Source of the DNA: Bdellovibrio sp. BCCA | GTDB lineage: Bacteria; Bdellovibrionota; Bdellovibrionia; Bdellovibrionales; Bdellovibrionaceae | DNA: 64,000 bases | Assembly: GCF_037996825.1 (NCBI RefSeq) | Contig: NZ_JBBNAC010000001.1 | Location: 1,922,001-1,986,000 of the forward strand | Direction: 5' to 3' | Shown here: positions 1 through 64,000 of the stretch, piece after piece | Layout: the number at the start of each line of letters is the position of its first letter | Numbering within the stretch: the first letter of the stretch is position 1 | Position numbers and translations under genes: made by a program | The notes under the pieces: generated by a model | The model's input: only the letters and a program-made list of their open reading frames with translations | What the model was told of the DNA's origin: nothing | The model's database searches: none

Positions 1-786
1 GATGAGTTGAAATCTCCGGATCAAGTGACACAAACCCTTAGAAAAGGTTTTGTTTGGACAACGGGACATTCCAAAATGGTTATCACAGCCATTGCCGTTT
101 TTATCGTGATCGGCGCTGGTGCTTCGATCATGAACTACATGACTGAGAAAAAAGAAGTTTCTCAGCAAGAGAAATACTTCCTTCTTGAGAAAGCCTATAG
201 TGAGAAAAAACGTGGTTTTGAAGAAGCGGCTCGCGCTGAAGTGATGGCTGCTCAGTCTAAAGATAAAAAGAATGTTCCAGCCGTAGATCCTTCTAAAAAA
301 GCTTCTGGTGACATGCAAAAAGACTATGGTACGGAAATCACGGGCTTTGAAGCTTTCATCAATCAAGCTCCAGATACAAAAGCAGCTCAAATGGCGGCTT
401 TGAATTTGAGCGAAATCTACATGAACTACAAAAAGAACGACGAAGCGCTTGCGACGTTGGCGAAAGTAGAAAAAGGTCTTGATAAGAAAGACGTGCTGAC
501 AGGTCTTGTTCTTATGCAGATGGGAAATGCTTTGGCAGATAAGAGCGATTGCAAAGCGGCGATTGAAAAATGGCAAACTTTGACAAACAATAAAGCTTTG
601 GCCTTTGCTCATGATGAAGCGAAACTTCGCATGGGTCTTTGCTTTGAATCTATGAATGACTTGGCAAAAGCAGAAGAAATCTACACTGAGATCGGCAAAA
701 AAGACGATCAAGGCACAACAGATTTCGCGGCTTCTCGTGAAGCTCAAAAATATTTGCGTTTGTTAAAAGCGAAAAAGAATCTTTAG
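1..786 (+). CDS. YfgM-like membrane-anchored TPR protein (5' partial)
   Basis: The reading frame is open to the left edge, so the first visible TTG (position 7) need not be the start and the gene probably begins outside the window. A single hydrophobic helix (about residues 24-45 of the visible protein) follows a short cytoplasmic N-terminus. The rest is polar and helical with alanine/leucine repeats typical of a TPR tail, including a segment on element counts and intervals near LNLSEIYMNYKKNDEALATL. This is the layout of YfgM, which binds SecYEG and periplasmic chaperones. The bamB gene starts 12 bases downstream, the same order as yfgM-bamB in enterobacteria, which supports the call. Identity rests on topology and synteny, not on a diagnostic motif. 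Confidence 0.65.
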   Translation, partial: DELKSPDQVTQTLRKGFVWTTGHSKMVITAIAVFIVIGAGASIMNYMTEKKEVSQQEKYFLLEKAYSEKKRGFEEAARAEVMAAQSKDKKNVPAVDPSKKASGDMQKDYGTEITGFEAFINQAPDTKAAQMAALNLSEIYMNYKKNDEALATLAKVEKGLDKKDVLTGLVLMQMGNALADKSDCKAAIEKWQTLTNNKALAFAHDEAKLRMGLCFESMNDLAKAEEIYTEIGKKDDQGTTDFAASREAQKYLRLLKAKKNL

Positions 787-798
787 TCAGGGGACTTC

Positions 799-1953
799 AT
801 GAAGTCGATTCTTCTCGGATCTCTGGTGCTGGCTTTGGCAGGATGTGTGACAGTGGATCGCACTCTTGAGCAATGGAGTTCAAAAAATAACAGCAAAAGA
901 GAATACGAAGTTAAAACGGCGTGGGTTCGTCAGACGACTGTTAAAGACAATCTAGGCTTTCGTAAAATCAATCGCATGACACCTCTTTTGGTGAATGATC
1001 TGGTCATTCAAGGCAATGGTCTTGATGGCATCGTCGCTTACGAAAAAGAAAATGGCCGTCAGAAATGGCGTTTGGCGATTCCAAATGGTGTTGAGCCCAG
1101 TGCTACATCCATTCGTGATCGTTTGTTCGTAGGTGCGAGCGACGGGAATTTTTATTCTGTTGAATCCAGCTCCGGTCAAATTCAGTGGAGTTTTCCAACG
1201 AAGGCCGAAAATCTTTCCGCACCTTTGCTTGAAGAAGGCGTGGTTTATTTCTTAGCGGGCAACAACGTGTTTTACGCGCTTGATGCGGCGACGGGACGTC
1301 AATTGTGGTTGTATTCCCGTCAGGACACATCGCAGTTTTCAATTCGCGGTGGCAGCCAAGCGGCGTTTCATAACGGCACTTTGTATGTCGGATTCTCTGA
1401 CGGATCTTTGGTGGCTTTGAATGCGAAGACAGGCGCTGTGGTTTGGGAATTACAACTGAATCGCAACAAACGTTTCCGTGATATCGATGCAACTCCTGTG
1501 ATTGATGGAAATCAAATTTATATCGCAGGCTATGATGATAAACTTTATTGCGTGTCTTTAGATAAAGGCGAAGTGATCTGGCGTATTGATGGCGGCGGTT
1601 ATAGTGCTGTCACTATGATTGGAGACAAAATCATTTATCCTACGACCAATGGTGAAGTCTGGGCTTTGAAAAAAGCCAATGGCGATAAAGTTTGGAGCTA
1701 TAAACTTAAAGAAGGTATTGCTACTCAAGTAAAAGCTTACAAAGGTTCGCTGGTGTTTGGGGAGTCTCAGGGGAAATTAAAATTCCTAGATCCAAACTCT
1801 GGGGCGGAACTGGGCGCGATGGAACCTGGTCGGGGCATTCTTTCAGCTCCTCAGGTGGATGAAAAAGCTGGTCGCGTGTATTTCATTTCAGGCGAAGCCA
1901 ACCTTTTCGCGATCAACGCGGGTTGGATTAAAACACCTTATTTTAAGGAGTAA
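799..1953 (+). CDS. bamB: Outer-membrane assembly lipoprotein BamB (PQQ-like beta-propeller)
   Basis: BamB is the lipoprotein propeller that supports the BamA complex in folding outer-membrane beta-barrels. The 384-residue product has a lipoprotein signal with lipobox LALAGC (lipidated Cys16). It then shows repeated blades of the PQQ type, with recurring G-x-x-x-W and 'Y.LDAATGRQLW', 'VALNAKTGAVVWE', 'YCVSLDKGEVIW' motifs spaced by about 40 residues. The length matches the family (about 390). A GGGGA ribosome site precedes the ATG. It sits between a yfgM-like gene and a small lipoprotein with very short gaps, so the three are probably one operon. Confidence 0.88.
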   Translation: MKSILLGSLVLALAGCVTVDRTLEQWSSKNNSKREYEVKTAWVRQTTVKDNLGFRKINRMTPLLVNDLVIQGNGLDGIVAYEKENGRQKWRLAIPNGVEPSATSIRDRLFVGASDGNFYSVESSSGQIQWSFPTKAENLSAPLLEEGVVYFLAGNNVFYALDAATGRQLWLYSRQDTSQFSIRGGSQAAFHNGTLYVGFSDGSLVALNAKTGAVVWELQLNRNKRFRDIDATPVIDGNQIYIAGYDDKLYCVSLDKGEVIWRIDGGGYSAVTMIGDKIIYPTTNGEVWALKKANGDKVWSYKLKEGIATQVKAYKGSLVFGESQGKLKFLDPNSGAELGAMEPGRGILSAPQVDEKAGRVYFISGEANLFAINAGWIKTPYFKE

Positions 1954-1956
1954 GAG

Positions 1957-2337
1957 ATGAAAAAGCTGCTTATGACTTTACCTCTTGTGTTCGTTTTGGG
2001 TGCTTGCACTCATGGCAATTGCAGGACGCAAAAAGGGGCGGAAAAAACAGCCGTAACAAGTGAGGTTCCTGTGACTAAATCAGCAGCAACGGATCGTGTG
2101 AAAGTTTATAAACCCGATGGATCTCTTCAATGTGGTCAAGGTAAGGCCATCCCTGTTGCAGAAATGCAAAAACAACTGAAAGGGATTCAGGTTTATTCCT
2201 CTGCAAATAAAAACGATGGAATGATGCGAATCCAGCTTTGTGGTTCTCCAACAGGCAATAACAACGTCTATGAAATCGATCGCAAAGACCTCGAAGCCGC
2301 TTTAAAAGCGGGCTTTAAAGAGTGGACTTTCGAATAA
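1957..2337 (+). CDS. Small lipoprotein of unknown function
   Basis: 126 residues with a clear lipobox (VLGAC, Cys17) and a short polar mature part containing three further cysteines. The sequence 'KPDGSLQCGQGKAIPVAEM' followed by 'YEIDRKDLEAALKAGFKEW' suggests a small compact domain; I do not recognise the family. AAGGAG, located in the last codons of bamB, is its ribosome site, and only three bases separate the two genes, so it is very likely co-translated with bamB. An outer-membrane location is inferred from the lipobox. A link to barrel assembly is possible from position only. Confidence 0.75.
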   Translation: MKKLLMTLPLVFVLGACTHGNCRTQKGAEKTAVTSEVPVTKSAATDRVKVYKPDGSLQCGQGKAIPVAEMQKQLKGIQVYSSANKNDGMMRIQLCGSPTGNNNVYEIDRKDLEAALKAGFKEWTFE

Positions 2338-2344
2338 AAAATCA

Positions 2345-2446
2345 GACGGGGAGTCGGGTCTCATTGTGAGACAAAAATACCAGTATGGTATTTTTGCGCG
2401 TAAGCCCCGAAGGGGTTGAGGGCAGGAGCCCGAAACCCGTCTCCCC
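2345..2446. repeat. Structured intergenic repeat, copy 1
   Basis: A folded stretch between the bamB operon and the next gene. An outer inverted repeat (GGGGAGTCGGGT at 2348-2359 against ACCCGTCTCCCC at 2435-2446, 11 of 12 paired) encloses four hairpins: GTCTCA/TGAGAC (2358-2372, sharing two bases with the outer arm), AAAAATACC/GGTATTTTT (2373-2395), CCCC/GGGG (2405-2415) and GGGC/GCCC (2420-2431). The 60-base core 2373-2432 recurs at 49338-49397 with the three inner hairpins conserved. Hairpin AAAAATACC/GGTATTTTT could also terminate transcription in either direction. No open frame with a ribosome site is seen here. Confidence 0.75.
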
Positions 2447-2567
2447 TCTTGACAGGCGGGTGACAAATCTTGAATTTCGCCCCCTTCTCAGATTGAGATT
2501 AGCAAACCATTTTAAATACTTAACCCGACACACAGACTTTGCATAGGACACCTATGAGGTGTTTTCT

Positions 2568-4913
2568 ATGCGTAAGATCTATACTCTTGTACTGGCATTC
2601 TTAATCGCTACAGGCGCAGTGGGCGGCACGGCTCGCGCTGAAATGACGGCTGAACACAGAGCCCAATTGACTCAATTGGATTATCTTTTGGCGGTCGATC
2701 GTTTGGATTTCTATTCAGATGGTCTAGCGGATTATTTGATGGATCACGATCAGAAATTGGCTGCTGAAGCCATTCGCCGTATTGAACCTGAAGACTACGC
2801 AAAAGAACGATACACACAACAAGATCTCAACAATCCAGATAAATGGAATGAATTGATCTTGCGCATGTTACATAAGAAATTCCCCGAATTTAAGAACCTC
2901 ACTTTGAAAGATATCGAGTGGAATTATAACTTCTTCCGTAAAAAATTAATGGAAGGCTTTAAGGCTGATCCGATCACTTTAAAACGTGAAGCTTCTGTTT
3001 CTGGTTTAAACAACGAGCCTGTGACTTACAACAAAAGATCCATTCCCAATGTGGATGGCAAAGCTATTTTGCTAGATGCTGAACGATATATTTCTGAAAA
3101 AACAACTCGCGCACTTTTCTGGGATGCAGCGATCACTGGTAAAGCGATTGAATTCCACATGGGTACTGAGCGCGACTTCCGTCAAAGAGTGTCTCAAGAA
3201 GACCGAGAAGTCGTTGCGGAAGTAAAAACTCGTTCTGCGAACTACAATAAAATTTATTTGGTCTATGATGCTCGCACAAAAGAATATTCTTATGCGTTTA
3301 CGCGTATTTCTGGCGATGACCGAGTGAAACACTTGATCGCTCAATTGCGTATTTTGAAATACGAAAACAAAGTGGCTTTAAAGAGTGATTTTGTTCGTGT
3401 GTATGGAAATGCCAATGCCGTTCACAGACAGCAAGAACAACGTCTTGTGGAGCTATTTAAAACTCTTCCAAAAGCAGACATGGTTGTGATTGGTCAAAAG
3501 TCTGCGATCGGCAACGTAATTGCAATGGCTGGTATGATGGCTCAAGTTCAACCAGATATTAAATCCGTTGTCGGTCCTGAGAAATCACAAATTCAAAAAC
3601 TTTCTCAACGTGTGACTGAGACAGGAACTTATTTCTCTGTAACAACAAAAGCTCCTGTTGTGAAAACAGAGTTTGAAAAAATGCAAAATCCAATGGCTTC
3701 TAGTTATGAAATCGTAACTTCAGAACAGCCAAGTCATGACATTTCAGATGTTCTTTTAGAAACAAAAGACGGTCGCATCGTGCGCTGGAGATTTATCTCT
3801 AATATGTGGGGAGATGAAGTTGTTCCTGTCGCTCGCGCTATCAAGAATTCCGGCCACGACAAAGTGGTTTATATCGGAACTGCTGGTGGAATTATCGGAA
3901 AAGGTCTAAAAGTCGGGGACGTGGTTGCTCCCTCTAAGACTTACACCCAAGATGGCAAATTGTTTGATCTTGAAAAACCTTCTTACGGTACGGATTTCGT
4001 AAAAACAGGTCAGACTTTGGGGCAAGTGACGTCTCCGTTTGATGAAACTAAAAAGTGGTTTGATAAATGGAGCAACAAGATCGACGTTGTTGAACTTGAG
4101 ACGGGTTACTTAAAAGAAAACCTCGGTCCTAAAGTCAGCTTCCAACCATATCTTCTTGTCTCAGACGTTGTTGGCTCTGAGCATGAGACACTGGCAGTGG
4201 CTGCGGCGGACTCTGGAAAACGCAAGAACGGTCAACTAAAGCTTTTAGAGAGCTTGTTTGTGAATAACGGAATCAAAGCTCCGGTTTCAAATGTTGAAAT
4301 GATCTCGGCTGAAGGCGCAGTTAAAGCAATGTATCATAAAATTGATTCATTAAGAGCATCTCGCGACGTCACTTCGAAATTGCAATTAACTCAATTGGCT
4401 CTTCGCAAAGGCTTAAAAACGGATGCTGAGTTGGAAGCTTTAATTAAAGCAGAACCTTCTTTTGATCGTCAGCTTTTGATGGATAAGCTTGAGAAATATT
4501 CTGGTGCTTTGGAATTGATCTCTAAAAAGATTTCTGGAGTGAGCTTTGCGATCGTTGGTGGCGAAGAACTTTTGAATGGCACTTGGAATCCTAAGAAAGC
4601 TTTGAAGTTGCAAGTGATGGCAGGAAACATGTCTGCAGCTGATGCTAATAAAGTGTATGCTGCGGAACTTTCTAAAATCCAATCTGTGATGGGTAAAGAA
4701 CTCAGCATTGAAATGGTGACTTTCGATGCGGAAAAAACTCGTCAAGCGGTGTTCTTTAACTCGAACTCAAAACGAGTTCTTGCAAACCACTACGAAAATA
4801 AAATTCTTAAGAAATTAGGTTTAACTAAAGAAATCGATAAAAATGGTGGCGTTCGTTTCCGCGAAGTCACTGAGTTTGCTGGAGGTATGAGATGCGAAGC
4901 CGTCCTTTTGTAA
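2568..4913 (+). CDS. Secreted protein with nucleoside-phosphorylase-like (PNP/UDP) domain
   Basis: The ATG at 2568 is preferred over an upstream GTG (2559) because GAGG at 2555-2558 is correctly spaced for it. The 781-residue product has a signal peptide (about 25 residues, ending near ARA). After a 380-residue N-terminal region of unknown fold comes a segment that reads like the PNP_UDP_1 / MTA-SAH nucleosidase fold. It has the glycine loop G437-x-A-G-G441 followed by VGDVVAPS, the V-E-L-E511 segment equivalent to the substrate-binding M-E, and S532-D533 equivalent to the catalytic S-D. The family cleaves N-glycosidic bonds of nucleosides. Export is unusual for it. The C-terminal ~200 residues are helical and unrecognised. 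The gene overlaps the next, an ADP-ribosyltransferase candidate, by 22 bases, implying coupled translation. Confidence 0.7.
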   Translation: MRKIYTLVLAFLIATGAVGGTARAEMTAEHRAQLTQLDYLLAVDRLDFYSDGLADYLMDHDQKLAAEAIRRIEPEDYAKERYTQQDLNNPDKWNELILRMLHKKFPEFKNLTLKDIEWNYNFFRKKLMEGFKADPITLKREASVSGLNNEPVTYNKRSIPNVDGKAILLDAERYISEKTTRALFWDAAITGKAIEFHMGTERDFRQRVSQEDREVVAEVKTRSANYNKIYLVYDARTKEYSYAFTRISGDDRVKHLIAQLRILKYENKVALKSDFVRVYGNANAVHRQQEQRLVELFKTLPKADMVVIGQKSAIGNVIAMAGMMAQVQPDIKSVVGPEKSQIQKLSQRVTETGTYFSVTTKAPVVKTEFEKMQNPMASSYEIVTSEQPSHDISDVLLETKDGRIVRWRFISNMWGDEVVPVARAIKNSGHDKVVYIGTAGGIIGKGLKVGDVVAPSKTYTQDGKLFDLEKPSYGTDFVKTGQTLGQVTSPFDETKKWFDKWSNKIDVVELETGYLKENLGPKVSFQPYLLVSDVVGSEHETLAVAAADSGKRKNGQLKLLESLFVNNGIKAPVSNVEMISAEGAVKAMYHKIDSLRASRDVTSKLQLTQLALRKGLKTDAELEALIKAEPSFDRQLLMDKLEKYSGALELISKKISGVSFAIVGGEELLNGTWNPKKALKLQVMAGNMSAADANKVYAAELSKIQSVMGKELSIEMVTFDAEKTRQAVFFNSNSKRVLANHYENKILKKLGLTKEIDKNGGVRFREVTEFAGGMRCEAVLL

Positions 4914-6574
4914 AAAGAACTCTTCCTTGTTTGGCGGTGGTCCTGGCTGTAACAATGCAAGCGGTACCGGCGCACGCGGGTCTTTTTGATAAGATCATGT
5001 CAGCAGCAACGCAGATTTTAAACAATGCTAAGACGACTCCATCTCAACCACTTAAAAGTGGAATGACGGGGGCGCAGGCAGCCAATGCGACTCAAGCGTC
5101 TGGTACTGCAAAAGCACCGTTCAATGTCGAAGCAGATGTTATTGGAAAAATCGTTGCTGAAACTCAGCCGTCGCCTTATTCAACAGATCTTCGTAAGACG
5201 TCCAAAGCCGTGGCTGAAAAAGTAAGCCTTGTGGCGACAGAGACTCATACGGAAATCATTCCAGAATACACGGAAAAAGGTCTGATTTTCCGTATTCGTT
5301 ATGATGAAACGGCTCTTCAGAATCCAAAACTTCTTGTGAAAGATTTGGCTTTGGCAAGAATGCTCACTTCGACTTCAAATTATTGGGGCACTCAATCCAG
5401 CATCTTTGAAGGCACCATGAATGAAAAACTTCGTGCTGAAGTGGAATCTCCGCATGCGATTGCGGAACTTATCACAAATGTTCGCGAAGGCAGTCCGACA
5501 GCGAAAGCTCGTTGGAATACTTTGCAGGCGGATCTTTTAGAAAATGTTTCTGTAAAACAAAACATTCTTCAAGAAATGGGTCTTAGTTCAAATGTCGTTC
5601 AAGATATTCGTGAAGAATTAAAAGCTAAATCTGCAGCTCTTGATGAAGCGGCCGCTCAACACGCGCGCAAACAACAAAAGGCCTTGGATAAATGGAAATC
5701 TGAGACGGGTGCGCTTGATAAAATGGAAGCTATGCAAGACAAGCTTGATGATTTGATCTTAAAGAATGACCGTAAAGGCGTTCGTCAAATGCTTGAAGCT
5801 TATCTACCTTGGTCTGTGATGGAGCCCGTAGAAGCAAATACATGGAAAATCTGGCTTGAAGCCATCGAGCATCCAGATGCTTCAAAATCAACGGTCGCAT
5901 TCCGTGGTTTGAAATACGATACGGATAAAATCCAACGCAAACAAACTGCGAATGGCGAAGTTTATGGATTTATGTCGACAGTTTTAACTAAAAACCAAGG
6001 AAGTTATACGCGTCGTTTGAGATCTCTATCTACAAACCGCGAAAAAAATGGAGATATTGGATTTAAAGTTCACGGTGAAAATATCAGATCGACAAAGATC
6101 ACAGATCAGATGACGGCTCATGCAAGAAGTCCTGTGGCGTCGAGCTTTATCTCATTTACATACGATCCAAATATCGCTTACAGATTCATGGGTCAAAACG
6201 TAACAAAACAAGTTAAAGGAGAAAACGTTTCGGTTCCATACGGTGGTCTTTTGGTAGTTAAAATGGATTCACGCCGAATGATTCCAAACGTGCCATCTAT
6301 GTACAGCAATGAAATCGAACTTTTGGCGCCATTGTTGGTATTCCCAGATGAAGTTGTTAAATACAAAGAAGGATCATTTACCAATGAATATTCATTTGCT
6401 AATTTCGTAAAAGAAATCTCTGATAAAACCGGGATTAATTTCACGAACTGGTCTACGGCGGCAGATGCCAATAATGAAGGCCTTAGAGAAAGATACAATC
6501 GCGAAGGTCATGAGTTCCTGAAACAAATGACGGAAGTGAATTTAAAAGCGATGAGTTGCTCAAAAGTATTCTAA
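4892..6574 (+). CDS. Secreted ADP-ribosyltransferase-like protein
   Basis: 560 residues with a signal peptide cut near AHA-G (residue 29). The first 300 mature residues are helical with a charged coiled-coil-like stretch (about 245-300). The C-terminal part carries, in order, the three landmarks of R-S-E ADP-ribosyltransferases: R338 in AFRGLKYD, S421-F-T423 in FISFTYDPNIAYRF (the STS strand followed by the usual D-x-x-x-A-x-x-F), and E474-I-E476 in NEIELLAP (the E-x-E loop). Such enzymes move ADP-ribose from NAD to a protein or nucleic acid. E-x-E usually goes with arginine targets. GGAGG six bases before the ATG fixes the start inside the end of the phosphorylase-like gene. The target is unknown; a role in prey is inferred. 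A terminator follows. Confidence 0.68.
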   Translation: MRSRPFVKRTLPCLAVVLAVTMQAVPAHAGLFDKIMSAATQILNNAKTTPSQPLKSGMTGAQAANATQASGTAKAPFNVEADVIGKIVAETQPSPYSTDLRKTSKAVAEKVSLVATETHTEIIPEYTEKGLIFRIRYDETALQNPKLLVKDLALARMLTSTSNYWGTQSSIFEGTMNEKLRAEVESPHAIAELITNVREGSPTAKARWNTLQADLLENVSVKQNILQEMGLSSNVVQDIREELKAKSAALDEAAAQHARKQQKALDKWKSETGALDKMEAMQDKLDDLILKNDRKGVRQMLEAYLPWSVMEPVEANTWKIWLEAIEHPDASKSTVAFRGLKYDTDKIQRKQTANGEVYGFMSTVLTKNQGSYTRRLRSLSTNREKNGDIGFKVHGENIRSTKITDQMTAHARSPVASSFISFTYDPNIAYRFMGQNVTKQVKGENVSVPYGGLLVVKMDSRRMIPNVPSMYSNEIELLAPLLVFPDEVVKYKEGSFTNEYSFANFVKEISDKTGINFTNWSTAADANNEGLRERYNREGHEFLKQMTEVNLKAMSCSKVF

Positions 6575-6592
6575 GAATTGAATCAAAAATGC

Positions 6593-6623
6593 AGGCTCTA
6601 AATCGATGGATTTGGAGCCTTTT
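6593..6623 (+). terminator. Rho-independent terminator after the PNP/ART gene pair
   Basis: Arms AGGCTCTAAATC and GATTTGGAGCCT (one G-U pair) with loop GATG, then TTT. It lies 19 bases after the stop of the ADP-ribosyltransferase-like gene and closes that two-gene unit. Confidence 0.8.
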
Positions 6624-6727
6624 AAAGCCTCAGATCGAATATATCCAGAAAAGACATATACTATACGTTACATAATATAACTTATCAGAAGAATATGTAG
6701 ACCTTCCCCTGAACCTGTTTTAGCCAC

Positions 6728-7108
6728 TTAATCTGGTTGTGGCGGCGTTACGATATCAAAGGAATTCAACTTCCAAGTTTCTTTCCACGATGGATCTGTT
6801 GTCACGATCACCGTTGCAAGCAAACGTTCTGAAATAGGATCCAGTCCATCATTTGGATTTGCTACACAGATTGCTACGATCGATTTCGCCACCATTTTAT
6901 AGTTTGATAATGTTGGCTTAAGGTCTATGGATCCATATTCTTGAAAATCAGAACATACAAATGAGCCACCGTGTTTTGTGTAACTTTCTTCATGGGATTT
7001 GTATTCTTTTGATAAGCGAATCACTGATTCCGCTCGATTGAAAGAGGCTTTCGATACACTTGCTACCACGATAAAACTCAGCATAACGAAAAGATATGGG
7101 GCTTTCAT
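6728..7108 (-). CDS. Small secreted protein, unknown
   Basis: 126 residues. The ATG at 7108 is chosen because AAGGAG precedes it by eight bases and because it begins a good signal peptide (MKAPYLFVMLSFIVVASVSKA). The frame stays open further upstream, but that part would run into the divergent gene at 7281. The mature protein has two cysteines and ends in a proline-rich TPPQPD tail; I do not recognise a family. The divergent neighbour encodes a similar-sized secreted protein that also ends in a proline-rich tail, so the two may be functionally related, though no clear sequence identity is visible. Confidence 0.65.
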   Translation of the reverse strand: MKAPYLFVMLSFIVVASVSKASFNRAESVIRLSKEYKSHEESYTKHGGSFVCSDFQEYGSIDLKPTLSNYKMVAKSIVAICVANPNDGLDPISERLLATVIVTTDPSWKETWKLNSFDIVTPPQPD

Positions 7109-7280
7109 AGATTCTATTCTCCTTAAAACGCAGAAACCTATCACATCTCTCTTCCAACGTTCGTTAGAAGTTTGAAAGAAAAAGGGGATAGTGAGTCTCT
7201 CCCCGTCTCTTATGTATTTTTTCTGGCGAAGTTGACCGGTTTTTTTATTCGATTTTAACTGCGTATCCCGCGGAGGATTT

Positions 7281-7661
7281 ATGAAAAACTTGGCAGCTCT
7301 TTCAGTCTGTATTTTATCTTTTTCTATCTCAGCAAACGCAGGCCTTTTAGAAGACAACTGCAAACAACAAGCTTTAGAGATTGTTGAATCCACGCGAAAG
7401 ACTTTGCATGATTATCAGCCTTTTAATCTTGAAGCGAATCTGATTAGCACAAATCTCAGCAAAACACCTGGAATTGCTCGAACCTTTGAGTACGATGTCT
7501 TTATGATCGAAAATAACGGTGCTCTCAGGCCGGTTCATTACCTGGTTTACATGGGAGTGACTTCGTTAAACTACGACCGTTGTGACGCTGTTTTAAACGT
7601 CAGAACGATCTTTCCCCCTGCTCCCCCACAATCACGACCTGGACCACCGTGTGCGGATTAA
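7281..7661 (+). CDS. Small secreted protein with proline-rich C-terminus, unknown
   Basis: 126 residues, starting at an ATG behind CGGAGGA. The signal peptide ends near SANA (about residue 19). The mature part has three cysteines and a segment 'GALRPVHYLVYMGVTSLNYD' that looks like beta-structure, and it ends in PPAPPQSRPGPPCAD. No family is recognised. It is transcribed away from another small secreted protein (6728-7108) across a 172-base gap that must hold both promoters. Its stop abuts the stop of the convergent gene at 7662. Confidence 0.65.
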   Translation: MKNLAALSVCILSFSISANAGLLEDNCKQQALEIVESTRKTLHDYQPFNLEANLISTNLSKTPGIARTFEYDVFMIENNGALRPVHYLVYMGVTSLNYDRCDAVLNVRTIFPPAPPQSRPGPPCAD

Positions 7662-7955
7662 TTATTGAGCTAAAAATTCGCCAATGATTTGATTCGCAGA
7701 ATCTTCTGTATATTCAGGCGATAAAAGCATTTCGGAAAGAGTCAGAATCTCTTCGTCATCCAGACGAGATCTTATACACTTATCCGAAATCAAAGCTTTA
7801 ACGACTTCGCCTTGCACAGTTTTAAAAGGCAAATCGACAATACGCATTTGCTCGATTTTCTGCGCTGTTTTTTTGCGGGCTTTGCAGTACTTCGCTGGTG
7901 CCGCTTGAATTTGGAAAGACGTAAGTAACATTATAAAGACGATGAATGATTTCAT
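7662..7955 (-). CDS. Small secreted protein, unknown
   Basis: 97 residues with a signal peptide cleaved after about residue 19 (FQIQA-AP). The mature part is basic at first, has two cysteines (CKARKK and KCIRSR), and ends in an acidic helical tail. AAAGGAG lies eight bases before the ATG. No homologous family comes to mind. The gene is tail-to-tail with the preceding plus-strand gene with no base between the stops. Confidence 0.6.
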   Translation of the reverse strand: MKSFIVFIMLLTSFQIQAAPAKYCKARKKTAQKIEQMRIVDLPFKTVQGEVVKALISDKCIRSRLDDEEILTLSEMLLSPEYTEDSANQIIGEFLAQ

Positions 7956-8064
7956 AAAAACTCCTTTGCTAAATTCGCAAAACGTATATCAAAGGAGTTT
8001 CTGAATTTCTTAAATTAATCGCGGGACGCTATTCTTTTCCTCGCGGGATCAAGAGATAGCCATT

Positions 8065-8083
8065 TGTTCACAAACGGTGAACA
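8065..8083. other. Short inverted repeat downstream of the paiB-like gene
   Basis: TGTTCAC and GTGAACA flank a five-base loop (AAACG). It ends two bases beyond the stop of the minus-strand gene at 8086. No U-tract follows on that strand, so it is a weak terminator at best; it could also be a protein-binding palindrome for the 130-base gap it sits in. Confidence 0.4.
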
Positions 8084-8085
8084 GC

Positions 8086-8715
8086 TTATTTAAACTTTTC
8101 TGGAGTTGTGAGCTTCATGTATTTCAAAAGCTCACGGTCATTTTCTGATGTGCGCTTTGAAAACTCCTCAATGACACCCTGATAGTCATCCTTATCGCGG
8201 TTTTGACTGAGCTTGAATTTAGCGTCCACTGAAGTTGCGCTTAATTTGATCCAAACAATGGCTTTTAAAAGACCTTCATGAAAATCTTGCGGCAAATCGT
8301 AATTCCAGTTCGTGCCATTTTTGGCTTCATAATGATTCACCAAACGATTCATCAGCCCTTGGACTGTCGTTGCATCTTTAATTACTTCGCAATCACAAGA
8401 CGCATGAACGGCCGTATAGTTCCAAGTAGGAACATTCAATGGATCTTTATAATAAACCGGTGAAACATAAGCATGAGGCCCCGTAAAAACCACTGTGGCT
8501 TTTAAACTTTGAGAGAGCTGTTTCCACTGAGGATTTCCCAAAGCCAGGTGAGTCCAGAACACCAGCTTCTCCCCTTCTTGATCGACAAGAAAAGGATAGT
8601 GGTTTGCAGTCACGCCCTCGGAGGACGTATTGATTAAAGTGCCAAAGCTGTAGTCTTCGATGAAAGACTTAATCAGTTTAAGATCTTGTACTTGGGAATA
8701 TTTCGGAATGTACAT
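8086..8715 (-). CDS. PaiB-family FMN-binding protein
   Basis: 209 residues, the usual length for PaiB (about 200-210). Family marks are the N-terminal MYIPKY, ANHYPFLVD, WTHLALGNPQW, HAYVSPVYY and VPTWNYTAVHA. These build the split-barrel flavin-binding fold related to pyridoxamine-phosphate oxidases. PaiB in Bacillus is described as a negative regulator of sporulation and protease genes, but most homologues are uncharacterised flavoproteins. No partner paiA (GNAT) is adjacent, although an unrelated-looking GNAT gene lies next door on the same strand. Confidence 0.85.
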   Translation of the reverse strand: MYIPKYSQVQDLKLIKSFIEDYSFGTLINTSSEGVTANHYPFLVDQEGEKLVFWTHLALGNPQWKQLSQSLKATVVFTGPHAYVSPVYYKDPLNVPTWNYTAVHASCDCEVIKDATTVQGLMNRLVNHYEAKNGTNWNYDLPQDFHEGLLKAIVWIKLSATSVDAKFKLSQNRDKDDYQGVIEEFSKRTSENDRELLKYMKLTTPEKFK

Positions 8716-8781
8716 GGTGGCTCCTTCGTCTTTGAGTCTACATAAACTCTTTAGAAAAAGAACAACCAGTTCAATAAAATT

Positions 8782-9417
8782 TTATAGACCAGTTCCTAGA
8801 TGCATTTCTTGAGGCTGGAAAATGGAAGAGGTCGTTTTATACAGTTGACCGATTTGCCTAGAAAACTTCTCAAAAAACTTCTCGCGCTGACAGACCGTGA
8901 TCACAGATGTTCTTTCAGGAAGCACGACAACTTCGCGTTTTTCAAAGCAATTGTCTTTGGCATAACGTAGAACTTTAACATTACGAACGTCGGGTTCGCC
9001 GATCAGATTTTGCGTGCGCGGATCTTCAAAAACCATTTTTGTGAAAGCCGCAATCGAAGCCGACGTGTGAGTGCGCCCCAGATAATCTGTTTCGCCAATT
9101 AAGAAATGCAAACCCTGATCGTAAGGCTCGGTTTTGATGTACTGACTTAAAACATCCTCTTTAAGCCAATATTTCTCCCAGTAACTCACGGGCTTTCCAT
9201 CGATCATACCAATGTAAAGTTCCTGATGAGCATCTTCGAGTTCAGAAAGAAGCTTCTTTGCTAAATCCTCGCGAGATTTATTAAGCCCCCACCACTGCGC
9301 AATATATGGCTGATTCATCCATTTAGAATAAATCGCAAAGTCTTTTTCAAAAGACAAAGGTCGGAAGGAATAATAGGTATCGTTTTTGTCGTTATAGACT
9401 TCAAACTCACTGCGCAT
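8782..9417 (-). CDS. GNAT N-acetyltransferase, siderophore-biosynthesis (IucB/acetyltransf_8) type
   Basis: 211 residues matching the acetyl-CoA-dependent transferases that acylate hydroxylysine or similar amines in hydroxamate siderophores. Recognisable parts are QWWGLNKS, GKPVSYWEKYW, LIGETDYLGRTHT and the C-terminal ADVRN-like EPDVRNVKVLRYAKDNCF, which corresponds to the acetyl-CoA site. No other siderophore gene is nearby, so a different acyl acceptor is possible. The only Shine-Dalgarno-like sequence, AAGGG, sits inside a hairpin that touches the ATG (9418-9440), which suggests translational control. Confidence 0.68.
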   Translation of the reverse strand: MRSEFEVYNDKNDTYYSFRPLSFEKDFAIYSKWMNQPYIAQWWGLNKSREDLAKKLLSELEDAHQELYIGMIDGKPVSYWEKYWLKEDVLSQYIKTEPYDQGLHFLIGETDYLGRTHTSASIAAFTKMVFEDPRTQNLIGEPDVRNVKVLRYAKDNCFEKREVVVLPERTSVITVCQREKFFEKFSRQIGQLYKTTSSIFQPQEMHLGTGL

Positions 9418-9440
9418 AGCCCTTATTTTTTAAAAGGGCT
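9418..9440 (-). promoter_or_regulatory. Hairpin occluding the ribosome site of the GNAT gene
   Basis: In the minus-strand transcript AGCCCTT and AAGGGCT pair perfectly (7 bp) around an A/U-rich loop, and the 3' arm runs straight into the ATG. It contains the only Shine-Dalgarno-like AAGGG. A second, similar hairpin (GCCCT/AGGGC, 9459-9474) lies 18 bases upstream in the transcript, so arms of the two could swap partners. Confidence 0.5.
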
Positions 9441-9510
9441 TTGCGAGCAAGACAAGGCGCCCTCAAAAAAGGGCTTTAAGTGAAAAGGAATTGAGGTGTA
9501 ATTGAAAACG

Positions 9511-9529
9511 AAATGGGAAAAGCCCATTT
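9511..9529 (-). terminator. Probable terminator after the 305-residue lipoprotein gene
   Basis: On the minus strand AAATGGG and CCCATTT pair around CTTTT and are followed by CGTTTTC. It begins at the stop codon of the gene ending at 9529. The stem is short and A/T-rich at its base, so strength is moderate. Confidence 0.5.
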
Positions 9530-10446
9530 TAAAACGGAATTACACCGAAAGCACCTGCGTCGAGTTTCTCTCCGTTCAGATAAATCTCCGGCGCTTGATT
9601 GGCTTTTGTAATTACAACCACACGAATCGCCCCTTGATTGGACTGACCTTCAAACAGGAATCTCGACTCCATGCCTTGCTCAGTACCTACCGCCTCCATG
9701 GAAAGAGGACCACGAACAGTGTCGCCGTTGGATAAAGTCAACATCAAAGAGCCGCTGCCTTCAATGCGCATTTTCATTGTTTGTGTCGTCTCCGTTTGTA
9801 TCACATCGGCATTGCCACTGAAGCGCAGGTCGATTGCAAAAGAGCGGAGTCCTGATAAATCAGAAACACGCTGACTGCGAACTTCGCGAGATTCGGAATT
9901 TGTACCTTCCATTCTCATCACAACCTGAACAGATTGCGCGGTTTGATCTAGTTTAATCAAATCATAAGTCGTAGCATTGGAGTCCGTTTTACTAACAAGA
10001 AATGGGCACGTGTTTCCACTTGTCGACATTGTGATGCTTTGAGTTTTAGTAGAACCCTGACGGACGTCGCCGCTTTCTGTTTTACGGGCGTCGTTGATGG
10101 TGCACGTTGTTCTGATTTCATTTACAAAGCGCAGCCCTTCGCTATTTAGTTTTTTAAACGCCTCTTGGCGCTCTGGACTTCCATCCCAAATTTGTTTTAA
10201 GTCAGAGCCCTCCGCAATCACGTTAAAGAAAGCGGCATCTCCTGGAATATATAAATTTGAATCTTTGATGGAGACCATCACATCTTTCAAGTAACTCATC
10301 GGAGCCGCGTTGGTCGGTTTATGTGAGGGTTGGAAATCTTTTGAGAAAGTATAAAGACCTGGATTGTTTTTGCTCTTGCTGCCACTGTCTGAGCACGCCG
10401 TTAAGAAAGCACACGTTACAAGTAATGAAAATAAAATCAGTTTCAT
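9529..10446 (-). CDS. Lipoprotein of unknown function
   Basis: 305 residues with lipobox FLTAC (Cys18) and a serine/lysine-rich linker after it. The mature part is mainly short beta-type stretches (VQVVMRMEG, MKMRIEGSGSLMLTLSNGD, IRVVVITKANQAPEIYLNG) with two cysteines (residues near TCTIND and NTCPF) that could form a disulfide. The family is not recognised. The C-terminal half resembles a beta-sandwich or barrel in its alternation pattern, which is an inference only. Outer-membrane placement is inferred from the lipobox with Ser after Cys. Confidence 0.7.
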   Translation of the reverse strand: MKLILFSLLVTCAFLTACSDSGSKSKNNPGLYTFSKDFQPSHKPTNAAPMSYLKDVMVSIKDSNLYIPGDAAFFNVIAEGSDLKQIWDGSPERQEAFKKLNSEGLRFVNEIRTTCTINDARKTESGDVRQGSTKTQSITMSTSGNTCPFLVSKTDSNATTYDLIKLDQTAQSVQVVMRMEGTNSESREVRSQRVSDLSGLRSFAIDLRFSGNADVIQTETTQTMKMRIEGSGSLMLTLSNGDTVRGPLSMEAVGTEQGMESRFLFEGQSNQGAIRVVVITKANQAPEIYLNGEKLDAGAFGVIPF

Positions 10447-10508
10447 AAGCTCTCCCTTTTAAGAGAGCTTACGCTAGCACTGTTATTTGAAATAAGACAA
10501 ATTACTGA

Positions 10509-10820
10509 TTAAACAGGAATCTCCACAATCGATCTTATCCCAGTGCGGGCTGTCATCGCATGCACAACGGCCCGCAATCCCATGATTGTTTTTCCTTGGG
10601 TTCCAATGACTTGCCCAAGGTTTTCTTTAGCGCAATTCACACGATAAACCGTGGTTTTTGGACCCACATAGGTTGTCACAGTCACAGTTTCCGGTTGATC
10701 GACAAGCAAGCGAACGATGTGCTCCACCAATAGACGAATCTCTTCACGGTAAGCCTCTTGATCTATGTCAGAGCCTTTCTCTTTACGTTCTTCATATTTG
10801 TAGGCTTCCATATCATTCAT
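10509..10820 (-). CDS. khpA: KH-domain RNA-binding protein KhpA
   Basis: 103 residues. The C-terminal ~75 residues are a single KH domain with the RNA-contacting G-x-x-G loop (IGTQGKTI) and the preceding 'YRVNCAKENLGQV', as in the KhpA/UPF0109 family. That family partners KhpB in many bacteria to bind small and messenger RNAs. The ~25 extra charged residues at the N-terminus are longer than usual (the family is about 75-80). It lies three bases downstream of an esterase gene on the same strand, so the two are probably co-transcribed, an uncommon neighbour for khpA, which usually sits beside rpsP. Confidence 0.85.
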   Translation of the reverse strand: MNDMEAYKYEERKEKGSDIDQEAYREEIRLLVEHIVRLLVDQPETVTVTTYVGPKTTVYRVNCAKENLGQVIGTQGKTIMGLRAVVHAMTARTGIRSIVEIPV

Positions 10821-10823
10821 ACT

Positions 10824-11708
10824 TTAATCTCCCATGATGAAATTAGCTGTGGCTCGGCGGTTGAAATTGCAATGCGGTCCTGGAACGGGAACCCAACTTG
10901 AAAAGAAATCCATGGCACTGGCCAAGGCTGAGAACTCTTCAGCGCCTTCTTGAAATCCATAGCTGTCCCAAAGCCCAATAGAGACATAAAATTTAGGCTT
11001 CTTTTTTCCTTTAAAGTTTTTCAGAAGTCGGATGGGGTCGTGATTCTCCCAATCTTTTTGATTAAGAAAAATGGATCGAGAAATCGAAAGCATTTTGCGC
11101 ACAAGTTTCGGAATCGCATGCGTGCGATAGATATAATTATCTATCTCTTGGTTTGAAGAGTATGGCCCCACGGCCGTGATCGCAGGACAAAGCAAAGCCA
11201 CGCGAGAAAACATCTCTGGATATTGCAGAGCGATTTCAGCTCCATTAAATCCACCCATGGATTGACCGATGATGTGCCGGCGCCCGCCATTCAGTCCGCC
11301 CATTTTCTTTTCCATTAATGGGATAATGCCTTTTGCGAAAAGTGGCAGAATCGGAAAACGTTTGTTGTTCACCAAAAGCCAAGACGGTCCAAAAGAAATT
11401 CCCACGATCCGCGGCTTATAGCCTTTAAACTGCCACCACCGTTGAATCATCAAAGTCCCCAGACATTGTGTAAACCAGGTGTCTTCCGAACCATTCAGCC
11501 CATGGAAGAAATAGACAATGTCGTTGTTATTGGTGGCTTCTTGATTGCGATAGCAAAAATTAAATTTCACACCTTGCAGTTTTTCGGTCCCGCAAGTGTA
11601 TTTTTGCCGCTCTATTGAAACTTCATCTTGAGATACTTCGTCAGGTTCATTTGCTCCGGAAGACACTGAAACGCACAGAAGGAGCAGAATACATGAAAAG
11701 ATCTTCAT
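10824..11708 (-). CDS. Secreted esterase-like alpha/beta hydrolase
   Basis: 294 residues. The ATG at 11708 follows GAGGAGG and starts a signal peptide (MKIFSCILLLLCVSVSSGA), so the longer upstream frame is ignored. The fold shows HG-L oxyanion residues in YFFHGLNG, the nucleophile elbow G-Q-S-M-G-G followed by FNGAEIALQYPEMF, and a late histidine in PGPHCNFN. This pattern fits the putative esterase / esterase D family. The substrate cannot be read from sequence. Export suggests action on prey or periplasmic esters. It is followed three bases later by khpA. Confidence 0.75.
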   Translation of the reverse strand: MKIFSCILLLLCVSVSSGANEPDEVSQDEVSIERQKYTCGTEKLQGVKFNFCYRNQEATNNNDIVYFFHGLNGSEDTWFTQCLGTLMIQRWWQFKGYKPRIVGISFGPSWLLVNNKRFPILPLFAKGIIPLMEKKMGGLNGGRRHIIGQSMGGFNGAEIALQYPEMFSRVALLCPAITAVGPYSSNQEIDNYIYRTHAIPKLVRKMLSISRSIFLNQKDWENHDPIRLLKNFKGKKKPKFYVSIGLWDSYGFQEGAEEFSALASAMDFFSSWVPVPGPHCNFNRRATANFIMGD

Positions 11709-11752
11709 AGCCTCCTCCTCTGCTAGCAGAGTCCCTTGAGGCTTTTGAAAAA

Positions 11753-12151
11753 TCAATTTGCAATATCGAAATCTTCTTGGACTCTGTCTTTAGACACCAG
11801 CACTTGTTCGCCGGTGTTAAGACATTTTAGATAGAAGTGATTGTAACCTCTGTTAGTGATCACAAAACGGCGCGGATTTTTTGGCGTCAGTTTTTTCGCC
11901 AACACAGATCCGACATCCAAAGTTTCATATTTACGCAAAAGTTTTTCAGAAACATTATTGCGTACGAAATGAAGCCACAAAGCCGCAGATAAAATTGCAA
12001 CGGCAACCACGTAGGGTAAAACCCAATGAATCTTGTTATTCATCAAAGCCGTGAAAGACACCGGCGCCAGCACAGAAACTAAAACGATCGCTGCCGTCAG
12101 GATTCGCTCTTGTTTTTGGTATTTTTTAAATTCTTCGACGAAAGAAGACAT
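11753..12151 (-). CDS. Two-helix membrane protein, unknown
   Basis: 132 residues: a charged N-terminus, two hydrophobic helices (about 18-36 and 44-62), then a soluble basic C-terminal half ending in 'GEQVLVSKDRVQEDFDIAN'. The tail has a short beta-rich look (RFVITNRGYNHFYLKCLNTGE). I do not recognise it. It precedes the esterase gene with a 44-base gap on the same strand and could be its operon leader. Confidence 0.65.
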   Translation of the reverse strand: MSSFVEEFKKYQKQERILTAAIVLVSVLAPVSFTALMNNKIHWVLPYVVAVAILSAALWLHFVRNNVSEKLLRKYETLDVGSVLAKKLTPKNPRRFVITNRGYNHFYLKCLNTGEQVLVSKDRVQEDFDIAN

Positions 12152-12302
12152 GAAGAGGCCTCGCTACATTCACTGAGTAGACAACTATAGAATCACGAAT
12201 GGTTAAAAAAGTGCGAGTCCAGATTTGGTTATTTTGATGATGTCGTGCAATACAGGCTGACAGCCGATTTCACGTAAGGTGAGCTTAAAGAACGAGGTGA
12301 AA

Positions 12303-13001
12303 ATGAAACTACTGAAAACCGCTTTTATCCTATCATTTGTTGGGATTACGTCAGCATTCGCTCAAGATCCTGTTTGCCAGAATAAAGTTGAAAGAGGCGG
12401 CAGCATTCAAGTACAAATGCGCCCTACGGGAAATGGAGAATGTTTCGTATCTGTTCACAGTTTTAAAACGTCAGGTCTAGTTTATCGCGATTATCTTTTT
12501 TCAAAAGATGGCAACTTCATGGTGTTTAACTCATACGGTGACGGCTCCATCTCTGAGACAACCGGAGCTCGTGAGTTCTTTCTTTTCCCACACCGTAACG
12601 TAATCCCACAGTTCAAATGGAATAGTGAAACTCGTCGCCTGGAAGTTACGGCGGTCGACGGACACGTTTATCATTTCGATTATGAAACAGCAGAGATCGC
12701 AGAAATCTCGGATGCGAAAGTCACAGTGGCTTCGAGTGTGAACCCCAATAATCGCGGGGGCGTTGAAATTAAAAACTACAAGGGTTTAATTTTGGATGCG
12801 GGATTCACGATGGGTCGAGCTCCAACAGAGAACATGAAGGCGACCTCCGTCTTTACAGATGAAAATGGCAAGACATGCAAAGTGTATAACGGTAACATCT
12901 TCGAACTTACTTCAACAGGAGATGTGCGTCTGACTGTCACGGATCAGGAGTTAGCGACTTTTCTAAAAAAGCGCTGTCCACAGATCAAATTTGTTCCCTA
13001 A
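12303..13001 (+). CDS. Secreted protein, unknown
   Basis: 232 residues. The ATG at 12303 is preceded by GAGGTG and starts a standard signal peptide ending at AFA (residue 19 or so), so the GTG 24 bases upstream is less likely. The mature part is beta-rich with four cysteines (VCQNK, GECFV, KTCKV, KRCPQ), likely two disulfides. Patterns such as 'NGECFVSVHSFKTSGLVYRDYLF' do not point to a named family. It is divergent from the membrane-protein gene at 11753 and followed by a hairpin terminator. Confidence 0.65.
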   Translation: MKLLKTAFILSFVGITSAFAQDPVCQNKVERGGSIQVQMRPTGNGECFVSVHSFKTSGLVYRDYLFSKDGNFMVFNSYGDGSISETTGAREFFLFPHRNVIPQFKWNSETRRLEVTAVDGHVYHFDYETAEIAEISDAKVTVASSVNPNNRGGVEIKNYKGLILDAGFTMGRAPTENMKATSVFTDENGKTCKVYNGNIFELTSTGDVRLTVTDQELATFLKKRCPQIKFVP

Positions 13002-13026
13002 ACAGGTGAGATCATTAAATTTTACG

Positions 13027-13058
13027 AGCAACACCCCTGTGACAAAAGGGGCGTTGCT
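13027..13058 (+). terminator. Hairpin terminator candidate
   Basis: AGCAACACCCCT pairs with AGGGGCGTTGCT (one mismatch) after an eight-base loop, 26 bases beyond the stop of the gene ending at 13001. The tail is only weakly U-rich (GTCTAGTCTCT). Confidence 0.55.
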
Positions 13059-13161
13059 GTCTAGTCTCTAACAGCTCATTTCGCATATAAAGCCTCTGGG
13101 AGGGGTATAGAACCTGCACCTCCCCGCCTTGTTAATATTTTAATATTTTTGGAGGTTTTTT

Positions 13162-13602
13162 ATGCGTAAATCTTTGATCGTTTTGGCTCTTCCTTTTTTA
13201 TTTGCCGCTCAAGCTCAGGCTTCAGCCTTTGACTCTTTGAATGATCAAAAACTTCAAGAGCAGGCTTACACTCTTTTAGAGAACAATGCCGACTCTATTA
13301 GAATGTCAGGTGACGTTCACGACAGCGAAAGACTTTCAGACATCTTAGGAAAAATAAAAGCGTACAATGATGAAATTTTAAAACGCCTTGAAGAAGGTCG
13401 TGATATCGAAAATCTAGAAAGCCCGATTTCAAATGTTGATACAAAATGCCAAGTTCAACAGGACGAAAAATCAGCGGACTGCACACTGTTTATTTCTTAC
13501 CGCCCTATGGGAGAAACAGGCATTCAGTTCACAGTGCTTTTAGATGCGCAAAAGAACGCCGTAGATATTATCCGCAGCGTCCTTGTTTCACGTGGTGACT
13601 AG
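13162..13602 (+). CDS. Small secreted protein, unknown
   Basis: 146 residues behind a strong TGGAGG site. A signal peptide ends near AQA-SAF (about residue 20). The mature part is helical and acidic at first (EQAYTLLENNADS, DILGKIKAYNDEILKRLEEG), then a short beta part with two cysteines (TKCQV, ADCTL) that may be bridged. No family recognised. Its stop codon directly abuts the stop of the convergent peptidase gene, without a terminator between them. Confidence 0.65.
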   Translation: MRKSLIVLALPFLFAAQAQASAFDSLNDQKLQEQAYTLLENNADSIRMSGDVHDSERLSDILGKIKAYNDEILKRLEEGRDIENLESPISNVDTKCQVQQDEKSADCTLFISYRPMGETGIQFTVLLDAQKNAVDIIRSVLVSRGD

Positions 13603-16530
13603 TTATTCTTTAAGCTTAGGCGTGATCTTAAGATCGATCACTTTGCCGTCACGAAGCACCTTCATCACGGTTTCCTTGTTAGGTTTCACCGATTGAAGAG
13701 TGTAAACGTAATCGTAAAGGTTTTCGATCTTAGTTCCGTCAAACTCAACGATAATATCTTTTTCTTTAATGCCGGCTTTTTCAGCCGGACTTTCTTTTGA
13801 TGCTCCCGTTACGCGAACACCTTTCACACCTTCTTGCGAATAATCAGGAATAGTTCCCAAGTACACACGGAATGTGCGGCCTTCGAGTTTGTTTTGTGAG
13901 CTAGCGACTTTCACGTACTTCACCATAGGCACTTTAGAATCGCTTAAAAGATCCGTGAAGCCCCGAACTGCCTTAAGAACTTTAACAACCCCTTCATAGT
14001 TGACAAGATCGGCTGTATCGCGAGGCGTGTGATATTCACCATGAGAGCCCGTAAAGAAATTCGCCGTAGGAACGCCCGCCATATAGAACGACATAGAGTC
14101 TGTTGGCAAATAAGGATCTTCTTGCACGATCATCGGAACTGCTGTGCGAATTCCCACTTCTTCGGCTAACTGCGACCATGTGTCTCCAGAACCCAATCCT
14201 TGAACGAAGACTCGGCCGTTGAGGCGACCGATCATGTCCATGTTGATGTAAGACGAGATATTATGTTTCACCATATTTTTAGTGAAATGAGATGAACCCA
14301 GGTTGCCAAGCTCTTCACCAGACCACACAGCGAAGTACAGATCCTTTTGCAATTTGTGGGGAGAATTCTTTTGTAGATCTGCATAATAGTGAGCAAGCTC
14401 CATCACGCCAGAGACACCTGAAGCATTGTCGTCAGCACCAAAGTGCGAGCGACCCATTTCAGCGCCGCGAGCAAGGCTGCTTCCAAATTGTCCGTGACCT
14501 AAGTGGTCGCCATGGGCGCCAATCATCACAGATGAAGTCGCGCCTTTCACAGCAAGCTTCGCCAAGACATTCGTGCCTTGAGATTTTTTAAAATGCAAAT
14601 CGACTTTGGCCTTCAGATACGCTGAAGGAATTGTGATGCCTTCAAGAATTTCTCCGCGGTCGAGTTTCTTTTGTAGAGCCCCTAGATTGTGACCCGCGTA
14701 TTTCACAAGGTCTGTGGCTGCATTTGTCGAAAGGCGGATTACTGCCAATGTGCTTTCTGAAAGTGAACCTTCAAACTTAATCTGTCCAAATTTCTCTGGC
14801 AGACCGCTTTCAACTCCATTTGCGACAAGAATCCCAATCGCGCCTTCATTTCTTGCGACAGTCACCTTATGTTGCAGACGAGAATACAAATTTAAATAAT
14901 GACGGCGTTGAGATGAAACGTCTGCAGGAAGGTCATTGAGAACCAAAACCCATTTGCCTTTAACATCAAGACCTTTGTAGGAATTGTATTCAGTCTCTTT
15001 GTCGCTTGCCGGAGCTTTGATTCCATAACCTGCAAACACGATTGGAGCCTCTCTAAACTCACCCGTTTTTGAGAATGAAATCGGCTCGAAGTCTTTAGAA
15101 ACTTCGTATTTCTTTTGATAAGAACCAACGACTTCAAGTGAATTCTGAGGTCCTAGCTCCACACCTGAAGTGAATTCGAAGGTCTGAAAGAAAGAGCCAT
15201 TAGGACCCGCCCCTTCAAGCCCCCAAGATTTAAGGAGTTGTGCGAGCTTTTCTGTATAAATCTTTTCTTCACCTGAACCCGTGCCACGTCCTTGGAATTC
15301 AGAAGAGGCCAAATAGTAAACCCATTTCTTTACGTCATCCACTTTAATTTCTGGAGATAAAGAACCCGCAGCCGGATCTTGTGCAGGAAGATCTAGAAGT
15401 TTTCTGGCTAAGACATCGTCCCACTTTGCGATCATGATTTGTGATTCGCCTTTTTCATTTCGGTGAGTCCACGAAAGGCTGTTGCCATCGGGCGTGAATA
15501 CCGGAAGACCATCAAAGCCATCATCAAATGTCACACGTACTGGCGCCTTTGTGCCTTTGGCGTCCACAATGAAAAGTTCAAAGTTGGAGTAACCAAGAAC
15601 ACTGGACCCAAAGATGATATAATCACCTGACGGATGAAAGAACGGCGCCCAAGACATGGATTTTAATTGCGTGATTTGTTTTTGGTCTGAGCCATCCACG
15701 TTCATCGTGTAGATTTCTGCCGTCGCGCCATTTGGTGAGAAACGACGCCATGTGATTTTCTTGCCGTCAGCGCTAAAGAACGGACCGCCATCATAACCTT
15801 TTGAAGTCGTCAGGCGTTTTACTTGAGTGCCGTCAGCCTTCATGATGTAGATATCCATCATGTACGAAGGATCTTGTTCAAAGAATTTCTTATCTTCGCC
15901 TTCTAATTTTTCTGTGTAGCCCGCACGATTTGAAGCAAAGGCAATCCATTGACCATCGGGAGAGTAGGAACCTTCGGCATCGTAACCTTTTTCTTTGGTT
16001 AGGCGCTGAATATTTTTACCATGCAGGTCGGAAGAGAAAATATCGTAGTTCTCATCAAAGCTCCAAGAGTAGCGAGCCTTCACAGCCTTCTTGCGGTTTT
16101 CGTATTCTTCGGCTGTTTTCTTTTTTGTTTCTGGGTCTAAGTGTGTTGAAGAATAAAGAACCTTCTTCATCGATGGATGAATCCAGCCACACGTTGTTTT
16201 TCCTATGCCTGGAGAAACGCGCGTGCTTTCACCCGTCACTAGATCGATCACGAACATCTGATAGAAGGGATTTCCTGGTTCGCGTTCGCTTTGGAAAATC
16301 ATCTTCTTACCGTCTGGACTGAAATACCCCTCACCCGACTTTGGACCTATGAAAGTCAGTTGGCGGGCTTCTCCCACAAGAGCGTTCTTTTCGCTCGAGA
16401 AAGCACCAGAGGAAACCGGAGTCTCAGAGGGAGATTTTGTGGGCTTGGCTTCCTTAAATTGACAGGAAGTTAACGAAGAAATAAGAGGGAAAATGCAGCT
16501 AACTGTAAGAAGAACTTTCACTTTTTTCAT
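13603..16530 (-). CDS. Lipoprotein M28 metallopeptidase with TolB-like propeller, PA and PDZ domains
   Basis: 975 residues. A lipobox (LTSC, Cys23) is followed by a TolB-type beta-propeller of about 350 residues with repeated 'SPDGKKI-F.S' blades (YFSPDGKKMIF, YSPDGQWIAFASNR, FHPSGDYIIF, FTPDGNSLSW). A protease-associated insert follows (FAGYGIKAP...KGKWVLVLND), then an M28 zinc peptidase with the usual ligands in order: AHGDH, GADDNASG, WSGEELG, NMDMIGR and EYHTPRD. A PDZ domain ends the protein (VRVTGASKESPAEKAGIKEKD). M28 enzymes are amino- or carboxypeptidases. The combination suggests a surface or periplasmic enzyme that captures and trims prey peptides. The first domain and the PDZ probably guide substrate. 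Confidence 0.85.
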   Translation of the reverse strand: MKKVKVLLTVSCIFPLISSLTSCQFKEAKPTKSPSETPVSSGAFSSEKNALVGEARQLTFIGPKSGEGYFSPDGKKMIFQSEREPGNPFYQMFVIDLVTGESTRVSPGIGKTTCGWIHPSMKKVLYSSTHLDPETKKKTAEEYENRKKAVKARYSWSFDENYDIFSSDLHGKNIQRLTKEKGYDAEGSYSPDGQWIAFASNRAGYTEKLEGEDKKFFEQDPSYMMDIYIMKADGTQVKRLTTSKGYDGGPFFSADGKKITWRRFSPNGATAEIYTMNVDGSDQKQITQLKSMSWAPFFHPSGDYIIFGSSVLGYSNFELFIVDAKGTKAPVRVTFDDGFDGLPVFTPDGNSLSWTHRNEKGESQIMIAKWDDVLARKLLDLPAQDPAAGSLSPEIKVDDVKKWVYYLASSEFQGRGTGSGEEKIYTEKLAQLLKSWGLEGAGPNGSFFQTFEFTSGVELGPQNSLEVVGSYQKKYEVSKDFEPISFSKTGEFREAPIVFAGYGIKAPASDKETEYNSYKGLDVKGKWVLVLNDLPADVSSQRRHYLNLYSRLQHKVTVARNEGAIGILVANGVESGLPEKFGQIKFEGSLSESTLAVIRLSTNAATDLVKYAGHNLGALQKKLDRGEILEGITIPSAYLKAKVDLHFKKSQGTNVLAKLAVKGATSSVMIGAHGDHLGHGQFGSSLARGAEMGRSHFGADDNASGVSGVMELAHYYADLQKNSPHKLQKDLYFAVWSGEELGNLGSSHFTKNMVKHNISSYINMDMIGRLNGRVFVQGLGSGDTWSQLAEEVGIRTAVPMIVQEDPYLPTDSMSFYMAGVPTANFFTGSHGEYHTPRDTADLVNYEGVVKVLKAVRGFTDLLSDSKVPMVKYVKVASSQNKLEGRTFRVYLGTIPDYSQEGVKGVRVTGASKESPAEKAGIKEKDIIVEFDGTKIENLYDYVYTLQSVKPNKETVMKVLRDGKVIDLKITPKLKE

Positions 16531-16592
16531 AGTGCGTGTAGCCTAAAAGGAGGGCTTTCCTAAGTCAACTCAAGCAAAGGAAAAGAAACTAT

Positions 16593-17246
16593 ATGATGCG
16601 CACGTTTCATGGAATTATCATTTCCCTTTCACTGACAGCCTGTGCAAGCACTTCTCCCTACGCACTGTCTTCACTGAGCTACTCTGAAAAAGATTTAAAG
16701 ACGTCACCCAGTCGTGGTGTTGCTTCAGTGGACTCTAAAAAAGACAATAATAAATCATATCTTTCCTTAGAGCTTCCTTACCCTGCGTTTGAGAAACTTC
16801 GTGGGGAGGTTGAAAAAACTCAACACGTGTCTTTGCAACATCGCGGAGAAGCTCACATCACAGTCATCACACCGCCGGAATATAAGAAAATCCAAAAGAA
16901 AGTTTCGATGAAAGAGATCAATGCTCTAGCAAGCGAAATGGGTTTGCAGAAAGCGCCTTACAAACTTTTGTGCGTGGGAAAAGGTTCCATTAAAGATCAC
17001 GGTAAAGACGAATCAACATATTATGCCGTTGTTGAATCCGACCGTCTTTTCCAAATCCGCAAAGCCGTGCACTTGCTTTACACATCCAAAGGTGGAAAAA
17101 CCGAAGACTTCAATCCTGAAGCCTTTTATCCGCATGTGACATTAGGATTTACACAAAGAGATCTTCACTTGGAAGACGGCGTGATTAAGGACGCAAGTTC
17201 TTGTATCTACTCTTTGCGTCCCCACGATGAAACGAAAACTCAGTAA
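16593..17246 (+). CDS. Lipoprotein with 2H phosphoesterase-like domain
   Basis: 217 residues with lipobox LTAC (Cys17) and a ~45-residue polar linker. The rest carries two H-x-T motifs, H88-I-T90 in AHITVITP and H181-V-T183 in FYPHVTLGFT, placed 93 residues apart. This is the signature of the 2H phosphoesterase superfamily (LigT, cyclic phosphodiesterases, RNA-repair relatives), which act on 2',3'-cyclic phosphates or 2',5' linkages. Most known members are cytoplasmic. A lipid anchor would place this one outside the inner membrane, where it could act on prey RNA fragments; that role is inference. Two adjacent ATG codons (16593, 16596) are possible starts. Its end overlaps the convergent gene by seven bases. 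Confidence 0.72.
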   Translation: MMRTFHGIIISLSLTACASTSPYALSSLSYSEKDLKTSPSRGVASVDSKKDNNKSYLSLELPYPAFEKLRGEVEKTQHVSLQHRGEAHITVITPPEYKKIQKKVSMKEINALASEMGLQKAPYKLLCVGKGSIKDHGKDESTYYAVVESDRLFQIRKAVHLLYTSKGGKTEDFNPEAFYPHVTLGFTQRDLHLEDGVIKDASSCIYSLRPHDETKTQ

Positions 17247-17677
17247 GTCTTAGAAAGGGCGCGATCCAGATTTTCATTCGCGCCAGAGCCTGGTCCCAAC
17301 CACAATGTGGTTTCTTCAATCAAAGAACCATCTTCAAAACGGCAGATATTAAAAGTCTGCCCTTGAGTGTCTTTGCCCGTCACAAGCTCCGCATCAAAAG
17401 CACCACAAACTCCACCGCGAGGCGAAGAAGAGTTTCTATTTTTGTAAGCTTGAACGGCCTCTGTAGGACCCGCGTTTGTTTTAAAAAGGAAAAAAGTCTC
17501 AGCTCCGATACCAGCGTCCCCGAATAAACACATGGAAAGCTCGTCAGAACCACCTTTAAGAACCCAGAATTGGCCTTGATCGATACGGCAAGTTCTCATC
17601 CAAGGGTTGTTGTTAGCTGCCCAAGATGTCGCGCCCAAAGAAATCATCACGAATGAAAGAAATAAAACTCTCATCAT
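17240..17677 (-). CDS. Secreted DUF333-like protein
   Basis: 145 residues. The tandem ATG at 17677/17674 follows a GGGGG run and starts a signal peptide ending at SWA (about residue 20). The mature N-terminus NNNPWMRTCRIDQGQFW plus ELSMCLFGDAGIGAETFFLF resembles the DUF333 module, in which Asn-Pro-Ala, two cysteines and a following CxF...G pattern recur in putative haemolysins. The rest has two more cysteines (GGVCGAF, FNICRF). The function of DUF333 is not established. Longer upstream starts would overlap the divergent methyltransferase gene and are rejected. Confidence 0.55.
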   Translation of the reverse strand: MMRVLFLSFVMISLGATSWAANNNPWMRTCRIDQGQFWVLKGGSDELSMCLFGDAGIGAETFFLFKTNAGPTEAVQAYKNRNSSSPRGGVCGAFDAELVTGKDTQGQTFNICRFEDGSLIEETTLWLGPGSGANENLDRALSKTY

Positions 17678-17744
17678 CCCCCCAAAGAACTGGTAAAATA
17701 TGTTCCAAGGAATATAACAGCACAAAGGTCGGGGCAAGCATTCA

Positions 17745-18911
17745 ATGCCAAACTTGTTAGAAAAAGAGAACTTTGACAGAGACACCAAGGTACTTTGTCC
17801 CTACAAAGATGTTTGCTCGGGATGTCAATCCTTGGAACTGTCTTACGGGGCACAGACCGACGCCAAAAAAACCCAATTATTAGAACTATTTAGGGGTCAG
17901 AACTTATCCTATTTAAAATCTTTAAAAGTGCTCTCTGCAGGGCCCGCTTATTTGCGTGACCGCTTGGATTTCAGCCTCGAAAACGGCCGCCTCGGTCTTT
18001 ACCACAAAGCCCGTCGCGAGATCGTGGACCTTGAAACTTGTGCACAACTTTCACCGACCTTACAGGAATGGCTCACAGAGTTTCGTAAAATCCAATGGCC
18101 TTTTACGAAAGGCTCCATCCGTTTGAGAGTCGGCCCTGAAGGACAAAGGGGTGTCTGGCTTGATTTCGCCAATGTCGATATTAAAACGTTGCTCGACGAG
18201 AAAAATATTCTGAGAGAACTTCAAGAAAAAGCCTTTGTTGAAATCGGACAACGTCGCAAGGTTCCCGTGTGGAATGGACAAGAGTACAAACTTCGCGATC
18301 CGGAATTAAACGTGTGGTTTCAGACATGGATGAAAGATCGCCCTGTAGATCTTTACTGTCAGGTTGCAAGCTTCACGCAGCCAAGTCTTCGCGCAAATAA
18401 GATTATTTGTGATGTGATCAACACATGGATTGAGTCTTTTCCAAAAGCGCGCCTCATTGAGTTCGGTTCTGGCATTGGAAATCTCACGCTACCAGCCTTG
18501 GCTGCGGCTGAACATCTGACAGCGTGTGAGATTGATGAATTGTCACTCGAAGGTTTACAAACAACTTTAGAAAACCTTCCACCAAGTCTGCAATCTTTGC
18601 GCGAGAAAATCGAAATTCATCGGGGAGATTTTCAGAAAAAACTAACAAAAGATTTTTCTGAGTTTGACGGTGTTTTAGCAAATCCTCCCCGTTCAGGTCT
18701 TATGGGATTTTTAAATCCTCTGGAAGAATTATCAGTGGAACAACGTCCGCCGTTTTTTATCTATATGTCATGCTTTCCCGAATCGATGGTGAAGGATTTA
18801 GAGCGCTTACAGAAATGCGGATACACAATCGAAGAATGTTTCATCGTCGATCAGTTTCCGCAAACAGCGCACTATGAAGTTTTAACTTTACTTCAAAGAA
18901 AAAAGACGTAG
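17745..18911 (+). CDS. Class I RNA m5U methyltransferase (TrmA/RlmC/RlmD family)
   Basis: 388 residues. A C-x5-C-x2-C cluster (LCPYKDVCSGC) plus a later cysteine (ETCAQL) provides the iron-sulfur site of the family. Then come the AdoMet loop EFGSGIGNLTLP, the catalytic cysteine in YMSCFPESM and a C-terminal EVLTLLQRK. Such enzymes make 5-methyluridine in rRNA or tRNA. Two departures are visible. The N-terminal TRAM domain of RlmD is missing (the cysteines begin at residue 18), and the DPPR motif reads NPPRSG. Which uridine is modified cannot be told. The gene is divergent from a secreted-protein gene and overlaps the convergent RDD gene by 24 bases. Confidence 0.82.
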   Translation: MPNLLEKENFDRDTKVLCPYKDVCSGCQSLELSYGAQTDAKKTQLLELFRGQNLSYLKSLKVLSAGPAYLRDRLDFSLENGRLGLYHKARREIVDLETCAQLSPTLQEWLTEFRKIQWPFTKGSIRLRVGPEGQRGVWLDFANVDIKTLLDEKNILRELQEKAFVEIGQRRKVPVWNGQEYKLRDPELNVWFQTWMKDRPVDLYCQVASFTQPSLRANKIICDVINTWIESFPKARLIEFGSGIGNLTLPALAAAEHLTACEIDELSLEGLQTTLENLPPSLQSLREKIEIHRGDFQKKLTKDFSEFDGVLANPPRSGLMGFLNPLEELSVEQRPPFFIYMSCFPESMVKDLERLQKCGYTIEECFIVDQFPQTAHYEVLTLLQRKKT

Positions 18912-19517
18912 ACCTGAGAAAATTCCTGGAAGGTCTCTTCCCAACGCCAAAGAAAGAATTGGCAGAGTGATAACACCTGTTAATAAAATCAAGGTGCTAC
19001 GCAAAGCCACTTTAAGAATGTAACCGGATTGCAGGCGTTCATGGGGTTGCCCCAAGCGCAGATCACAAGCCCATTCGCCGATGGTTGAACCCATAAAGCT
19101 GCGAATGGCGATCATGTAAAGCCATCCACAGACAAAGAAAACTTCAGCAAAGAAAATCAACTGATGCTGACTGTGTTTAAAGCCTCCTAAAAGCGCACCA
19201 AATGATGTTTTCACAATCATTGAAAACGCCAGAAGGAAAACACAGCTCGCCGAAACTAAAATCAAGGCATCAATAAAAGAAGCCAGCCACGACCACAAAG
19301 CCAATTTATAACCTTTGCGACGCGCAGAAGGCCCGCTGTGAAATCCTGTCCTTTCAAACTGCAAACCTTTGCGATCTCTAAAAAGGTTATTGATTTTAGA
19401 AGGCGCAGGTTCTGGACGACGACGACGGATCGCCGGGCCCCTTAACGGCACAGGGGCTTCTCTTTTTTGAGGAGCCCGCTGTGGAGTGATTTTATCGTTT
19501 TGTTTATCGATATACAT
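18888..19517 (-). CDS. RDD-family membrane protein
   Basis: 209 residues. A ~65-residue basic, proline/arginine-rich cytoplasmic tail leads into the RDD domain: a first helix with the R...D pattern (WSWLASFIDALILVSASCVFLLAF), a second helix near 'LIFFAEVFFVCGWLYM', the conserved GSTIGEWACDLRL and a third helix ending PGIFSGLRLF. RDD proteins are small integral membrane proteins, some linked to Na+/H+ exchange, most unassigned. The gene lies 21 bases downstream of the 600-residue exported protein on the same strand and probably shares its transcript. It overlaps the end of the methyltransferase gene. Confidence 0.8.
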   Translation of the reverse strand: MYIDKQNDKITPQRAPQKREAPVPLRGPAIRRRRPEPAPSKINNLFRDRKGLQFERTGFHSGPSARRKGYKLALWSWLASFIDALILVSASCVFLLAFSMIVKTSFGALLGGFKHSQHQLIFFAEVFFVCGWLYMIAIRSFMGSTIGEWACDLRLGQPHERLQSGYILKVALRSTLILLTGVITLPILSLALGRDLPGIFSGLRLFSLK

Positions 19518-19538
19518 CCGTGTCTCTTTTCAGAGAGC

Positions 19539-21341
19539 CTAGCGAACTCCGCCGGCTCTTCCTGGTTCATCCGTTTTCGTTCCACCCTCCGTCGTTGGTG
19601 TCGGAGGCGGAACTATCACTGGCGGCGTACAAACTCCGTTAATCATAGAGTTTGGAGCTGGGCATGGTGCAGGCGGCGGCGGTTCTACAACAGGTGTTGT
19701 TGGAGAAGTCGTCGCTGTTGGCTCCGGCACTGGAGCTGGTGGAACATAAGTCGGAGTTTGCGCTTTGGCTTTGTTCTTATCTTTGAACAACCACCAGAAC
19801 AAACCAAGAGCTGCAATACCCACGCCTACTGGGATGATCCAGTTTTTGTTACGACACCAGAAGCCGCAACTGTCTTCAGCTTTCTTAACATCTTTACCGC
19901 CAGGAAGGTCGCCATTGCCACCTGTCTCAACGATCATACAGATGCCGCCTTCGCCTTCTTTTTGACCTTCAGGACATTTACAGCCTTTTCTGTCAGCTGT
20001 TGGAGTTGCTCCACCTGTTTGGTCATTACATGTTTGTGTCGGAGGATCTGGCAATTTTCCTGGAGGTGTTACCGGCTCCGGATTTACCGCGAATGTTTCC
20101 AAAGCAATCATACGAGTTTGAAGTTCACGACAAGCGCTGTCTTGTTCTTCACGAGCCTTTTTGATGTCCTTCAGCGGCACCATATTACATTTTGCATTGG
20201 CATCGTTGAGCATGTCTCTAAGCTCAGTCAAGAATGGATCAATTTCGCCTTTTTGCGACTCAGGAATTTTGCCTTCTTCATTCAATTTCAAATCAACTTT
20301 TTTTCCTGCCGCGTGCTCAAGGTAAGATTCAATAATGCGTTTTTTATCCTGTGGAGTTCCCACCGGAGACATCTTGTTACAGTTTGCCGTCGCGTATTTC
20401 ATTTCAGATTGACCAACGCAATAAGAAGCGCCGCCCGCTTTGAAACCGTAAACCAACGGATTACAAGCCACCTGATTACCTGAGCAGCTACCACGGCGGG
20501 CTTCCATCTGACCGCGAAGATCCGCGTTCAAAGCGCCCCCTTTTTTCTCACTGCCGCAAGAGTCGTCTTTACCGTATTTAGAGATGTAACCTGCGATGAT
20601 ACAGTTTTGTCCCGTCAAGGCACCTGCATAAGCTGTGTCTCCGAACAAGACTTGCAGAACGTACTCGTATTTGTTTTCTGCAGAATAAGAAGCACGATAT
20701 TTGTTTCTTACTTGAAGAACTTTATCAGCGGCTTCCATCGCCATACGCATGCGAACCATGTACTCCGCTCTTTGACGTGGGCTGAGTTGTTTATACTCAG
20801 TCCATGACAAGACAGAATTATTGCTCACGCGGCCTTGTTTTCCTGTTTTCAAAGCTTTATTGATCGCTGGATCTTCTTTAGCTAATCTTCCAGCCACGTT
20901 GTTGAAGCTGTTGTAGTTCATCAATTCTTTTTTCGTGAAAGACACACCGTTAACTTTAAGCGGCTTGTCTTCATCACCCGTGTAAGTCAAAGTCGCTGAT
21001 TGACCGTCTTTTGTGAGAGTCAAACGCACCTGCTCATTGCCATCAGAATCTTTGAAGCTTGTCGCTTCAATGTTTGGCATAAGTTCATTGCGGTTCAAAC
21101 GAACCCATTCATCCATTTGTGTCTGCAATTTATCTGGATAAACGTGACGAACCATTTTCCAGTATTCGCCCACAGTCATTTTCTTTGTCGTGAGACCTGT
21201 TTCTTTCAAATATTGATTGATCAATTTCTTTTGCGAAGCTGCTGCTGCGCCTTCTGCCAACGGAGAAATGCACATCGTAACGACGGAAATCCCGGCAGCG
21301 AAATTTTTAAAGAAAGAAAAAGGTTTCAACTTCCATTTCAT
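19539..21341 (-). CDS. Large exported protein with C-terminal anchor and proline-rich tail, unknown
   Basis: 600 residues. A signal-type N-terminus is followed by about 450 residues that include a cysteine-rich central region (TGQNC, DDSCGS, RRGSCSGNQVAC, SYCVGQ, ANCNKM, AKCNM, DSACRE) that would be disulfide-bonded. After a further Cys/Gly stretch (GCKCPEGQKEGEGGIC) comes one membrane helix (NWIIPVGVGIAALGLFWWLF) and a long proline/threonine tail (PPAPVPEP..., PPPPAPCPAP...). No named family. The design, a soluble bridged body, a membrane span and a flexible tail, suggests an envelope-spanning protein. It shares strand with the PilZ protein gene upstream. Confidence 0.7.
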   Translation of the reverse strand: MKWKLKPFSFFKNFAAGISVVTMCISPLAEGAAAASQKKLINQYLKETGLTTKKMTVGEYWKMVRHVYPDKLQTQMDEWVRLNRNELMPNIEATSFKDSDGNEQVRLTLTKDGQSATLTYTGDEDKPLKVNGVSFTKKELMNYNSFNNVAGRLAKEDPAINKALKTGKQGRVSNNSVLSWTEYKQLSPRQRAEYMVRMRMAMEAADKVLQVRNKYRASYSAENKYEYVLQVLFGDTAYAGALTGQNCIIAGYISKYGKDDSCGSEKKGGALNADLRGQMEARRGSCSGNQVACNPLVYGFKAGGASYCVGQSEMKYATANCNKMSPVGTPQDKKRIIESYLEHAAGKKVDLKLNEEGKIPESQKGEIDPFLTELRDMLNDANAKCNMVPLKDIKKAREEQDSACRELQTRMIALETFAVNPEPVTPPGKLPDPPTQTCNDQTGGATPTADRKGCKCPEGQKEGEGGICMIVETGGNGDLPGGKDVKKAEDSCGFWCRNKNWIIPVGVGIAALGLFWWLFKDKNKAKAQTPTYVPPAPVPEPTATTSPTTPVVEPPPPAPCPAPNSMINGVCTPPVIVPPPTPTTEGGTKTDEPGRAGGVR

Positions 21342-21404
21342 AACGACCTCATGCTTTTGAGTCTTTTCGGTACACTTTTTAAAAAACTTAACAAGAACCC
21401 GGAC

Positions 21405-22148
21405 TTATCCCGGAGATTCGTTCGATGTCTCAATTTGAGATCGAAACCAGTCCAAAAGATAGCTTCGATCTCTTTGCTCCAGCTCTTTAAATTTCAATCG
21501 CAAGACATTATCGCGATACTCAACCACCCTAGCCTTGACCTTGATATTGCGAATCTTAGGAAAGATCACGTCCACATACCTAAGCTCTTTGGAAGTGCCT
21601 TCCATGTCCCGCTTTAAAAGCACACGCGTGCCCGCGATAGAAATTGATTCCGTCACACCTTCAAAAATATCCTGACCGACGATGTTTACAGGCGTACGGA
21701 ACTCATAACGATGTGCTGTTGGGAAAAGCCAACGAGCACGACGGTCCAAGTAAGGAAAACGGAAATAAAACGCCAGAATCAAAATCGCAATGGTCACAAG
21801 ACTTGAAAAAACAAGCTGCCATTGGGCGAAGGATCCCTCGTGAGAAAGATCATGAGAAAAGAAACGATAAGCATTGATCAATAGAACAAGACTCAAAGAG
21901 ACAATCGCCAGTGACCATGACGTTTTATGGGGACGAAACAGCAATAAACCTGTCAGGAACAAAAGACTCAGCCACAACCAATCCAGCGCTGAAACACTCT
22001 GCAAGAATGCAAAAAGAACGGAAGGTTCATACCACCCAGACACACCACTTCCGGCAAAGCTGATCAGCAAATTTCCCAAAGGGGCGAGAATAAAAAGAAA
22101 AGCTAAAAGAAAAACCCCTGTGGGTCTTTTCAGCTCCGCCTGTGTCAT
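21405..22148 (-). CDS. Membrane protein with C-terminal PilZ-like domain
   Basis: 247 residues, starting behind GGAGG. Four hydrophobic helices occupy the first ~125 residues. The cytoplasmic C-terminal part begins with RRARWLFP and contains an R-x-x-x-R (RYEFR) followed 20 residues on by S-I-S-I-A-G. In PilZ domains the equivalent is [D/N]-x-S-x-x-G. The RxxxR half is intact, but the D/N is Ser here, so cyclic-di-GMP binding may be altered. The further beta pattern (RYVDVIFPKIRN, KARVVEYRDNVLRLKF) agrees with the PilZ barrel. Bdellovibrio carries many PilZ proteins, which fits. Confidence 0.65.
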   Translation of the reverse strand: MTQAELKRPTGVFLLAFLFILAPLGNLLISFAGSGVSGWYEPSVLFAFLQSVSALDWLWLSLLFLTGLLLFRPHKTSWSLAIVSLSLVLLINAYRFFSHDLSHEGSFAQWQLVFSSLVTIAILILAFYFRFPYLDRRARWLFPTAHRYEFRTPVNIVGQDIFEGVTESISIAGTRVLLKRDMEGTSKELRYVDVIFPKIRNIKVKARVVEYRDNVLRLKFKELEQRDRSYLLDWFRSQIETSNESPG

Positions 22149-22238
22149 TCAACCTCCACACCTGATGCTAAACGAAACAGGCTTGAGTGAGGATGAATTT
22201 TGCGCGAGCTAGACCTTAGCTAGGGGTTTATCGAACGA

Positions 22239-22901
22239 TTAATTTCTTTTAGCCGGGATGGAGATCGTTGTTCTGCCATCATCGCTCTTGTCGTCTGTGG
22301 TCATTTTGCAAATTTCAACAAGCGTGTTTTCTTGAACTAAAGAATAAATATCTGCGATCTGTTCGTTCGTCACCGCCACACAGCCGCGCGTCCAGTTCAT
22401 GGGATGAATCGCACCGACCACCTGACGTTTTCTATCATCACTTGGAAGACCATGAATCATAATGTCGCCGCCCGCAGACTTGCCTTGGGCTTTGGCGAAT
22501 TCTACGTCCTTCTTGTTAGGATAAGAAACGTGAAGAGCTTTGGTGTATTCACTTTGTGGATTTTTATAATCGACATAGTAAATACCTTCAGGAGTTTTTC
22601 CGTCTCCTTCAAACTGTTTGTGACCGACGGGATTTGAACCGAAAGCCACCGGATAAACTCTGAGCATTGTTTCACCGGAAATCAGATAAAGCTCTTTGCG
22701 GTCTTTAGAAACCACGATGCGCTCGATTTTAAGACCTTCATCTTTGATTCTTTGTACAGACTCTCTAGAGCGATCTAAGAGCTTGTCCACCTTTGTGATA
22801 TCATCACAGAATTGGTAGTTCTTATCCGCAGCTTTAGAGCCGGCAAATACGTTGGCAGAGAACAAGCTAATAGTTAGAATTGTAAGTAGAGAGTTTTTCA
22901 T
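22239..22901 (-). CDS. L,D-transpeptidase (YkuD family)
   Basis: 220 residues with a signal peptide ending at VFA. The YkuD domain spans roughly residues 60-195: KELYLISGETMLRVYPVAFG, GDGKTPEGIYYV, IMIHGLPSD with His150, and the nucleophile motif T-R-G-C174-V-A-V. The usual SHGC is TRGC, a tolerated variant. L,D-transpeptidases exchange peptidoglycan cross-links or attach D-amino acids and proteins to the wall. In Bdellovibrio this family modifies self or prey wall during invasion. An NlpC/P60 lipoprotein gene is its immediate neighbour on the same strand. Confidence 0.85.
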   Translation of the reverse strand: MKNSLLTILTISLFSANVFAGSKAADKNYQFCDDITKVDKLLDRSRESVQRIKDEGLKIERIVVSKDRKELYLISGETMLRVYPVAFGSNPVGHKQFEGDGKTPEGIYYVDYKNPQSEYTKALHVSYPNKKDVEFAKAQGKSAGGDIMIHGLPSDDRKRQVVGAIHPMNWTRGCVAVTNEQIADIYSLVQENTLVEICKMTTDDKSDDGRTTISIPAKRN

Positions 22902-22995
22902 GGATTGAATTTATATCACAGGCCCAAGACTTTCGCACCGACTTACAAATTAAATTTTTTCGTGATGTTTTCTCTCTGCCAAAGACAAATAAAAA

Positions 22996-23019
22996 GGTCC
23001 CTGTGTTTCCACAGAGACC
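22996..23019 (-). terminator. Rho-independent terminator of the NlpC/P60 gene
   Basis: Minus strand: GGTCTCTGTG pairs with CACAGGGACC (one G-U) around GAAA, followed by TTTTTATTT. It lies 39 bases after the stop of the gene ending at 23058 and isolates it from the L,D-transpeptidase gene. Confidence 0.85.
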
Positions 23020-23057
23020 CTGTTTGTCACTTGTGTCTGAAAGTTCGTCAGCCGTTT

Positions 23058-24605
23058 TTATCGAACAAACGAAGAGCATGATTGGATACAGCTTTCACGA
23101 GCCATTTTCACTCGAGGAGCCATGCACTCTGGAGTACCCTTGTGGCGCACAACAGAGAGTGTTCCTACGTTTGGCGTATAGGTCTTTCCAGTGACCTTCG
23201 CCATGCATGCATAGTACGCGTACTTCTCAAGACCCATTTTCATCTTACTGCTTGTTGGCAGATAATTGCGAGCTTCATAGTAGTTAATACCAATACCACC
23301 TTTGCTTGGAGCGCTTTGCGCAACTACAAAATTGAAGCTATCTGAAGTGATCTTCTTGCAGTCCGCTTCTGTTTTCGCCGAAGCAATACCGAATGGATCC
23401 GTTCCTACTTTATCGATCAAAAGAACGTGTCCGTAGACCGCAACGATATCTCCCGCTTTCATGGAAGTCGCTGGTGTTACAGAAATTTTATTTAAACACG
23501 TCAGACCGTTATCTTGAGGCTCTACGTAAGAGCTAGATCCCCACGCCCAAGAGTCCGAAGCTTTTAGAGCGCGGCCGGCTTTGAGTCTGAGTCCTGCTGT
23601 CGCCATGGATGTGAAGACATATCCTGAGCAATCGATACCAAGAACGCTTGTACCATCTCCATTGTCTTTGAATAAATCAATAGGAGAATCCGTCGCTGTT
23701 GTAGCGTAAGGTTTTCCACCGTAATCATAGATCAATGGATTGCTGCGAACATTGAAGCAGCCTTGTCCGTAAGAACTCATGTCACGAATATAGTAGTGCG
23801 TGCTTTGCACCTTGGAAAGGCTTGCGATCATACGCTTGCTACCAACGCCATCGGAATGTTTACCGACGATGCTAATACCTTGCACTTCAGGAGTTTGATC
23901 ATTCATCGATGGAAGTTGAATGCTTTGGCAGCTTTGATAAGCCGTCGCAAAAGCCCAACGACCACCAAAAACCGACAAAGGTGTTCCTGAATTCAAAGCT
24001 TGTTGCTTGTGATATTCATAATCACGATTCGGTTCTGGCTGGGTTGGCGTTTCCGTCTCTGTTGTTGGCGTTGTCGGTGTCACACCTGCCGTTGAGTTGC
24101 CGTCACCAGAAGAGGCTGGGCAATTGAGTTCAAATGACTGAACTGTTTTTTGAAGCTGGTTGAAATTACCGCGCACTTTATCCTGCATGTAGGAACGGAA
24201 AACCGTTGTACGGTCTCCAACGTCGATCGCTGACAAAAGAATCAAAAGTTGTTCCGGTGTTTCAACGCGTTCTCCTTGCGGAGCTTCAGATAGAAGTGAA
24301 TCCACCAATTGGTCAAGATCGCCGGAAAGACGCTTCACATCACTGGAAGTCAGTTGCGGATTTTGTTCGGCAAGCTTATCCACCTGATCATGCATAGCCT
24401 GCTTCATGGTGTCGGCCGTGGGAATGGATTTTTGCTCCAAAAGATAGGTTTTAAGGCCGTCCCAGAGCTTTGTTTCCAATTCCTTGTCCTTACACGCGAT
24501 GTCTTGCACCGTTTGTGAAGCAATGTTGTTTGCAGCTTCGTATCCTTGCGGAGCGCAAGCTGTCATCATCATCCCTAAAGCGAAGTATAAACTGTGTTTT
24601 TTCAT
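23058..24605 (-). CDS. NlpC/P60-like lipoprotein with C-terminal peptidase domain
   Basis: 515 residues from the ATG at 24605, chosen because it starts a lipoprotein signal with lipobox MTAC (Cys17). A helical region (about 20-165) precedes a Thr/Pro linker (TTPTTETETPTQPEPN). The C-terminal part holds the NlpC/P60 catalytic cysteine in D-C326-S-G-Y-V and the matching histidine in AVYGHVLLID. Family members cut the gamma-D-Glu to diaminopimelate bond or related peptidoglycan links. The catalytic domain is larger than usual, with several extra cysteines. It likely acts on wall peptides in the periplasm of self or prey. The ribosome site is poor (AAAGAC). Confidence 0.72.
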   Translation of the reverse strand: MKKHSLYFALGMMMTACAPQGYEAANNIASQTVQDIACKDKELETKLWDGLKTYLLEQKSIPTADTMKQAMHDQVDKLAEQNPQLTSSDVKRLSGDLDQLVDSLLSEAPQGERVETPEQLLILLSAIDVGDRTTVFRSYMQDKVRGNFNQLQKTVQSFELNCPASSGDGNSTAGVTPTTPTTETETPTQPEPNRDYEYHKQQALNSGTPLSVFGGRWAFATAYQSCQSIQLPSMNDQTPEVQGISIVGKHSDGVGSKRMIASLSKVQSTHYYIRDMSSYGQGCFNVRSNPLIYDYGGKPYATTATDSPIDLFKDNGDGTSVLGIDCSGYVFTSMATAGLRLKAGRALKASDSWAWGSSSYVEPQDNGLTCLNKISVTPATSMKAGDIVAVYGHVLLIDKVGTDPFGIASAKTEADCKKITSDSFNFVVAQSAPSKGGIGINYYEARNYLPTSSKMKMGLEKYAYYACMAKVTGKTYTPNVGTLSVVRHKGTPECMAPRVKMARESCIQSCSSFVR

Positions 24606-24685
24606 GCTGTCTTTATCGGCAGCTTCGAGGACACAGATTACACTCCTCACAAATTTTAGACTCGACTAGACTAAAAAATAGTCAC

Positions 24686-24691
24686 TATAAT
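24686..24691 (+). promoter_or_regulatory. -10 element upstream of mscS
   Basis: A perfect TATAAT lies 26 bases before the mscS ATG, in the gap between divergent genes. The -35 region at the right distance (CGACTA) is poor, so a promoter with an activator or an extended spacer is possible. Confidence 0.4.
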
Positions 24692-24716
24692 AGGACTTTA
24701 AGAGGACTCAAATACC

Positions 24717-25772
24717 ATGGCAGAAAAGTTTATCAAAATTCAAGCACTCTATGGGCTTTTAGAGCTAGAACCCTTCATACTTTTGGGCTGTTTGATCGCC
24801 ATCACTTGGGTGTTTTATAAGTTCTTCCTTCGCGAAGCGAGCGAGGAAAGACATCGCAGTCTGCGCAATCATTTTAGAACTCTGCTTCGTCATTACGTCG
24901 TTCTGAGCTTTTTATTTCTGGTTTTTATCTTCTTACAAACTTCCGAACCGCAATTGGGAAATCTTGCTAAGGTCACACCTTATGTGGCGCTCGTGACTTT
25001 CATTTGGGGCAACGTTGTTTTCGTTAAGACCTCGCGCTTGATTGTTTTGCAGTATTTGTTCTTGGGCTCAATGAAGCACGGCGTGCCTTTGCTTCTGGTG
25101 AACATCTTCTCTTTGATTCTTTCCATTGTGCTTTTATTCTGGGGCATCACTCATGTCTTTGGATTGGAAGTCGGGCCTCTTCTTGCGACATCAGCGGCCG
25201 CTTCCGTGATTCTGGGTTTGGCGCTGCAAGACACGTTGGGAAATCTCTTTGCGGGGATTTCTTTACAGGTTGATCGCAACTTTGAAATCGGTGATTGGCT
25301 TGAAATCGTGAGTGGGATTCAAAAAACCACAGGTCAGGTGCGTGAGATCACTTGGCGCTCCACAACTCTGGTTGGTTTTTCAGATGAGTTGATCACTTTG
25401 CCGAATCGTTTTATGGCCAATGCGACGATTTCAAACTTCTCCCCGCCCGAAAATCCGATTGTTCGTCGTCAGATCTTCCGTTTGGCTTACGGGGAGAATG
25501 TCGAGCATGCAAAACAGATTTTGGAGCGCACCGTAGCGGGAATTGGCGAAATTCGCGGCATTCCAGCGCCTTGGGCTTACGTGAGCGATACCAATGAACA
25601 CTGGATTGAAGTGAAAATTATTTATTTTATTGATAACTACGGATCGCAATTCAATATCGGTGACAAGGTGTATGTCCGTGGTGTCGAGGCTTTACGTGCT
25701 GCGGGCCTTAAATTAGCTCGACAAACCTTTGAGATTTCAGATAAAAGGGCTCTTCCTGTGGAGCCGACATGA
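24717..25772 (+). CDS. mscS: Mechanosensitive channel of small conductance (MscS family)
   Basis: 351 residues. Several hydrophobic helices lead to the pore helix and neck motif GLALQDTLGNLFAGISL, followed by VDRNFEIGDWLEI and the beta domain with TGQVREITWRSTTLVGF and PNRFMANATISNF. This is the canonical MscS core, which opens under membrane tension to release solutes. The N-terminal half is longer than in E. coli MscS (286 residues), with about two extra helices. The stop overlaps the next start by four bases (ATGA), so ttcA is translationally coupled. Confidence 0.88.
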   Translation: MAEKFIKIQALYGLLELEPFILLGCLIAITWVFYKFFLREASEERHRSLRNHFRTLLRHYVVLSFLFLVFIFLQTSEPQLGNLAKVTPYVALVTFIWGNVVFVKTSRLIVLQYLFLGSMKHGVPLLLVNIFSLILSIVLLFWGITHVFGLEVGPLLATSAAASVILGLALQDTLGNLFAGISLQVDRNFEIGDWLEIVSGIQKTTGQVREITWRSTTLVGFSDELITLPNRFMANATISNFSPPENPIVRRQIFRLAYGENVEHAKQILERTVAGIGEIRGIPAPWAYVSDTNEHWIEVKIIYFIDNYGSQFNIGDKVYVRGVEALRAAGLKLARQTFEISDKRALPVEPT

Positions 25773-26602
25773 CAGTAGATTTCGAAAATCCTTTAGCTAT
25801 TAAAATTCGTAAACAGATCGTCCAAGCTCTGAACGACTTCAATATGATTGAAGACGGAGACAAGATCATGGTTTGCGTTTCTGGCGGAAAGGATTCGAGC
25901 ATTCTCTTGGCTTTACTTACGGAAATTCAGCGCCGTTCGGAAAGAAAATTTCATCTTGAAGCTGCGATCTTGGATCAAAAGCAACCGGGCTTTGATGCTG
26001 CAAAATTTAAATCCTGGGTTGAAAGTCTTGGCGTAAAACTTCACGTTATCGAAAAAGATACTTACTCGATTGTGAAAGAAAAAGTGCAAGGCGGAACCTA
26101 CTGTTCGCTTTGCTCCCGTCTGCGTCGCGCGATTTTGTATGATTTCGCTTACGACAATGGATTTACGAAATTAGCTTTAGGTCACCATCGCGATGACGTT
26201 GTTCACACGGCTCTCTTGAATCTTTTCTATGTTGGAACAACGGCGAGCATGCCACCGAAACTTCGCTCCGATGATGAACGAAATATTTTGGTTCGTCCTT
26301 TGTGTTACGTTTCAGAGAGAGAAATCGAAGAACTTGCGACGATCTGGGCTTTCCCGGTGATTCCATGCAATCTTTGCGGATCGCAAGATGGACTTAAACG
26401 CCAAAGAGTGAAGAAACTTGTTCGAGACCTCGAAAAAGAGATCCCTAACATTTACGCTTCTATTCAAACAGCGATGTCCAACGTGAAACCTAGCCAGATG
26501 ATGGATCAAAATCTTTGGGATTTTAAAAATCTTAAGGCAGAACCTTCTTCACCGCAGGACGCTCACTCACCTTCTGAACCCAGCGAAGAACTGAAGGTTT
26601 AG
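25769..26602 (+). CDS. ttcA: tRNA 2-thiocytidine synthetase TtcA
   Basis: 277 residues with the PP-loop SGGKDS (VCVSGGKDSS), the C-x-x-C iron-sulfur/thiol pair (CSLC, near residue 113) and a second CNLC, plus LGHHRDD and QRVKKLVRDLE. TtcA thiolates cytidine 32 in several tRNAs, using ATP and an iron-sulfur cluster. Length is within the family range (about 270-310), and the C-terminal tail is acidic and serine-rich. It overlaps mscS by four bases and the convergent glutathione transferase gene by 71 bases. Confidence 0.9.
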   Translation: MTVDFENPLAIKIRKQIVQALNDFNMIEDGDKIMVCVSGGKDSSILLALLTEIQRRSERKFHLEAAILDQKQPGFDAAKFKSWVESLGVKLHVIEKDTYSIVKEKVQGGTYCSLCSRLRRAILYDFAYDNGFTKLALGHHRDDVVHTALLNLFYVGTTASMPPKLRSDDERNILVRPLCYVSEREIEELATIWAFPVIPCNLCGSQDGLKRQRVKKLVRDLEKEIPNIYASIQTAMSNVKPSQMMDQNLWDFKNLKAEPSSPQDAHSPSEPSEELKV

Positions 26603-27146
26603 ATTCAAACCATTCCGGTTTTGATTTTGTGAATCCCGCGATCCACGGGTAAGTCGCGATGTCCGCGATCGTGTAAGTGCTTCCGGCAAGATATTCATTT
26701 TTTTGAAGCTGAAGCTCCATAACTCCCACAAGTCGGATGCACTCTTTTTCGAAGCGTTCAATGAATCCTGGATTTGTAGGCTTCATAGTATTCACACCGT
26801 AATAGTAATTCCCAAATATCGGGCCGATTGCCGACATCTGAAACATCACCCATTGCAGAGTGTGCGCTTTTTCTTCAAGGCTATGACCAATGAAACTTCC
26901 GTACTTTTCAGCGAGATAATAAAGAATCGCACCGCTTTCAAAAACCGTCGTCTTATGATCGTAAGGACCGTGGCGATCCACAATGACCGGGATTCTTCCG
27001 TTGGGATTCATCTCTAAAAACTCAGGAGATTTTTGTTCGTTTTTAGAAAGATCCACCTTGTGTTCAGTGTAGGGAACTTCAAGCTCCTCCAGCATCAAAG
27101 CGATTTTGCGTCCGTTGGGAGTGCTGGCTGTATAGAAATCGATCAT
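26532..27146 (-). CDS. Glutathione S-transferase (YfcG/YghU-like)
   Basis: 204 residues. The N-terminal thioredoxin-type half has STPNGRKIALMLEELEVPY and MNPNGRIPVIVD, then the glutathione-contact ESGAILYYLAEKYG. The C-terminal helical half has WVMFQMSAIGPIFGN, the conserved YTIADIATYPWI and WVQKVSERPAV. This matches the Nu-class disulfide-bond oxidoreductases such as YfcG. The 3' end runs 71 bases into the convergent ttcA, an unusually long overlap between two well-conserved genes. Confidence 0.88.
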   Translation of the reverse strand: MIDFYTASTPNGRKIALMLEELEVPYTEHKVDLSKNEQKSPEFLEMNPNGRIPVIVDRHGPYDHKTTVFESGAILYYLAEKYGSFIGHSLEEKAHTLQWVMFQMSAIGPIFGNYYYGVNTMKPTNPGFIERFEKECIRLVGVMELQLQKNEYLAGSTYTIADIATYPWIAGFTKSKPEWFESKPSVLRWVQKVSERPAVKKVLP

Positions 27147-27230
27147 AGCGTCCTCCTAAGTTTTTAGATCATCTCTTATTTCGTTGGATTTAGTTGTATA
27201 TTAATGAGGAGGTATCATGAAGAAAAAAAA

Positions 27231-27306
27231 TGGTGCGAATAACTGGACTCGAACCAGTGACCTCTTCCATGTCAAGGAAGCGCGCTACCAACTACGCTAT
27301 ATCCGC
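27231..27306 (-). tRNA. tRNA-Val (GAC), CCA encoded
   Basis: The minus-strand sequence folds as a complete 76-base tRNA. Acceptor GCGGATA pairs with TATTCGC (one G-U), the D stem is GCGT/GCGC, the anticodon arm is CTTCC-TTGACAT-GGAAG and the T arm is ACTGG-TTCGAGT-CCAGT, with CCA encoded. Loop bases 34-36 are GAC, valine. A run of T residues follows on the same strand, a likely terminator signal. It stands alone in the gap between the GST and CoA-transferase genes. Confidence 0.92.
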
Positions 27307-27402
27307 ACAAAGAAATAAAAAACTAACACCGATCATTCGGTGCGGCAATCATGGATGCAGAGGGTCAGGGTGTCTGATTAGAATCGGCCAACGAACGGCA
27401 TT

Positions 27403-28773
27403 TTAAAACTCAGCCTTAGCAGTTCCCAGTGGAGCTGCAGGAATTATCCATTGTCCTTTTTCTCCGTCGATTTCTCCCGGAGGTCGAACGCGCCTTACAG
27501 GTCCCCAATAAGTCATGTCATCAATCATCGCGGATTCAAAATACGATGCCTCCGGTAAGGAAGAATGAATATTCCCGCTGGGACCTTTTAAAAGAATATT
27601 AGCAGCCCCCACTAAAGAACCCTTCACAAAGCAATTTGTTCGGTTTTTATAAAGTTCCGTAAGAGCGCGACAGACACCCGCTGCAAGCAAAAACCCTGTG
27701 CCATGATCTAATGCTTGAGCTGGAAGAGGATATGGTTTGGAAGAGTTTTTGGCTAGCGCTCCGGCGGCCGCAATTCCCGTGCTCATCTGCACAAGACTGT
27801 CGAAGCCACGACGATGCTTCCAGGGTCCATGCCATCCATAAGCGTTCATAGTCGCAATCACCAAAGAAGAATTTATCTGCGACACACGTTCTCTGGTAAA
27901 TCCAAGTTTATCCAAAGCTCCCGGACGAAGTCCATGGACCAGCACATGAGCCTCTCTTAAAAGAGCCTCGAAAACCTTTTTTCCATCAGAAGTTGAAATA
28001 TCCAAAAACGCGCAACGCTTTCCCACAGTGGTTTCAGGAAGAAGAGCTGCAACCTCTGCAAACCCGTGCGGGTCAATTCTCAAAACGTCTGCCCCCTGAG
28101 AACTGAGAAACCTTGTGCATTCAGGTCCAGCAATCACACGCGTAAGATCCAGTACGCGAATCCCCGAAAGAGGTTTTTCTGAGGAAGAAATCGCACCGAA
28201 AGCCGGCTTCTGGTGACTCGACATTTTTTCTAAAAATATCGGAAGCTCCTGCACGGCATATTCGCCATGAAAATGCGTTTGCCAACTTTGATAATCTCGC
28301 AGGACTGCCGCACAGCCACCGGCCTCGACAACGGATTTTTCAAGTTCTTCCGAATTTAAGGAAGCTACTTTGGAAGACACCTCTTCGCGGTTGGCAGAAA
28401 CTTTAAGAACGTTTAAAACCGCTTGAAGATGATAACTATAATTGGTGTGAAGACGAATCCAACCATTGGCCGTCATATAGTCTCCAGCAATCGGATCCCA
28501 TGCCGCTGGAATTTCCCAACCTTGGCCCTTTAAAAGAGCTTCAGAGCGAAAGGCGGCGCAAGCCTCTACGCGATCCACTTTGACAGAGGATATTTTTGTG
28601 GAATTCATTCGCGCCGCTTTTAATTCAGCAGTTGCGAGGTTCGCTATTGCGATCACATCGCTTGCAAAACCTGAGACGTCAAAAACCGAAGGAAGAATTT
28701 TTTCAGGACCAGAAAAAGAAATCTGGTGAAGATCGTCACTGTGACCACTTAGAAACTGCCAATAGGATTTCAT
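27403..28773 (-). CDS. Class III CoA-transferase (CaiB/BaiF family)
   Basis: 456 residues. The second half contains the family core GIRVLDLTRVIAGPECTRFLSSQGADVLRIDP, then HVLVHGLRPGALDKLGF, NAYGWHGPWKHRRGFDSLVQMSTG (Asp as the acyl-anhydride nucleophile) and QALDHGTGFLLA. The first ~200 residues are an atypical N-terminal extension with a second, weaker copy of the fold, including the W-D-P-I-A-G stretch. Class III enzymes move CoA between acids. Placed downstream of a hydrolase and a thiolase on the same strand, it may activate a prey-derived acid. The substrate is not predictable. Confidence 0.82.
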   Translation of the reverse strand: MKSYWQFLSGHSDDLHQISFSGPEKILPSVFDVSGFASDVIAIANLATAELKAARMNSTKISSVKVDRVEACAAFRSEALLKGQGWEIPAAWDPIAGDYMTANGWIRLHTNYSYHLQAVLNVLKVSANREEVSSKVASLNSEELEKSVVEAGGCAAVLRDYQSWQTHFHGEYAVQELPIFLEKMSSHQKPAFGAISSSEKPLSGIRVLDLTRVIAGPECTRFLSSQGADVLRIDPHGFAEVAALLPETTVGKRCAFLDISTSDGKKVFEALLREAHVLVHGLRPGALDKLGFTRERVSQINSSLVIATMNAYGWHGPWKHRRGFDSLVQMSTGIAAAGALAKNSSKPYPLPAQALDHGTGFLLAAGVCRALTELYKNRTNCFVKGSLVGAANILLKGPSGNIHSSLPEASYFESAMIDDMTYWGPVRRVRPPGEIDGEKGQWIIPAAPLGTAKAEF

Positions 28774-28793
28774 ATAAAAATCCTATCATGAAC

Positions 28794-29624
28794 TTAGCAG
28801 GGATCAATGAATTCAGCGACTTGTTGAGTGACTTTCGGATCTTTCAAAATCCGACGATGCCCTAGATTTGTGGTTGTTAGAAGATGTGCGTGAGGCCAGG
28901 CTTCTTTTATTTCGAGGGCCGCGGTATAGCCGACTTCTTTGTCTTCTTTGTCGTGCACGATCAAAGCTGGGATCTGTAATTTACTCCCGATATTACCGAC
29001 ATTGAGTTCCTTGGCTGTGAGTCCTACTTTTTGCGCGAGACTTTTTAAGAAATATTTCTGCGCCGAAGGACTGATGGAAATAAATTTTAAGTAATCGTCG
29101 ACAACAACTTCATAACGAGAAGGCCCCGCGACCAAAACTAATTTTTCAACTTTCAAGCCCCATGAAGCCCCAAGCACAGAACAGCCTGCACCAAATGAAT
29201 GCGCTATGACTGCCTTAAAAGGTCCCAGCTCTTTTTGAGCGCGAATAAGAAATTTTGCATAATCACCAACATTGGTGCGTTCACCTTCAGAGCCGCCATG
29301 CGCAGGACCGTCGAGAGCGATCACACGGTAGCCTTTTTCCACTAAGGGTTCTGCAAAAGCTCCCATCTGTGTACCTCGGCCGCTCCAACCATGAACAAGA
29401 ACAACAAGGGGACCTGTTGAAGGCCCCCATTCAAACGCCGCAATGCCGCCAGCGAGAGTGTATTTTTTTGCAGACTCAAACCAGGACCTTTCCGACTCAG
29501 GTCGTGGAACCCTTGTTGGAGTTAGAAACAGATCCTCCGCCCAAGAGGCACTTCGCTTAGGAAGCACCCACGAGAAATACCGAATAAAAAGAAACCATAA
29601 TTTCTGCTTGAGCGAAGATTCCAT
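28794..29624 (-). CDS. Alpha/beta hydrolase
   Basis: 276 residues, predicted cytoplasmic or membrane-associated (no signal peptide, one hydrophobic start). The fold shows VVLVHGWSGRG, ALDGPAHGGSEG, the nucleophile in AHSFGAG, an acid in HDKEDKEV and a histidine in LGHRRILKD, all in the usual order for lipases, thioesterases and peptidase-like hydrolases. It is three bases downstream of the thiolase gene on the same strand, so it belongs to the TetR-controlled CoA block. A thioesterase role is one possibility. Confidence 0.8.
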   Translation of the reverse strand: MESSLKQKLWFLFIRYFSWVLPKRSASWAEDLFLTPTRVPRPESERSWFESAKKYTLAGGIAAFEWGPSTGPLVVLVHGWSGRGTQMGAFAEPLVEKGYRVIALDGPAHGGSEGERTNVGDYAKFLIRAQKELGPFKAVIAHSFGAGCSVLGASWGLKVEKLVLVAGPSRYEVVVDDYLKFISISPSAQKYFLKSLAQKVGLTAKELNVGNIGSKLQIPALIVHDKEDKEVGYTAALEIKEAWPHAHLLTTTNLGHRRILKDPKVTQQVAEFIDPC

Positions 29625-29627
29625 AAA

Positions 29628-30914
29628 CTATCTTTCTACAATGGCAACAACACCCATGCCGCCCGCAGTACAGATCGAGATCAATCCACGACCTGATCCT
29701 TTTTGCGAAAGCATTTTTGCAAGACTCGCAAGAATTCTTCCGCCGGTTGCCGCGAATGGATGACCTAAAGCCAAGCTTCCGCCGTTGACGTTCATTTTTG
29801 ATCTATCAATAGAACCCAACGCCTTGCTGCCAAAGTTCTTCTGACAATATTCATCAGATTCCCACGCCTTCAATGTACAGAGCACTTGACCTGCAAAGGC
29901 TTCATGGATTTCGTAAAAATCAAAGTCCTGCAAAGTCAAATTGTTACGTTTTAATAGACGTCCTACAGCCGTAGCCGGAGCCATCAAAAGCCCTTCGCCA
30001 TTCACATAATCCACAGCCGCATATTCAGCGTCACGCAAATAAGCAAGCACCGGAAGATTGTGTTTTTGCGCGAAGTCTTCACTGCCAAGAAGAACCGCCG
30101 CTGCACCATCTGTTAGCGGCGTGCTATTTCCCGCAGTTAAAGTTCCTGTTCCGGTAAAATCAAAAGCCGGTTTTAGTTTCGCAAGCTTTTCAATTGTTGT
30201 ATCAGCACGAACGAATGTGTCCTTTTTAAGACCATTAAATTCAAAAACCAAATCATTATAAAAACCCGCTTCGTAAGCGCGAGCAGCATTCATATGACTG
30301 TGGTATGCCAACTCATCTTGCGCTTCACGAGTGATCTTCCAATCCTTCACCATCAATTCACAGTGTTGGCCCATGGAAAGGCCCGTGCGAGGTTCTTGTA
30401 CGTTCGGGAAACGAGGTTTTAAATATTCTGGCTTAAGCTCTGCAAATTTTTTGAGTTTTGCGAGCATCGATGGTTCTTTTTGCGCTTCCATCATGATCCA
30501 AGAAAATTCATGAGGAAGAACTCCCGCGATATCACTGTTCGTGTCCGTACCGCCCGCAATACCACTTTCAATTTGGCCAGAAGCAATTTTCAAAGCGATC
30601 TGTGCGGCCGTTTCTAATCCCGTCCCACAAGCTCTTTGTACGTCATAACCAGGCGTGTGTGGATCAAGACCCGAACTCAATAAAGATTCGCGAGAGAGAT
30701 TCCAATCCGAAGCGTTTTTCATCACCGCTCCTAAAGAGACATCTCCGAGACGCTCGCCCTGAAGATTCGTTTTTGCGACAAGATCTTTTAAAGTCGCCTT
30801 CATAAGATCTTTATTCGATGTTCTTGAATAATGCGTGAACGACTTTGTAAAAGGAGTTCGGGAGCCACCTAGAATTGCAACGGGTCTCATTGTCTTATTA
30901 TTGCTCATATACAT
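29628..30914 (-). CDS. Acetyl-CoA acyltransferase (FadI-type thiolase)
   Basis: 428 residues, the length of FadI-type enzymes. Visible catalytic sites are the acyl cysteine in VQRACGTGLETAAQ, the histidine in LALGHPFAATG and the second cysteine in SICTAGGMG. The enzyme cleaves 3-ketoacyl-CoA in beta-oxidation or makes acetoacetyl-CoA. Three start codons are close (MYM...M). AAAGG is better spaced for the ATG at 30908 than for 30914. Its promoter carries a palindromic operator shared with the divergent TetR gene. The hydrolase and CoA-transferase genes follow on the same transcript. Confidence 0.88.
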   Translation of the reverse strand: MYMSNNKTMRPVAILGGSRTPFTKSFTHYSRTSNKDLMKATLKDLVAKTNLQGERLGDVSLGAVMKNASDWNLSRESLLSSGLDPHTPGYDVQRACGTGLETAAQIALKIASGQIESGIAGGTDTNSDIAGVLPHEFSWIMMEAQKEPSMLAKLKKFAELKPEYLKPRFPNVQEPRTGLSMGQHCELMVKDWKITREAQDELAYHSHMNAARAYEAGFYNDLVFEFNGLKKDTFVRADTTIEKLAKLKPAFDFTGTGTLTAGNSTPLTDGAAAVLLGSEDFAQKHNLPVLAYLRDAEYAAVDYVNGEGLLMAPATAVGRLLKRNNLTLQDFDFYEIHEAFAGQVLCTLKAWESDEYCQKNFGSKALGSIDRSKMNVNGGSLALGHPFAATGGRILASLAKMLSQKGSGRGLISICTAGGMGVVAIVER

Positions 30915-30947
30915 ATCCTTTATATCGACTTACAGGAAGTTCTTGAA

Positions 30948-30969
30948 ATCTACCTACCAATAGGTAGAT
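30948..30969. promoter_or_regulatory. Palindromic operator between tetR and thiolase genes
   Basis: Perfect nine-base inverted repeat: ATCTACCTA (30948-30956), spacer CCAA, TAGGTAGAT (30961-30969). It covers the spacer of the plus-strand promoter (TTGAAA 30943-30948, -10 GATAAT 30967-30972) and overlaps the minus-strand -10 TATTAT (30968-30973, with TTGCTT 17 bases upstream of it). Repressor bound here would shut both directions. Typical TetR sites are 15-22 base palindromes like this. Confidence 0.82.
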
Positions 30970-31005
30970 AATAAGACAGTACGAAAACTAAAGCAAGGAC
31001 TGTTC

Positions 31006-31575
31006 ATGGATCCCAAAAACGACACGAAAACCCGCGCTATTGACCTTGGTCGCCATTATCTGCAAACACTTGGATTTAATGGATTTAGTTTTCAAACGAT
31101 TGCCGATGAGCTCGGTATTAAAAAAGCGAGTCTTCATTACTATTTCGCGTCAAAAGAAGATATGGGTTTAGCTTTACTCAAAGACTATGAAGACGCTTAT
31201 GAGCGTTGGACGACAAAGGTATCCTCCCTGCCTGCAGAGAAAAAGCTAGAGCAAATGCTGAATGTTTTTTGCAAGATGGGTTTAGATCATAAAAAGATTT
31301 GCCCGGCGGGAGTGCTCTGTGCTGACTTTAACACTCTTCCAAACAATATGAAAAAACGCCTGATTGAATTTCATGATATTCAACGCCAATGGATGATTGA
31401 TACCCTTAAGCAAGGTGTTCAGGAGAAAACCTTAAGAAAGGATTTAAGCATTGAAGCGACGGCAGATCTTTTTCTGACCTCCATTCAGGGAGGCTTGCAG
31501 GTGGCGCGTCTTCGTGGAGACATGGAAAGTTTTAAAAAAATGATACGGCTTTTAATTAAAAATATCTCGATTTAA
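31006..31575 (+). CDS. TetR-family transcriptional regulator
   Basis: 189 residues. The N-terminal helix-turn-helix reads FNGFSFQTIADELGIKKASLHYYFASKEDM, the TetR signature (positions about 26-55). The C-terminal helical ligand domain has TADLFLTSIQGGLQVARL, usual for TetR_C. Divergent from the thiolase gene with a perfect palindromic operator in the gap, it almost certainly controls itself and the CoA block at 27403-30914. The ligand may be an acyl-CoA or fatty acid, as for other TetR regulators of beta-oxidation. Confidence 0.88.
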   Translation: MDPKNDTKTRAIDLGRHYLQTLGFNGFSFQTIADELGIKKASLHYYFASKEDMGLALLKDYEDAYERWTTKVSSLPAEKKLEQMLNVFCKMGLDHKKICPAGVLCADFNTLPNNMKKRLIEFHDIQRQWMIDTLKQGVQEKTLRKDLSIEATADLFLTSIQGGLQVARLRGDMESFKKMIRLLIKNISI

Positions 31576-31580
31576 AGACT

Positions 31581-33344
31581 CTAACGATTAAAGACTTTCC
31601 AGTCTTTAAGATTGTAGCGCGAAAGAATTTTATCAAGCTCGTTACTTGTACGGGCTTTTTCAAACCACGCATCCAGATGTTGTGGCAAGAATCCAAATTC
31701 GGGCTCTTTGGGATTACTCACGAGCACTAAAGAGTTAAAACCCGTGAGTGACGTTGGCAAAAGCTGCAAAGGCACGTGAGCACGTCGAAGCAATGAATAA
31801 CGAAGAACGTTGTAATCCCCCAACGCCAAATCCACACGACGATCACTGATCATTTTTGTCATACGGTCTGCCACATCTGAACCCGTGAGTTTTATCGCTC
31901 TAGCCGAATAATCAATACTCAAGCTGTTTCCCGATTCACTGCCAAGGTCCGCGAAAACGACTTTTTTATTGCGCACAAATTCATTGTCAATCAACGGCTC
32001 TCTTAAGCCCGGAGAAAGCAAAGCCCCCGTATAACTAACTCCAAGATTAGGCCCCACGACACGAACATCAGGAAGATAGCGAACCATGTAGCGCGGACCG
32101 ATGATGTAATTCACCCTTTGCGCCTGTAAGGCAGAAACGAGTCTCGTATTAGGAATGCTTTCTAACTCCACTGTAAAACCGTGCAGCTTCGCGACAGCGG
32201 TGAGAATATCGTAAATATAACCGCCCCAGACACCAGGACCTTTTTCACAAAGATACGGACAAAGAGGCGCCACACCAATACGAATATTTAAAAAGCCCCG
32301 CTCTTTAATATCAGAGGGCTCACGCAGATTTTTTAATTCTTTATTTGCACCGACAGCCGACGTCGTTGCCACTTTCTGCACCGGGCGCCCCATCCAACCA
32401 GGGTATGCATTGATGTTTTTCTCTGTCACAGGATAAGTGGGAACGAGCTTCTTTTCTGGAACAGGTTCTTTTCCCAGATATGCGACCAATGAGCGTGCGA
32501 TTTCCCTGCCAAGTTCCGCACAAAACTGAGCGGAGTCAATCACAGTGAGCCGTTTGTTTTTAATATTTTCGATTGATTGCGGATCACCATCAAATGTCGC
32601 GTGTAAAATTTCGTTTCGCTTTTTCTCAAGCAGTCTTTTTACAATCGTAAGCCCGCCTCCATCATTGACCGTGAAGATCACGTCGACACTGCCTTTAACC
32701 GGAAAGTTTTTAAGAAAAGCTTTAACGGCCTTTTCGCCGGATTCCGGGTCCACAGCTTCGTAACGTTTTAAAACTTTGAATTTACGATTGCGCTTGCGAA
32801 GAGCATCAAAAAATCCATCCACCCGCTCTGTCGTTGAAGACACTTTCGGATATTCAAAAACAACGATACGAATTTCATGGTCTTTATCGTAAAGCGAATC
32901 AATATACTCGCCATTGTCTTTTCCACCGGTATAGTTGTCACTTGTCGCAAACGAAGTCAGCTGACCATTTACAATATACTGATCATAAGCAAAGACCGGA
33001 ACACCTGCGCCATTGGCTTCTTGCAGACCTCTGGCAAGAGCCGAGTTGTCTGTGGGTTGAATCACCAAAGCTTGCGGAGATTTTTTTAACGCTTCATCAA
33101 GCTGAGAAACTTGATTGAGAATTCCTTTTCGCCCTTCGCCTGCAACATAAGAAATCAGTTCAACCTTGTCTTTGCCTTTTTTATTAAATAGCGAAATCTC
33201 TTCTTCAAAACCTTTGCGCATGGCCACTTGGCCTTCAATCTTCATACTCCAGTAGAGCACAGGAACTTTCCAGGTTTTGGCAAAGGATGCATTTGAAAAA
33301 ACAAAAGAGAAAAATAAGAAGAAGAAAGCGACTAGAGATTTCAC
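31581..33344 (-). CDS. Fused periplasmic solute-binding protein (type 1 sugar-binding + type 2 SBP_bac_3)
   Basis: 587 residues with a signal peptide ending at ASFA. Residues about 25-310 form an RbsB-like type 1 binding fold (ALVIQPTDNSALARGLQEANGAGVPVFAYD, VDVIFTVNDGGGLTIVKRLL, ILHATFDGDPQSIENI, VIDSAQFCAELGREIA). Residues about 345-587 form a type 2 fold (GVWGGYIYDILTAVAKLHGF, RVNYIIGPRYMVRYLPDV, DRRVDLALGDYNVLRYSL). No membrane helix or signalling domain is visible after them. Such a double binding protein is not the usual transporter subunit or receptor, and no permease or ATPase gene is adjacent. Its downstream partner is unknown. Confidence 0.72.
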   Translation of the reverse strand: MKSLVAFFFLFFSFVFSNASFAKTWKVPVLYWSMKIEGQVAMRKGFEEEISLFNKKGKDKVELISYVAGEGRKGILNQVSQLDEALKKSPQALVIQPTDNSALARGLQEANGAGVPVFAYDQYIVNGQLTSFATSDNYTGGKDNGEYIDSLYDKDHEIRIVVFEYPKVSSTTERVDGFFDALRKRNRKFKVLKRYEAVDPESGEKAVKAFLKNFPVKGSVDVIFTVNDGGGLTIVKRLLEKKRNEILHATFDGDPQSIENIKNKRLTVIDSAQFCAELGREIARSLVAYLGKEPVPEKKLVPTYPVTEKNINAYPGWMGRPVQKVATTSAVGANKELKNLREPSDIKERGFLNIRIGVAPLCPYLCEKGPGVWGGYIYDILTAVAKLHGFTVELESIPNTRLVSALQAQRVNYIIGPRYMVRYLPDVRVVGPNLGVSYTGALLSPGLREPLIDNEFVRNKKVVFADLGSESGNSLSIDYSARAIKLTGSDVADRMTKMISDRRVDLALGDYNVLRYSLLRRAHVPLQLLPTSLTGFNSLVLVSNPKEPEFGFLPQHLDAWFEKARTSNELDKILSRYNLKDWKVFNR

Positions 33345-33418
33345 TCAAAACAGTATTATCGAAGGATGACCAATTATCAATGTCGCTCTGAAATATTACG
33401 ATTCATTAACAATGTTCA

Positions 33419-33438
33419 GGGACGTTCCATGACGTCCC
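33419..33438 (-). terminator. Weak hairpin after the FlgT-like lipoprotein gene
   Basis: GGGACGT and ACGTCCC pair around a six-base loop, 18 bases beyond the stop of the gene ending at 33457. No good U-tract follows on the minus strand, so termination here is uncertain. Confidence 0.35.
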
Positions 33439-33456
33439 CCATAAATTGCAAATGTC

Positions 33457-34383
33457 TTAGTACAACTCAACGCGGTCGTTTTCACGGAAGCCCGAACCAG
33501 AGTGGATCACGGCGATGGCGCCGTCATTTCCAAAATAGCTGATGACCTCCAAAGTTCCTTTCAATCGTCCTGGAACTCGGCCAATATGACTTCCACTTTC
33601 GGGATCATACACATCATCACCGTCTTCAGTGACTTTTAATAAATCCCCGACTTGTAAACCAGAGACGCGGCCGACATTAAGATAAATACGATCCCCGTTG
33701 ATCGCAGCAATGCGACCTTCCCAAGAAACTTTATCTAAAGAAGCCAGCACCTGCGGAGTGAAATCCAAGAACGCGTCTTTAACGATAACCTCAACCATCT
33801 CAGGATTGTTAGCCAAGAACTTATCAGTCTCAACTCTTTCAGCAACGCGAACGCCTTGTTCTTCAACCGTGACTGTTTTCACTGTATTGAAAACCTCACG
33901 GCCTGAGCGTCCTGTTACAACGCGAACTTGAGCCACGACTTCAAACGCCGTTGTAAGATGACGAACAACACCGACATTATCAGCCTTACGTTTAATACGA
34001 ATATCCTGAATTTTTCCTTCAAGAACCGCATTCACACCCATGGCTTGTGCCGCTTTGGCTACATCCTGAAGTTTGTACTGACCAGCTTCCATCATCTTAG
34101 AAAGATCTAAATTCAGCTCTTTGCTATCCAAAGCTATCACTTCACCTGTGCGATTTAAATCCGCAATAAAGGCAGAACGGGCTTTGTCTCTAAATTCTTG
34201 CGGACGCTTGTCTGAAGAATCCAAAAATGGAAGCACCATCAAACGTTTGCGCGGAGATGAATCGTCCTTACGGGCCTCGTAACTCACATCTTTAATTTCA
34301 CGACGCATTGTCGGCTGGCTGCGATCAAAAGTTGTGCAAGAGACCAACGACAAAAGAAAAAGAGCTAAAACAAAACCCTTCAT
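33457..34383 (-). CDS. Lipoprotein with CsgG/FlgT-like middle and FlgT_C-like domain
   Basis: 308 residues. The ATG at 34383 follows AGGAGG and gives lipobox LVSC (Cys16). The first domain (RLMVLPFLDSSDKRP..., FIADLNRTGEVIAL, VNAVLEGKIQDIRIKR) resembles the CsgG/TolB-N/FlgT-middle fold. The last ~80 residues (IYLNVGRVSGLQVGDLLKV, GRLKGTLEVISYFGNDGAIA) resemble FlgT_C, a small beta domain. FlgT is a periplasmic part of the flagellar H/T ring. The preceding gene encodes an FlgT_N-like protein, with a 12-base overlap-free gap. The assignment is tentative, and a secretion-related lipoprotein is the alternative. Confidence 0.5.
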   Translation of the reverse strand: MKGFVLALFLLSLVSCTTFDRSQPTMRREIKDVSYEARKDDSSPRKRLMVLPFLDSSDKRPQEFRDKARSAFIADLNRTGEVIALDSKELNLDLSKMMEAGQYKLQDVAKAAQAMGVNAVLEGKIQDIRIKRKADNVGVVRHLTTAFEVVAQVRVVTGRSGREVFNTVKTVTVEEQGVRVAERVETDKFLANNPEMVEVIVKDAFLDFTPQVLASLDKVSWEGRIAAINGDRIYLNVGRVSGLQVGDLLKVTEDGDDVYDPESGSHIGRVPGRLKGTLEVISYFGNDGAIAVIHSGSGFRENDRVELY

Positions 34384-34394
34384 GACCGCACCTC

Positions 34395-35579
34395 CTATTG
34401 TGCCCACTTAAGAACGATCTCATCACTTTGTTCAGAGATCTTTGAAAGCTTCTTGCCTTCAATATCCAATGCTTCAAGCTTCGTTAAAAGCTCTGGCGCC
34501 GGAATGGATGTATCCACTTCAAAACTGACGGCCTCAGAACTGACCAAACGCTCACGAATGTTTTTCACTTGAGTGATTTGTGAACGGATCTTTTCTTTAA
34601 GGCCTTCCATCATCGGAAGTGCATTGCGGCCACGCACGGTCAAACGAATCACCGATGTTCCTAAAGAACCTCTTTGCCACGCTTCCAAAACTTGAGAAGC
34701 CAAATCATTCGCCGTTGTTTCAATCACCTCACGAAGTTTTTTATCAACGGCACTTTCTAAAGAACCAGACTCTGTATCAAAACGACGAGACACGTCGGCA
34801 ATGGCGCGACCGTTACTCACTTGAGTAGCTGTCAGACGAATTTCAATGCGGAAGTTGTTCCCACGTTCGCCTTTATTTAAAAGCACCTGACCATCAATCA
34901 ACACCGGAGCATTGAAATACTGGGCAAAGAACTGCGCATCTTCACCGCCCGCGATTTTTTCGTTTTGAAAATCAGCCGGAACATTCGCTCCAAGACCTGA
35001 TTCAATGGGTTTAATCACGTAGAAATTATTTTTCTGGAAAGAGTTGCGAAGAGACTCTTCCAACAAACGACCTTCTTTGACGAGGAAGCCTTGTTGGTTC
35101 TTATCCAGAGGAAGCCACCAACGATAGCTGCGTCCTTGCACGCGGTCCACCCAGCTGATGACAGGTAAAACCACAGGAATGGCGTCGTTTTCGTTGAGCA
35201 AAGAATTTTCCTGAAGCATTTGCTTAAGGTCTCTTAAAGACACTTTCAATGCGACGGACATTTTAAACTCTTCACCTTCTTGATTGATCGGTGAAGGTTT
35301 CACAAACGGAATATAGCGTGCCGAGTTTTTAATAACTTTCGAAGTGATTAAAGATTTGTTCTTGAGAAATCTTTCTTCACCAATGAGTTCTTTAATAATG
35401 TCTTCAGAAACCTTTACGGCAGCCTGATCTTGAATATCTTTACGAGCCCCTTGCGGAGTTTTTTCTTTGGAGACACCTGAAAAGGTTCTATCCACAAGTT
35501 CGGCTTGTTGAGCTTTTACGGGACCACCTAAGAAGAATACACTTGCTGCTGCAACCATCAAAGCTAATTTCATTTTCAA
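34395..35579 (-). CDS. Secreted FlgT_N-like protein
   Basis: 394 residues with a signal peptide ending near VKA (residue 23). The mature N-terminus (GARKDIQDQAAVKVSEDIIKELIG..., YIPFVKPSPINQEGEEFKMSVALKVS) has the repeated-helix plus beta layout of FlgT_N/LPP20-type domains. The middle has EDAQFFAQYFNAPVLIDGQV and VIETTANDLASQVLEAW, like FlgT_M. Its stop is 11 bases before the ATG of the lipoprotein gene downstream, and its own ATG follows the dnaE stop with no gap. If the two genes are a split FlgT, the outer part here is not lipidated and the inner part is. Confidence 0.45.
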   Translation of the reverse strand: MKMKLALMVAAASVFFLGGPVKAQQAELVDRTFSGVSKEKTPQGARKDIQDQAAVKVSEDIIKELIGEERFLKNKSLITSKVIKNSARYIPFVKPSPINQEGEEFKMSVALKVSLRDLKQMLQENSLLNENDAIPVVLPVISWVDRVQGRSYRWWLPLDKNQQGFLVKEGRLLEESLRNSFQKNNFYVIKPIESGLGANVPADFQNEKIAGGEDAQFFAQYFNAPVLIDGQVLLNKGERGNNFRIEIRLTATQVSNGRAIADVSRRFDTESGSLESAVDKKLREVIETTANDLASQVLEAWQRGSLGTSVIRLTVRGRNALPMMEGLKEKIRSQITQVKNIRERLVSSEAVSFEVDTSIPAPELLTKLEALDIEGKKLSKISEQSDEIVLKWAQ

Positions 35580-38500
35580 CTAACTCCTCAACTCAATAAA
35601 ATCAGTACGGCCAAATAGGGAATGCACACCTTCAAAGAAATCATTGTTCACACTGATTCCCGGCGCATCGGTCATTTCCATCAAAACCTTGCGGTTCACT
35701 TCTGGAACTTCAATTTCCAAGCTGACAGTTGTTGTGCCTGGATAATCCTTCATTAAAGATTGTAATCTTGGATAGTCGTTAGGATCAATTTTATCTAGAC
35801 GCAAAACCATACGTTTTGTTTTCTTAAGAATGTCTTCCATCGGAGACACGGTATCGACCATGATTTTGGCGTTACCTTCTTCGACCTCAAGACTTCCGCC
35901 GATCAAGACCGGCCTTTCATCGCGAAGCTGCATTTCAAAGCGTGCAAAAGAATCCGGGAAGATCACAAGCTCGCAGCTTCCAGTAAGGTCTTCGACCTTA
36001 CCAAATGCCATGCGCGTTCCTTTTTTCGTAATCAACTCACGAAGCTCAGTAATAAGGCCAGCCACCACGACGCGCTTTTTACCCGCATCACGATTTTTCC
36101 AGTCTTTCTTAGCCGCTTTCATCGCTTCCGCTTCAGGAGACCCTGGAGCTGGCATTTGCGCTGGAAGGTCTGCCACTTTGCAAGAAGTCCAAAGCTCTGA
36201 CAAGGTATCAAAACCTTTCAAAGGATGGTCACTGAGATAAAAACCCAAAACTTCTTTTTCGTAAGAAAGCGAAGCTGTGCGCGACCACGGTTTTGTTTCT
36301 TCCAATGAAACTTTCGTTTCCGTTGAAGGACCTAAGTCAAACAACGAAGCTTGTCCCAACTCTTTGTCTTTTTGAAGACCTTGCGCGCGATCTAGATATT
36401 TTTGATAACCGGCCATCAACTGCGCACGGTGACCACCGAAGCCATCCAGAGCGCCTGCTTTAATCAAGCATTCGATAACCTTTTTATTCACACGACGAAG
36501 ATCAATCGAGTTGAAGAACTCATCCAAAGAAGAGAATTTTTTCTCTGGCAAGCTTTCACGGGCTTCAATGATCGCCTCCACGGCGTTTTGTCCGACACCT
36601 TTGATGGCGCCAAGACCAAAGTAGATTTCATCGTCATGCACGTCGAAAAGATAATCCGAGAAATTCACGTGCGGTGATTTCACCGTCAAACCACGTTTTG
36701 CAGCATCCTTCGAGTACTTCACGATTTTTTCAGTATCAGACAACTCGGTAGAAAGAAGTGCTGCGAAGAATTCCGCAGGATAATGACATTTCAACCAAGC
36801 TGTTTGCAACGTAACAACAGAGTAAGCAGCGGCGTGGGATTTATTGAAACCGTAGTCCGCAAACTTATACATCAAATCGAAAAGATCAGATGATTTCTCT
36901 TTGTTGTGACCGCGCTCCACCGCCCCCTTCATGAAGCGTTCGCGGTGCTTATCCATCTCCTCTTTGATCTTTTTACCCATCGCACGACGAAGCATATCCG
37001 CTTCACCGAGAGAGTATCCGGCGATCTTAGAGGCGATACCCATAACTTGCTCTTGGTAGACCATGATCCCGTAGGTCTCTGACAAGACTTCACGAGTGTC
37101 TTCCAAAAGATATTCAACAGGCGCTTTTCCGTGTTTACGGTCTGTAAAATCAGGAATATTCGCCATCGGACCCGGACGATACAACGAAGTGATCGCTGTG
37201 ATATCGGCAAATGACGAAGGACGAATTTTACGAGTGGCATCGGTGATGCCCTCACCTTCGAACTGGAACACCCCCGCCGTATCTCCACGCGACATCATTT
37301 CAAATGTCGCCGTGTCGTTCATAGGGATTTGTTTTGTCGTAATAACTTTATTGCGATTCTTCTTGATCAACTTCAAAGCCAAGTTGATGTGAGTCAGAGT
37401 TTTCAAACCCAAGAAGTCGAACTTAATCAAACCGATTTTTTCGGCGTGCTTCATGTCGTACTGTACGACTTGCTCTCCATCAGCACCCTTATACAATGGC
37501 GCATGCTTAACAAGCTGCCCATCACCGATGATAACCCCGGCCGCATGGATCCCCGCGTTTCGCACCATTCCTTCAACCCGCTGCGCAAGGTCGATGAGTG
37601 TTGCCACTGTGGGATTCATTTCCATCAGTTCCGTCAATCGCGGCTCCATCTCAAGAGATTCTTTGAGAGTCACACCGAGTTTATCTGGAATCAATTTTGT
37701 TACTTGGTCCGTTTCTGAGAACAACATTCCCAAAACACGACCCACGTCTTTGAGAGCCGCGCGTGTTTGCAATTTACCGTAAGTGATAATTTGCGATACG
37801 GATTCTTGCCCGTATTTTTCCGTCACATAACGAATCACTTCTTGACGACGATCCTGACAGAAGTCGATATCGAAATCCGGCATCGAGATACGCTCTGGAT
37901 TTAAGAAACGCTCGAACAGAAGAAAATTTGGAAGTGGATCTAGATCCGTAATTCTTAAACAATAAGCGACCAAGGAACCCGCACCGGAACCACGGCCCGG
38001 TCCCACAGGAATGTCGTTGTCCTTGGCCCAACCGATGAAGTCTTGGACGATCAAGAAGTAACCGTTAAAGCCCATGCGATCGATAATACCCAGCTCATAA
38101 TCAAGGCGGCTGTAGTAGTCGGGCTTTTTATCATCAGGAACGGCTTCACCGCGAGCTTCCGCTTCTTCAAAACGAACAAGCAATCCTTCTTTGGATTTAC
38201 GCGCGATAAAATCTTTCAACGTCTCTTCAGATCCTGTCGGGAACGTCGGCAAGTGATAGATCGGTTTTCCCGCATCATCTTTGATTTTAAATTTCACATC
38301 ACAGCGCTCAGCGATTTGCAATGTGTTGCTGATCGCCTCAGGGATGTCCGAGAAGGTCTCGATCATCTGCTCCGGTTTTTTGAAATAAAATTCATCCGTC
38401 CCCAAACGGAAGCGCGACTCATCACTCAAAGTTTTATTCGTTCCGATACAGATCAAAACTTCTTGAGCGATCTGATCGTCTTGAGTCATGTAGTGAACGT

Positions 38501-39119
38501 CATTGCTCGCAACCACAGGGACACCTGTGATCTTAGAAGCTTCCAGCAAGAAAGGATTGATCTGATCCCACTCAGGAACTCCAGTGCGACACATTTCAAG
38601 ATAAAGACGATCATCAAAAATTTCTTTAAGCTGTTTGATTTTCGCCAGAGCCGCATCCGGTCCCTCGCGCAAGAAAGCATCAGCGACTTCACCGCGAAGT
38701 CCGCCTGTTAAGCAGATCAAATCCGAATTGTATTCTTTGATCACTTCGTAATCGATACGCGGCTTCCAGTAAAAACCTTCTTGGTAACCAATCGTCGAAA
38801 GTTTGCAGAGATTTTGATAGCCCTTGATATTTTGAGCTAAGAACACCAAACGACGAGGACCTTGCGCTACTTGATCGCGGTCTTGTTTTTTCTCTAAACG
38901 CGAACCCGGTGCGATGTAGGCGTCCAAACCCAAAAGTGGTTTGACGTTGTTGTCTTTACAAGCAAAGTAAAACTCAACAGCGCCGAACATGTTGCCGTTA
39001 TCAGTGAGAGCCACCGCAGGCATTTGCATTGCTGCTGCTTTTTTAGCAATAGCTTTGACCCGGCAAGCGGCTTCCAAAAGGGAATATTCAGAGTGAACGT
39101 GAAGATGAACAAAAGACAT
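35580..39119 (-). CDS. dnaE: DNA polymerase III subunit alpha DnaE
   Basis: 1,179 residues, close to the E. coli length of 1,160. The N-terminal PHP domain starts FVHLHVHSEYSLLEAA. The catalytic palm has MPDFDIDFCQDRR (around residues 412-424), GPGRGSGAGSLVAY and YRPGPM, followed by the helix-hairpin-helix region (FFNSIDLRRVNKKVIECLIKAGALDGF) and an OB domain (VVVAGLITELRELITKKGTRM). It is the replicative polymerase. The PHP metal site is degenerate: TDNGNM in place of TDHGN and GLDAY in place of G-x-E-x-Y. So a separate epsilon exonuclease is expected. A strong hairpin separates it from the gene upstream. Confidence 0.95.
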   Translation of the reverse strand: MSFVHLHVHSEYSLLEAACRVKAIAKKAAAMQMPAVALTDNGNMFGAVEFYFACKDNNVKPLLGLDAYIAPGSRLEKKQDRDQVAQGPRRLVFLAQNIKGYQNLCKLSTIGYQEGFYWKPRIDYEVIKEYNSDLICLTGGLRGEVADAFLREGPDAALAKIKQLKEIFDDRLYLEMCRTGVPEWDQINPFLLEASKITGVPVVASNDVHYMTQDDQIAQEVLICIGTNKTLSDESRFRLGTDEFYFKKPEQMIETFSDIPEAISNTLQIAERCDVKFKIKDDAGKPIYHLPTFPTGSEETLKDFIARKSKEGLLVRFEEAEARGEAVPDDKKPDYYSRLDYELGIIDRMGFNGYFLIVQDFIGWAKDNDIPVGPGRGSGAGSLVAYCLRITDLDPLPNFLLFERFLNPERISMPDFDIDFCQDRRQEVIRYVTEKYGQESVSQIITYGKLQTRAALKDVGRVLGMLFSETDQVTKLIPDKLGVTLKESLEMEPRLTELMEMNPTVATLIDLAQRVEGMVRNAGIHAAGVIIGDGQLVKHAPLYKGADGEQVVQYDMKHAEKIGLIKFDFLGLKTLTHINLALKLIKKNRNKVITTKQIPMNDTATFEMMSRGDTAGVFQFEGEGITDATRKIRPSSFADITAITSLYRPGPMANIPDFTDRKHGKAPVEYLLEDTREVLSETYGIMVYQEQVMGIASKIAGYSLGEADMLRRAMGKKIKEEMDKHRERFMKGAVERGHNKEKSSDLFDLMYKFADYGFNKSHAAAYSVVTLQTAWLKCHYPAEFFAALLSTELSDTEKIVKYSKDAAKRGLTVKSPHVNFSDYLFDVHDDEIYFGLGAIKGVGQNAVEAIIEARESLPEKKFSSLDEFFNSIDLRRVNKKVIECLIKAGALDGFGGHRAQLMAGYQKYLDRAQGLQKDKELGQASLFDLGPSTETKVSLEETKPWSRTASLSYEKEVLGFYLSDHPLKGFDTLSELWTSCKVADLPAQMPAPGSPEAEAMKAAKKDWKNRDAGKKRVVVAGLITELRELITKKGTRMAFGKVEDLTGSCELVIFPDSFARFEMQLRDERPVLIGGSLEVEEGNAKIMVDTVSPMEDILKKTKRMVLRLDKIDPNDYPRLQSLMKDYPGTTTVSLEIEVPEVNRKVLMEMTDAPGISVNNDFFEGVHSLFGRTDFIELRS

Positions 39120-39137
39120 GATAATTTCATATCTTAG

Positions 39138-39164
39138 CCCCCTTTTTTATTCAATAAAAGGGGG
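39138..39164 (-). terminator. Hairpin between the upstream membrane-protein gene and dnaE
   Basis: Arms CCCCCTTTT and AAAAGGGGG (nine pairs) around a nine-base A/T loop. It lies 26 bases past the stop of the gene ending at 39191 and 18 bases before the dnaE start, so dnaE probably has its own promoter or takes read-through. No U-tract follows. Confidence 0.6.
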
Positions 39165-39190
39165 TTCTCGACCTCTGAAAACTCAGCGCG

Positions 39191-40159
39191 TTAGAGAGTT
39201 CTTAACTGCACAATGGGATGCACCGAAACTCCAGAAGGAATTTGCGCCGAATTCAGATCAAACTGATCGTTTTTAACAGGAATTTTGAGAGTTTTTGTGC
39301 CCTTGCCCCCATCCAAAACGATTTTGAGGAGGACTCCAGAAATCGCTGACGGAGAGGTCGCCCCATCGATATTCCAAAGACGAACCTGATCGTCTTGAAT
39401 CTCGATTTTCCCGCTGCCGGGAACGGAGGGATCTTTTTCAAGTTTTACTTCCAAAACGCTCACCGCATAGCCGCTTGCTACATCCATATCGACTTGCAGT
39501 TTTTGTTTGAGAGCTTCGTTGGCGTACTTGATTAAAATCGCCGCCTCTTTACCCGCATCCGGAGTCACGAAATCACGATCGCGTGTCGAGTCTTGGGAAA
39601 TCACACCGATATAACGAATTCTTAAATCAGAATTTGGAACTTCGAGCGAAAAGGGTTGAAACACTTTTTCGTGATAAGAAAAATCATTGAACGACATCAA
39701 AAGGCGTCCTGATTCAATATCAAAAAGGCGATAGCCGGTCATTTCAGCACAGCATCCGCCAAGCCCCGAAACCACGACAGGTTGACTGCCATGGACATTC
39801 AGCTCTGTGGCTTGCTCCGTCTTTCCCCAAAGAACAGTTTCAAGACGAGGCCCTTTACGAATACTCCAAGAAATATTTCCCGCAATACCTTCTGCATCTA
39901 GAAACTGATTCACGGTTTTAGCGCTGCTTACTAAAAACAACTCTTCGCCGCCTTGCTGAGTGTATTTGCGGTACACATCATAGTCTTGCGACATCGTTGT
40001 CATTGTGCGTGCTCCCTCAGGGCTTTTTACAAGTTTAAAACTTGAAATGCCGGAGCTTTCATAAAGAAGTTCCCCTGCCGCAGCCAATGCGACGATCGCA
40101 GAAAGAACAATAAAAAAGGTCAGGGCCTTTGAGGTGCGAAGAAACTTTTTTGTTTTCAT
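39191..40159 (-). CDS. Membrane-anchored exported protein, unknown
   Basis: 322 residues with a basic start and one uncleaved-looking hydrophobic helix (about 13-33). The rest is an extracytoplasmic beta-rich body with two adjacent cysteines (GGCCAEM) and repeated strand-like stretches (VSVLEVKLEKDPSVP, VLLKIVLDGGKGTKTLKIPV). I do not recognise a family. It is a single gene between guaA and dnaE, separated from dnaE by a hairpin. Confidence 0.6.
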   Translation of the reverse strand: MKTKKFLRTSKALTFFIVLSAIVALAAAGELLYESSGISSFKLVKSPEGARTMTTMSQDYDVYRKYTQQGGEELFLVSSAKTVNQFLDAEGIAGNISWSIRKGPRLETVLWGKTEQATELNVHGSQPVVVSGLGGCCAEMTGYRLFDIESGRLLMSFNDFSYHEKVFQPFSLEVPNSDLRIRYIGVISQDSTRDRDFVTPDAGKEAAILIKYANEALKQKLQVDMDVASGYAVSVLEVKLEKDPSVPGSGKIEIQDDQVRLWNIDGATSPSAISGVLLKIVLDGGKGTKTLKIPVKNDQFDLNSAQIPSGVSVHPIVQLRTL

Positions 40160-40246
40160 TCGCAGAAAACTAACAAAGCTTCTTCGCAGTGTTGAAGTTA
40201 CAACGCCTTCATTACGGAGTATTAAAACTTAACGAGTGCTTTTACT

Positions 40247-41767
40247 TTATTCCCACTCGATGGTTCCAGGGGGTTTGCTGGTCACATCGTAAACGACGCG
40301 ATTCACGCCTTTAACTTTGTTAGTTATCAAATTTGAAACTTCTCGTAAGAATTGAAATTCAAATGGATACCAATCCGCCGTCATGCCATCACTGGAAGTC
40401 ACAGCCCGCAAAGCCAGGACATGGTCGTATGTTCTTGAGTCCCCTTGCACGCCCACTGTTTTTACCGGAAGCAAAACACAGAATGCTTGCCAGATGTGTT
40501 CATAAAGACCACGTCGACGAAGTTCAGAAATAAATACATCATCGCACTCTTTAAGAATGTGCAGTTTTTCTTTCGTCACTTCACCAAGAACACGAATCGC
40601 AAGTCCTGGTCCCGGAAAAGGATGACGCCAGAGCATTTCTTTAGGAAGACCTAACTGCGCTCCTAAAGCACGCACTTCGTCCTTAAAAAGTTCACGCACA
40701 GGCTCTACAAGCCCCAGCTTCATTTTTTCTGGAAGGCCGCCGACATTGTGATGCGATTTAATCGTCACGCTGCCACCAACGGAAGAGACACTTTCAATCA
40801 CGTCTGGATAAAGTGTCCCTTGAGCTAACCACTTGATCGGAAGTTTGTGATCGTAACTCTTATCAAAAACTTCAATAAACACACGGCCGATGGTTTTTCT
40901 TTTTTCTTCAGGATCTGTTTTTCCCGCGAGAGCTGATAAAAATTCTTCGGAAGCATCCACTCCACGAACATTCAAACCAATCTTGCGATAATTTTCTAAA
41001 ACAGTTTCGTATTCGTTCTTACGAAGAAGACCATTATCAACAAAAACGCAATGAACACGATCCGCACCCAAAGCCTTGGTCAAAAGTGTCGCAACCACCG
41101 TGGAATCAACACCACCGCTTAAGCCGACAAGAACGTGATCTGTAGGTCCAACTTTTTCTTGCGCTTCTTTGATCAATAAATCTTTGATATGAGGCGCATC
41201 CCAATTTGCAGCGGCTCCACACATGTCTTGAGCAAAGTATTTTAATAAATCATTTCCGTGATCTGTGTGAGCAACCTCAGGATGAAATTGAAGAGCCAAA
41301 ACATTGGGACCCTTCATCGCTGCCGGATGATTTCCATCAGAGTTTGCAATGATTTGAAAACCTTCAGGAACTTTTTCAACCACGTCACCGTGACTCATCC
41401 AAACTTTTTGCTTTTCAGGAACACCCTTTACGACGGAAGTCCATGTTACATAATTGAGGCCGTACTCACGATGATCTGCACGAGAAACCTTGCCACCTAA
41501 CTGGTGAGTCAAAAGTTGCATTCCATAACAAACACCCAAAAGAGGACTTATGTTACGAAGTTCAGCGACGTCCCTGCGAGGGGAACCCTCTTCATAAACG
41601 GAATTAGGTCCGCCACTTAAAATAATCCCATAAGGATTTTTTTTACGAATTTCTTCCGTCGCATATTTGTAAGAATGAATCTCTGAATAAAAACCCAGTT
41701 CACGCAAACGGCGGGCAATCAGTTGTGTAAATTGAGAACCGAAATCGAGAATAATAAAACCGCGCAT
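40247..41767 (-). CDS. guaA: GMP synthase (glutamine-hydrolysing)
   Basis: 506 residues. A class I glutamine amidotransferase half has the nucleophile GVCYGMQ, an oxyanion GGPNSVYEEG and HPEVAHT. The ATP-pyrophosphatase half has the P-loop GLSGGVDSTV, and the C-terminal dimerisation part ends VYDVTSKPPGTIEWE. It converts XMP to GMP with ATP and glutamine. It is three bases downstream of guaB, so the guanine branch is one transcriptional unit. Confidence 0.96.
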   Translation of the reverse strand: MRGFIILDFGSQFTQLIARRLRELGFYSEIHSYKYATEEIRKKNPYGIILSGGPNSVYEEGSPRRDVAELRNISPLLGVCYGMQLLTHQLGGKVSRADHREYGLNYVTWTSVVKGVPEKQKVWMSHGDVVEKVPEGFQIIANSDGNHPAAMKGPNVLALQFHPEVAHTDHGNDLLKYFAQDMCGAAANWDAPHIKDLLIKEAQEKVGPTDHVLVGLSGGVDSTVVATLLTKALGADRVHCVFVDNGLLRKNEYETVLENYRKIGLNVRGVDASEEFLSALAGKTDPEEKRKTIGRVFIEVFDKSYDHKLPIKWLAQGTLYPDVIESVSSVGGSVTIKSHHNVGGLPEKMKLGLVEPVRELFKDEVRALGAQLGLPKEMLWRHPFPGPGLAIRVLGEVTKEKLHILKECDDVFISELRRRGLYEHIWQAFCVLLPVKTVGVQGDSRTYDHVLALRAVTSSDGMTADWYPFEFQFLREVSNLITNKVKGVNRVVYDVTSKPPGTIEWE

Positions 41768-41770
41768 GGA

Positions 41771-43234
41771 TTAGCTCTCCAAACGATAGTTAGGAGCTTC
41801 TTTCGTGATACTCACATCATGCACGTGAGATTCACGAAGACCCATGGCCGTGATTTGCACGAATTTCGCTTTTGTCTGAAGCTCATCGATATTGCGCGCA
41901 CCGAGATAACCCATTCCGGATTTCACGCCGCCCACAAGTTGATGAATAACTGCGGAAGCAGCCCCTTTGTAAGCCACTTTTCCTTCGATACCTTCAGGAA
42001 CCAGTTTTTCGTTTTCTTCGATATCCATTTGACCATAGCGATCTTTAGAACCGCGAGACATGGCACCGATACTTCCCATACCGCGATAAACTTTATAAGT
42101 ACGGCCTTGGAAAAGAATCGTTTCGCCTGGAGATTCTTCAGCACCCGCCAAAAGATTTCCGATCATCACGGAGTTTGCACCCAAGGCTAAAGCTTTTGTG
42201 ATATCACCGGAATACTTAATACCGCCGTCGGCGATGATTGTTTTCCCGCGCGCTTTGGCGGCTTTCGCACACTCAATCACGGCAGAAATTTGTGGCATAC
42301 CGACACCGGCCACCACGCGTGTTGTACAGATACTTCCAGGTCCAACACCGACTTTAACGACTTCAGCCCCTGCATCGATCAACGCATTCGTACCATCTGC
42401 TGTCACAACGTTACCGGCAACGATGATGATCTCTTTATGTTTTTGCGCGATATGTTTTACCATCTCAATCACATTTTTAGAGTGACCGTGAGCCGTATCC
42501 ACACAAAGAACATCCACACCGGCTGCCACCAAGGCTTCTGCTCTTTCTTTAGAATCTGCACCCACGCCTACAGCCGCACCGACGAAAAGACGACCGTGCT
42601 CATCTTTCGTTGCTTGCGGATAGTTTTTGGCTTTTTCGATATCTTTGATCGTGATGAGACCTTTTAATTTTCCTTTTGCATCCACCACAGGCAATTTTTC
42701 GATACGGTGTTTTTGCAAAATCTTTTTAGCTTCTTCAAGAGTCGTTCCCATTTTCGCCGTGACAAGATTTTCTTTTGTCATCAAGTTGCGAATGGGTTGA
42801 TCGAAGTTTTCTTCAAAACGCAAATCGCGATTGGTTAGAATCCCCATCAGTATTCCATCAATCGTGATCGGCACACCACTGATCGAATATTTCTCCATCA
42901 GGTCGACAGCTTCTTGCACTAAATGATCCGGCCCCAATGTGATCGGATCTAAAATCATTCCGGCTTCGTATTTTTTTACTTTTTCAACTTCAAGAGCTTG
43001 TTTGTCGATATCCAGATTTTTGTGAATGATACCCAAGCCACCATTTTGCGCCATCACGCGCGCAATGCGATTTTCTGTGACCGTATCCATCGCAGCAGAA
43101 ATAATCGGCGTGTTTAGATATTTTCCTCGTGCAAACAAAGATCGGGGCACGACTTCAGTCGGCGTGATTTCAGAATATTGTGGAAGAAGAAGAATATCGT
43201 CAAAAGTTAAGGCATAAGGCACTTGGCGTTCCAT
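41771..43234 (-). CDS. guaB: IMP dehydrogenase
   Basis: 487 residues. The TIM-barrel opens [15 protein letters not shown]. Two CBS domains form the insert ([26 protein letters not shown] and [29 protein letters not shown]), and the catalytic loop is [15 protein letters not shown]. The flap carries [10 protein letters not shown] and the C-terminus has [15 protein letters not shown]. It oxidises IMP to XMP with NAD, the committed step to guanine nucleotides. It forms a tight operon with guaA. Confidence 0.96.
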
Positions 43235-43294
43235 AAACTCACTCCTGGCAGGGTTTCCCCATTCTGAGATGAATCGCCTCAGAGTTCAAGCACT

Positions 43295-43810
43295 TCAGTC
43301 TTGGTACCAGGTTTTGTAGAGCAAATAATTATCCGCGGATTTCTCAAGAAGATCGACTTCCTCGTCTGTGAGCGATCTTTTCACTTTGCCAGGACGTCCC
43401 ACAACCAGACTGCGCGGAGGAATCTGAGTTCCCTCAGTTAAAAGAGTGCCAGCTCCAATTAAACAATGTTCGCCCACCTTCACACCGTCCATCACGATGG
43501 AACCCATGCCGACCAAAGTGCCACGACCGATTTCGCAACCGTGCAACATAACCAAATGTCCAATAGTCACGCGATCATGAAGCGTCGTTCCCCATTTTCC
43601 ATAAGTGCCGTGAATCACACTTCCGTCCTGAACATTGACCTCTTTGCCAATACGAATCGGCATCACGTCACCACGAATGACCACGTTGTACCAAATCGAA
43701 GATCCCTCACCGATTTCAACATCACTGATCAGACGCGCATTATCCGCAATAAAAACATTTTCAGCGACAACCGGAGACATACCACGGGCACGAACAAAGA
43801 TATCACTCAT
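43295..43810 (-). CDS. Gamma-class carbonic anhydrase-like hexapeptide protein (YrdA type)
   Basis: 171 residues from the ATG at 43810, which has AAGAGG in front. A longer frame upstream would overlap the patatin gene and starts without a ribosome site. Left-handed beta-helix repeats are plain (IADNARLISDVEIGEGSSIWYNVVIRGD, VNVQDGSVIHG), and the zinc-type histidines are in IHGT, TIGHLVMLHGCEIG. The family includes carbonic anhydrases and inactive YrdA-type proteins, and activity cannot be told by eye. It is 55 bases after the patatin gene on the same strand and 60 bases before guaB. Confidence 0.85.
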   Translation of the reverse strand: MSDIFVRARGMSPVVAENVFIADNARLISDVEIGEGSSIWYNVVIRGDVMPIRIGKEVNVQDGSVIHGTYGKWGTTLHDRVTIGHLVMLHGCEIGRGTLVGMGSIVMDGVKVGEHCLIGAGTLLTEGTQIPPRSLVVGRPGKVKRSLTDEEVDLLEKSADNYLLYKTWYQD

Positions 43811-43865
43811 AAAAACCTCTTCTCCCAAAAGGTACGCCGTACCTTTTTGTATTGCAACGCAAGAT

Positions 43866-45065
43866 TTAACGCAAACTTCGCACGTTGTTTCGTGCGGCAT
43901 GTGCATGATGCTTTACGTGATGATTTTCTTCATATTCTGCGAGAATCTGTTCGATCTGCGGTCGTTCTTTCATCCCGTCAGCAAAACCGATTTCAATAAG
44001 CTGTTTGCAGTATGTCGGAGTAAACAGCAGGTAACTCAACATCTCGCTTGATTCCTCTAAAGATCCCGGACCGCGCAAGAGATAGCGAATCATGCGAGGA
44101 AGCTCGCCACTTTTTTTGGCGGCAATTTCTGAAAAATCTACGGAAGGTGAAATCCAAAGGCTTTTGACTTCACGCAAAGCCACGCGCTTTCTTTCTTGCG
44201 GAGTTAATAAAGAATAACTCTGGTTGATTTGTTCAATCCTTTGAATATCAGATTCAAGCCCATCCATCATCACGGCGTTCATCAAGACGTTGGCTACTTT
44301 CGACACCGTCGGAACTTCTCCGGACTCACGATGATGATATGTGAACGACGTATCTTGTTTTCGTCGCACACCGATCGCAATAAGATGATCTGCACCCATG
44401 TAAATCGCAGGTCCACAGGGAGATTGGTTGCGAATGCACCCATCGCCAAAATAGCGTTCGCCGATTTTTATCGGCGGAAATAAAAGCGGAATCGCTGAAG
44501 AAGCCATGATGTGTTCAACACCCAAAACCGCGCGCTCACTGCGATGCATACCTCGCTCCCAGGGTTCAATATCTGGAGCTCCCTGAAAAAAGGTCACCGT
44601 GGAAATGCTGTCGTAATCCAAAGCGGAAATGCCGACGGATCTTAGATGTCCTTGTTTGATCTTTTTCTCTATTTCCGGGAAGTGACATTTTTCAGAGAGG
44701 AAGCTATGCAATGGATGCGTGCTCAGCAAAGATCTTAAGGCCTGATCTTTTCTAAATCCACCCAACGAAATTTCCGTCATCCATTGCAAGCCTCCACGAG
44801 ATAGCGCCATGAGATCTGCATAGAAAACCTGATCACTGTCGATGTGACTCCACAGACCTGTGAGTTCCTTGGAGCTTTCAACAAAATTTCCGGGATGAGC
44901 AACTAAAAGACCCACATTGATGGCACCGGCGCTGACGCCGGTATAAATCTTAAACGGATCTGGTATTTTAAGTTTGCTTGCGATATGCGAAAGAGCAGCC
45001 AGAACTCCTGCCTGATAAGCTCCCCGCGCACCACCGCCTGAAAGAACGAGTCCGAGTTGGGACAT
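43866..45065 (-). CDS. Patatin-like phospholipase
   Basis: 399 residues. The ATG at 45065 has AAGGAG upstream. The oxyanion GGGARGAYQAG, nucleophile elbow YTGVSAGAINVG and the D-G of YFGDGCIRNQS (where D-G-G is usual) define the patatin fold, a Ser-Asp dyad lipase. RssA-like relatives hydrolyse phospholipids. The middle of the protein has long helices with no known domain. No signal peptide is visible, so it may be cytoplasmic or exported by another route. It may help break down prey membrane. The D-G-C variant does not remove the catalytic Asp. Confidence 0.87.
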   Translation of the reverse strand: MSQLGLVLSGGGARGAYQAGVLAALSHIASKLKIPDPFKIYTGVSAGAINVGLLVAHPGNFVESSKELTGLWSHIDSDQVFYADLMALSRGGLQWMTEISLGGFRKDQALRSLLSTHPLHSFLSEKCHFPEIEKKIKQGHLRSVGISALDYDSISTVTFFQGAPDIEPWERGMHRSERAVLGVEHIMASSAIPLLFPPIKIGERYFGDGCIRNQSPCGPAIYMGADHLIAIGVRRKQDTSFTYHHRESGEVPTVSKVANVLMNAVMMDGLESDIQRIEQINQSYSLLTPQERKRVALREVKSLWISPSVDFSEIAAKKSGELPRMIRYLLRGPGSLEESSEMLSYLLFTPTYCKQLIEIGFADGMKERPQIEQILAEYEENHHVKHHAHAARNNVRSLR

Positions 45066-45119
45066 AGTGTGCTCCTTCAAACTTTTATTTTAAGCGTGTC
45101 TGAAGGGAAAGAAAACTTG

Positions 45120-47333
45120 TTACTTGGCTTTAGAGACAATCCACACAAGATCATTTTCAAGCAGCGTAAAGCTTGCCCTTGGTCCAAGAATTCTTTCAGC
45201 ACCGCGCTCTACACCGACCACCATACCGTGATATTTTTCACGGATGCCGCTCTCACGAATGGTTTTTTCTTTGTAGGATGACGTGTCGGTCACTACAAAG
45301 GAACTCAGCTTATAGTCCTCTTGGCCTTCGCGGTCGATAGCGTGATGATTTTTTTCATCTTCAAGAACCGTGTGGAACTTTTGCAGTTCTTCTTCACTGC
45401 CGAAACAAATCAATTTGTCATACGGCCACAAGACAAATTCTCCATCCGGAGCAAAGTATCTGTGCGAGCCGCGGAAGACCGCTGCCACTGTCACGCCGTA
45501 AGTTTCTTTAAACGATTGCTCGCGCAAAGTTTTTCCAACTAAAGATGAATCCGGGGAGACTTCATAATTTCCAAGACTTGTTTCCCACGGAAGAATATTT
45601 TTTGCGACATCAGAACTGATAAGCTCTTTACGTTCTTTTTCAGTTAAGTTCTTTAAGAAATTTTTCTCAATAAACTGATACAGGCGGCGCACCCACAAAG
45701 GACCGACGACAATCAAGACCACCAAAACTCCGGCCGTCAATCCTGAAGCCATTTTCAAAGTCACGAATTGCGCAAGGATGGCTCCCAACAAGACCAACCC
45801 CAAAACAATACGCCCGATGAAAATTCCAAATTGCAAGCCACGGAGTTTTTGCAACTCTTCAAACTCTCGCTGGGCTTTCAATGATGGGCCTCCCATCACA
45901 ATTCCCCAGAAGAACGGAGCAGAGATCGCAAGACAGATGAACAACGACACAGCTCCCGCCCATGGACTTTCTTGCAAGTAACTTTGCACTTCTTGATTAA
46001 GCAACGTTTTGTAAGCACTGATAATCGCAATCACGATCACCGTGTTGAGAAGAATTTTTACGCCGTAGGTTTTCATAATCAAAGAACCCACGCCATTTTT
46101 TCCTTCTTGAGAGAAAGAACTTTGATAGCGATCCAAGGATCTTTGCACGCCTGCAGGAAGCTTGCTGTCCACCCAACGATAGAGCGGCTCAGAGATTTTA
46201 ATCAGATACGGAGTCGTAAATGTCGTCACCGCAGAAACGGCAATCGCCAAAGGATAAAGGAAATCGCTTGTCACCTTCAACGTCACCCCCAAAGAGGCGA
46301 TGATGAAAGAGAACTCTCCGATTTGCGCAAGACTCATCCCGGCTTGAAAAGCTTTCTTGCGCGTTTGTCCCGAAAGAAGAGCGCCCAAGAAGGAGCAAAT
46401 AAATTTCCCGACAATCGTGACCAATGTCACCAGAATCACAAGATCCCAGCGCTCAATCAAAACTTTCGGGTCAATCATCATACCGACAGAGACAAAGAAC
46501 ACGGCCGCAAAAAGATTTTTTACCGGTTGAAGGACATGTTCCATCTTATGACCTTCGGGAGTTTCGGCAAGAAGCGAACCCATTACGAACGCGCCCAACG
46601 CTGGGGAAAATCCTACACCCGCTGCGATCATCACCATCATAAAACACAAACCGATGGAGACCAGAAGCATGGTTTCATCTTCTAAAAGATCACGAATTTT
46701 ACGAAGAAAAATCGGGATCAGGAAAATACCGACGACAAACCACAAGGCGATATAGAATAATAATCTTAAAGCGGAGAAGGCCAAATCCGCTCCCGAAATA
46801 GCTTCACTTCCCGATACGGCTGTTAACAAGACCAAAAGCAGGATCGCAAGAATGTCTTCAACAATAAGGATACCGAAAACCAATTCGACATACTTTTGCC
46901 CGCGCAGTCCTAATTCTTGAAACGCACGCACAATAATCGTGGTGGACGACATGGAAAGAATCGCACCAAAGAACAAGCTATCGATATTGTTCCAACCAAA
47001 CATGCGGCCTACAACAAAACCAAAGCCCATCATCGCGACGACTTCGAAAATCGCCGTAAAACCTGCAGAGCCGCCCACTTTAAATAATTTTTTAAAGCTA
47101 AACTCAAGACCCAAGCTAAATAACAAAAAGATCACGCCGATCTCGGACCAGACCTTAATGCTTTCGTTGTCGGTCACGGTAGGAAAAAACGGAACGTGCG
47201 GACTTACTAAAAGACCCGCAATCAAATAACCAAGTACCTGAGGTTGTCCGAGTTTTTTAAAGAGCAGCGTCGAGAGCGCTGCGATCATCAAAATAAAGCC
47301 AAGATCCGTAATCAAATGAGGTAGATGATGCAT
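45120..47333 (-). CDS. CPA2-family cation:proton antiporter with two RCK_C domains
   Basis: 737 residues. Twelve to thirteen hydrophobic helices include the CPA2 marks LGQPQVLGYLIAGLLVSP, SMSSTTIIVRAFQELGL, FGILIVEDILAILLLVLL and GMSLAQIGEFSFIIASLGV (KefB/KefC type). After the membrane part come two TrkA-C/RCK_C domains (about 590-665, SSLVGKTLREQSFKETYGVTV, and about 675-737, KTIRESGIREKYHGMVVGV). No Rossmann-type TrkA-N domain lies between, so NAD binding is not expected. It exchanges K+ or Na+ for protons. It sits in a same-strand run with miaB and the DUF151 gene. Confidence 0.85.
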   Translation of the reverse strand: MHHLPHLITDLGFILMIAALSTLLFKKLGQPQVLGYLIAGLLVSPHVPFFPTVTDNESIKVWSEIGVIFLLFSLGLEFSFKKLFKVGGSAGFTAIFEVVAMMGFGFVVGRMFGWNNIDSLFFGAILSMSSTTIIVRAFQELGLRGQKYVELVFGILIVEDILAILLLVLLTAVSGSEAISGADLAFSALRLLFYIALWFVVGIFLIPIFLRKIRDLLEDETMLLVSIGLCFMMVMIAAGVGFSPALGAFVMGSLLAETPEGHKMEHVLQPVKNLFAAVFFVSVGMMIDPKVLIERWDLVILVTLVTIVGKFICSFLGALLSGQTRKKAFQAGMSLAQIGEFSFIIASLGVTLKVTSDFLYPLAIAVSAVTTFTTPYLIKISEPLYRWVDSKLPAGVQRSLDRYQSSFSQEGKNGVGSLIMKTYGVKILLNTVIVIAIISAYKTLLNQEVQSYLQESPWAGAVSLFICLAISAPFFWGIVMGGPSLKAQREFEELQKLRGLQFGIFIGRIVLGLVLLGAILAQFVTLKMASGLTAGVLVVLIVVGPLWVRRLYQFIEKNFLKNLTEKERKELISSDVAKNILPWETSLGNYEVSPDSSLVGKTLREQSFKETYGVTVAAVFRGSHRYFAPDGEFVLWPYDKLICFGSEEELQKFHTVLEDEKNHHAIDREGQEDYKLSSFVVTDTSSYKEKTIRESGIREKYHGMVVGVERGAERILGPRASFTLLENDLVWIVSKAK

Positions 47334-47351
47334 GCCCCATATTTACAAAAA

Positions 47352-47909
47352 CTAATTCAGATAGCCAGACCCTTTGTCTAACAAACCTATATTTTGCAGT
47401 TTTTGTGCACCGCTCTCGACTTCCGCACTCATGATGCGCGAGCGACCGATGAAATTCTTTGTCGCAAAAAGAGGCACATTCAAATAAAGACACAAAGACA
47501 TCGCTTCATCAGCGCGAAGTTTCATGGAACTCATTTGTGGATGTCCACTCATGTAAAGACGCAAATACTGATGCGACCCTCGGATTTCAACAAAGACCGC
47601 TTGTTTAATTTCGATGCCTAAGGATTCCATCAACTGAGACGTGAACTTATGCGGAGACGATTGCAAAATCGATTTATTCGATTGCGACAACGCGACACCA
47701 GCATCAATCGGAGTCACCGCCACAGGCAATGTGTATTGATGAGCTTCGTCTTTTAAAAGTAAAAACGGGCGTGACACATCTGTTGTCACGGACAAACCAT
47801 AAGGGAAAAGTTGCACCAAATCACTTTGATGAAAAGTTTCCTCTTCCTGCGACTGCTGTGCAAAGATGATCTGAGATTTAAGGTTATTTAAATCCAAAAT
47901 ATCTTTCAT
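47352..47909 (-). CDS. DUF151 bifunctional-nuclease-like protein
   Basis: 185 residues. The C-terminal ~125 residues fit the bifunctional nuclease fold seen in DUF151: LPVAVTPIDAGVALSQS, HKFTSQLMESLGIEIKQAVFVEI, QYLRLYMSG, LRADEAMSLCLYLNVPLFATKNFI. Related proteins cut DNA and RNA in some plants and bacteria, and many bacterial members are uncharacterised. The first 60 residues are extra. It is three bases after miaB and 18 bases before the antiporter gene on the same strand, an apparent operon. Confidence 0.8.
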   Translation of the reverse strand: MKDILDLNNLKSQIIFAQQSQEEETFHQSDLVQLFPYGLSVTTDVSRPFLLLKDEAHQYTLPVAVTPIDAGVALSQSNKSILQSSPHKFTSQLMESLGIEIKQAVFVEIRGSHQYLRLYMSGHPQMSSMKLRADEAMSLCLYLNVPLFATKNFIGRSRIMSAEVESGAQKLQNIGLLDKGSGYLN

Positions 47910-47912
47910 GAT

Positions 47913-49274
47913 TTAAATCAATTCTCCTCTGAATACCGCCGGGAACGCTTTTGTGATTTTCACGTCCACTGTTTTACCAATCAAGTCAGGTGAACCCAAG
48001 AAGTGCACAAGTTTGTTTCCTGTACTGCGACCTTGGATCTTGCCGTGTTCGCGGTCTACTTGCTCAACCAAGACTTTCATCGTTTGACCTTCGTAGCGTT
48101 TTACCAACTCAAAAGCCATCTTGTCGTGAGCATCAAACAGACGATTCAAACGATCTGTTTTAACGTCTTCATCCACTTGCTCCTCAAACTTCGCCGCCTT
48201 CGTGAAAGGACGCGGAGAGTATTTAAATGCGAAGATCGTTTCAAAGCCCACTTGTTCAACCATCGTCACTGTGTCTTGAAATTCTTCTTCAGTTTCACCA
48301 GGGAAACCCACGATGATATCTGTTGAGAAAACCACATTCGGAATGGTCTTCTTAAGCATCGCGATTTTTTCCAAGTAGTGCTCACGCGTGTAATTGCGGT
48401 TCATGCGATCGAGGATGCGCGAGTTTCCGCTTTGGAATGGAAGATGGATGTACTCCATCACCTTGTCCTGGTGAGCCGCCATTGTGTCAGCAAGCTTCTG
48501 ATTGAAATCTTTTGGATGAGACGTCGTATAACGAATTCTTTCGATATCCGTTTCCGTTGCAACTTTCGCAAGAAGATCCGCGAAGTCCAAACCTTCTTCG
48601 GCTTTGTAGGAATTCACGTTTTGGCCCAACAAAGTGACTTCCTTCACTCCGCGTTTCACGAGATGACGGATGTCCGTAAGGATGTGCTGAAGAGGACGAG
48701 ATTTTTCACGACCGCGAGTGTAAGGAACTACACAGAACGTACAGAAATTATCACAACCTTTTGTGATGTTTACGAATGTCGCCACACCTGGATTTCTCAC
48801 CATCGTTTCGATGTGATAAGGCGCACGGTGTTCGAATTTCGCGTTGATCAAACGCCTTTCACCTTCAAAAGATTTCGCCACCAAGTTTGGCAAATTGTCG
48901 ATTTGATCTGTTCCGAAAACGAAATCGATCATCGGTTGATTTTTGATCAGGTTTTCTTTTTCTTGCTGACCAACACAACCGCCGACGCCGATTTTAAGTC
49001 CCGGATTTTTCTCTTTCATTTTTCTGAAAGTGCCGACCTCGGAATAAACTTTATGCACAGGTTTTTCGCGCACACTGCAAGAGTTGATGATGATCAAAGA
49101 CGCGTCTTCAGGCTTGTCCACGGGAGTGAAGTTTTGCATCTCCAAAAGAGAATACATTCTCTCCGTGTCATTCACGTTCATTTGGCATCCGTACGTGGAA
49201 ATGTACACACCACGGCCTTGTCCGACATCGTGATTTTGATTAAGGCTTTCAGGGTTTTGCGTTGTGTTTTCCAC
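47913..49274 (-). CDS. miaB: tRNA-2-methylthio-N6-isopentenyladenosine synthase MiaB
   Basis: 453 residues. The N-terminal iron-sulfur cysteines are in STYGCQMN, INSCSVRE and GGCVGQQ. The radical-SAM C-x3-C-x2-C is in KGCDNFCTFC with VVPYTRGRE after it, and a C-terminal TRAM domain covers the last ~65 residues. It adds the methylthio group at A37 of tRNAs reading UNN codons. The first 20 residues are extra relative to E. coli MiaB. It heads a run of close same-strand genes toward guaB-guaA. Confidence 0.95.
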   Translation of the reverse strand: MENTTQNPESLNQNHDVGQGRGVYISTYGCQMNVNDTERMYSLLEMQNFTPVDKPEDASLIIINSCSVREKPVHKVYSEVGTFRKMKEKNPGLKIGVGGCVGQQEKENLIKNQPMIDFVFGTDQIDNLPNLVAKSFEGERRLINAKFEHRAPYHIETMVRNPGVATFVNITKGCDNFCTFCVVPYTRGREKSRPLQHILTDIRHLVKRGVKEVTLLGQNVNSYKAEEGLDFADLLAKVATETDIERIRYTTSHPKDFNQKLADTMAAHQDKVMEYIHLPFQSGNSRILDRMNRNYTREHYLEKIAMLKKTIPNVVFSTDIIVGFPGETEEEFQDTVTMVEQVGFETIFAFKYSPRPFTKAAKFEEQVDEDVKTDRLNRLFDAHDKMAFELVKRYEGQTMKVLVEQVDREHGKIQGRSTGNKLVHFLGSPDLIGKTVDVKITKAFPAVFRGELI

Positions 49275-49337
49275 GGACTCTTACCTCTTGTGTCATTAAA
49301 GAAAGTGAGTTATAGAGGAGGCTTCGAAAAATGTCAA

Positions 49338-49397
49338 AAAAATGCCAGAAAGGCATTTTTCGCGTAGCCCCCGAAGGGGGTGGAGGGCAGGAGCCCG
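49338..49397. repeat. Structured intergenic repeat, copy 2
   Basis: Copy of the 60-base core at 2373-2432, in the gap between miaB and the gene at 49434. Three hairpins: AAAAATGCC/GGCATTTTT (49338-49360), CCCCC/GGGGG (49368-49380) and GGGC/GCCC (49385-49396). Compared with copy 1, an A-T pair in the first stem has become G-C on both arms and the second stem has one more pair, while the third hairpin is identical. The outer inverted repeat of copy 1 is absent. Confidence 0.75.
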
Positions 49398-49433
49398 TAA
49401 CAAAACGGCATTATGCTATATGGAGGCATTCCG

Positions 49434-50069
49434 ATGAACCCTCGCCTTAAAAGCTCAAAAAAATGGACTGCATTCCCTAAAGAATACTCAGATCAGATTC
49501 AGGCCGTTTTTAAAGAAAATTTCGCGCAATATCTTGAAGAAGGTGAACTTATCATCGAAGGCCGTATCTACACCGAAGAAATTATGCTTCGCGTCGGATA
49601 CCTAGAAAAAGGCCGTCTTGCGCAAGCCAACTTCGAAGTTTCCATGAATTATTCTCAAGATGACGCCGACGCCGTTAAAAGAATCCACAACTGCGTAGAC
49701 GCAGCCGCCAGCATGATGATGGAGTACTTTGAAAACGACGGCGAAGTCGACTTCCCGTACACATGGAAAGAATATCCATTCCAAGGCAAAAAACTTTATC
49801 TTCAATTCTCGACGGAAAATTCTTCTTTAGAAGCTCAAGCCAATAAGCTTTTGGGCGTCGATGATGAATCTCTTTATCACGATGAAGATGAATCCGATGA
49901 AGACGCGCTTTCTCGCGCAGAACAAAGCGAAGAACTTTCTCCTCCCCGCGATGAAGATGAAGATTTTTCTTCTGAAGAAGACGAGGAAGATGAAGAGTCC
50001 GACAGCGAAGATCGCGGCCCCCGCATGTTCAGTGGTAAAAAATCAAAAAAGAAAGACGATCTTCACTAG
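49434..50069 (+). CDS. Protein with highly acidic C-terminal tail, unknown
   Basis: 211 residues from the ATG at 49434, chosen because TGGAGG is eight bases before it. The earlier ATG at 49413 has no ribosome site. A compact N-terminal domain (about 1-130, FKENFAQYLEEGELIIEGRIYTEEIMLRVGYLE) is followed by a ~70-residue run of Asp, Glu and Ser and a basic SGKKSKKKDD end. The acid tail recalls nucleoplasmin-like or DNA-mimic proteins, which is only an analogy. It is convergent with and overlaps the YiiX-type gene by four bases. Confidence 0.65.
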   Translation: MNPRLKSSKKWTAFPKEYSDQIQAVFKENFAQYLEEGELIIEGRIYTEEIMLRVGYLEKGRLAQANFEVSMNYSQDDADAVKRIHNCVDAAASMMMEYFENDGEVDFPYTWKEYPFQGKKLYLQFSTENSSLEAQANKLLGVDDESLYHDEDESDEDALSRAEQSEELSPPRDEDEDFSSEEDEEDEESDSEDRGPRMFSGKKSKKKDDLH

Positions 50070-51640
50070 AAGACTTTTCCGCAAGAGCCTACACCTGTTG
50101 TGGCCATGACTTTCTCTTCAAATTTAGAGAGTTCAGCCACCATCAGCTTGCCTTGGGCTTTTGCCATTTTACGAAGCTGCATAGGGCCTACGGGCTTTCC
50201 CAGCTTTTCCAAAGCTTCAACTTGTACCTGCAGGGCCGCTCTTAATTTCGGTGTCATCACGTCATTAAGAAATACAAAGAAAGCCATTTGTTTTACATTA
50301 ATCGCATCGGGAATTTGATCAATCATACCGACTTTACCTGCAAATTCTTTCGGAAGAATTCCAGACGCCGCCATCTTTTTAAGAGCTTCTTTGTCGATGG
50401 GTTTTGAAGAGATTAAATTTAAAACTTCAGCGACGCGTTTTAACGTTTCTCGATTGTTTGCGACCTCACTTAAAAAAGCATCCACGATCGCCATTTCAAT
50501 ACGGTCTTGCGAAAGTTTAGAAACATCAATGCGAGCGCCAACAAGTTTAAATTCAGAATTAAGTTCCAGATCTCCTGGAGCCGGCACCTTATTCGTATTC
50601 ATATTAAGAACCTTTAAAAGTTCTTCGCGACTTTTTGAAATCGGACTCCAAACCGATTGAGTGTAAGGATTTTGTGGCCCGGAAAAACCGCCACGCAAAT
50701 ACAATTCATAAGAAACGGCAGAGCAGAACATCCCACGCTCATTCACATTTCCCGGAGTCATCGAGAAGTCATATTTGTAAGCCGCTTTGTTAAAGGGATC
50801 TCCACCTGTCCGCTCGTACATTTCTTTAATCATGTTTTCCGCACCGGCTTCGACTTTCCCTTGCACGGAATTATCGGAGCCTTGATAGCGATAAATATAC
50901 ATACGTGTCTTAGAACCTTCGATATAGTCTTTCGCCATCTTACGAAGCTTCACTCCGTCTTCAACATCCGCTTCTGGTGACAGCAACTCGCCTTGGCCGT
51001 CGATATAAACCGGCGTCGAGTGCGAATAGATATGCGGATGATCCATAGTTAAGGCAATAAAACTAGATGACCCAAAGCCCGTCGCCTTAGAAAGAACCAC
51101 GTCTCCCGTTTGCACTTGGAAATTCCTTAAAGAAGCAAGTTTCGCCGAACTCGTCGCCTTACCTGCAAGACTTATTTCAGAAGGGAAATTTGCAAACTTT
51201 TTACTTCCGGCATAAAGACTTTCTTCAGCCAGCATCTGCATAAGGAATAATGAATCCTGACGAGATTTCATCCCCATGGATTTTTGCGTACGAAGTTCTT
51301 GGCGTAATTCCAAAAGCAAAACACCGAGGTTACGGTAGTCTTCCGCCGTTACAAGTTTTGCGGACTCCACCACCGTTTTGATACTTTTAAAAACATGCTG
51401 CTCATTTTTTGCTTGAGAAAGAGCCACCATTAAAGGCTCGCGCAATTCTTGAACACTCAAGCCACTGGATTTTCCATGCATCAAAAGCTTCGTCCAAGAA
51501 TCGATCCCGATGTTTTCAAGCCCGTGAAGGTTGGCTCCTTGTGTCTCGCTTTGAGGCAGACGAACCGTCGACGCGTAGACTGGCACCGTCAGTGTTAAAG
51601 CCATCAACACAGAAAACGATTTTACAAGGGGTTTAGACAT
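50066..51640 (-). CDS. Secreted YiiX-type (permuted NlpC/P60) papain-fold protein
   Basis: 524 residues. The ATG at 51640 follows GGAGG and starts a signal peptide ending at VYA. The central third matches the permuted NlpC/P60 (YiiX/DUF830) fold: VQTGDVVLSKATG, the histidine in YSHSTPVYID, and a late cysteine in MFCSAVSYELY. Some such enzymes cut cell-wall amides or lipid links. The N-terminal ~130 and C-terminal ~200 residues are helical and unrecognised, so it is larger than the family norm. The export signal suggests action on prey or own wall. Confidence 0.7.
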   Translation of the reverse strand: MSKPLVKSFSVLMALTLTVPVYASTVRLPQSETQGANLHGLENIGIDSWTKLLMHGKSSGLSVQELREPLMVALSQAKNEQHVFKSIKTVVESAKLVTAEDYRNLGVLLLELRQELRTQKSMGMKSRQDSLFLMQMLAEESLYAGSKKFANFPSEISLAGKATSSAKLASLRNFQVQTGDVVLSKATGFGSSSFIALTMDHPHIYSHSTPVYIDGQGELLSPEADVEDGVKLRKMAKDYIEGSKTRMYIYRYQGSDNSVQGKVEAGAENMIKEMYERTGGDPFNKAAYKYDFSMTPGNVNERGMFCSAVSYELYLRGGFSGPQNPYTQSVWSPISKSREELLKVLNMNTNKVPAPGDLELNSEFKLVGARIDVSKLSQDRIEMAIVDAFLSEVANNRETLKRVAEVLNLISSKPIDKEALKKMAASGILPKEFAGKVGMIDQIPDAINVKQMAFFVFLNDVMTPKLRAALQVQVEALEKLGKPVGPMQLRKMAKAQGKLMVAELSKFEEKVMATTGVGSCGKVF

Positions 51641-51724
51641 AAAGAACCTCCATGGAAAATGAAGATTCAAGCTGTGCGCCAAGCTACCTTAGCTTGCGCC
51701 CTGTGCGCCCAGCGCAAAAAAGAA

Positions 51725-51751
51725 GCCCGCAACCTGTAAAGGACTGCGGGC
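51725..51751 (-). terminator. Terminator of the HNH nuclease gene
   Basis: Minus strand: GCCCGCA and TGCGGGC pair around a 13-base loop, and a T-rich tract (TTCTTTTTTG) follows. It is 36 bases after the stop of the gene ending at 51787. Confidence 0.75.
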
Positions 51752-51786
51752 CAACCCCCTCGAAGAGAGATTTTAAATTTTAAGAA

Positions 51787-52266
51787 TTAAAGAGCTCTTG
51801 CGCGAGCTTCGATTTCTGGAACTTCATCAAGGTGATTTTTAGCTTCCATGATGAGTTGGATGGCGTCTTTTTGAAGAAGACGGCCTGCTGCCATTTTCTC
51901 GCAAAGAAGAGCTTCCAATTGATCTGTGATCTGATACACGCTCTCGTGCTGTGGCCACAAGTTTTTCACGTCGTTAGCTCCACCCATGCAAAGTGGGATG
52001 TAGTGATCGATCTTGAAAGCTTGGCGTTTCATAGAGCGAGTTCTGTAACCGATTTGATCGTACTTTTGGAAGATGCCTGCTTTTGTTGATGAAGACACAT
52101 CACGTTCGCAGTATTTTATTTTTTCAGGATATCTATAAGAATCAGGATGAGAGCAAAGAACACCAGGAGTCAAAGCTGCATCCGGTCCCTTTGGAAAATT
52201 CTCACCAGCGTGAGAAAGAGTTGAACACAACAACACCGTTACGAAAAGAGCAGCGCCCTTAAACAT
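51787..52266 (-). CDS. Secreted HNH-type nuclease
   Basis: 159 residues with a signal peptide ending at SHA (residue 20). The HNH/beta-beta-alpha-metal site reads F-K-I-D87-H88-Y-I-P-L...GGANDVKN102-L-W-P-Q-H, the usual D-H...N...H layout. Four cysteines (VLCSH, KYCER, PLCMGG, LLCEKM) probably form disulfides. HNH enzymes cut DNA, and with a signal peptide this one would do so in the periplasm or outside, a plausible means to digest prey DNA. It has a long 5' gap and its own terminator, so it is transcribed alone. Confidence 0.8.
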   Translation of the reverse strand: MFKGAALFVTVLLCSTLSHAGENFPKGPDAALTPGVLCSHPDSYRYPEKIKYCERDVSSSTKAGIFQKYDQIGYRTRSMKRQAFKIDHYIPLCMGGANDVKNLWPQHESVYQITDQLEALLCEKMAAGRLLQKDAIQLIMEAKNHLDEVPEIEARARAL

Positions 52267-52282
52267 TTCCCCTCCAAATAGA

Positions 52283-52326
52283 CTGCCATTACGGTGGCAG
52301 GTAGAAACGTCAGACCAATCTCTGAC
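52283..52326 (-). other. Two hairpins in the leader of the HNH nuclease gene
   Basis: CTGCCA/TGGCAG (52283-52300) and GTCAGA/TCTGAC (52309-52326) lie just upstream of the HNH gene start. They are short and may be coincidence, but the 230-base gap here is longer than most in the window and has no gene. Confidence 0.3.
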
Positions 52327-52437
52327 TTATACTTGAGTAACTGCGGTTAGTCCTACCGATCAGATTTCTCATTTGCAATGAAAAATGTACGCGATCCAAC
52401 GAATAACGCAGGGGGTTTAAGTCGCCAAAGGCATAAA

Positions 52438-52470
52438 AAAACCCTCTTAAGTTTATTTTAAGAGGGTTTT
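52438..52470 (-). terminator. Strong terminator of the histone-H1-like gene
   Basis: Thirteen perfect pairs (CCCTCTTAA and TTAAGAGGG extended by A/T) around GTTTATT, with a T-run on the minus strand. It is 26 bases after the stop of the gene ending at 52497. Confidence 0.9.
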
Positions 52471-52496
52471 GGAAAGATCATTCTTATATTTAAAGA

Positions 52497-53402
52497 TTAA
52501 TACTCGTCGTCTTCAACACCGCTTCCACCGTTGTCGCCCATTCCGCGGACTTCTTCGATGAAGGCACTTGTATCCTCTTCAAACTCGTTATCCTGTGCTG
52601 ATTCGTCGATCTCAAGCTCTTGGATAGCAGCCAAGAAGTCTTTTTCCGTGCGAAGATCTCTGCGGATCATCTCAAGGAATTTATCTGGGTAACGGGAAGT
52701 CAATTCTTCCACGTAACGCTCTAGTTTTCCATCAGCCAAGATCTTCTTACGAACTTGGATTTTCTTCCAGAAAAGAAGGTAATGATAACGGCAGTACGCA
52801 TCCACAGCAGCTATTTGATCGCAATCACGAGCGCGGCAGTAACGGCGGCCTTCAGCATCAGTCAGAATAATTTCTTCATCTGTCTTCGGCTTTTCTTCGC
52901 CTGTCCACTCTTCGTCGACTTCGACTTCTTCGTCCGCTTCCTCAACAGCTTTTAATTCCTCTTCGTACTCGCCAATCTCATCACCCATGAGGTCGTCATC
53001 GGCGATAAAGTCGTCATCCAAATCGGATTCTTCTTTTTCCTTACCTTTGCCTTTACCTTTTTTTGCCGCTTTCGCTTCCTTTTTAGGAGCTTTTTCAGCA
53101 ACAGCCGGTTGAGGAGAAGCCTTTTTACTTTCCTTAACTTCCTTCGCCTCTTTCACTTCTTTAACAGGTTTTGCCGCAGAAGCTTTAGCAGGAGCCGCTG
53201 CTTTGGGAGCGACTTTCACTTCGGGCTTTTTCTTTACTTCAGGCTTTTTGGAAGCTGCCTTAACGGGAGCTTTTTCAGCCTTTTTCTTTACAACAGCTTT
53301 CGGTGCTGCCTTTTTAGGCGCTGGTTTTGCCGCTTTTGCAGGGGCTTTTTTAGCAGGTTTTGCGGCTTTAGCCGCAGGCTTCTTTTTAACGATTTTTGCC
53401 AT
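52497..53402 (-). CDS. Lys/Ala-rich histone H1-like protein with acidic middle and zinc-type C-terminus
   Basis: 301 residues from the ATG at 53402. Residues 1-125 are Lys/Ala/Pro repeats (KKPAAKAAKPAKKAPAK...), the pattern of histone H1 tails and of bacterial H1-like DNA condensers. About 130-190 are strongly acidic. The C-terminal ~110 residues hold C-x4-C-x8-C-x3-H in YCRARDCDQIAAVDAYCRYHY, a likely zinc knuckle, then a helical part (FWKKIQVRKKILADGKLERYVEELTSRYP). I do not know a named family with all three parts. DNA binding and packing are inferred from composition. Confidence 0.65.
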   Translation of the reverse strand: MAKIVKKKPAAKAAKPAKKAPAKAAKPAPKKAAPKAVVKKKAEKAPVKAASKKPEVKKKPEVKVAPKAAAPAKASAAKPVKEVKEAKEVKESKKASPQPAVAEKAPKKEAKAAKKGKGKGKEKEESDLDDDFIADDDLMGDEIGEYEEELKAVEEADEEVEVDEEWTGEEKPKTDEEIILTDAEGRRYCRARDCDQIAAVDAYCRYHYLLFWKKIQVRKKILADGKLERYVEELTSRYPDKFLEMIRRDLRTEKDFLAAIQELEIDESAQDNEFEEDTSAFIEEVRGMGDNGGSGVEDDEY

Positions 53403-53467
53403 AATTTTACCTAGGGTGTTCTTTAACTTCAATTTCATGAATGAATCATTTAAAGAGGGGCGTCAAC

Positions 53468-54448
53468 TCATTTCACTGAAATTGTGCCGTCTTGACTGCG
53501 CACAAAAATACTACCTCTTTGTGCGTCGCCCCGCAAGCGTCCACGAACACTTTTCTCTGCACTCAATTTAGTCACTTTGATTTCTGAGGGAACTAGGATC
53601 TCCCCTTCGGTTGTGAGCAAATTCAAGGATGCCCCCGAAGACGGCGGCGTTTGCACACTCACCTTTCCCGATTTCGTTTTCACGTCGACCTCTGAGTCCA
53701 AAAGCATCGTGATAGCCACAGAACCCTCTTGATTTTGCCCCTCCATGCGTCCTTGAAACGCCTGAATATTCATAGAGCCTTTGCCATTTTCAAACTGAAT
53801 TGTACCGCTGCTCAAATTCACCTTGCTATTGGATTGCTGAGTGGAAAGAGATAGGAATCCTCTCACCTTTTCGATATTCAGGGAGCCTGCAAAAAGACTC
53901 GCGTCCACATCACCTTGAATATTTTTAAGAGCCATCGAGCCTGAATAAGAGTCTGCTGACACTTTGCCGGTGTGATCTTGAATATTCACGTCGCCTTTTT
54001 GCACGTAAACTTGCAAAGAACCCGCTCCGCCCAAGGAACTCACACGCCCTTGAGTCACACTCACTTTCAAGTCTTTGCTCCATTTTTGTGCGACCACGGA
54101 GCCGCCGCGCAACTGAATATCTGCAGGCATTGCTGGTCCCCAAATTTCAATTTTTTTCATTTGTGAAGCCGCTTTGGGCAAGATGTTCAGCCAGGATCTT
54201 TTTCCTGCGTATTCATTCATTTTCACTTCAATGATATTATCTTTTTTTGTAACGACAAAAACGCCCTCGGTGCCGGACTCTTCTACGCCCGATACTTTCA
54301 AAGAATTGCCAACCTGTCCCACAACCTGCACCTGGGCTTCTAATCCTTTGAGGACCAGACGATCTCCCTCTGCGACAGGGACTTCATAAGTGGCTGCCAT
54401 AACGGGTTGAAATAGAAGATGTGCGAGAATGAAAGTGATCGCTGACAT
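53468..54448 (-). CDS. Secreted DUF4097-like beta-strand repeat protein
   Basis: 326 residues. The ATG at 54448 follows GGGAG and starts a signal peptide ending at VMA. The mature protein is a run of short strand repeats (KGDVNIQDHTGKVSADSYSGSMALKNIQGDVDAS and later SGKVSVQTPPSSG), the right-handed repeat seen in DUF4097 adhesin-like proteins. There are no cysteines. Function is not known. It is divergent from the acetoacetate operon at 54530. Confidence 0.7.
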   Translation of the reverse strand: MSAITFILAHLLFQPVMAATYEVPVAEGDRLVLKGLEAQVQVVGQVGNSLKVSGVEESGTEGVFVVTKKDNIIEVKMNEYAGKRSWLNILPKAASQMKKIEIWGPAMPADIQLRGGSVVAQKWSKDLKVSVTQGRVSSLGGAGSLQVYVQKGDVNIQDHTGKVSADSYSGSMALKNIQGDVDASLFAGSLNIEKVRGFLSLSTQQSNSKVNLSSGTIQFENGKGSMNIQAFQGRMEGQNQEGSVAITMLLDSEVDVKTKSGKVSVQTPPSSGASLNLLTTEGEILVPSEIKVTKLSAEKSVRGRLRGDAQRGSIFVRSQDGTISVK

Positions 54449-54529
54449 GCGTTGACTCCCTACGAAATTGACTCTGTCGTTAAAATATAAAAAAGTATCC
54501 GGGCATTTACAAACTAATAGAGGTGAAAA

Positions 54530-55705
54530 ATGGAAAATGTCGTGATTGTGAGCAGCGTAAGAACTCCTGTAGCAACTTTCCAAGGTGGTTATTCCACTCT
54601 GGCTGCACCAAAGCTCGGTGCAATTGCTATTAAAGAAGCTATTTCTCGTGCGGGTGTTTCCGCAAATGAAATCGACGAATGCATTATGGGTGAAGTTTTG
54701 ACTGCAGGTGTTGGTCAAGCTCCGGCTCGTCAAGCGGCGTTGTATGCTGGACTTAAAAATTCAACTCCGTGCATGACGATCAATAAAGTTTGCGGATCTG
54801 GCCTTAAAGCTGTGATGTTGGCGGCTGATTCTATCGCTCTTGGTAATACAAAAATTGCCGTAGCCGGTGGCCAAGAGAACATGACTTTGTCTCCGCACTT
54901 GCTTGAAAATTCTCGCTCTGGTTACCGTATGGGACCCACACAAATGACAGACTCTATGATCAAAGACGGTCTTTGGGATCCGTACAACAATTTCCACATG
55001 GGAAATGCAGCAGAGATCTGTGTGAAAGAGCATGGTTTCACTCGTGAAGAGCAAGATGCTTTCGCGATTGATTCTTACAAAAAAGCTCAAGACGCTTGGA
55101 GCAAAGGTCTTTTCAAAAATGAAATCGCAGCCGTTGTCGTTGAAGGCAAAAAAGGCGCTGTGACAATTGATAAAGATGAAGAACCATTCAATACAAACTT
55201 CGATAAAATCCCTGGTTTGAAACCCGCTTTCGATAAAGCAGGAACAATCACGGCGGCGAACGCTTCTAAAATCAATGACGGAGCAGCAGCTCACGTTTTG
55301 ATGGCGGAAAGCGAAGCGAAAAAACGCGGTATCAAACCTTTGGCAAAAATCGTAGCGCACGGAACATTCGCGCATGATCCAAAATATTTCACAACAGCTC
55401 CTGTGGGCGCGATCCGTGGTGCTTTGAACAAAGCCGGTCTTAAAATTGCGGATATCGATCTTTGGGAGATCAACGAAGCGTTTGCAGTCGTGACTCAAGT
55501 GGCGATGAAAGAACTTGAAATCCCAGCGGCGAAAGTGAACATCCACGGTGGTGCGGTAGCTATCGGTCATCCGATCGGCGCTTCGGGCGCTCGCATCCTG
55601 GCAACTCTTGTTCACGCTCTTCATACACACGGCAAGCGCTATGGTCTTGCTACTTTGTGTATTGGTGGCGGTGAAGCTGTCGCTTTGATCATCGAGAAGG
55701 TTTAA
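54530..55705 (+). CDS. atoB: Acetyl-CoA C-acetyltransferase (AtoB-type thiolase)
   Basis: 391 residues, full length for AtoB. The acyl cysteine is in [12 protein letters not shown], the histidine in [12 protein letters not shown] and the second cysteine in LCIGGGEA. It makes or splits acetoacetyl-CoA. It is the first gene of a three-gene operon with the two subunits of succinyl-CoA:3-ketoacid CoA-transferase (gaps of five and two bases), so its role is to cleave acetoacetyl-CoA to acetyl-CoA. Confidence 0.93.
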
Positions 55706-55710
55706 GCCTT

Positions 55711-56409
55711 ATGAGCAAAAAAGTCTTTAAAGATGCAAAGAGTGCGCTCTTTGACGTTAAAGATGGAATGACTTTGGTTCTTGGTGGATTCGGCCTTTGC
55801 GGAATCCCTGAGAACTGCATTGCTGTCTTGCGCGACATGGGCGTTAAAAATCTCACTTGCGTTTCTAACAACGCCGGTGTGGATGATTTTGGTTTGGGTC
55901 AGCTTTTGCAAAACCGTCAGATCAAAAAAATGATTTCGTCTTATGTCGGCGAGAATGCTCTTTTTGAAAAACTCTACATGAGCGGCGAACTCGAACTTGA
56001 GTTCTGCCCTCAAGGAACTTTGGCGGAGCGTATTCGTGCCGGTGGCGCGGGAATCGCTGGGTTCTATACTCCAACAGGAGTGGGAACTCTGGTTGCTGAA
56101 GGAAAAGAAATCAAACAATTCGACGGACGCGATTATGTTCTTGAGCGCGGAATCAAAGGCGACTTTGCTTTCGTGAAAGCTTGGAAAGGCGACAAGTTCG
56201 GAAATCTGATTTTCAGAAAAACGGCGCGCAACTTTAACCCGATGGCAGCAACAGCTGGTAAAATCACTGTCGTTGAAGTCGAAGAATTGGTTGAAATTGG
56301 TGAACTTGATCCAGATCAAATTCACACTCCAGGCGTTTACGTACAACGTATCTTCCAAGGAACGAACTACGAAAAACGCATTGAGCAAAAGACCGTGAGA
56401 AAGGACTAA
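55711..56409 (+). CDS. scoA: 3-oxoacid CoA-transferase subunit A
   Basis: 232 residues. The family nucleotide loop [11 protein letters not shown] is near residue 24, followed by [14 protein letters not shown] and [16 protein letters not shown]. With subunit B it moves CoA from succinyl-CoA to acetoacetate. It starts five bases after the thiolase stop and ends two bases before the next gene. Confidence 0.94.
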
Positions 56410-56411
56410 CC

Positions 56412-57068
56412 ATGCCTTTAAATAGAGAACAAATCGCTCAGCGTATTGCTCAAGAAGTTGAAGATGGCTATTGCGTGAATTTGGGAATTGGTATTCCTAC
56501 ATTGGTTGCCAACTACATCCCGAAAGACAAATTCGTTATGTTACAAAGCGAAAACGGTCTTTTAGGAATGGGCCCTTTCCCTCGTGAATCCGAAATCGAC
56601 GCCGATCTTATCAACGCGGGAAAACAAACTGTGACCGCTCTTCCAGGGGCTAGTTTCTTTTCAAGTGCTGACAGCTTTGCGATGATTCGCGGTGGTCACG
56701 TGGACTTGACTGTTTTGGGTGCGATGGAAGTTGATGAAACTGGCAGCATCGCCAACTGGATGGTTCCAGGCAAAATGGTAAAAGGTATGGGCGGCGCCAT
56801 GGATCTGGTTGCGGGCGCTCGCAACGTGATCGTGGCTATGCAACACACGGATAAAGAAGGAAACTCCAAACTTCGCAAGAAGTGCACGCTTCCTTTAACA
56901 GGTGTGAACTGTATCAAAAAAATCGTCAGCGATTTCGGCGTGATTGAGGTGACTCCACAAGGATTTGTCCTCAAAGAATACGCTCCTGATTTGAGTCCTG
57001 AGAAAGTTCTTGCGGCCACGGAAGGAAAGATGACAATCGCTCCTGACTGCAAACCCATGAAATTCTAA
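56412..57068 (+). CDS. scoB: 3-oxoacid CoA-transferase subunit B
   Basis: 218 residues. NLGIGIPTLVANYIP is followed by the catalytic glutamate in QSENGLLGMGP. The remainder (DADLINAGKQTVTALPGASFF, GHVDLTVLGAMEVDETGSIANW) is standard. With scoA and atoB it allows growth on acetoacetate and ketone bodies or on prey polyhydroxybutyrate. A terminator follows the stop. Confidence 0.94.
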   Translation: MPLNREQIAQRIAQEVEDGYCVNLGIGIPTLVANYIPKDKFVMLQSENGLLGMGPFPRESEIDADLINAGKQTVTALPGASFFSSADSFAMIRGGHVDLTVLGAMEVDETGSIANWMVPGKMVKGMGGAMDLVAGARNVIVAMQHTDKEGNSKLRKKCTLPLTGVNCIKKIVSDFGVIEVTPQGFVLKEYAPDLSPEKVLAATEGKMTIAPDCKPMKF

Positions 57069-57073
57069 AAATC

Positions 57074-57098
57074 CAACCCCGATCCAAGGTCGGGGTTG
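57074..57098 (+). terminator. Terminator of the atoB-scoA-scoB operon
   Basis: Arms AACCCCGA and TCGGGGTT around a short loop, six bases after the scoB stop. A weak U-tract (TGTCTCG) follows, so it is a fair but not ideal terminator. Confidence 0.65.
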
Positions 57099-57178
57099 TC
57101 TCGATATAATCCCATCCTATTGCAGCTCCGTCTTTTTTGATGAGATAATAAATTTCAATCAAGAGATGAGGTCTGCAC

Positions 57179-58162
57179 GTGGCTGAAGCTAAAAAAGTAG
57201 CAAAAGATACTTACCTTTTTCGTGATGGCGATGCACCTGACGCCATGTACATTATTAAATCCGGTACTTTTGCAGTCACAAAAACCAAAGGCACTTCCGA
57301 AGTCGTTCTCGCAGAAATCAATGCAGGCGCGATGGTGGGAGAAATGGCTCTTTTCGACAACAAGCCCCGCAGTGCCAATGTCAAAGCGACAAAAGACTCT
57401 GAAGTGATCGCCCTCCCCTATGAATCTCTCACGAAGCAAATGGATCAACTGCCTGTGTGGGTGCGCGCGATCATGAAAACGCTGAACGAAAATCTGCGTG
57501 AAGCGAACAAGAAAATTAAAATTCTTGAAAATGCCAATCCCGATGAAGAGCGCTTCCCGCCTCATATCGTGAATAAATATATTTCGATCTTAAATCTTGT
57601 GGGTCATAAATACGGAAAACCTGAAGAAGGCGGCGGCGTGAGCTTTTCCTCTGTTCTTCTTCGCAACTACACGATTCAAATTTTCCAGGAAGCCACCAAC
57701 AAAATGCAAAGCGTGGTGAATGCTTTGACGGATCTTGGTTATATCGCGCAAGAAGACCGTGGTGACGGAACTCAGAAAATCATCAACTCCAAACCTCAGG
57801 AACTTTTTTCTTTTGTTGATTGGTACAACGAATGGCTCTTTAAACAAGAAAAAGACCGCTTGCCGGCTTTGACCGATGCCGAAGTAAAAGTTCTTAATGG
57901 AATTCTTTTATTCGCGCGCCGAGTGGAACCTAACAACAAAGGTTTCCGCAAAGTGAATTTGAATGATGTACAAAATGAATCCATGAAAGAAACAGGAAAC
58001 CTCATTCGCTCCGACGATGTGAATCCTTTGATTGAGAAAAAATATCTCACAGAAAAGATCATGGATGAACAAGGCGTCTACATTATGATCTCTCTAGAGG
58101 ATGTGGAATCCTTGGCTCGCAACTGGACTATCGTTAATAATCTTAAACGAAAGCTCAGATAA
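57179..58162 (+). CDS. Cyclic-nucleotide-binding-domain protein with winged-helix-like C-terminus
   Basis: 327 residues from a GTG start preceded by GATGAGG. The first ~115 residues are a CRP-type cNMP domain (FRDGDAPDAMYIIKSGTFAVTK, with the phosphate cassette GEMALFDNKPRSANVKA, its Arg present). A helical linker follows, then two possible winged-helix units (SSVLLRNYTIQIFQEATNKMQSVVNALTDLGYI, and one near ALTDAEVKVLNGIL). A standard CRP-type HTH is not seen, so it may be a regulator of another type or a non-DNA effector. Ligand unknown. Confidence 0.7.
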   Translation: MAEAKKVAKDTYLFRDGDAPDAMYIIKSGTFAVTKTKGTSEVVLAEINAGAMVGEMALFDNKPRSANVKATKDSEVIALPYESLTKQMDQLPVWVRAIMKTLNENLREANKKIKILENANPDEERFPPHIVNKYISILNLVGHKYGKPEEGGGVSFSSVLLRNYTIQIFQEATNKMQSVVNALTDLGYIAQEDRGDGTQKIINSKPQELFSFVDWYNEWLFKQEKDRLPALTDAEVKVLNGILLFARRVEPNNKGFRKVNLNDVQNESMKETGNLIRSDDVNPLIEKKYLTEKIMDEQGVYIMISLEDVESLARNWTIVNNLKRKLR

Positions 58163-58190
58163 AAGGTCGAGAGTTTCTCAAACTGAGACG

Positions 58191-58218
58191 TTGCTTGTGA
58201 AAACTTAGCAAATATTTA
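58191..58218 (+). promoter_or_regulatory. Possible promoter of the S74 fibre gene
   Basis: TTGCTT (58191-58196), 16 bases, TATTTA (58213-58218), about 85 bases before the ATG at 58303. The match to a sigma-70 site is modest, and no other candidate is better. Confidence 0.35.
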
Positions 58219-58302
58219 ATGAGTTTTCCTCCATAAGCGCTCGAATCCATTCAAAAAAAGGTCCGTAAATACCGATAAGTTCTTTATAAAACGGAGAACT
58301 TT

Positions 58303-61300
58303 ATGAACGTAACCGGAAAGTTCCTGCAAAAATGGATCATTGCGACCGTTGTCTTTCTTTCGCACTCCATAGCTTTTGCTGGCATCGGCCTTACCTACCA
58401 GGGAAGAATTTTAAAACCTGATGGCACTCCATTGGATTCCAGCAACGTTCGCTTCACAATCGAAATTAAAAGTTACAACGACTGCCTTCTTTATCAAGAA
58501 ACACAAACCGTCAACCTCTCTTCTTCTTCTGGAGTTTTCTCTTTAAACATCGGCTCTGCCCCAGCGCCACAGATTCATAACTATGTTGGCTCTTCACTCA
58601 GTTCCGTATTTACAAATCGTGGAAGCTTTACGGGGCTTTCGGGTTGTACGGGTGGAACTTATTCTCCGAATGCGGATGATGATCGTAAAATTGTCGTGAG
58701 TTTTGAGGATCTCACACTTTCAAGTCCGACGATTGAAACCATTCCTTCACAAAATATTTCTTACGTTCCTTTTGCTATCGAGTCTTATCAAATCTCTGGA
58801 TACACTTCACAAAATCTTTTGCGTGTTAGTGATGGTGCTGTTGCCCCGCTAACCGTAGCCGACTTTAACGAACTGATGAATTTAATTAATGGTTCATCAA
58901 CTCAGTATGTGACCTCTGCGACAAACGGAGTCACTTCTGTTGCATTCTCCCCTAGCGATTTTACTGGCGGAACGATCACATCCACGGGCTCTGTCGCTTT
59001 AAAGGACGTTGTAACTGGCGGAACGAAAGGTACTGCTACAAAAGTTCCACAAATCACTTACGACAACAAGGGTCGCATTACGGCCGTAACCGAAGTTGAT
59101 ATCTCTGGAATTCCTGCAAGCGGTACAGCTGGTGGAGATCTCACTGGCACTTATCCAAATCCAACTGTGGGTGCTGGAAAAATCGACGAATCCAAACTAG
59201 CCGATAACGCCGTAACGTCTGCAAAAATCAAAGATGGCGAAATTGCGAATGCCGATATCTCCGCCACAGCCGCGATCGTCGACACGAAACTTGCAACCAT
59301 CACAACCGCTGGCAAAGTGGCTAATTCAGCAACAACGGGGACATCAGCGAATACGCCGGACACTTTGGTTTTGCGCGACTCCAGCGGTGATTTTTCCGCG
59401 CGCAATATTTCCGCAAATCAAATTAATTCCAATGAAACTTATGCGACGGATTTATACATTCGCAATGCTTCAAACAAGACTGTGAAATTTAATTTAGATC
59501 CAGCGGCAGCGGCGAACTTTACGATTGTTTGGCCAACAAACGCGAGCAGCGCAGGAAAAGTTTTATCCAACGACGGAAACGGCAATCTTTCTTGGGTTGC
59601 TGCCAGTGCGGGTTCCGTGACTTCAGTCACGGCGGGCACAGGTCTTAATGTGGGTGCGGGGCCCGGTGGAACAATCACTTCCGTGGGCACACTCAATATC
59701 AACGTCGGTACTAATGCCGGTCAAATTCTTCAATTGAATGGCTCTTCACAAATTCCCGCTGTGGATGGAAGCCTCGTTACAAATTTAAATCCCGCAAGCT
59801 TAAGTGCGGCCGTTCCTATTAATAAAGGCGGAACCGGACAAACAACAGCGCAAGCAGCGTTTAATGCTCTTAGTCCTTTAACGACAAAAGGTGATCTCGT
59901 CACTCGCGACACTACAAACAACATTCGTCTTCCTGTTGGCGCTGATTTCAAATATCTGCGCGCCAACTCAGCAACGACTTCAGGCCTTGAATACGGAGAT
60001 GTCTCCGCAACTGAGATCGCGTCTTTAAGCTCAACAGGTATTGTGAAACGCACTGGAGCTGCAGCCTACACAACTCTTGGCGTGACGGCCCCTCTCGTTG
60101 ATACCGGAACTAATATTGGTCTTAGCATTGGTAATGGTCTGACAACAAACTCCGGAAACCTTGTTGTTGATGCGGGAACGGGAGCCAATCAGATTCCACA
60201 ACTGGATGGCAGTGGAAAATTAAATCCTTCTGTTCTTCCGACGGGAGCTGCCAGCCAGTGGGTCACTTCGGGCTCAAATATTTACTATAATGCGGGAAAC
60301 GTCGGTATTAAAACAGCGACACCTTCAGCTCCTCTGAATATCACGAACTCAACAAACACTTCCATTTTACTCGGTGATTACGTCGGCAATGGAGTGAACA
60401 AACACGAGTCTTTGGCGCAGGCTCCAGCTTATGATTCTGCGACGGATAAAGTTTATACTTTGATTGGTGGTAACTCCTATTTGGACCGCGATGAAGTTCT
60501 TGTCGGTGGTAGCACGAATATGTCCACACAAGCTGCAGCTCAAAATATTATTTTCTATACAACGCCGACTAAAAACACGACTCTTGGAACTGAGAGAATG
60601 CGCATTGATCGCAATGGTAACGTAGGTATTGGCACAAACAATCCGACGGAAATGCTCGAAGTAGCTGGACGAGTGAAGGGCACAGAACTTTGTATTGGCA
60701 CCAACTGTCGCAGTGCTTGGCCTGCGGGTGGTGATTTCATGGCTAACGGTACGGTTCCGATGACGGCTCCTTTAAAACTTGCTGACGGTACAGCTACAAA
60801 TCCAAGCCTCGCCTTCAATTCAAGTCCTAATACGGGTATATATCGCTCTGCCGCCAACGAATTGAGCATTTCTACGGCATCGACAAATCGGTTCACAGTA
60901 CAAGCAAATGGCAATATTTACGCTGGAGCCGCACCTACCTTCCCTGCTGTCTTTACAGTTAAATACCCTGTTCCTTATTTAACCATCGAAGATTCCAATG
61001 ACACAGGCGTAGCCGCAACGGCGGGCGTAAGTCTTCGCGACTCAGCAGGAACGGAGTACGGTTTCTTTGGCGATTCCAGCCCAGCCAACAATGATATTAA
61101 AGTCTATTCAGGAAATGGTCTAAATTTGGTTTCTGGAAATCAGCCTACAACATTCACTGTGAATGGCTCTGAAAGAGTTCGCATCGATACCGCTGGCAAA
61201 GTAGGTATTGGCACAACCACGCCTGGTTACACATTGGATGTGAATGGCTCTTTCAATGCCACTTCGATCAGTATTGGCGGCACAGCGTTCAATCCTGGTG

Positions 61301-62565
61301 CTTATGTTGATACTTCAACAAATCAAACAACTATCGCCGGAAACAAAACCTTCACAGGCACTCTTACCGCGGGTGGCGCAGGCACAGGGCTTTCCGTCAC
61401 AAATAATATGACCGTGGGTGGAGTGGCGACAGCCGCAGGTTTTGCCTCCAGCAGTCTGGGTTCCGCAGGCTCTCCAGCCTTTTCATTTGTCGGAGATCCT
61501 AACACAGGAATTTATTCTCCAGCAGCCGATGCCCTGTCTTTAGCAACAGCGGGTACAGAAAAAGTACGCGTCACATCCGCGGGAAATCTCGGTATCGGAA
61601 CAACAAATCCCCTCGGAAAATTCGTCGTTTCAAAAAGTGGAGCAGAAGGTCTTGAAATCTGGCCGGGTGACTGGCCAGGTGGAGCAACGGGCATTTCTTC
61701 CTACAATCGCAACACGAGCGCTTACAACGCTTTGCAAATTGATGCTTCGACTATTTCCCTAGCTCCTGGCGGACTTGCAACTGGGGGACTTAATGTCACC
61801 GCAACAGGCGTGGGGATCGGGTTGACGAGCCCCGCTTCTAGATTGGATATTGCCACGGCGGGATCTGCCGCAAGCGAAACGGGATTCATTCTTAGAAATC
61901 CTTCAACAGCAGCTTACGCCACAACAAGCATGGACTTCTACACTGCCGGCACTTGGAAAAACTCTATTTGGACAATGAGAAACAACACAGGCTCGGGCGG
62001 TATTTTTGGAATCACGCTTGCTGACTCTGCAGGAGCCGCTCAAGAACGCCTGCGCATTATGGATTCAGGAAATGTGGGGATCGGCGTGACAGCGCCTTCA
62101 GAAAAATTGGAAGTCGCTGGAAATATCAAAGCCACAGAATTCTTGTATACTTCGGATGCACGTCTTAAAAAAGATGTTGTGACTCTCCCCGACGCTCTTC
62201 AAAAAGTTTTACAGCTTCGCGGAGTGAACTTCACTTGGAAAGCGAACGATCAAAAAACGATGGGTTTCATCGCACAAGAAGTGGAGAAAGTTTATCCAGA
62301 GCTTGTGCGCACCGATTCGAATTCAGGATATAAAGCCGTGCAATACGGCAATATCGTTGCCGCATTGGTCGAAGCCCTTAAACAAGAACATCAAGAACGT
62401 CTTGACGCTCAAAACCGTTGCGAGGCTCAGGTAAAACAAGTATCGCGGCAAGTGGCCAGCGTACAAACTGAAACGGAAGCTCGCGTACAAAAACTTGAAA
62501 AAGAAAATCAGGCTTTGAAAGCGCGCCTTGAAAGACTTGAAAAAGCTCTTTTGAAAGAGAAATAA
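58303..62565 (+). CDS. Giant tail-fibre-like surface protein with S74 chaperone (MAT-type candidate)
   Basis: 1,420 residues with a signal peptide ending at AFA (residue 26). The N-terminus (GIGLTYQGRILKPDGTPLD) is followed by long Gly/Thr/Ser-rich strand repeats, as in phage fibres. The motif GIGT..P recurs at least six times, and DPNTGIYxxxADxLxxxxAG-type repeats occur twice. The C-terminus is a Peptidase_S74 intramolecular chaperone with S1284-D-A-R-L-K1289, the Ser-Lys dyad that cuts before the Ser once the trimer has folded, then a coiled coil. Such proteins form trimeric fibres. In Bdellovibrio, mosaic adhesive trimers bind prey in this manner, so it is a candidate of that family. A coupled terminator follows. 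Confidence 0.8.
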   Translation: MNVTGKFLQKWIIATVVFLSHSIAFAGIGLTYQGRILKPDGTPLDSSNVRFTIEIKSYNDCLLYQETQTVNLSSSSGVFSLNIGSAPAPQIHNYVGSSLSSVFTNRGSFTGLSGCTGGTYSPNADDDRKIVVSFEDLTLSSPTIETIPSQNISYVPFAIESYQISGYTSQNLLRVSDGAVAPLTVADFNELMNLINGSSTQYVTSATNGVTSVAFSPSDFTGGTITSTGSVALKDVVTGGTKGTATKVPQITYDNKGRITAVTEVDISGIPASGTAGGDLTGTYPNPTVGAGKIDESKLADNAVTSAKIKDGEIANADISATAAIVDTKLATITTAGKVANSATTGTSANTPDTLVLRDSSGDFSARNISANQINSNETYATDLYIRNASNKTVKFNLDPAAAANFTIVWPTNASSAGKVLSNDGNGNLSWVAASAGSVTSVTAGTGLNVGAGPGGTITSVGTLNINVGTNAGQILQLNGSSQIPAVDGSLVTNLNPASLSAAVPINKGGTGQTTAQAAFNALSPLTTKGDLVTRDTTNNIRLPVGADFKYLRANSATTSGLEYGDVSATEIASLSSTGIVKRTGAAAYTTLGVTAPLVDTGTNIGLSIGNGLTTNSGNLVVDAGTGANQIPQLDGSGKLNPSVLPTGAASQWVTSGSNIYYNAGNVGIKTATPSAPLNITNSTNTSILLGDYVGNGVNKHESLAQAPAYDSATDKVYTLIGGNSYLDRDEVLVGGSTNMSTQAAAQNIIFYTTPTKNTTLGTERMRIDRNGNVGIGTNNPTEMLEVAGRVKGTELCIGTNCRSAWPAGGDFMANGTVPMTAPLKLADGTATNPSLAFNSSPNTGIYRSAANELSISTASTNRFTVQANGNIYAGAAPTFPAVFTVKYPVPYLTIEDSNDTGVAATAGVSLRDSAGTEYGFFGDSSPANNDIKVYSGNGLNLVSGNQPTTFTVNGSERVRIDTAGKVGIGTTTPGYTLDVNGSFNATSISIGGTAFNPGAYVDTSTNQTTIAGNKTFTGTLTAGGAGTGLSVTNNMTVGGVATAAGFASSSLGSAGSPAFSFVGDPNTGIYSPAADALSLATAGTEKVRVTSAGNLGIGTTNPLGKFVVSKSGAEGLEIWPGDWPGGATGISSYNRNTSAYNALQIDASTISLAPGGLATGGLNVTATGVGIGLTSPASRLDIATAGSAASETGFILRNPSTAAYATTSMDFYTAGTWKNSIWTMRNNTGSGGIFGITLADSAGAAQERLRIMDSGNVGIGVTAPSEKLEVAGNIKATEFLYTSDARLKKDVVTLPDALQKVLQLRGVNFTWKANDQKTMGFIAQEVEKVYPELVRTDSNSGYKAVQYGNIVAALVEALKQEHQERLDAQNRCEAQVKQVSRQVASVQTETEARVQKLEKENQALKARLERLEKALLKEK

Positions 62566-62585
62566 AATCTTCGAAAATAAAAACT

Positions 62586-62611
62586 AAAAAGGGAGCTTAA
62601 GCTCCCTTTTT
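62586..62611. terminator. Bidirectional terminator between fibre gene and pyruvate kinase
   Basis: The palindrome AAAAAGGGAGCTT / AAGCTCCCTTTTT, with T runs on both strands, lies between the convergent genes ending at 62565 and 62612. It can end both transcripts. Confidence 0.92.
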
Positions 62612-64000
62612 TTATTCCACATTTGGAATCGTCTGACATCTTAACGGCAATTGGCTGTCAGGAAGTTTCGAGTACTGCTCCCCGTTCACCGTATGCACAT
62701 AAATTGAATTCGTCTTCGCACCTTGAGCAATGGGTTGCCCCAAAGTCAAAATCACGCGGTCGCCAGTTTTCGCCAATCCGTGAGTGACCATCAACTGATC
62801 GACCTGAGTAAGAATATCTTCCATGGTTTTATAGGATTTAATAACGTGAGTTTGAATCCCCCACATCATTTCCATCGAATTTAAAACGTCCATATGCTGA
62901 GTGATTGAGATCACACGTGCACGCGGACGGAAGCTTGAAATGATATTCGCCGTTTTACCTGACGTTGTTAGACAGATAATCGCCGTCGCATTTAATTTCA
63001 AAGCGCTGAGCGAAGCACTGGCTGCAATCGCTGCGGGCGCACTTAGGAATTCATTCTCAAGAGAAATTTTATAATACTCTTCCTCATTGTTTTCGACTTC
63101 CGTGATAATTTCATGCATCGTGCGGATACATCTAAATGGATATTTTCCACTCGCCGATTCTGCCGAAAGCATCAAAGCATCTGAACCGTCCAAAACAGCA
63201 TTGGCCACATCCGTGATCTCGGCTCTTGTGGGACGAGGATTTTCAACCATGCTATCGAGCATCTGTGTTGCTGTGATAACCGGCTTACCTAATTGATTAC
63301 AAACTTGAATGATGCGTTTTTGGAATCCCGGCAAACGACTTTGCCCGACTTCCACTGCCAAATCCCCTCGCGCCACCATCACTACGTCACTCAAACGGCA
63401 GATCTCTTCCAGATTTTCTAGAGCTTCCACCATTTCAATTTTCGCCACGATTTTTGCTGAAGATTTTTTAGCTTCAATCAATTCGCGAAGTTTACGAATG
63501 TCACGAGCGTGACGAACAAAACTCAACGCGACGTAATCTACTTTGTTATTAAGACCGAATTCAAGATCTTCAAGATCCTTCGGCGTCATGCAATCCACCG
63601 GAAGATTGACGCCCGGTAAGTTCATACCCTTGCGGTCTTTTAAAATTCCGCCGTAAACCACTTCAGCATCAACTTCTTCTCCGCGTACTTGAAGTACTTT
63701 CAACTCCAAAAGCCCGTCATCAAGAAGAATTTTGGTACCAACGGAACAAGCCAAAGGAAGTTCTTTAAAGTCAGAAGGAATAAGACCCGGTTTTCCTAAA
63801 ACCGCCGCCGTCGTAATCACAACCTTTTCACCAGGCTTGATTTCGATAAGGCCGTTTTCAAACTTTCCAACACGGATTTTAGGTCCTTGCAAATCTTGAA
63901 GAATTGCCACCGGAGCTTTAAGCTCCTGAGTCAGTTTTCGAAGACTATGAATCACTTTGAGGTGATCTTCATGGCTTCCGTGGGAAAAGTTAAGGCGAGC
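62612..64000 (-). CDS. pyk: Pyruvate kinase (5' partial)
   Basis: The frame is open to the right edge. Its first visible codons read ARLNFSHGSHEDH, a family motif near the N-terminus, so about 20-35 residues are missing. QDLQGPKIRVGKF, AKIEMVEALENLEEI, MVARGDLAVEVG and TATQMLDSMVENPRPTRAEITDVANAV (ATP and metal site) are plain, and the C-terminal domain (about 130 residues) is present. It makes pyruvate and ATP from phosphoenolpyruvate. The last residues, TIPNVE, are followed directly by the terminator. Confidence 0.95.
   Translation of the reverse strand, partial: ARLNFSHGSHEDHLKVIHSLRKLTQELKAPVAILQDLQGPKIRVGKFENGLIEIKPGEKVVITTAAVLGKPGLIPSDFKELPLACSVGTKILLDDGLLELKVLQVRGEEVDAEVVYGGILKDRKGMNLPGVNLPVDCMTPKDLEDLEFGLNNKVDYVALSFVRHARDIRKLRELIEAKKSSAKIVAKIEMVEALENLEEICRLSDVVMVARGDLAVEVGQSRLPGFQKRIIQVCNQLGKPVITATQMLDSMVENPRPTRAEITDVANAVLDGSDALMLSAESASGKYPFRCIRTMHEIITEVENNEEEYYKISLENEFLSAPAAIAASASLSALKLNATAIICLTTSGKTANIISSFRPRARVISITQHMDVLNSMEMMWGIQTHVIKSYKTMEDILTQVDQLMVTHGLAKTGDRVILTLGQPIAQGAKTNSIYVHTVNGEQYSKLPDSQLPLRCQTIPNVE

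What the first reader, a model, noticed from the sequence alone, without database searches (positions are those of the whole stretch)
2568..6574. Two overlapping exported genes pair a nucleoside-phosphorylase fold with an ADP-ribosyltransferase
Seen: overlapping signal-peptide genes (22 bases, both with good ribosome sites) and one terminator at the end. The first has G437-x-A-G-G441, V-E-L-E511 and S532-D533 of the PNP/MTAN fold. The second has R338, S421-x-T423 and E474-x-E476 of R-S-E ADP-ribosyltransferases. Known: ADP-ribosyltransferases use NAD, and PNP-fold enzymes act on N-glycosidic bonds. Inference: the two could form a two-part secreted NAD- or nucleoside-acting module, for example prey effector plus processing enzyme, or a toxin with its limiter. 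I know of no described system with this pair.
Basis: partly seen in the sequence, partly recalled or inferred. Interest (0 to 1): 0.85.

Follow-up and report, generated by a model that had tools for sequence, protein, structure and literature searches.

The report
Exported PNP-fold/ADP-ribosyltransferase pair, often fused
In Bdellovibrio and its relatives, two exported proteins, one related to enzymes that cut nucleosides and one that looks like an ADP-ribosyltransferase (an NAD-using enzyme), are almost always made together and in many relatives are one single protein, which points to a previously undescribed two-enzyme tool used outside the cytoplasm.

Summary
Two signal-peptide genes (781 and 560 aa) overlap by 22 bases. 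Gene 1 has a PNP/MTAN-fold domain (PF01048): a short homologue passes the Pfam cut-off (E 8e-8), and GTxG, E511 and S532-D533 are conserved in about 50 homologues. Gene 2 matches no sequence library. Its R338, S421 and E474-x-E476 are conserved in 60-62 of 62 homologues, and profile-profile comparison with bona fide ADP-ribosyltransferases of the same phylum aligns those motifs (83%; C-terminal half 93%, P 3.5e-7), against at most 0.4% for 12 unrelated families and reversed controls. The decisive new result is linkage: of 50 genomes of the phylum with a long gene 1, 24 have the pair adjacent and 23 have it fused into one protein of about 1,280 aa. In one genus the order is reversed, with a different ADP-ribosyltransferase lineage. 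So it is a real, conserved, exported two-enzyme module. What it acts on (NAD, ADP-ribosylated target, nucleosides) and whether it attacks prey remain inference. Structure prediction failed, because only three sequences could be used. I found no description of this pair. It is a new combination of two known superfamilies.

The parts
2568..4913 (+). Gene 1: exported 781-aa protein with a PNP/MTAN-fold domain
   Evidence: ORF and translation; PF01048 E 1.4e-4 in this protein, 14 of 16 homologues match, best 8e-8 above the gathering score
2568..2639 (+). Signal peptide of gene 1 (MRKIYTLVLAFLIATGAVGGTARA)
   Evidence: Read directly from the translation; homologues also start with signal peptides or lipoprotein signals
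3060..3527 (+). Conserved domain before the PNP domain (G199, G249-x-D251-R252-x-x-H255 invariant or nearly so), also present in short homologues
   Evidence: Alignment A2 and deep counts
3735..4307 (+). PNP-fold domain of gene 1 (residues about 390-580)
   Evidence: Pfam PF01048 at 421-473; hhalign to PNPs of the phylum Prob 63%, P 7e-5; MTAN/PNP chains of the PDB are the top profile matches, E 0.0018
3876..3890 (+). G437-T-A-G-G441 glycine motif
   Evidence: Conserved in 52/52 (G437, G440) homologues
4092..4100 (+). E509-L-E511 (ribose-binding Glu position of MTAN/PNP)
   Evidence: E511 51/51; assignment to MTAN Glu174 from own knowledge
4161..4166 (+). S532-D533 (catalytic Asp position of MTAN/DeoD PNP)
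   Evidence: S532 50/50, D533 48/50; assignment to MTAN Ser196-Asp197 from own knowledge
4892..4913 (+). 22-base overlap of the two genes with GGAGG ribosome site at 4881-4885: translational coupling likely
   Evidence: Sequence; same 22-base overlap in 13 of 15 adjacent pairs of the family
4892..6574 (+). Gene 2: exported 560-aa protein, candidate R-S-E ADP-ribosyltransferase
   Evidence: motif conservation; profile-profile match
4892..4978 (+). Signal peptide of gene 2 (MRSRPFVKRTLPCLAVVLAVTMQAVPAHA)
   Evidence: Read directly from the translation
5741..6391 (+). ADP-ribosyltransferase-like domain (residues about 284-500)
   Evidence: Deep alignment A4 of 54 homologues; hhalign 83% to PF03496-type proteins
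5903..5905 (+). R338 of the FRG strand
   Evidence: 60/61 homologues; aligns to the FRG of true ADP-ribosyltransferases in a separate sub-profile test, P 4.5e-4
6152..6160 (+). S421-x-T423 (F-x-S-x-[TS], counterpart of (Y/F)xSTS)
   Evidence: S421 61/61; aligned to F-x-S-T-S; motif defined in PMC6628389
6311..6319 (+). E474-x-E476 (E-x-E)
   Evidence: E474 61/62, E476 62/62; aligned to E-x-E-V-L-x-P
6557..6571 (+). C-terminal tail C-S-K-V-F shared with paralogues and with other exported proteins
6594..6623 (+). Hairpin GGCTCTAAATC-gatg-GATTTGGAGCC followed by TTTT, probable terminator of the two-gene unit
   Evidence: Read by eye; not listed by the automatic scan

Best explanation
This is one exported two-enzyme module. 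Gene 2 (or the C-terminal half of the fused form) is an R-S-E type ADP-ribosyltransferase: it would bind NAD+, break the nicotinamide-ribose bond, and pass ADP-ribose to a target or to water. Gene 1 (or the N-terminal half of the fused form) is a PNP/MTAN-fold enzyme that breaks a base-ribose bond. The two are made in fixed ratio by coupled translation or as one chain and act together outside the cytoplasm, in the envelope or the prey-filled space. Shown: export signals, overlap, conserved catalytic residues, constant linkage and fusion. Inferred: that both are active enzymes. Inferred and least certain: that the two halves work on the same NAD-derived substrate, one at the nicotinamide end and the other at the purine end or on the released products.
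For: Linkage: in the phylum search, 24 of 50 genomes with a long gene 1 have the pair adjacent and 23 have it fused, with only one unlinked, one without a partner and one cut by a contig end. In one genus the order is reversed (ART first), and its ART belongs to a lineage otherwise found next to fusions, support 100/99, so a PNP part that lacks the fused ART keeps another ART beside it. Catalytic residues of both halves are nearly invariant. PNP homology is significant. Profile-profile comparison aligns the F-x-S-x-T and E-x-E motifs with true ARTs (Prob 83%, C-half 93%, P 3.5e-7), and the FRG of R338 separately (P 4.5e-4); 12 unrelated families and reversed profiles give at most 0.4%. Signal peptides or lipoprotein signals throughout. 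Link of PNPs to the NAD pathway: xanthosine phosphorylase XapA can take part in NAD+ salvage from nicotinamide (PMC3923242); PF01048 effectors of Detocs and CBASS degrade (d)ATP (PMC10952713).
Against: Gene 2 has no significant match in Pfam, NCBIfam, PHROGs or the PDB by sequence. AlphaFold models of both domains failed with the three sequences allowed (pLDDT 33 and 40). The distance from R338 to S421 (83 residues) is longer than in the PF03496 homologues examined here, with an inserted conserved stretch (KNQGSYTRRLRSL). The water-activating Glu of MTAN (Glu12) could not be located in gene 1. Gene 2 paralogues also occur with other exported partners, so the ART part is not obligately tied to a PNP. 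No activity, expression or localisation data exist.
Confidence: 0.55

Rival explanations
1. Prey-directed effector pair: both proteins reach the prey and attack prey targets independently, gene 2 by ADP-ribosylating prey proteins and gene 1 by draining prey nucleotides (like the PNP effectors of Detocs/CBASS that destroy ATP). The linkage reflects joint delivery, not a shared substrate.
For: Window genome is a Bdellovibrio (same-genus records are named Bdellovibrio); export signals; PF01048 effectors degrade (d)ATP (PMC10952713); patchy presence, 13 of 24 genomes of the genus have gene 1.
Against: Fused relatives carry lipoprotein signals, which would anchor them on the predator; 11 of 24 Bdellovibrio genomes lack gene 1; no delivery signal or expression data; fusion and conserved reversed-order pairing suggest more than co-delivery.
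Confidence: 0.25
2. Toxin with limiter: one exported protein restrains or reverses the other (for example the PNP-fold part trims ADP-ribosylated products or acts as a pseudo-enzyme that holds the ART inactive).
For: Tight coupling, conserved overlap.
Against: Catalytic residues of both parts are nearly invariant; both are exported and frequently fused, while limiters normally stay where they protect the producer.
Confidence: 0.07
3. Gene 2 is not an ADP-ribosyltransferase but an unrelated fold whose conserved R, S and E-x-E coincide with the motif.
For: No sequence-library match; insertion between R338 and S421; structure test inconclusive.
Against: hhalign places exactly the three motif elements, in order, on true ADP-ribosyltransferases with P 9e-6 (whole domain) and 3.5e-7 (C-half), controls at most 0.4% probability.
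Confidence: 0.12
4. Nutrient-scavenging enzymes: the pair digests NAD and nucleosides released from dead prey so that the predator can take up the pieces; ADP-ribosylation of proteins is not the point.
For: PNP fold is a salvage fold; exported; PNPs can enter nicotinamide salvage (PMC3923242).
Against: The ART part keeps an E-x-E motif that in known enzymes goes with transfer to protein (arginine) rather than pure NAD hydrolysis (own knowledge; PMC6628389 links E-x-E to toxins that modify actin); about half of the genus does without it.
Confidence: 0.2

Closest known systems
R-S-E (cholera-toxin group) mono-ADP-ribosyltransferases, Pfam PF03496 and PF01129
   Same: FRG strand with the Arg, (Y/F)-x-S-x-[TS] strand, E-x-E before L-x-P; profile-profile match to members from the same phylum
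   Different: No HMM match to either family; extra conserved helical part (L-P-W..M-E-P-x-E) and an inserted KNQGSYTRRLRSL stretch between R338 and S421; paired or fused with a PNP fold
PNP/MTAN (phosphorylase) superfamily, Pfam PF01048
   Same: Glycine motif GTxG, V-x-x-P-x-x-E-T, E-x-E511, S532-D533; significant Pfam match in homologues
   Different: Exported; preceded by an additional conserved domain and followed by another; W-G-D in place of the usual loop before the central strand; window protein itself scores just under the Pfam cut-off (21.8 against 25.1 bits)
PNP effectors of anti-phage systems (Cap17 of Detocs and CBASS)
   Same: PF01048 domain turned against nucleotides (PMC10952713)
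   Different: Those are cytoplasmic and tied to defence sensors; this one is exported and tied to an ART
ADP-ribosyltransferase-fold antibacterial effectors of type VI secretion (Rhs/Tne toxins)
   Same: ART-type domains used between bacteria (PMC13324451, PMC13285283, titles and abstracts only)
   Different: No type VI secretion parts seen here; Sec-type or lipoprotein signals; no immunity gene recognised; PNP partner

Membership tests
R-S-E ADP-ribosyltransferase superfamily | Catalytic Arg on the first strand of the NAD site | tested here: met
   R338 in FRG, 60/61 homologues; sub-profile alignment to FRG of true ARTs P 4.5e-4
R-S-E ADP-ribosyltransferase superfamily | (Y/F)-x-S-T-S motif | tested here: met
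   F419-x-S421-x-T423: S421 61/61, position 423 T or S in 57 of 60; aligned to F-x-S-T-S. The middle T of STS is not kept
R-S-E ADP-ribosyltransferase superfamily | E-x-E (catalytic Glu last) in the ARTT loop | tested here: met
   E474 61/62, E476 62/62; aligned to E-x-E-V-L-x-P
R-S-E ADP-ribosyltransferase superfamily | ART fold with clustered R, S, E | tested here: inconclusive
   AlphaFold failed, mean pLDDT 33 with three sequences
R-S-E ADP-ribosyltransferase superfamily | NAD-dependent transfer or NAD hydrolysis | not testable with these tools
   Needs protein
Pfam PF03496 / PF01129 | HMM score over the curated cut-off | tested here: not met
   No match in 54 homologues at E 10; own genome has no PF03496 or PF01129 match
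PNP/MTAN superfamily (PF01048) | HMM score over the curated cut-off | tested here: met
   Met by short homologue L057 6493-7704 (32.4 against 25.1 bits, E 8e-8); window protein 21.8 bits, E 1.4e-4, below cut-off
PNP/MTAN superfamily (PF01048) | Ribose-binding Glu and catalytic Asp (S-D) | tested here: met
   E511 51/51, S532 50/50, D533 48/50
PNP/MTAN superfamily (PF01048) | Phosphate site (phosphorylase) or water-activating Glu (nucleosidase) | tested here: inconclusive
   Neither could be located with confidence; hhalign to PNPs covers residues from about 406 on
Toxin-antitoxin or effector-immunity pair | Partner that stays with the producer and neutralises the toxin | tested here: not met
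   Both proteins have export signals and are often one chain

The most novel reading that the evidence does not exclude
A secreted two-step enzyme in which an ADP-ribosyltransferase and a PNP-fold glycosidase attack the two N-glycosidic bonds of NAD (or the ART tags a target and the PNP-fold half then removes the adenine, leaving a scar that ordinary ADP-ribosyl hydrolases may not remove), displayed by predatory bacteria and relatives as a single or coupled machine.
Probability: 0.2. Interest if true: 0.85.

Novelty: new variant of a known kind. Interest (0 to 1): 0.7.

Why it matters
Both enzyme superfamilies are well known, but I found no report of them as one exported module. The pairing is strong: adjacent or fused in 47 of 50 genomes, across three families of the phylum. 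If both halves are active, Bdellovibrionota carry an extracytoplasmic NAD- or ADP-ribose-handling machine, a chemistry not reported for them in the papers searched. Because the fused form is a single protein with clear active-site residues in both halves, the question is directly testable with one purified protein and two point mutants. The ART part is also a new, diverged branch that sequence libraries miss.

Tried and rejected
Structure: AlphaFold of residues 270-560 of gene 2 and 165-580 of gene 1 with the window and two Bdellovibrio records only; mean pLDDT 33 and 40, so no fold search was made. Direct library searches of gene 2 and its profile: only chance-level matches. Viral contigs and plasmids: no relatives. 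Internal PNP duplication in gene 1: the order of predicted elements of residues 165-320 looks like a PNP half-domain, but hhalign gives no support (0.2-0.3%); not claimed. C-terminal C-x-x-V-F tail as a general sorting signal: 5 of 267 signal-peptide ORFs against 0 of 377 cytoplasmic ORFs, but two of the five are the genes that suggested it, and the genome-wide DNA pattern is not clearly above its reversed control and is confounded by T-rich terminators; kept as an aside. Toxin-limiter reading: rejected as unlikely because both halves keep their catalytic residues and are exported or fused.
Full report
What is there. Two genes on the + strand, 2568-4913 (781 aa) and 4892-6574 (560 aa), overlap by 22 bases; both proteins begin with a Sec-type signal peptide, and gene 2 has a GGAGG site inside gene 1. 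Upstream lie an ORF of 259 aa, a BamB-like protein and a small lipoprotein-like ORF, which are shared synteny in the genus and not part of the unit.

Gene 1. Pfam PF01048 (PNP/MTAN fold) matches the window protein just under the cut-off (E 1.4e-4). 14 of 16 homologues match, and a short homologue (L057 6493-7704, 404 aa) is over the cut-off (E 8e-8). The top PDB matches of the family profile are MTA/SAH nucleosidases and PNPs, though only at E 0.0018. Across about 50 homologues G437, T438, G440, E493, E511, S532, D533 are nearly invariant. A profile comparison with ordinary PNPs of the phylum (Prob 63%, P 7e-5) aligns V-x-x-P-x-x-E-T with the G-P-x-Y-E-T motif of PNPs, and the VELE and SD regions with their counterparts. 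The Glu/Asp positions are those of MTAN Glu174 and Asp197 (own knowledge). So the catalytic apparatus looks intact; phosphorolysis or hydrolysis cannot be told.

Gene 2. No library finds it. In 62 homologues R338, S421, E474 and E476 are nearly invariant, and so are F419 and the FRG context. To test kinship I collected bona fide PF03496 and PF01129 proteins from the same phylum, aligned them and compared profiles. The whole-domain comparison gives Prob 83%, P 9e-6, and puts F-x-S-x-T on F-x-S-T-S and S-x-Y-x-x-E-x-E-x-L-x-P on S-x-Y-x-x-E-x-E-V-L-x-P. The C-terminal half alone gives 93%, P 3.5e-7. The R338 region alone puts FRG on FRG, P 4.5e-4. Twelve unrelated families and reversed ART profiles give 0.1-0.4%. 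The motif set is the one described for cholera-toxin-group enzymes (PMC6628389). I therefore take gene 2 as a diverged R-S-E ADP-ribosyltransferase, with the fold itself untested: the AlphaFold attempts failed for want of an alignment.

Linkage. A profile search of 369 genomes of the phylum found gene 2 in 53 and gene 1 in 59. Counting only long gene 1 homologues (over 300 bits), 50 genomes remain. In 15 of the Bdellovibrio family and 9 of another genus the two genes are adjacent on one strand. In 23 genomes (families f12 and f26) they are one open frame of about 1,040-1,320 aa, PNP part first, ART part last; two of these frames are broken by contig ends or sequence faults but still span the junction. 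One genome has both genes apart (G025), one has no partner (G245), and one is cut by a contig end (G325). In the reversed-order genus the ART belongs to a lineage (support 100/99) whose other early members sit next to fusions. The simplest reading is that there the fused ART was lost and a neighbouring ART paralogue took its place. Such replacement is strong evidence that a PNP part needs an ART beside it. The reverse is looser: gene 2 paralogues also occur with other exported partners.

Mechanism. ART enzymes open the nicotinamide-ribose bond of NAD; PNP-fold enzymes open base-ribose bonds. The most economical account of the coupling is a shared substrate chain outside the cytoplasm, with the ART half consuming NAD and the PNP half acting on the purine end, on nicotinamide riboside or on the adduct. 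That PNPs can enter nicotinamide chemistry is known from XapA (PMC3923242); that PF01048 proteins can be turned against nucleotides is known from Detocs and CBASS (PMC10952713). Lipoprotein signals on most fused forms of family f12 place them on the envelope. Whether the target is prey, competitor, phage or free nucleotides is open.

Literature. No paper found in the library joins Bdellovibrio and an ADP-ribosyltransferase of its own (titles and abstracts), nor an ADP-ribosyltransferase with a PNP fold as a secreted pair. The 2025 predation proteome of B. bacteriovorus does not mention either in its main text. The pair is accessory in the genus: 13 of 24 genomes have gene 1.

Verdict. Observation confirmed; module strongly supported; ART assignment well supported by profile comparison but not by structure; biological role open. 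New combination of known superfamilies.

Noticed in passing
window 6557-6571, 4896-4910, 50066-51682 (-); G000 C1 2111191-2112282 (L270 11191-12282) and 2271102-2273183 (L278 11102-13183): A C-terminal tail C-x-x-[VIL]-[FL] (CSKVF, CEAVLL, CGKVF, CSKVF, CEMVFQ) ends five exported proteins: gene 1, gene 2, an unidentified 538-aa exported protein, an exported Peptidase_C26/GATase and an exported ABC1 atypical kinase; none of 377 cytoplasmic ORFs has it. It could be a terminal sorting or anchoring tag of exported enzymes; numbers are small and a genome-wide DNA pattern test was not conclusive.
   Followed up: partly
L120, L121, L126-L131, L135, L153, L154 (fused proteins) and L123-L125, L136-L142: Fused and separate forms of families f12 and f26 mostly keep a Cys near the C-terminus (for example TCKDVIKMFM, TCMEAMRRLMQII); the fused form has it once at its end, separate forms once each.
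   Followed up: partly
L048 6840-8186, L052 6442-7767, L053 6742-8067, L054 9373-10698: Gene 2 paralogues in four Bdellovibrio genomes are followed by another exported protein of about 440 aa without any family match (G-F-G-H-Q-S-A-G motif, also ending in CSxVF), so the ART part has at least one other constant partner.
   Followed up: partly
L049 5644-6726, L050 5737-6819, L051 5982-6812: A further gene 2 paralogue is followed by exported metallopeptidase-like proteins (weak Aspzincin_M35 match in L051).
   Followed up: no
L057 4302-8990 (genome G064): The short PNP-fold homologue lies between an exported radical-SAM protein and an exported cytidylyltransferase-like (NadD/CoaD type) protein, overlapping both by a few bases: another exported nucleotide-handling cluster.
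   Followed up: no
L187 1501-1923 (genome G177, contig C206): An ordinary PF01129 ADP-ribosyltransferase gene lies about 1.2 kb upstream of a PNP-ART fusion on the same strand.
   Followed up: no
window 2358-2395: Two hairpins, GTCTC-attgt-GAGAC and AAAAATACCA-gta-TGGTATTTTT, between the upstream ORF and gene 1, probable terminator of the upstream operon.
   Followed up: no
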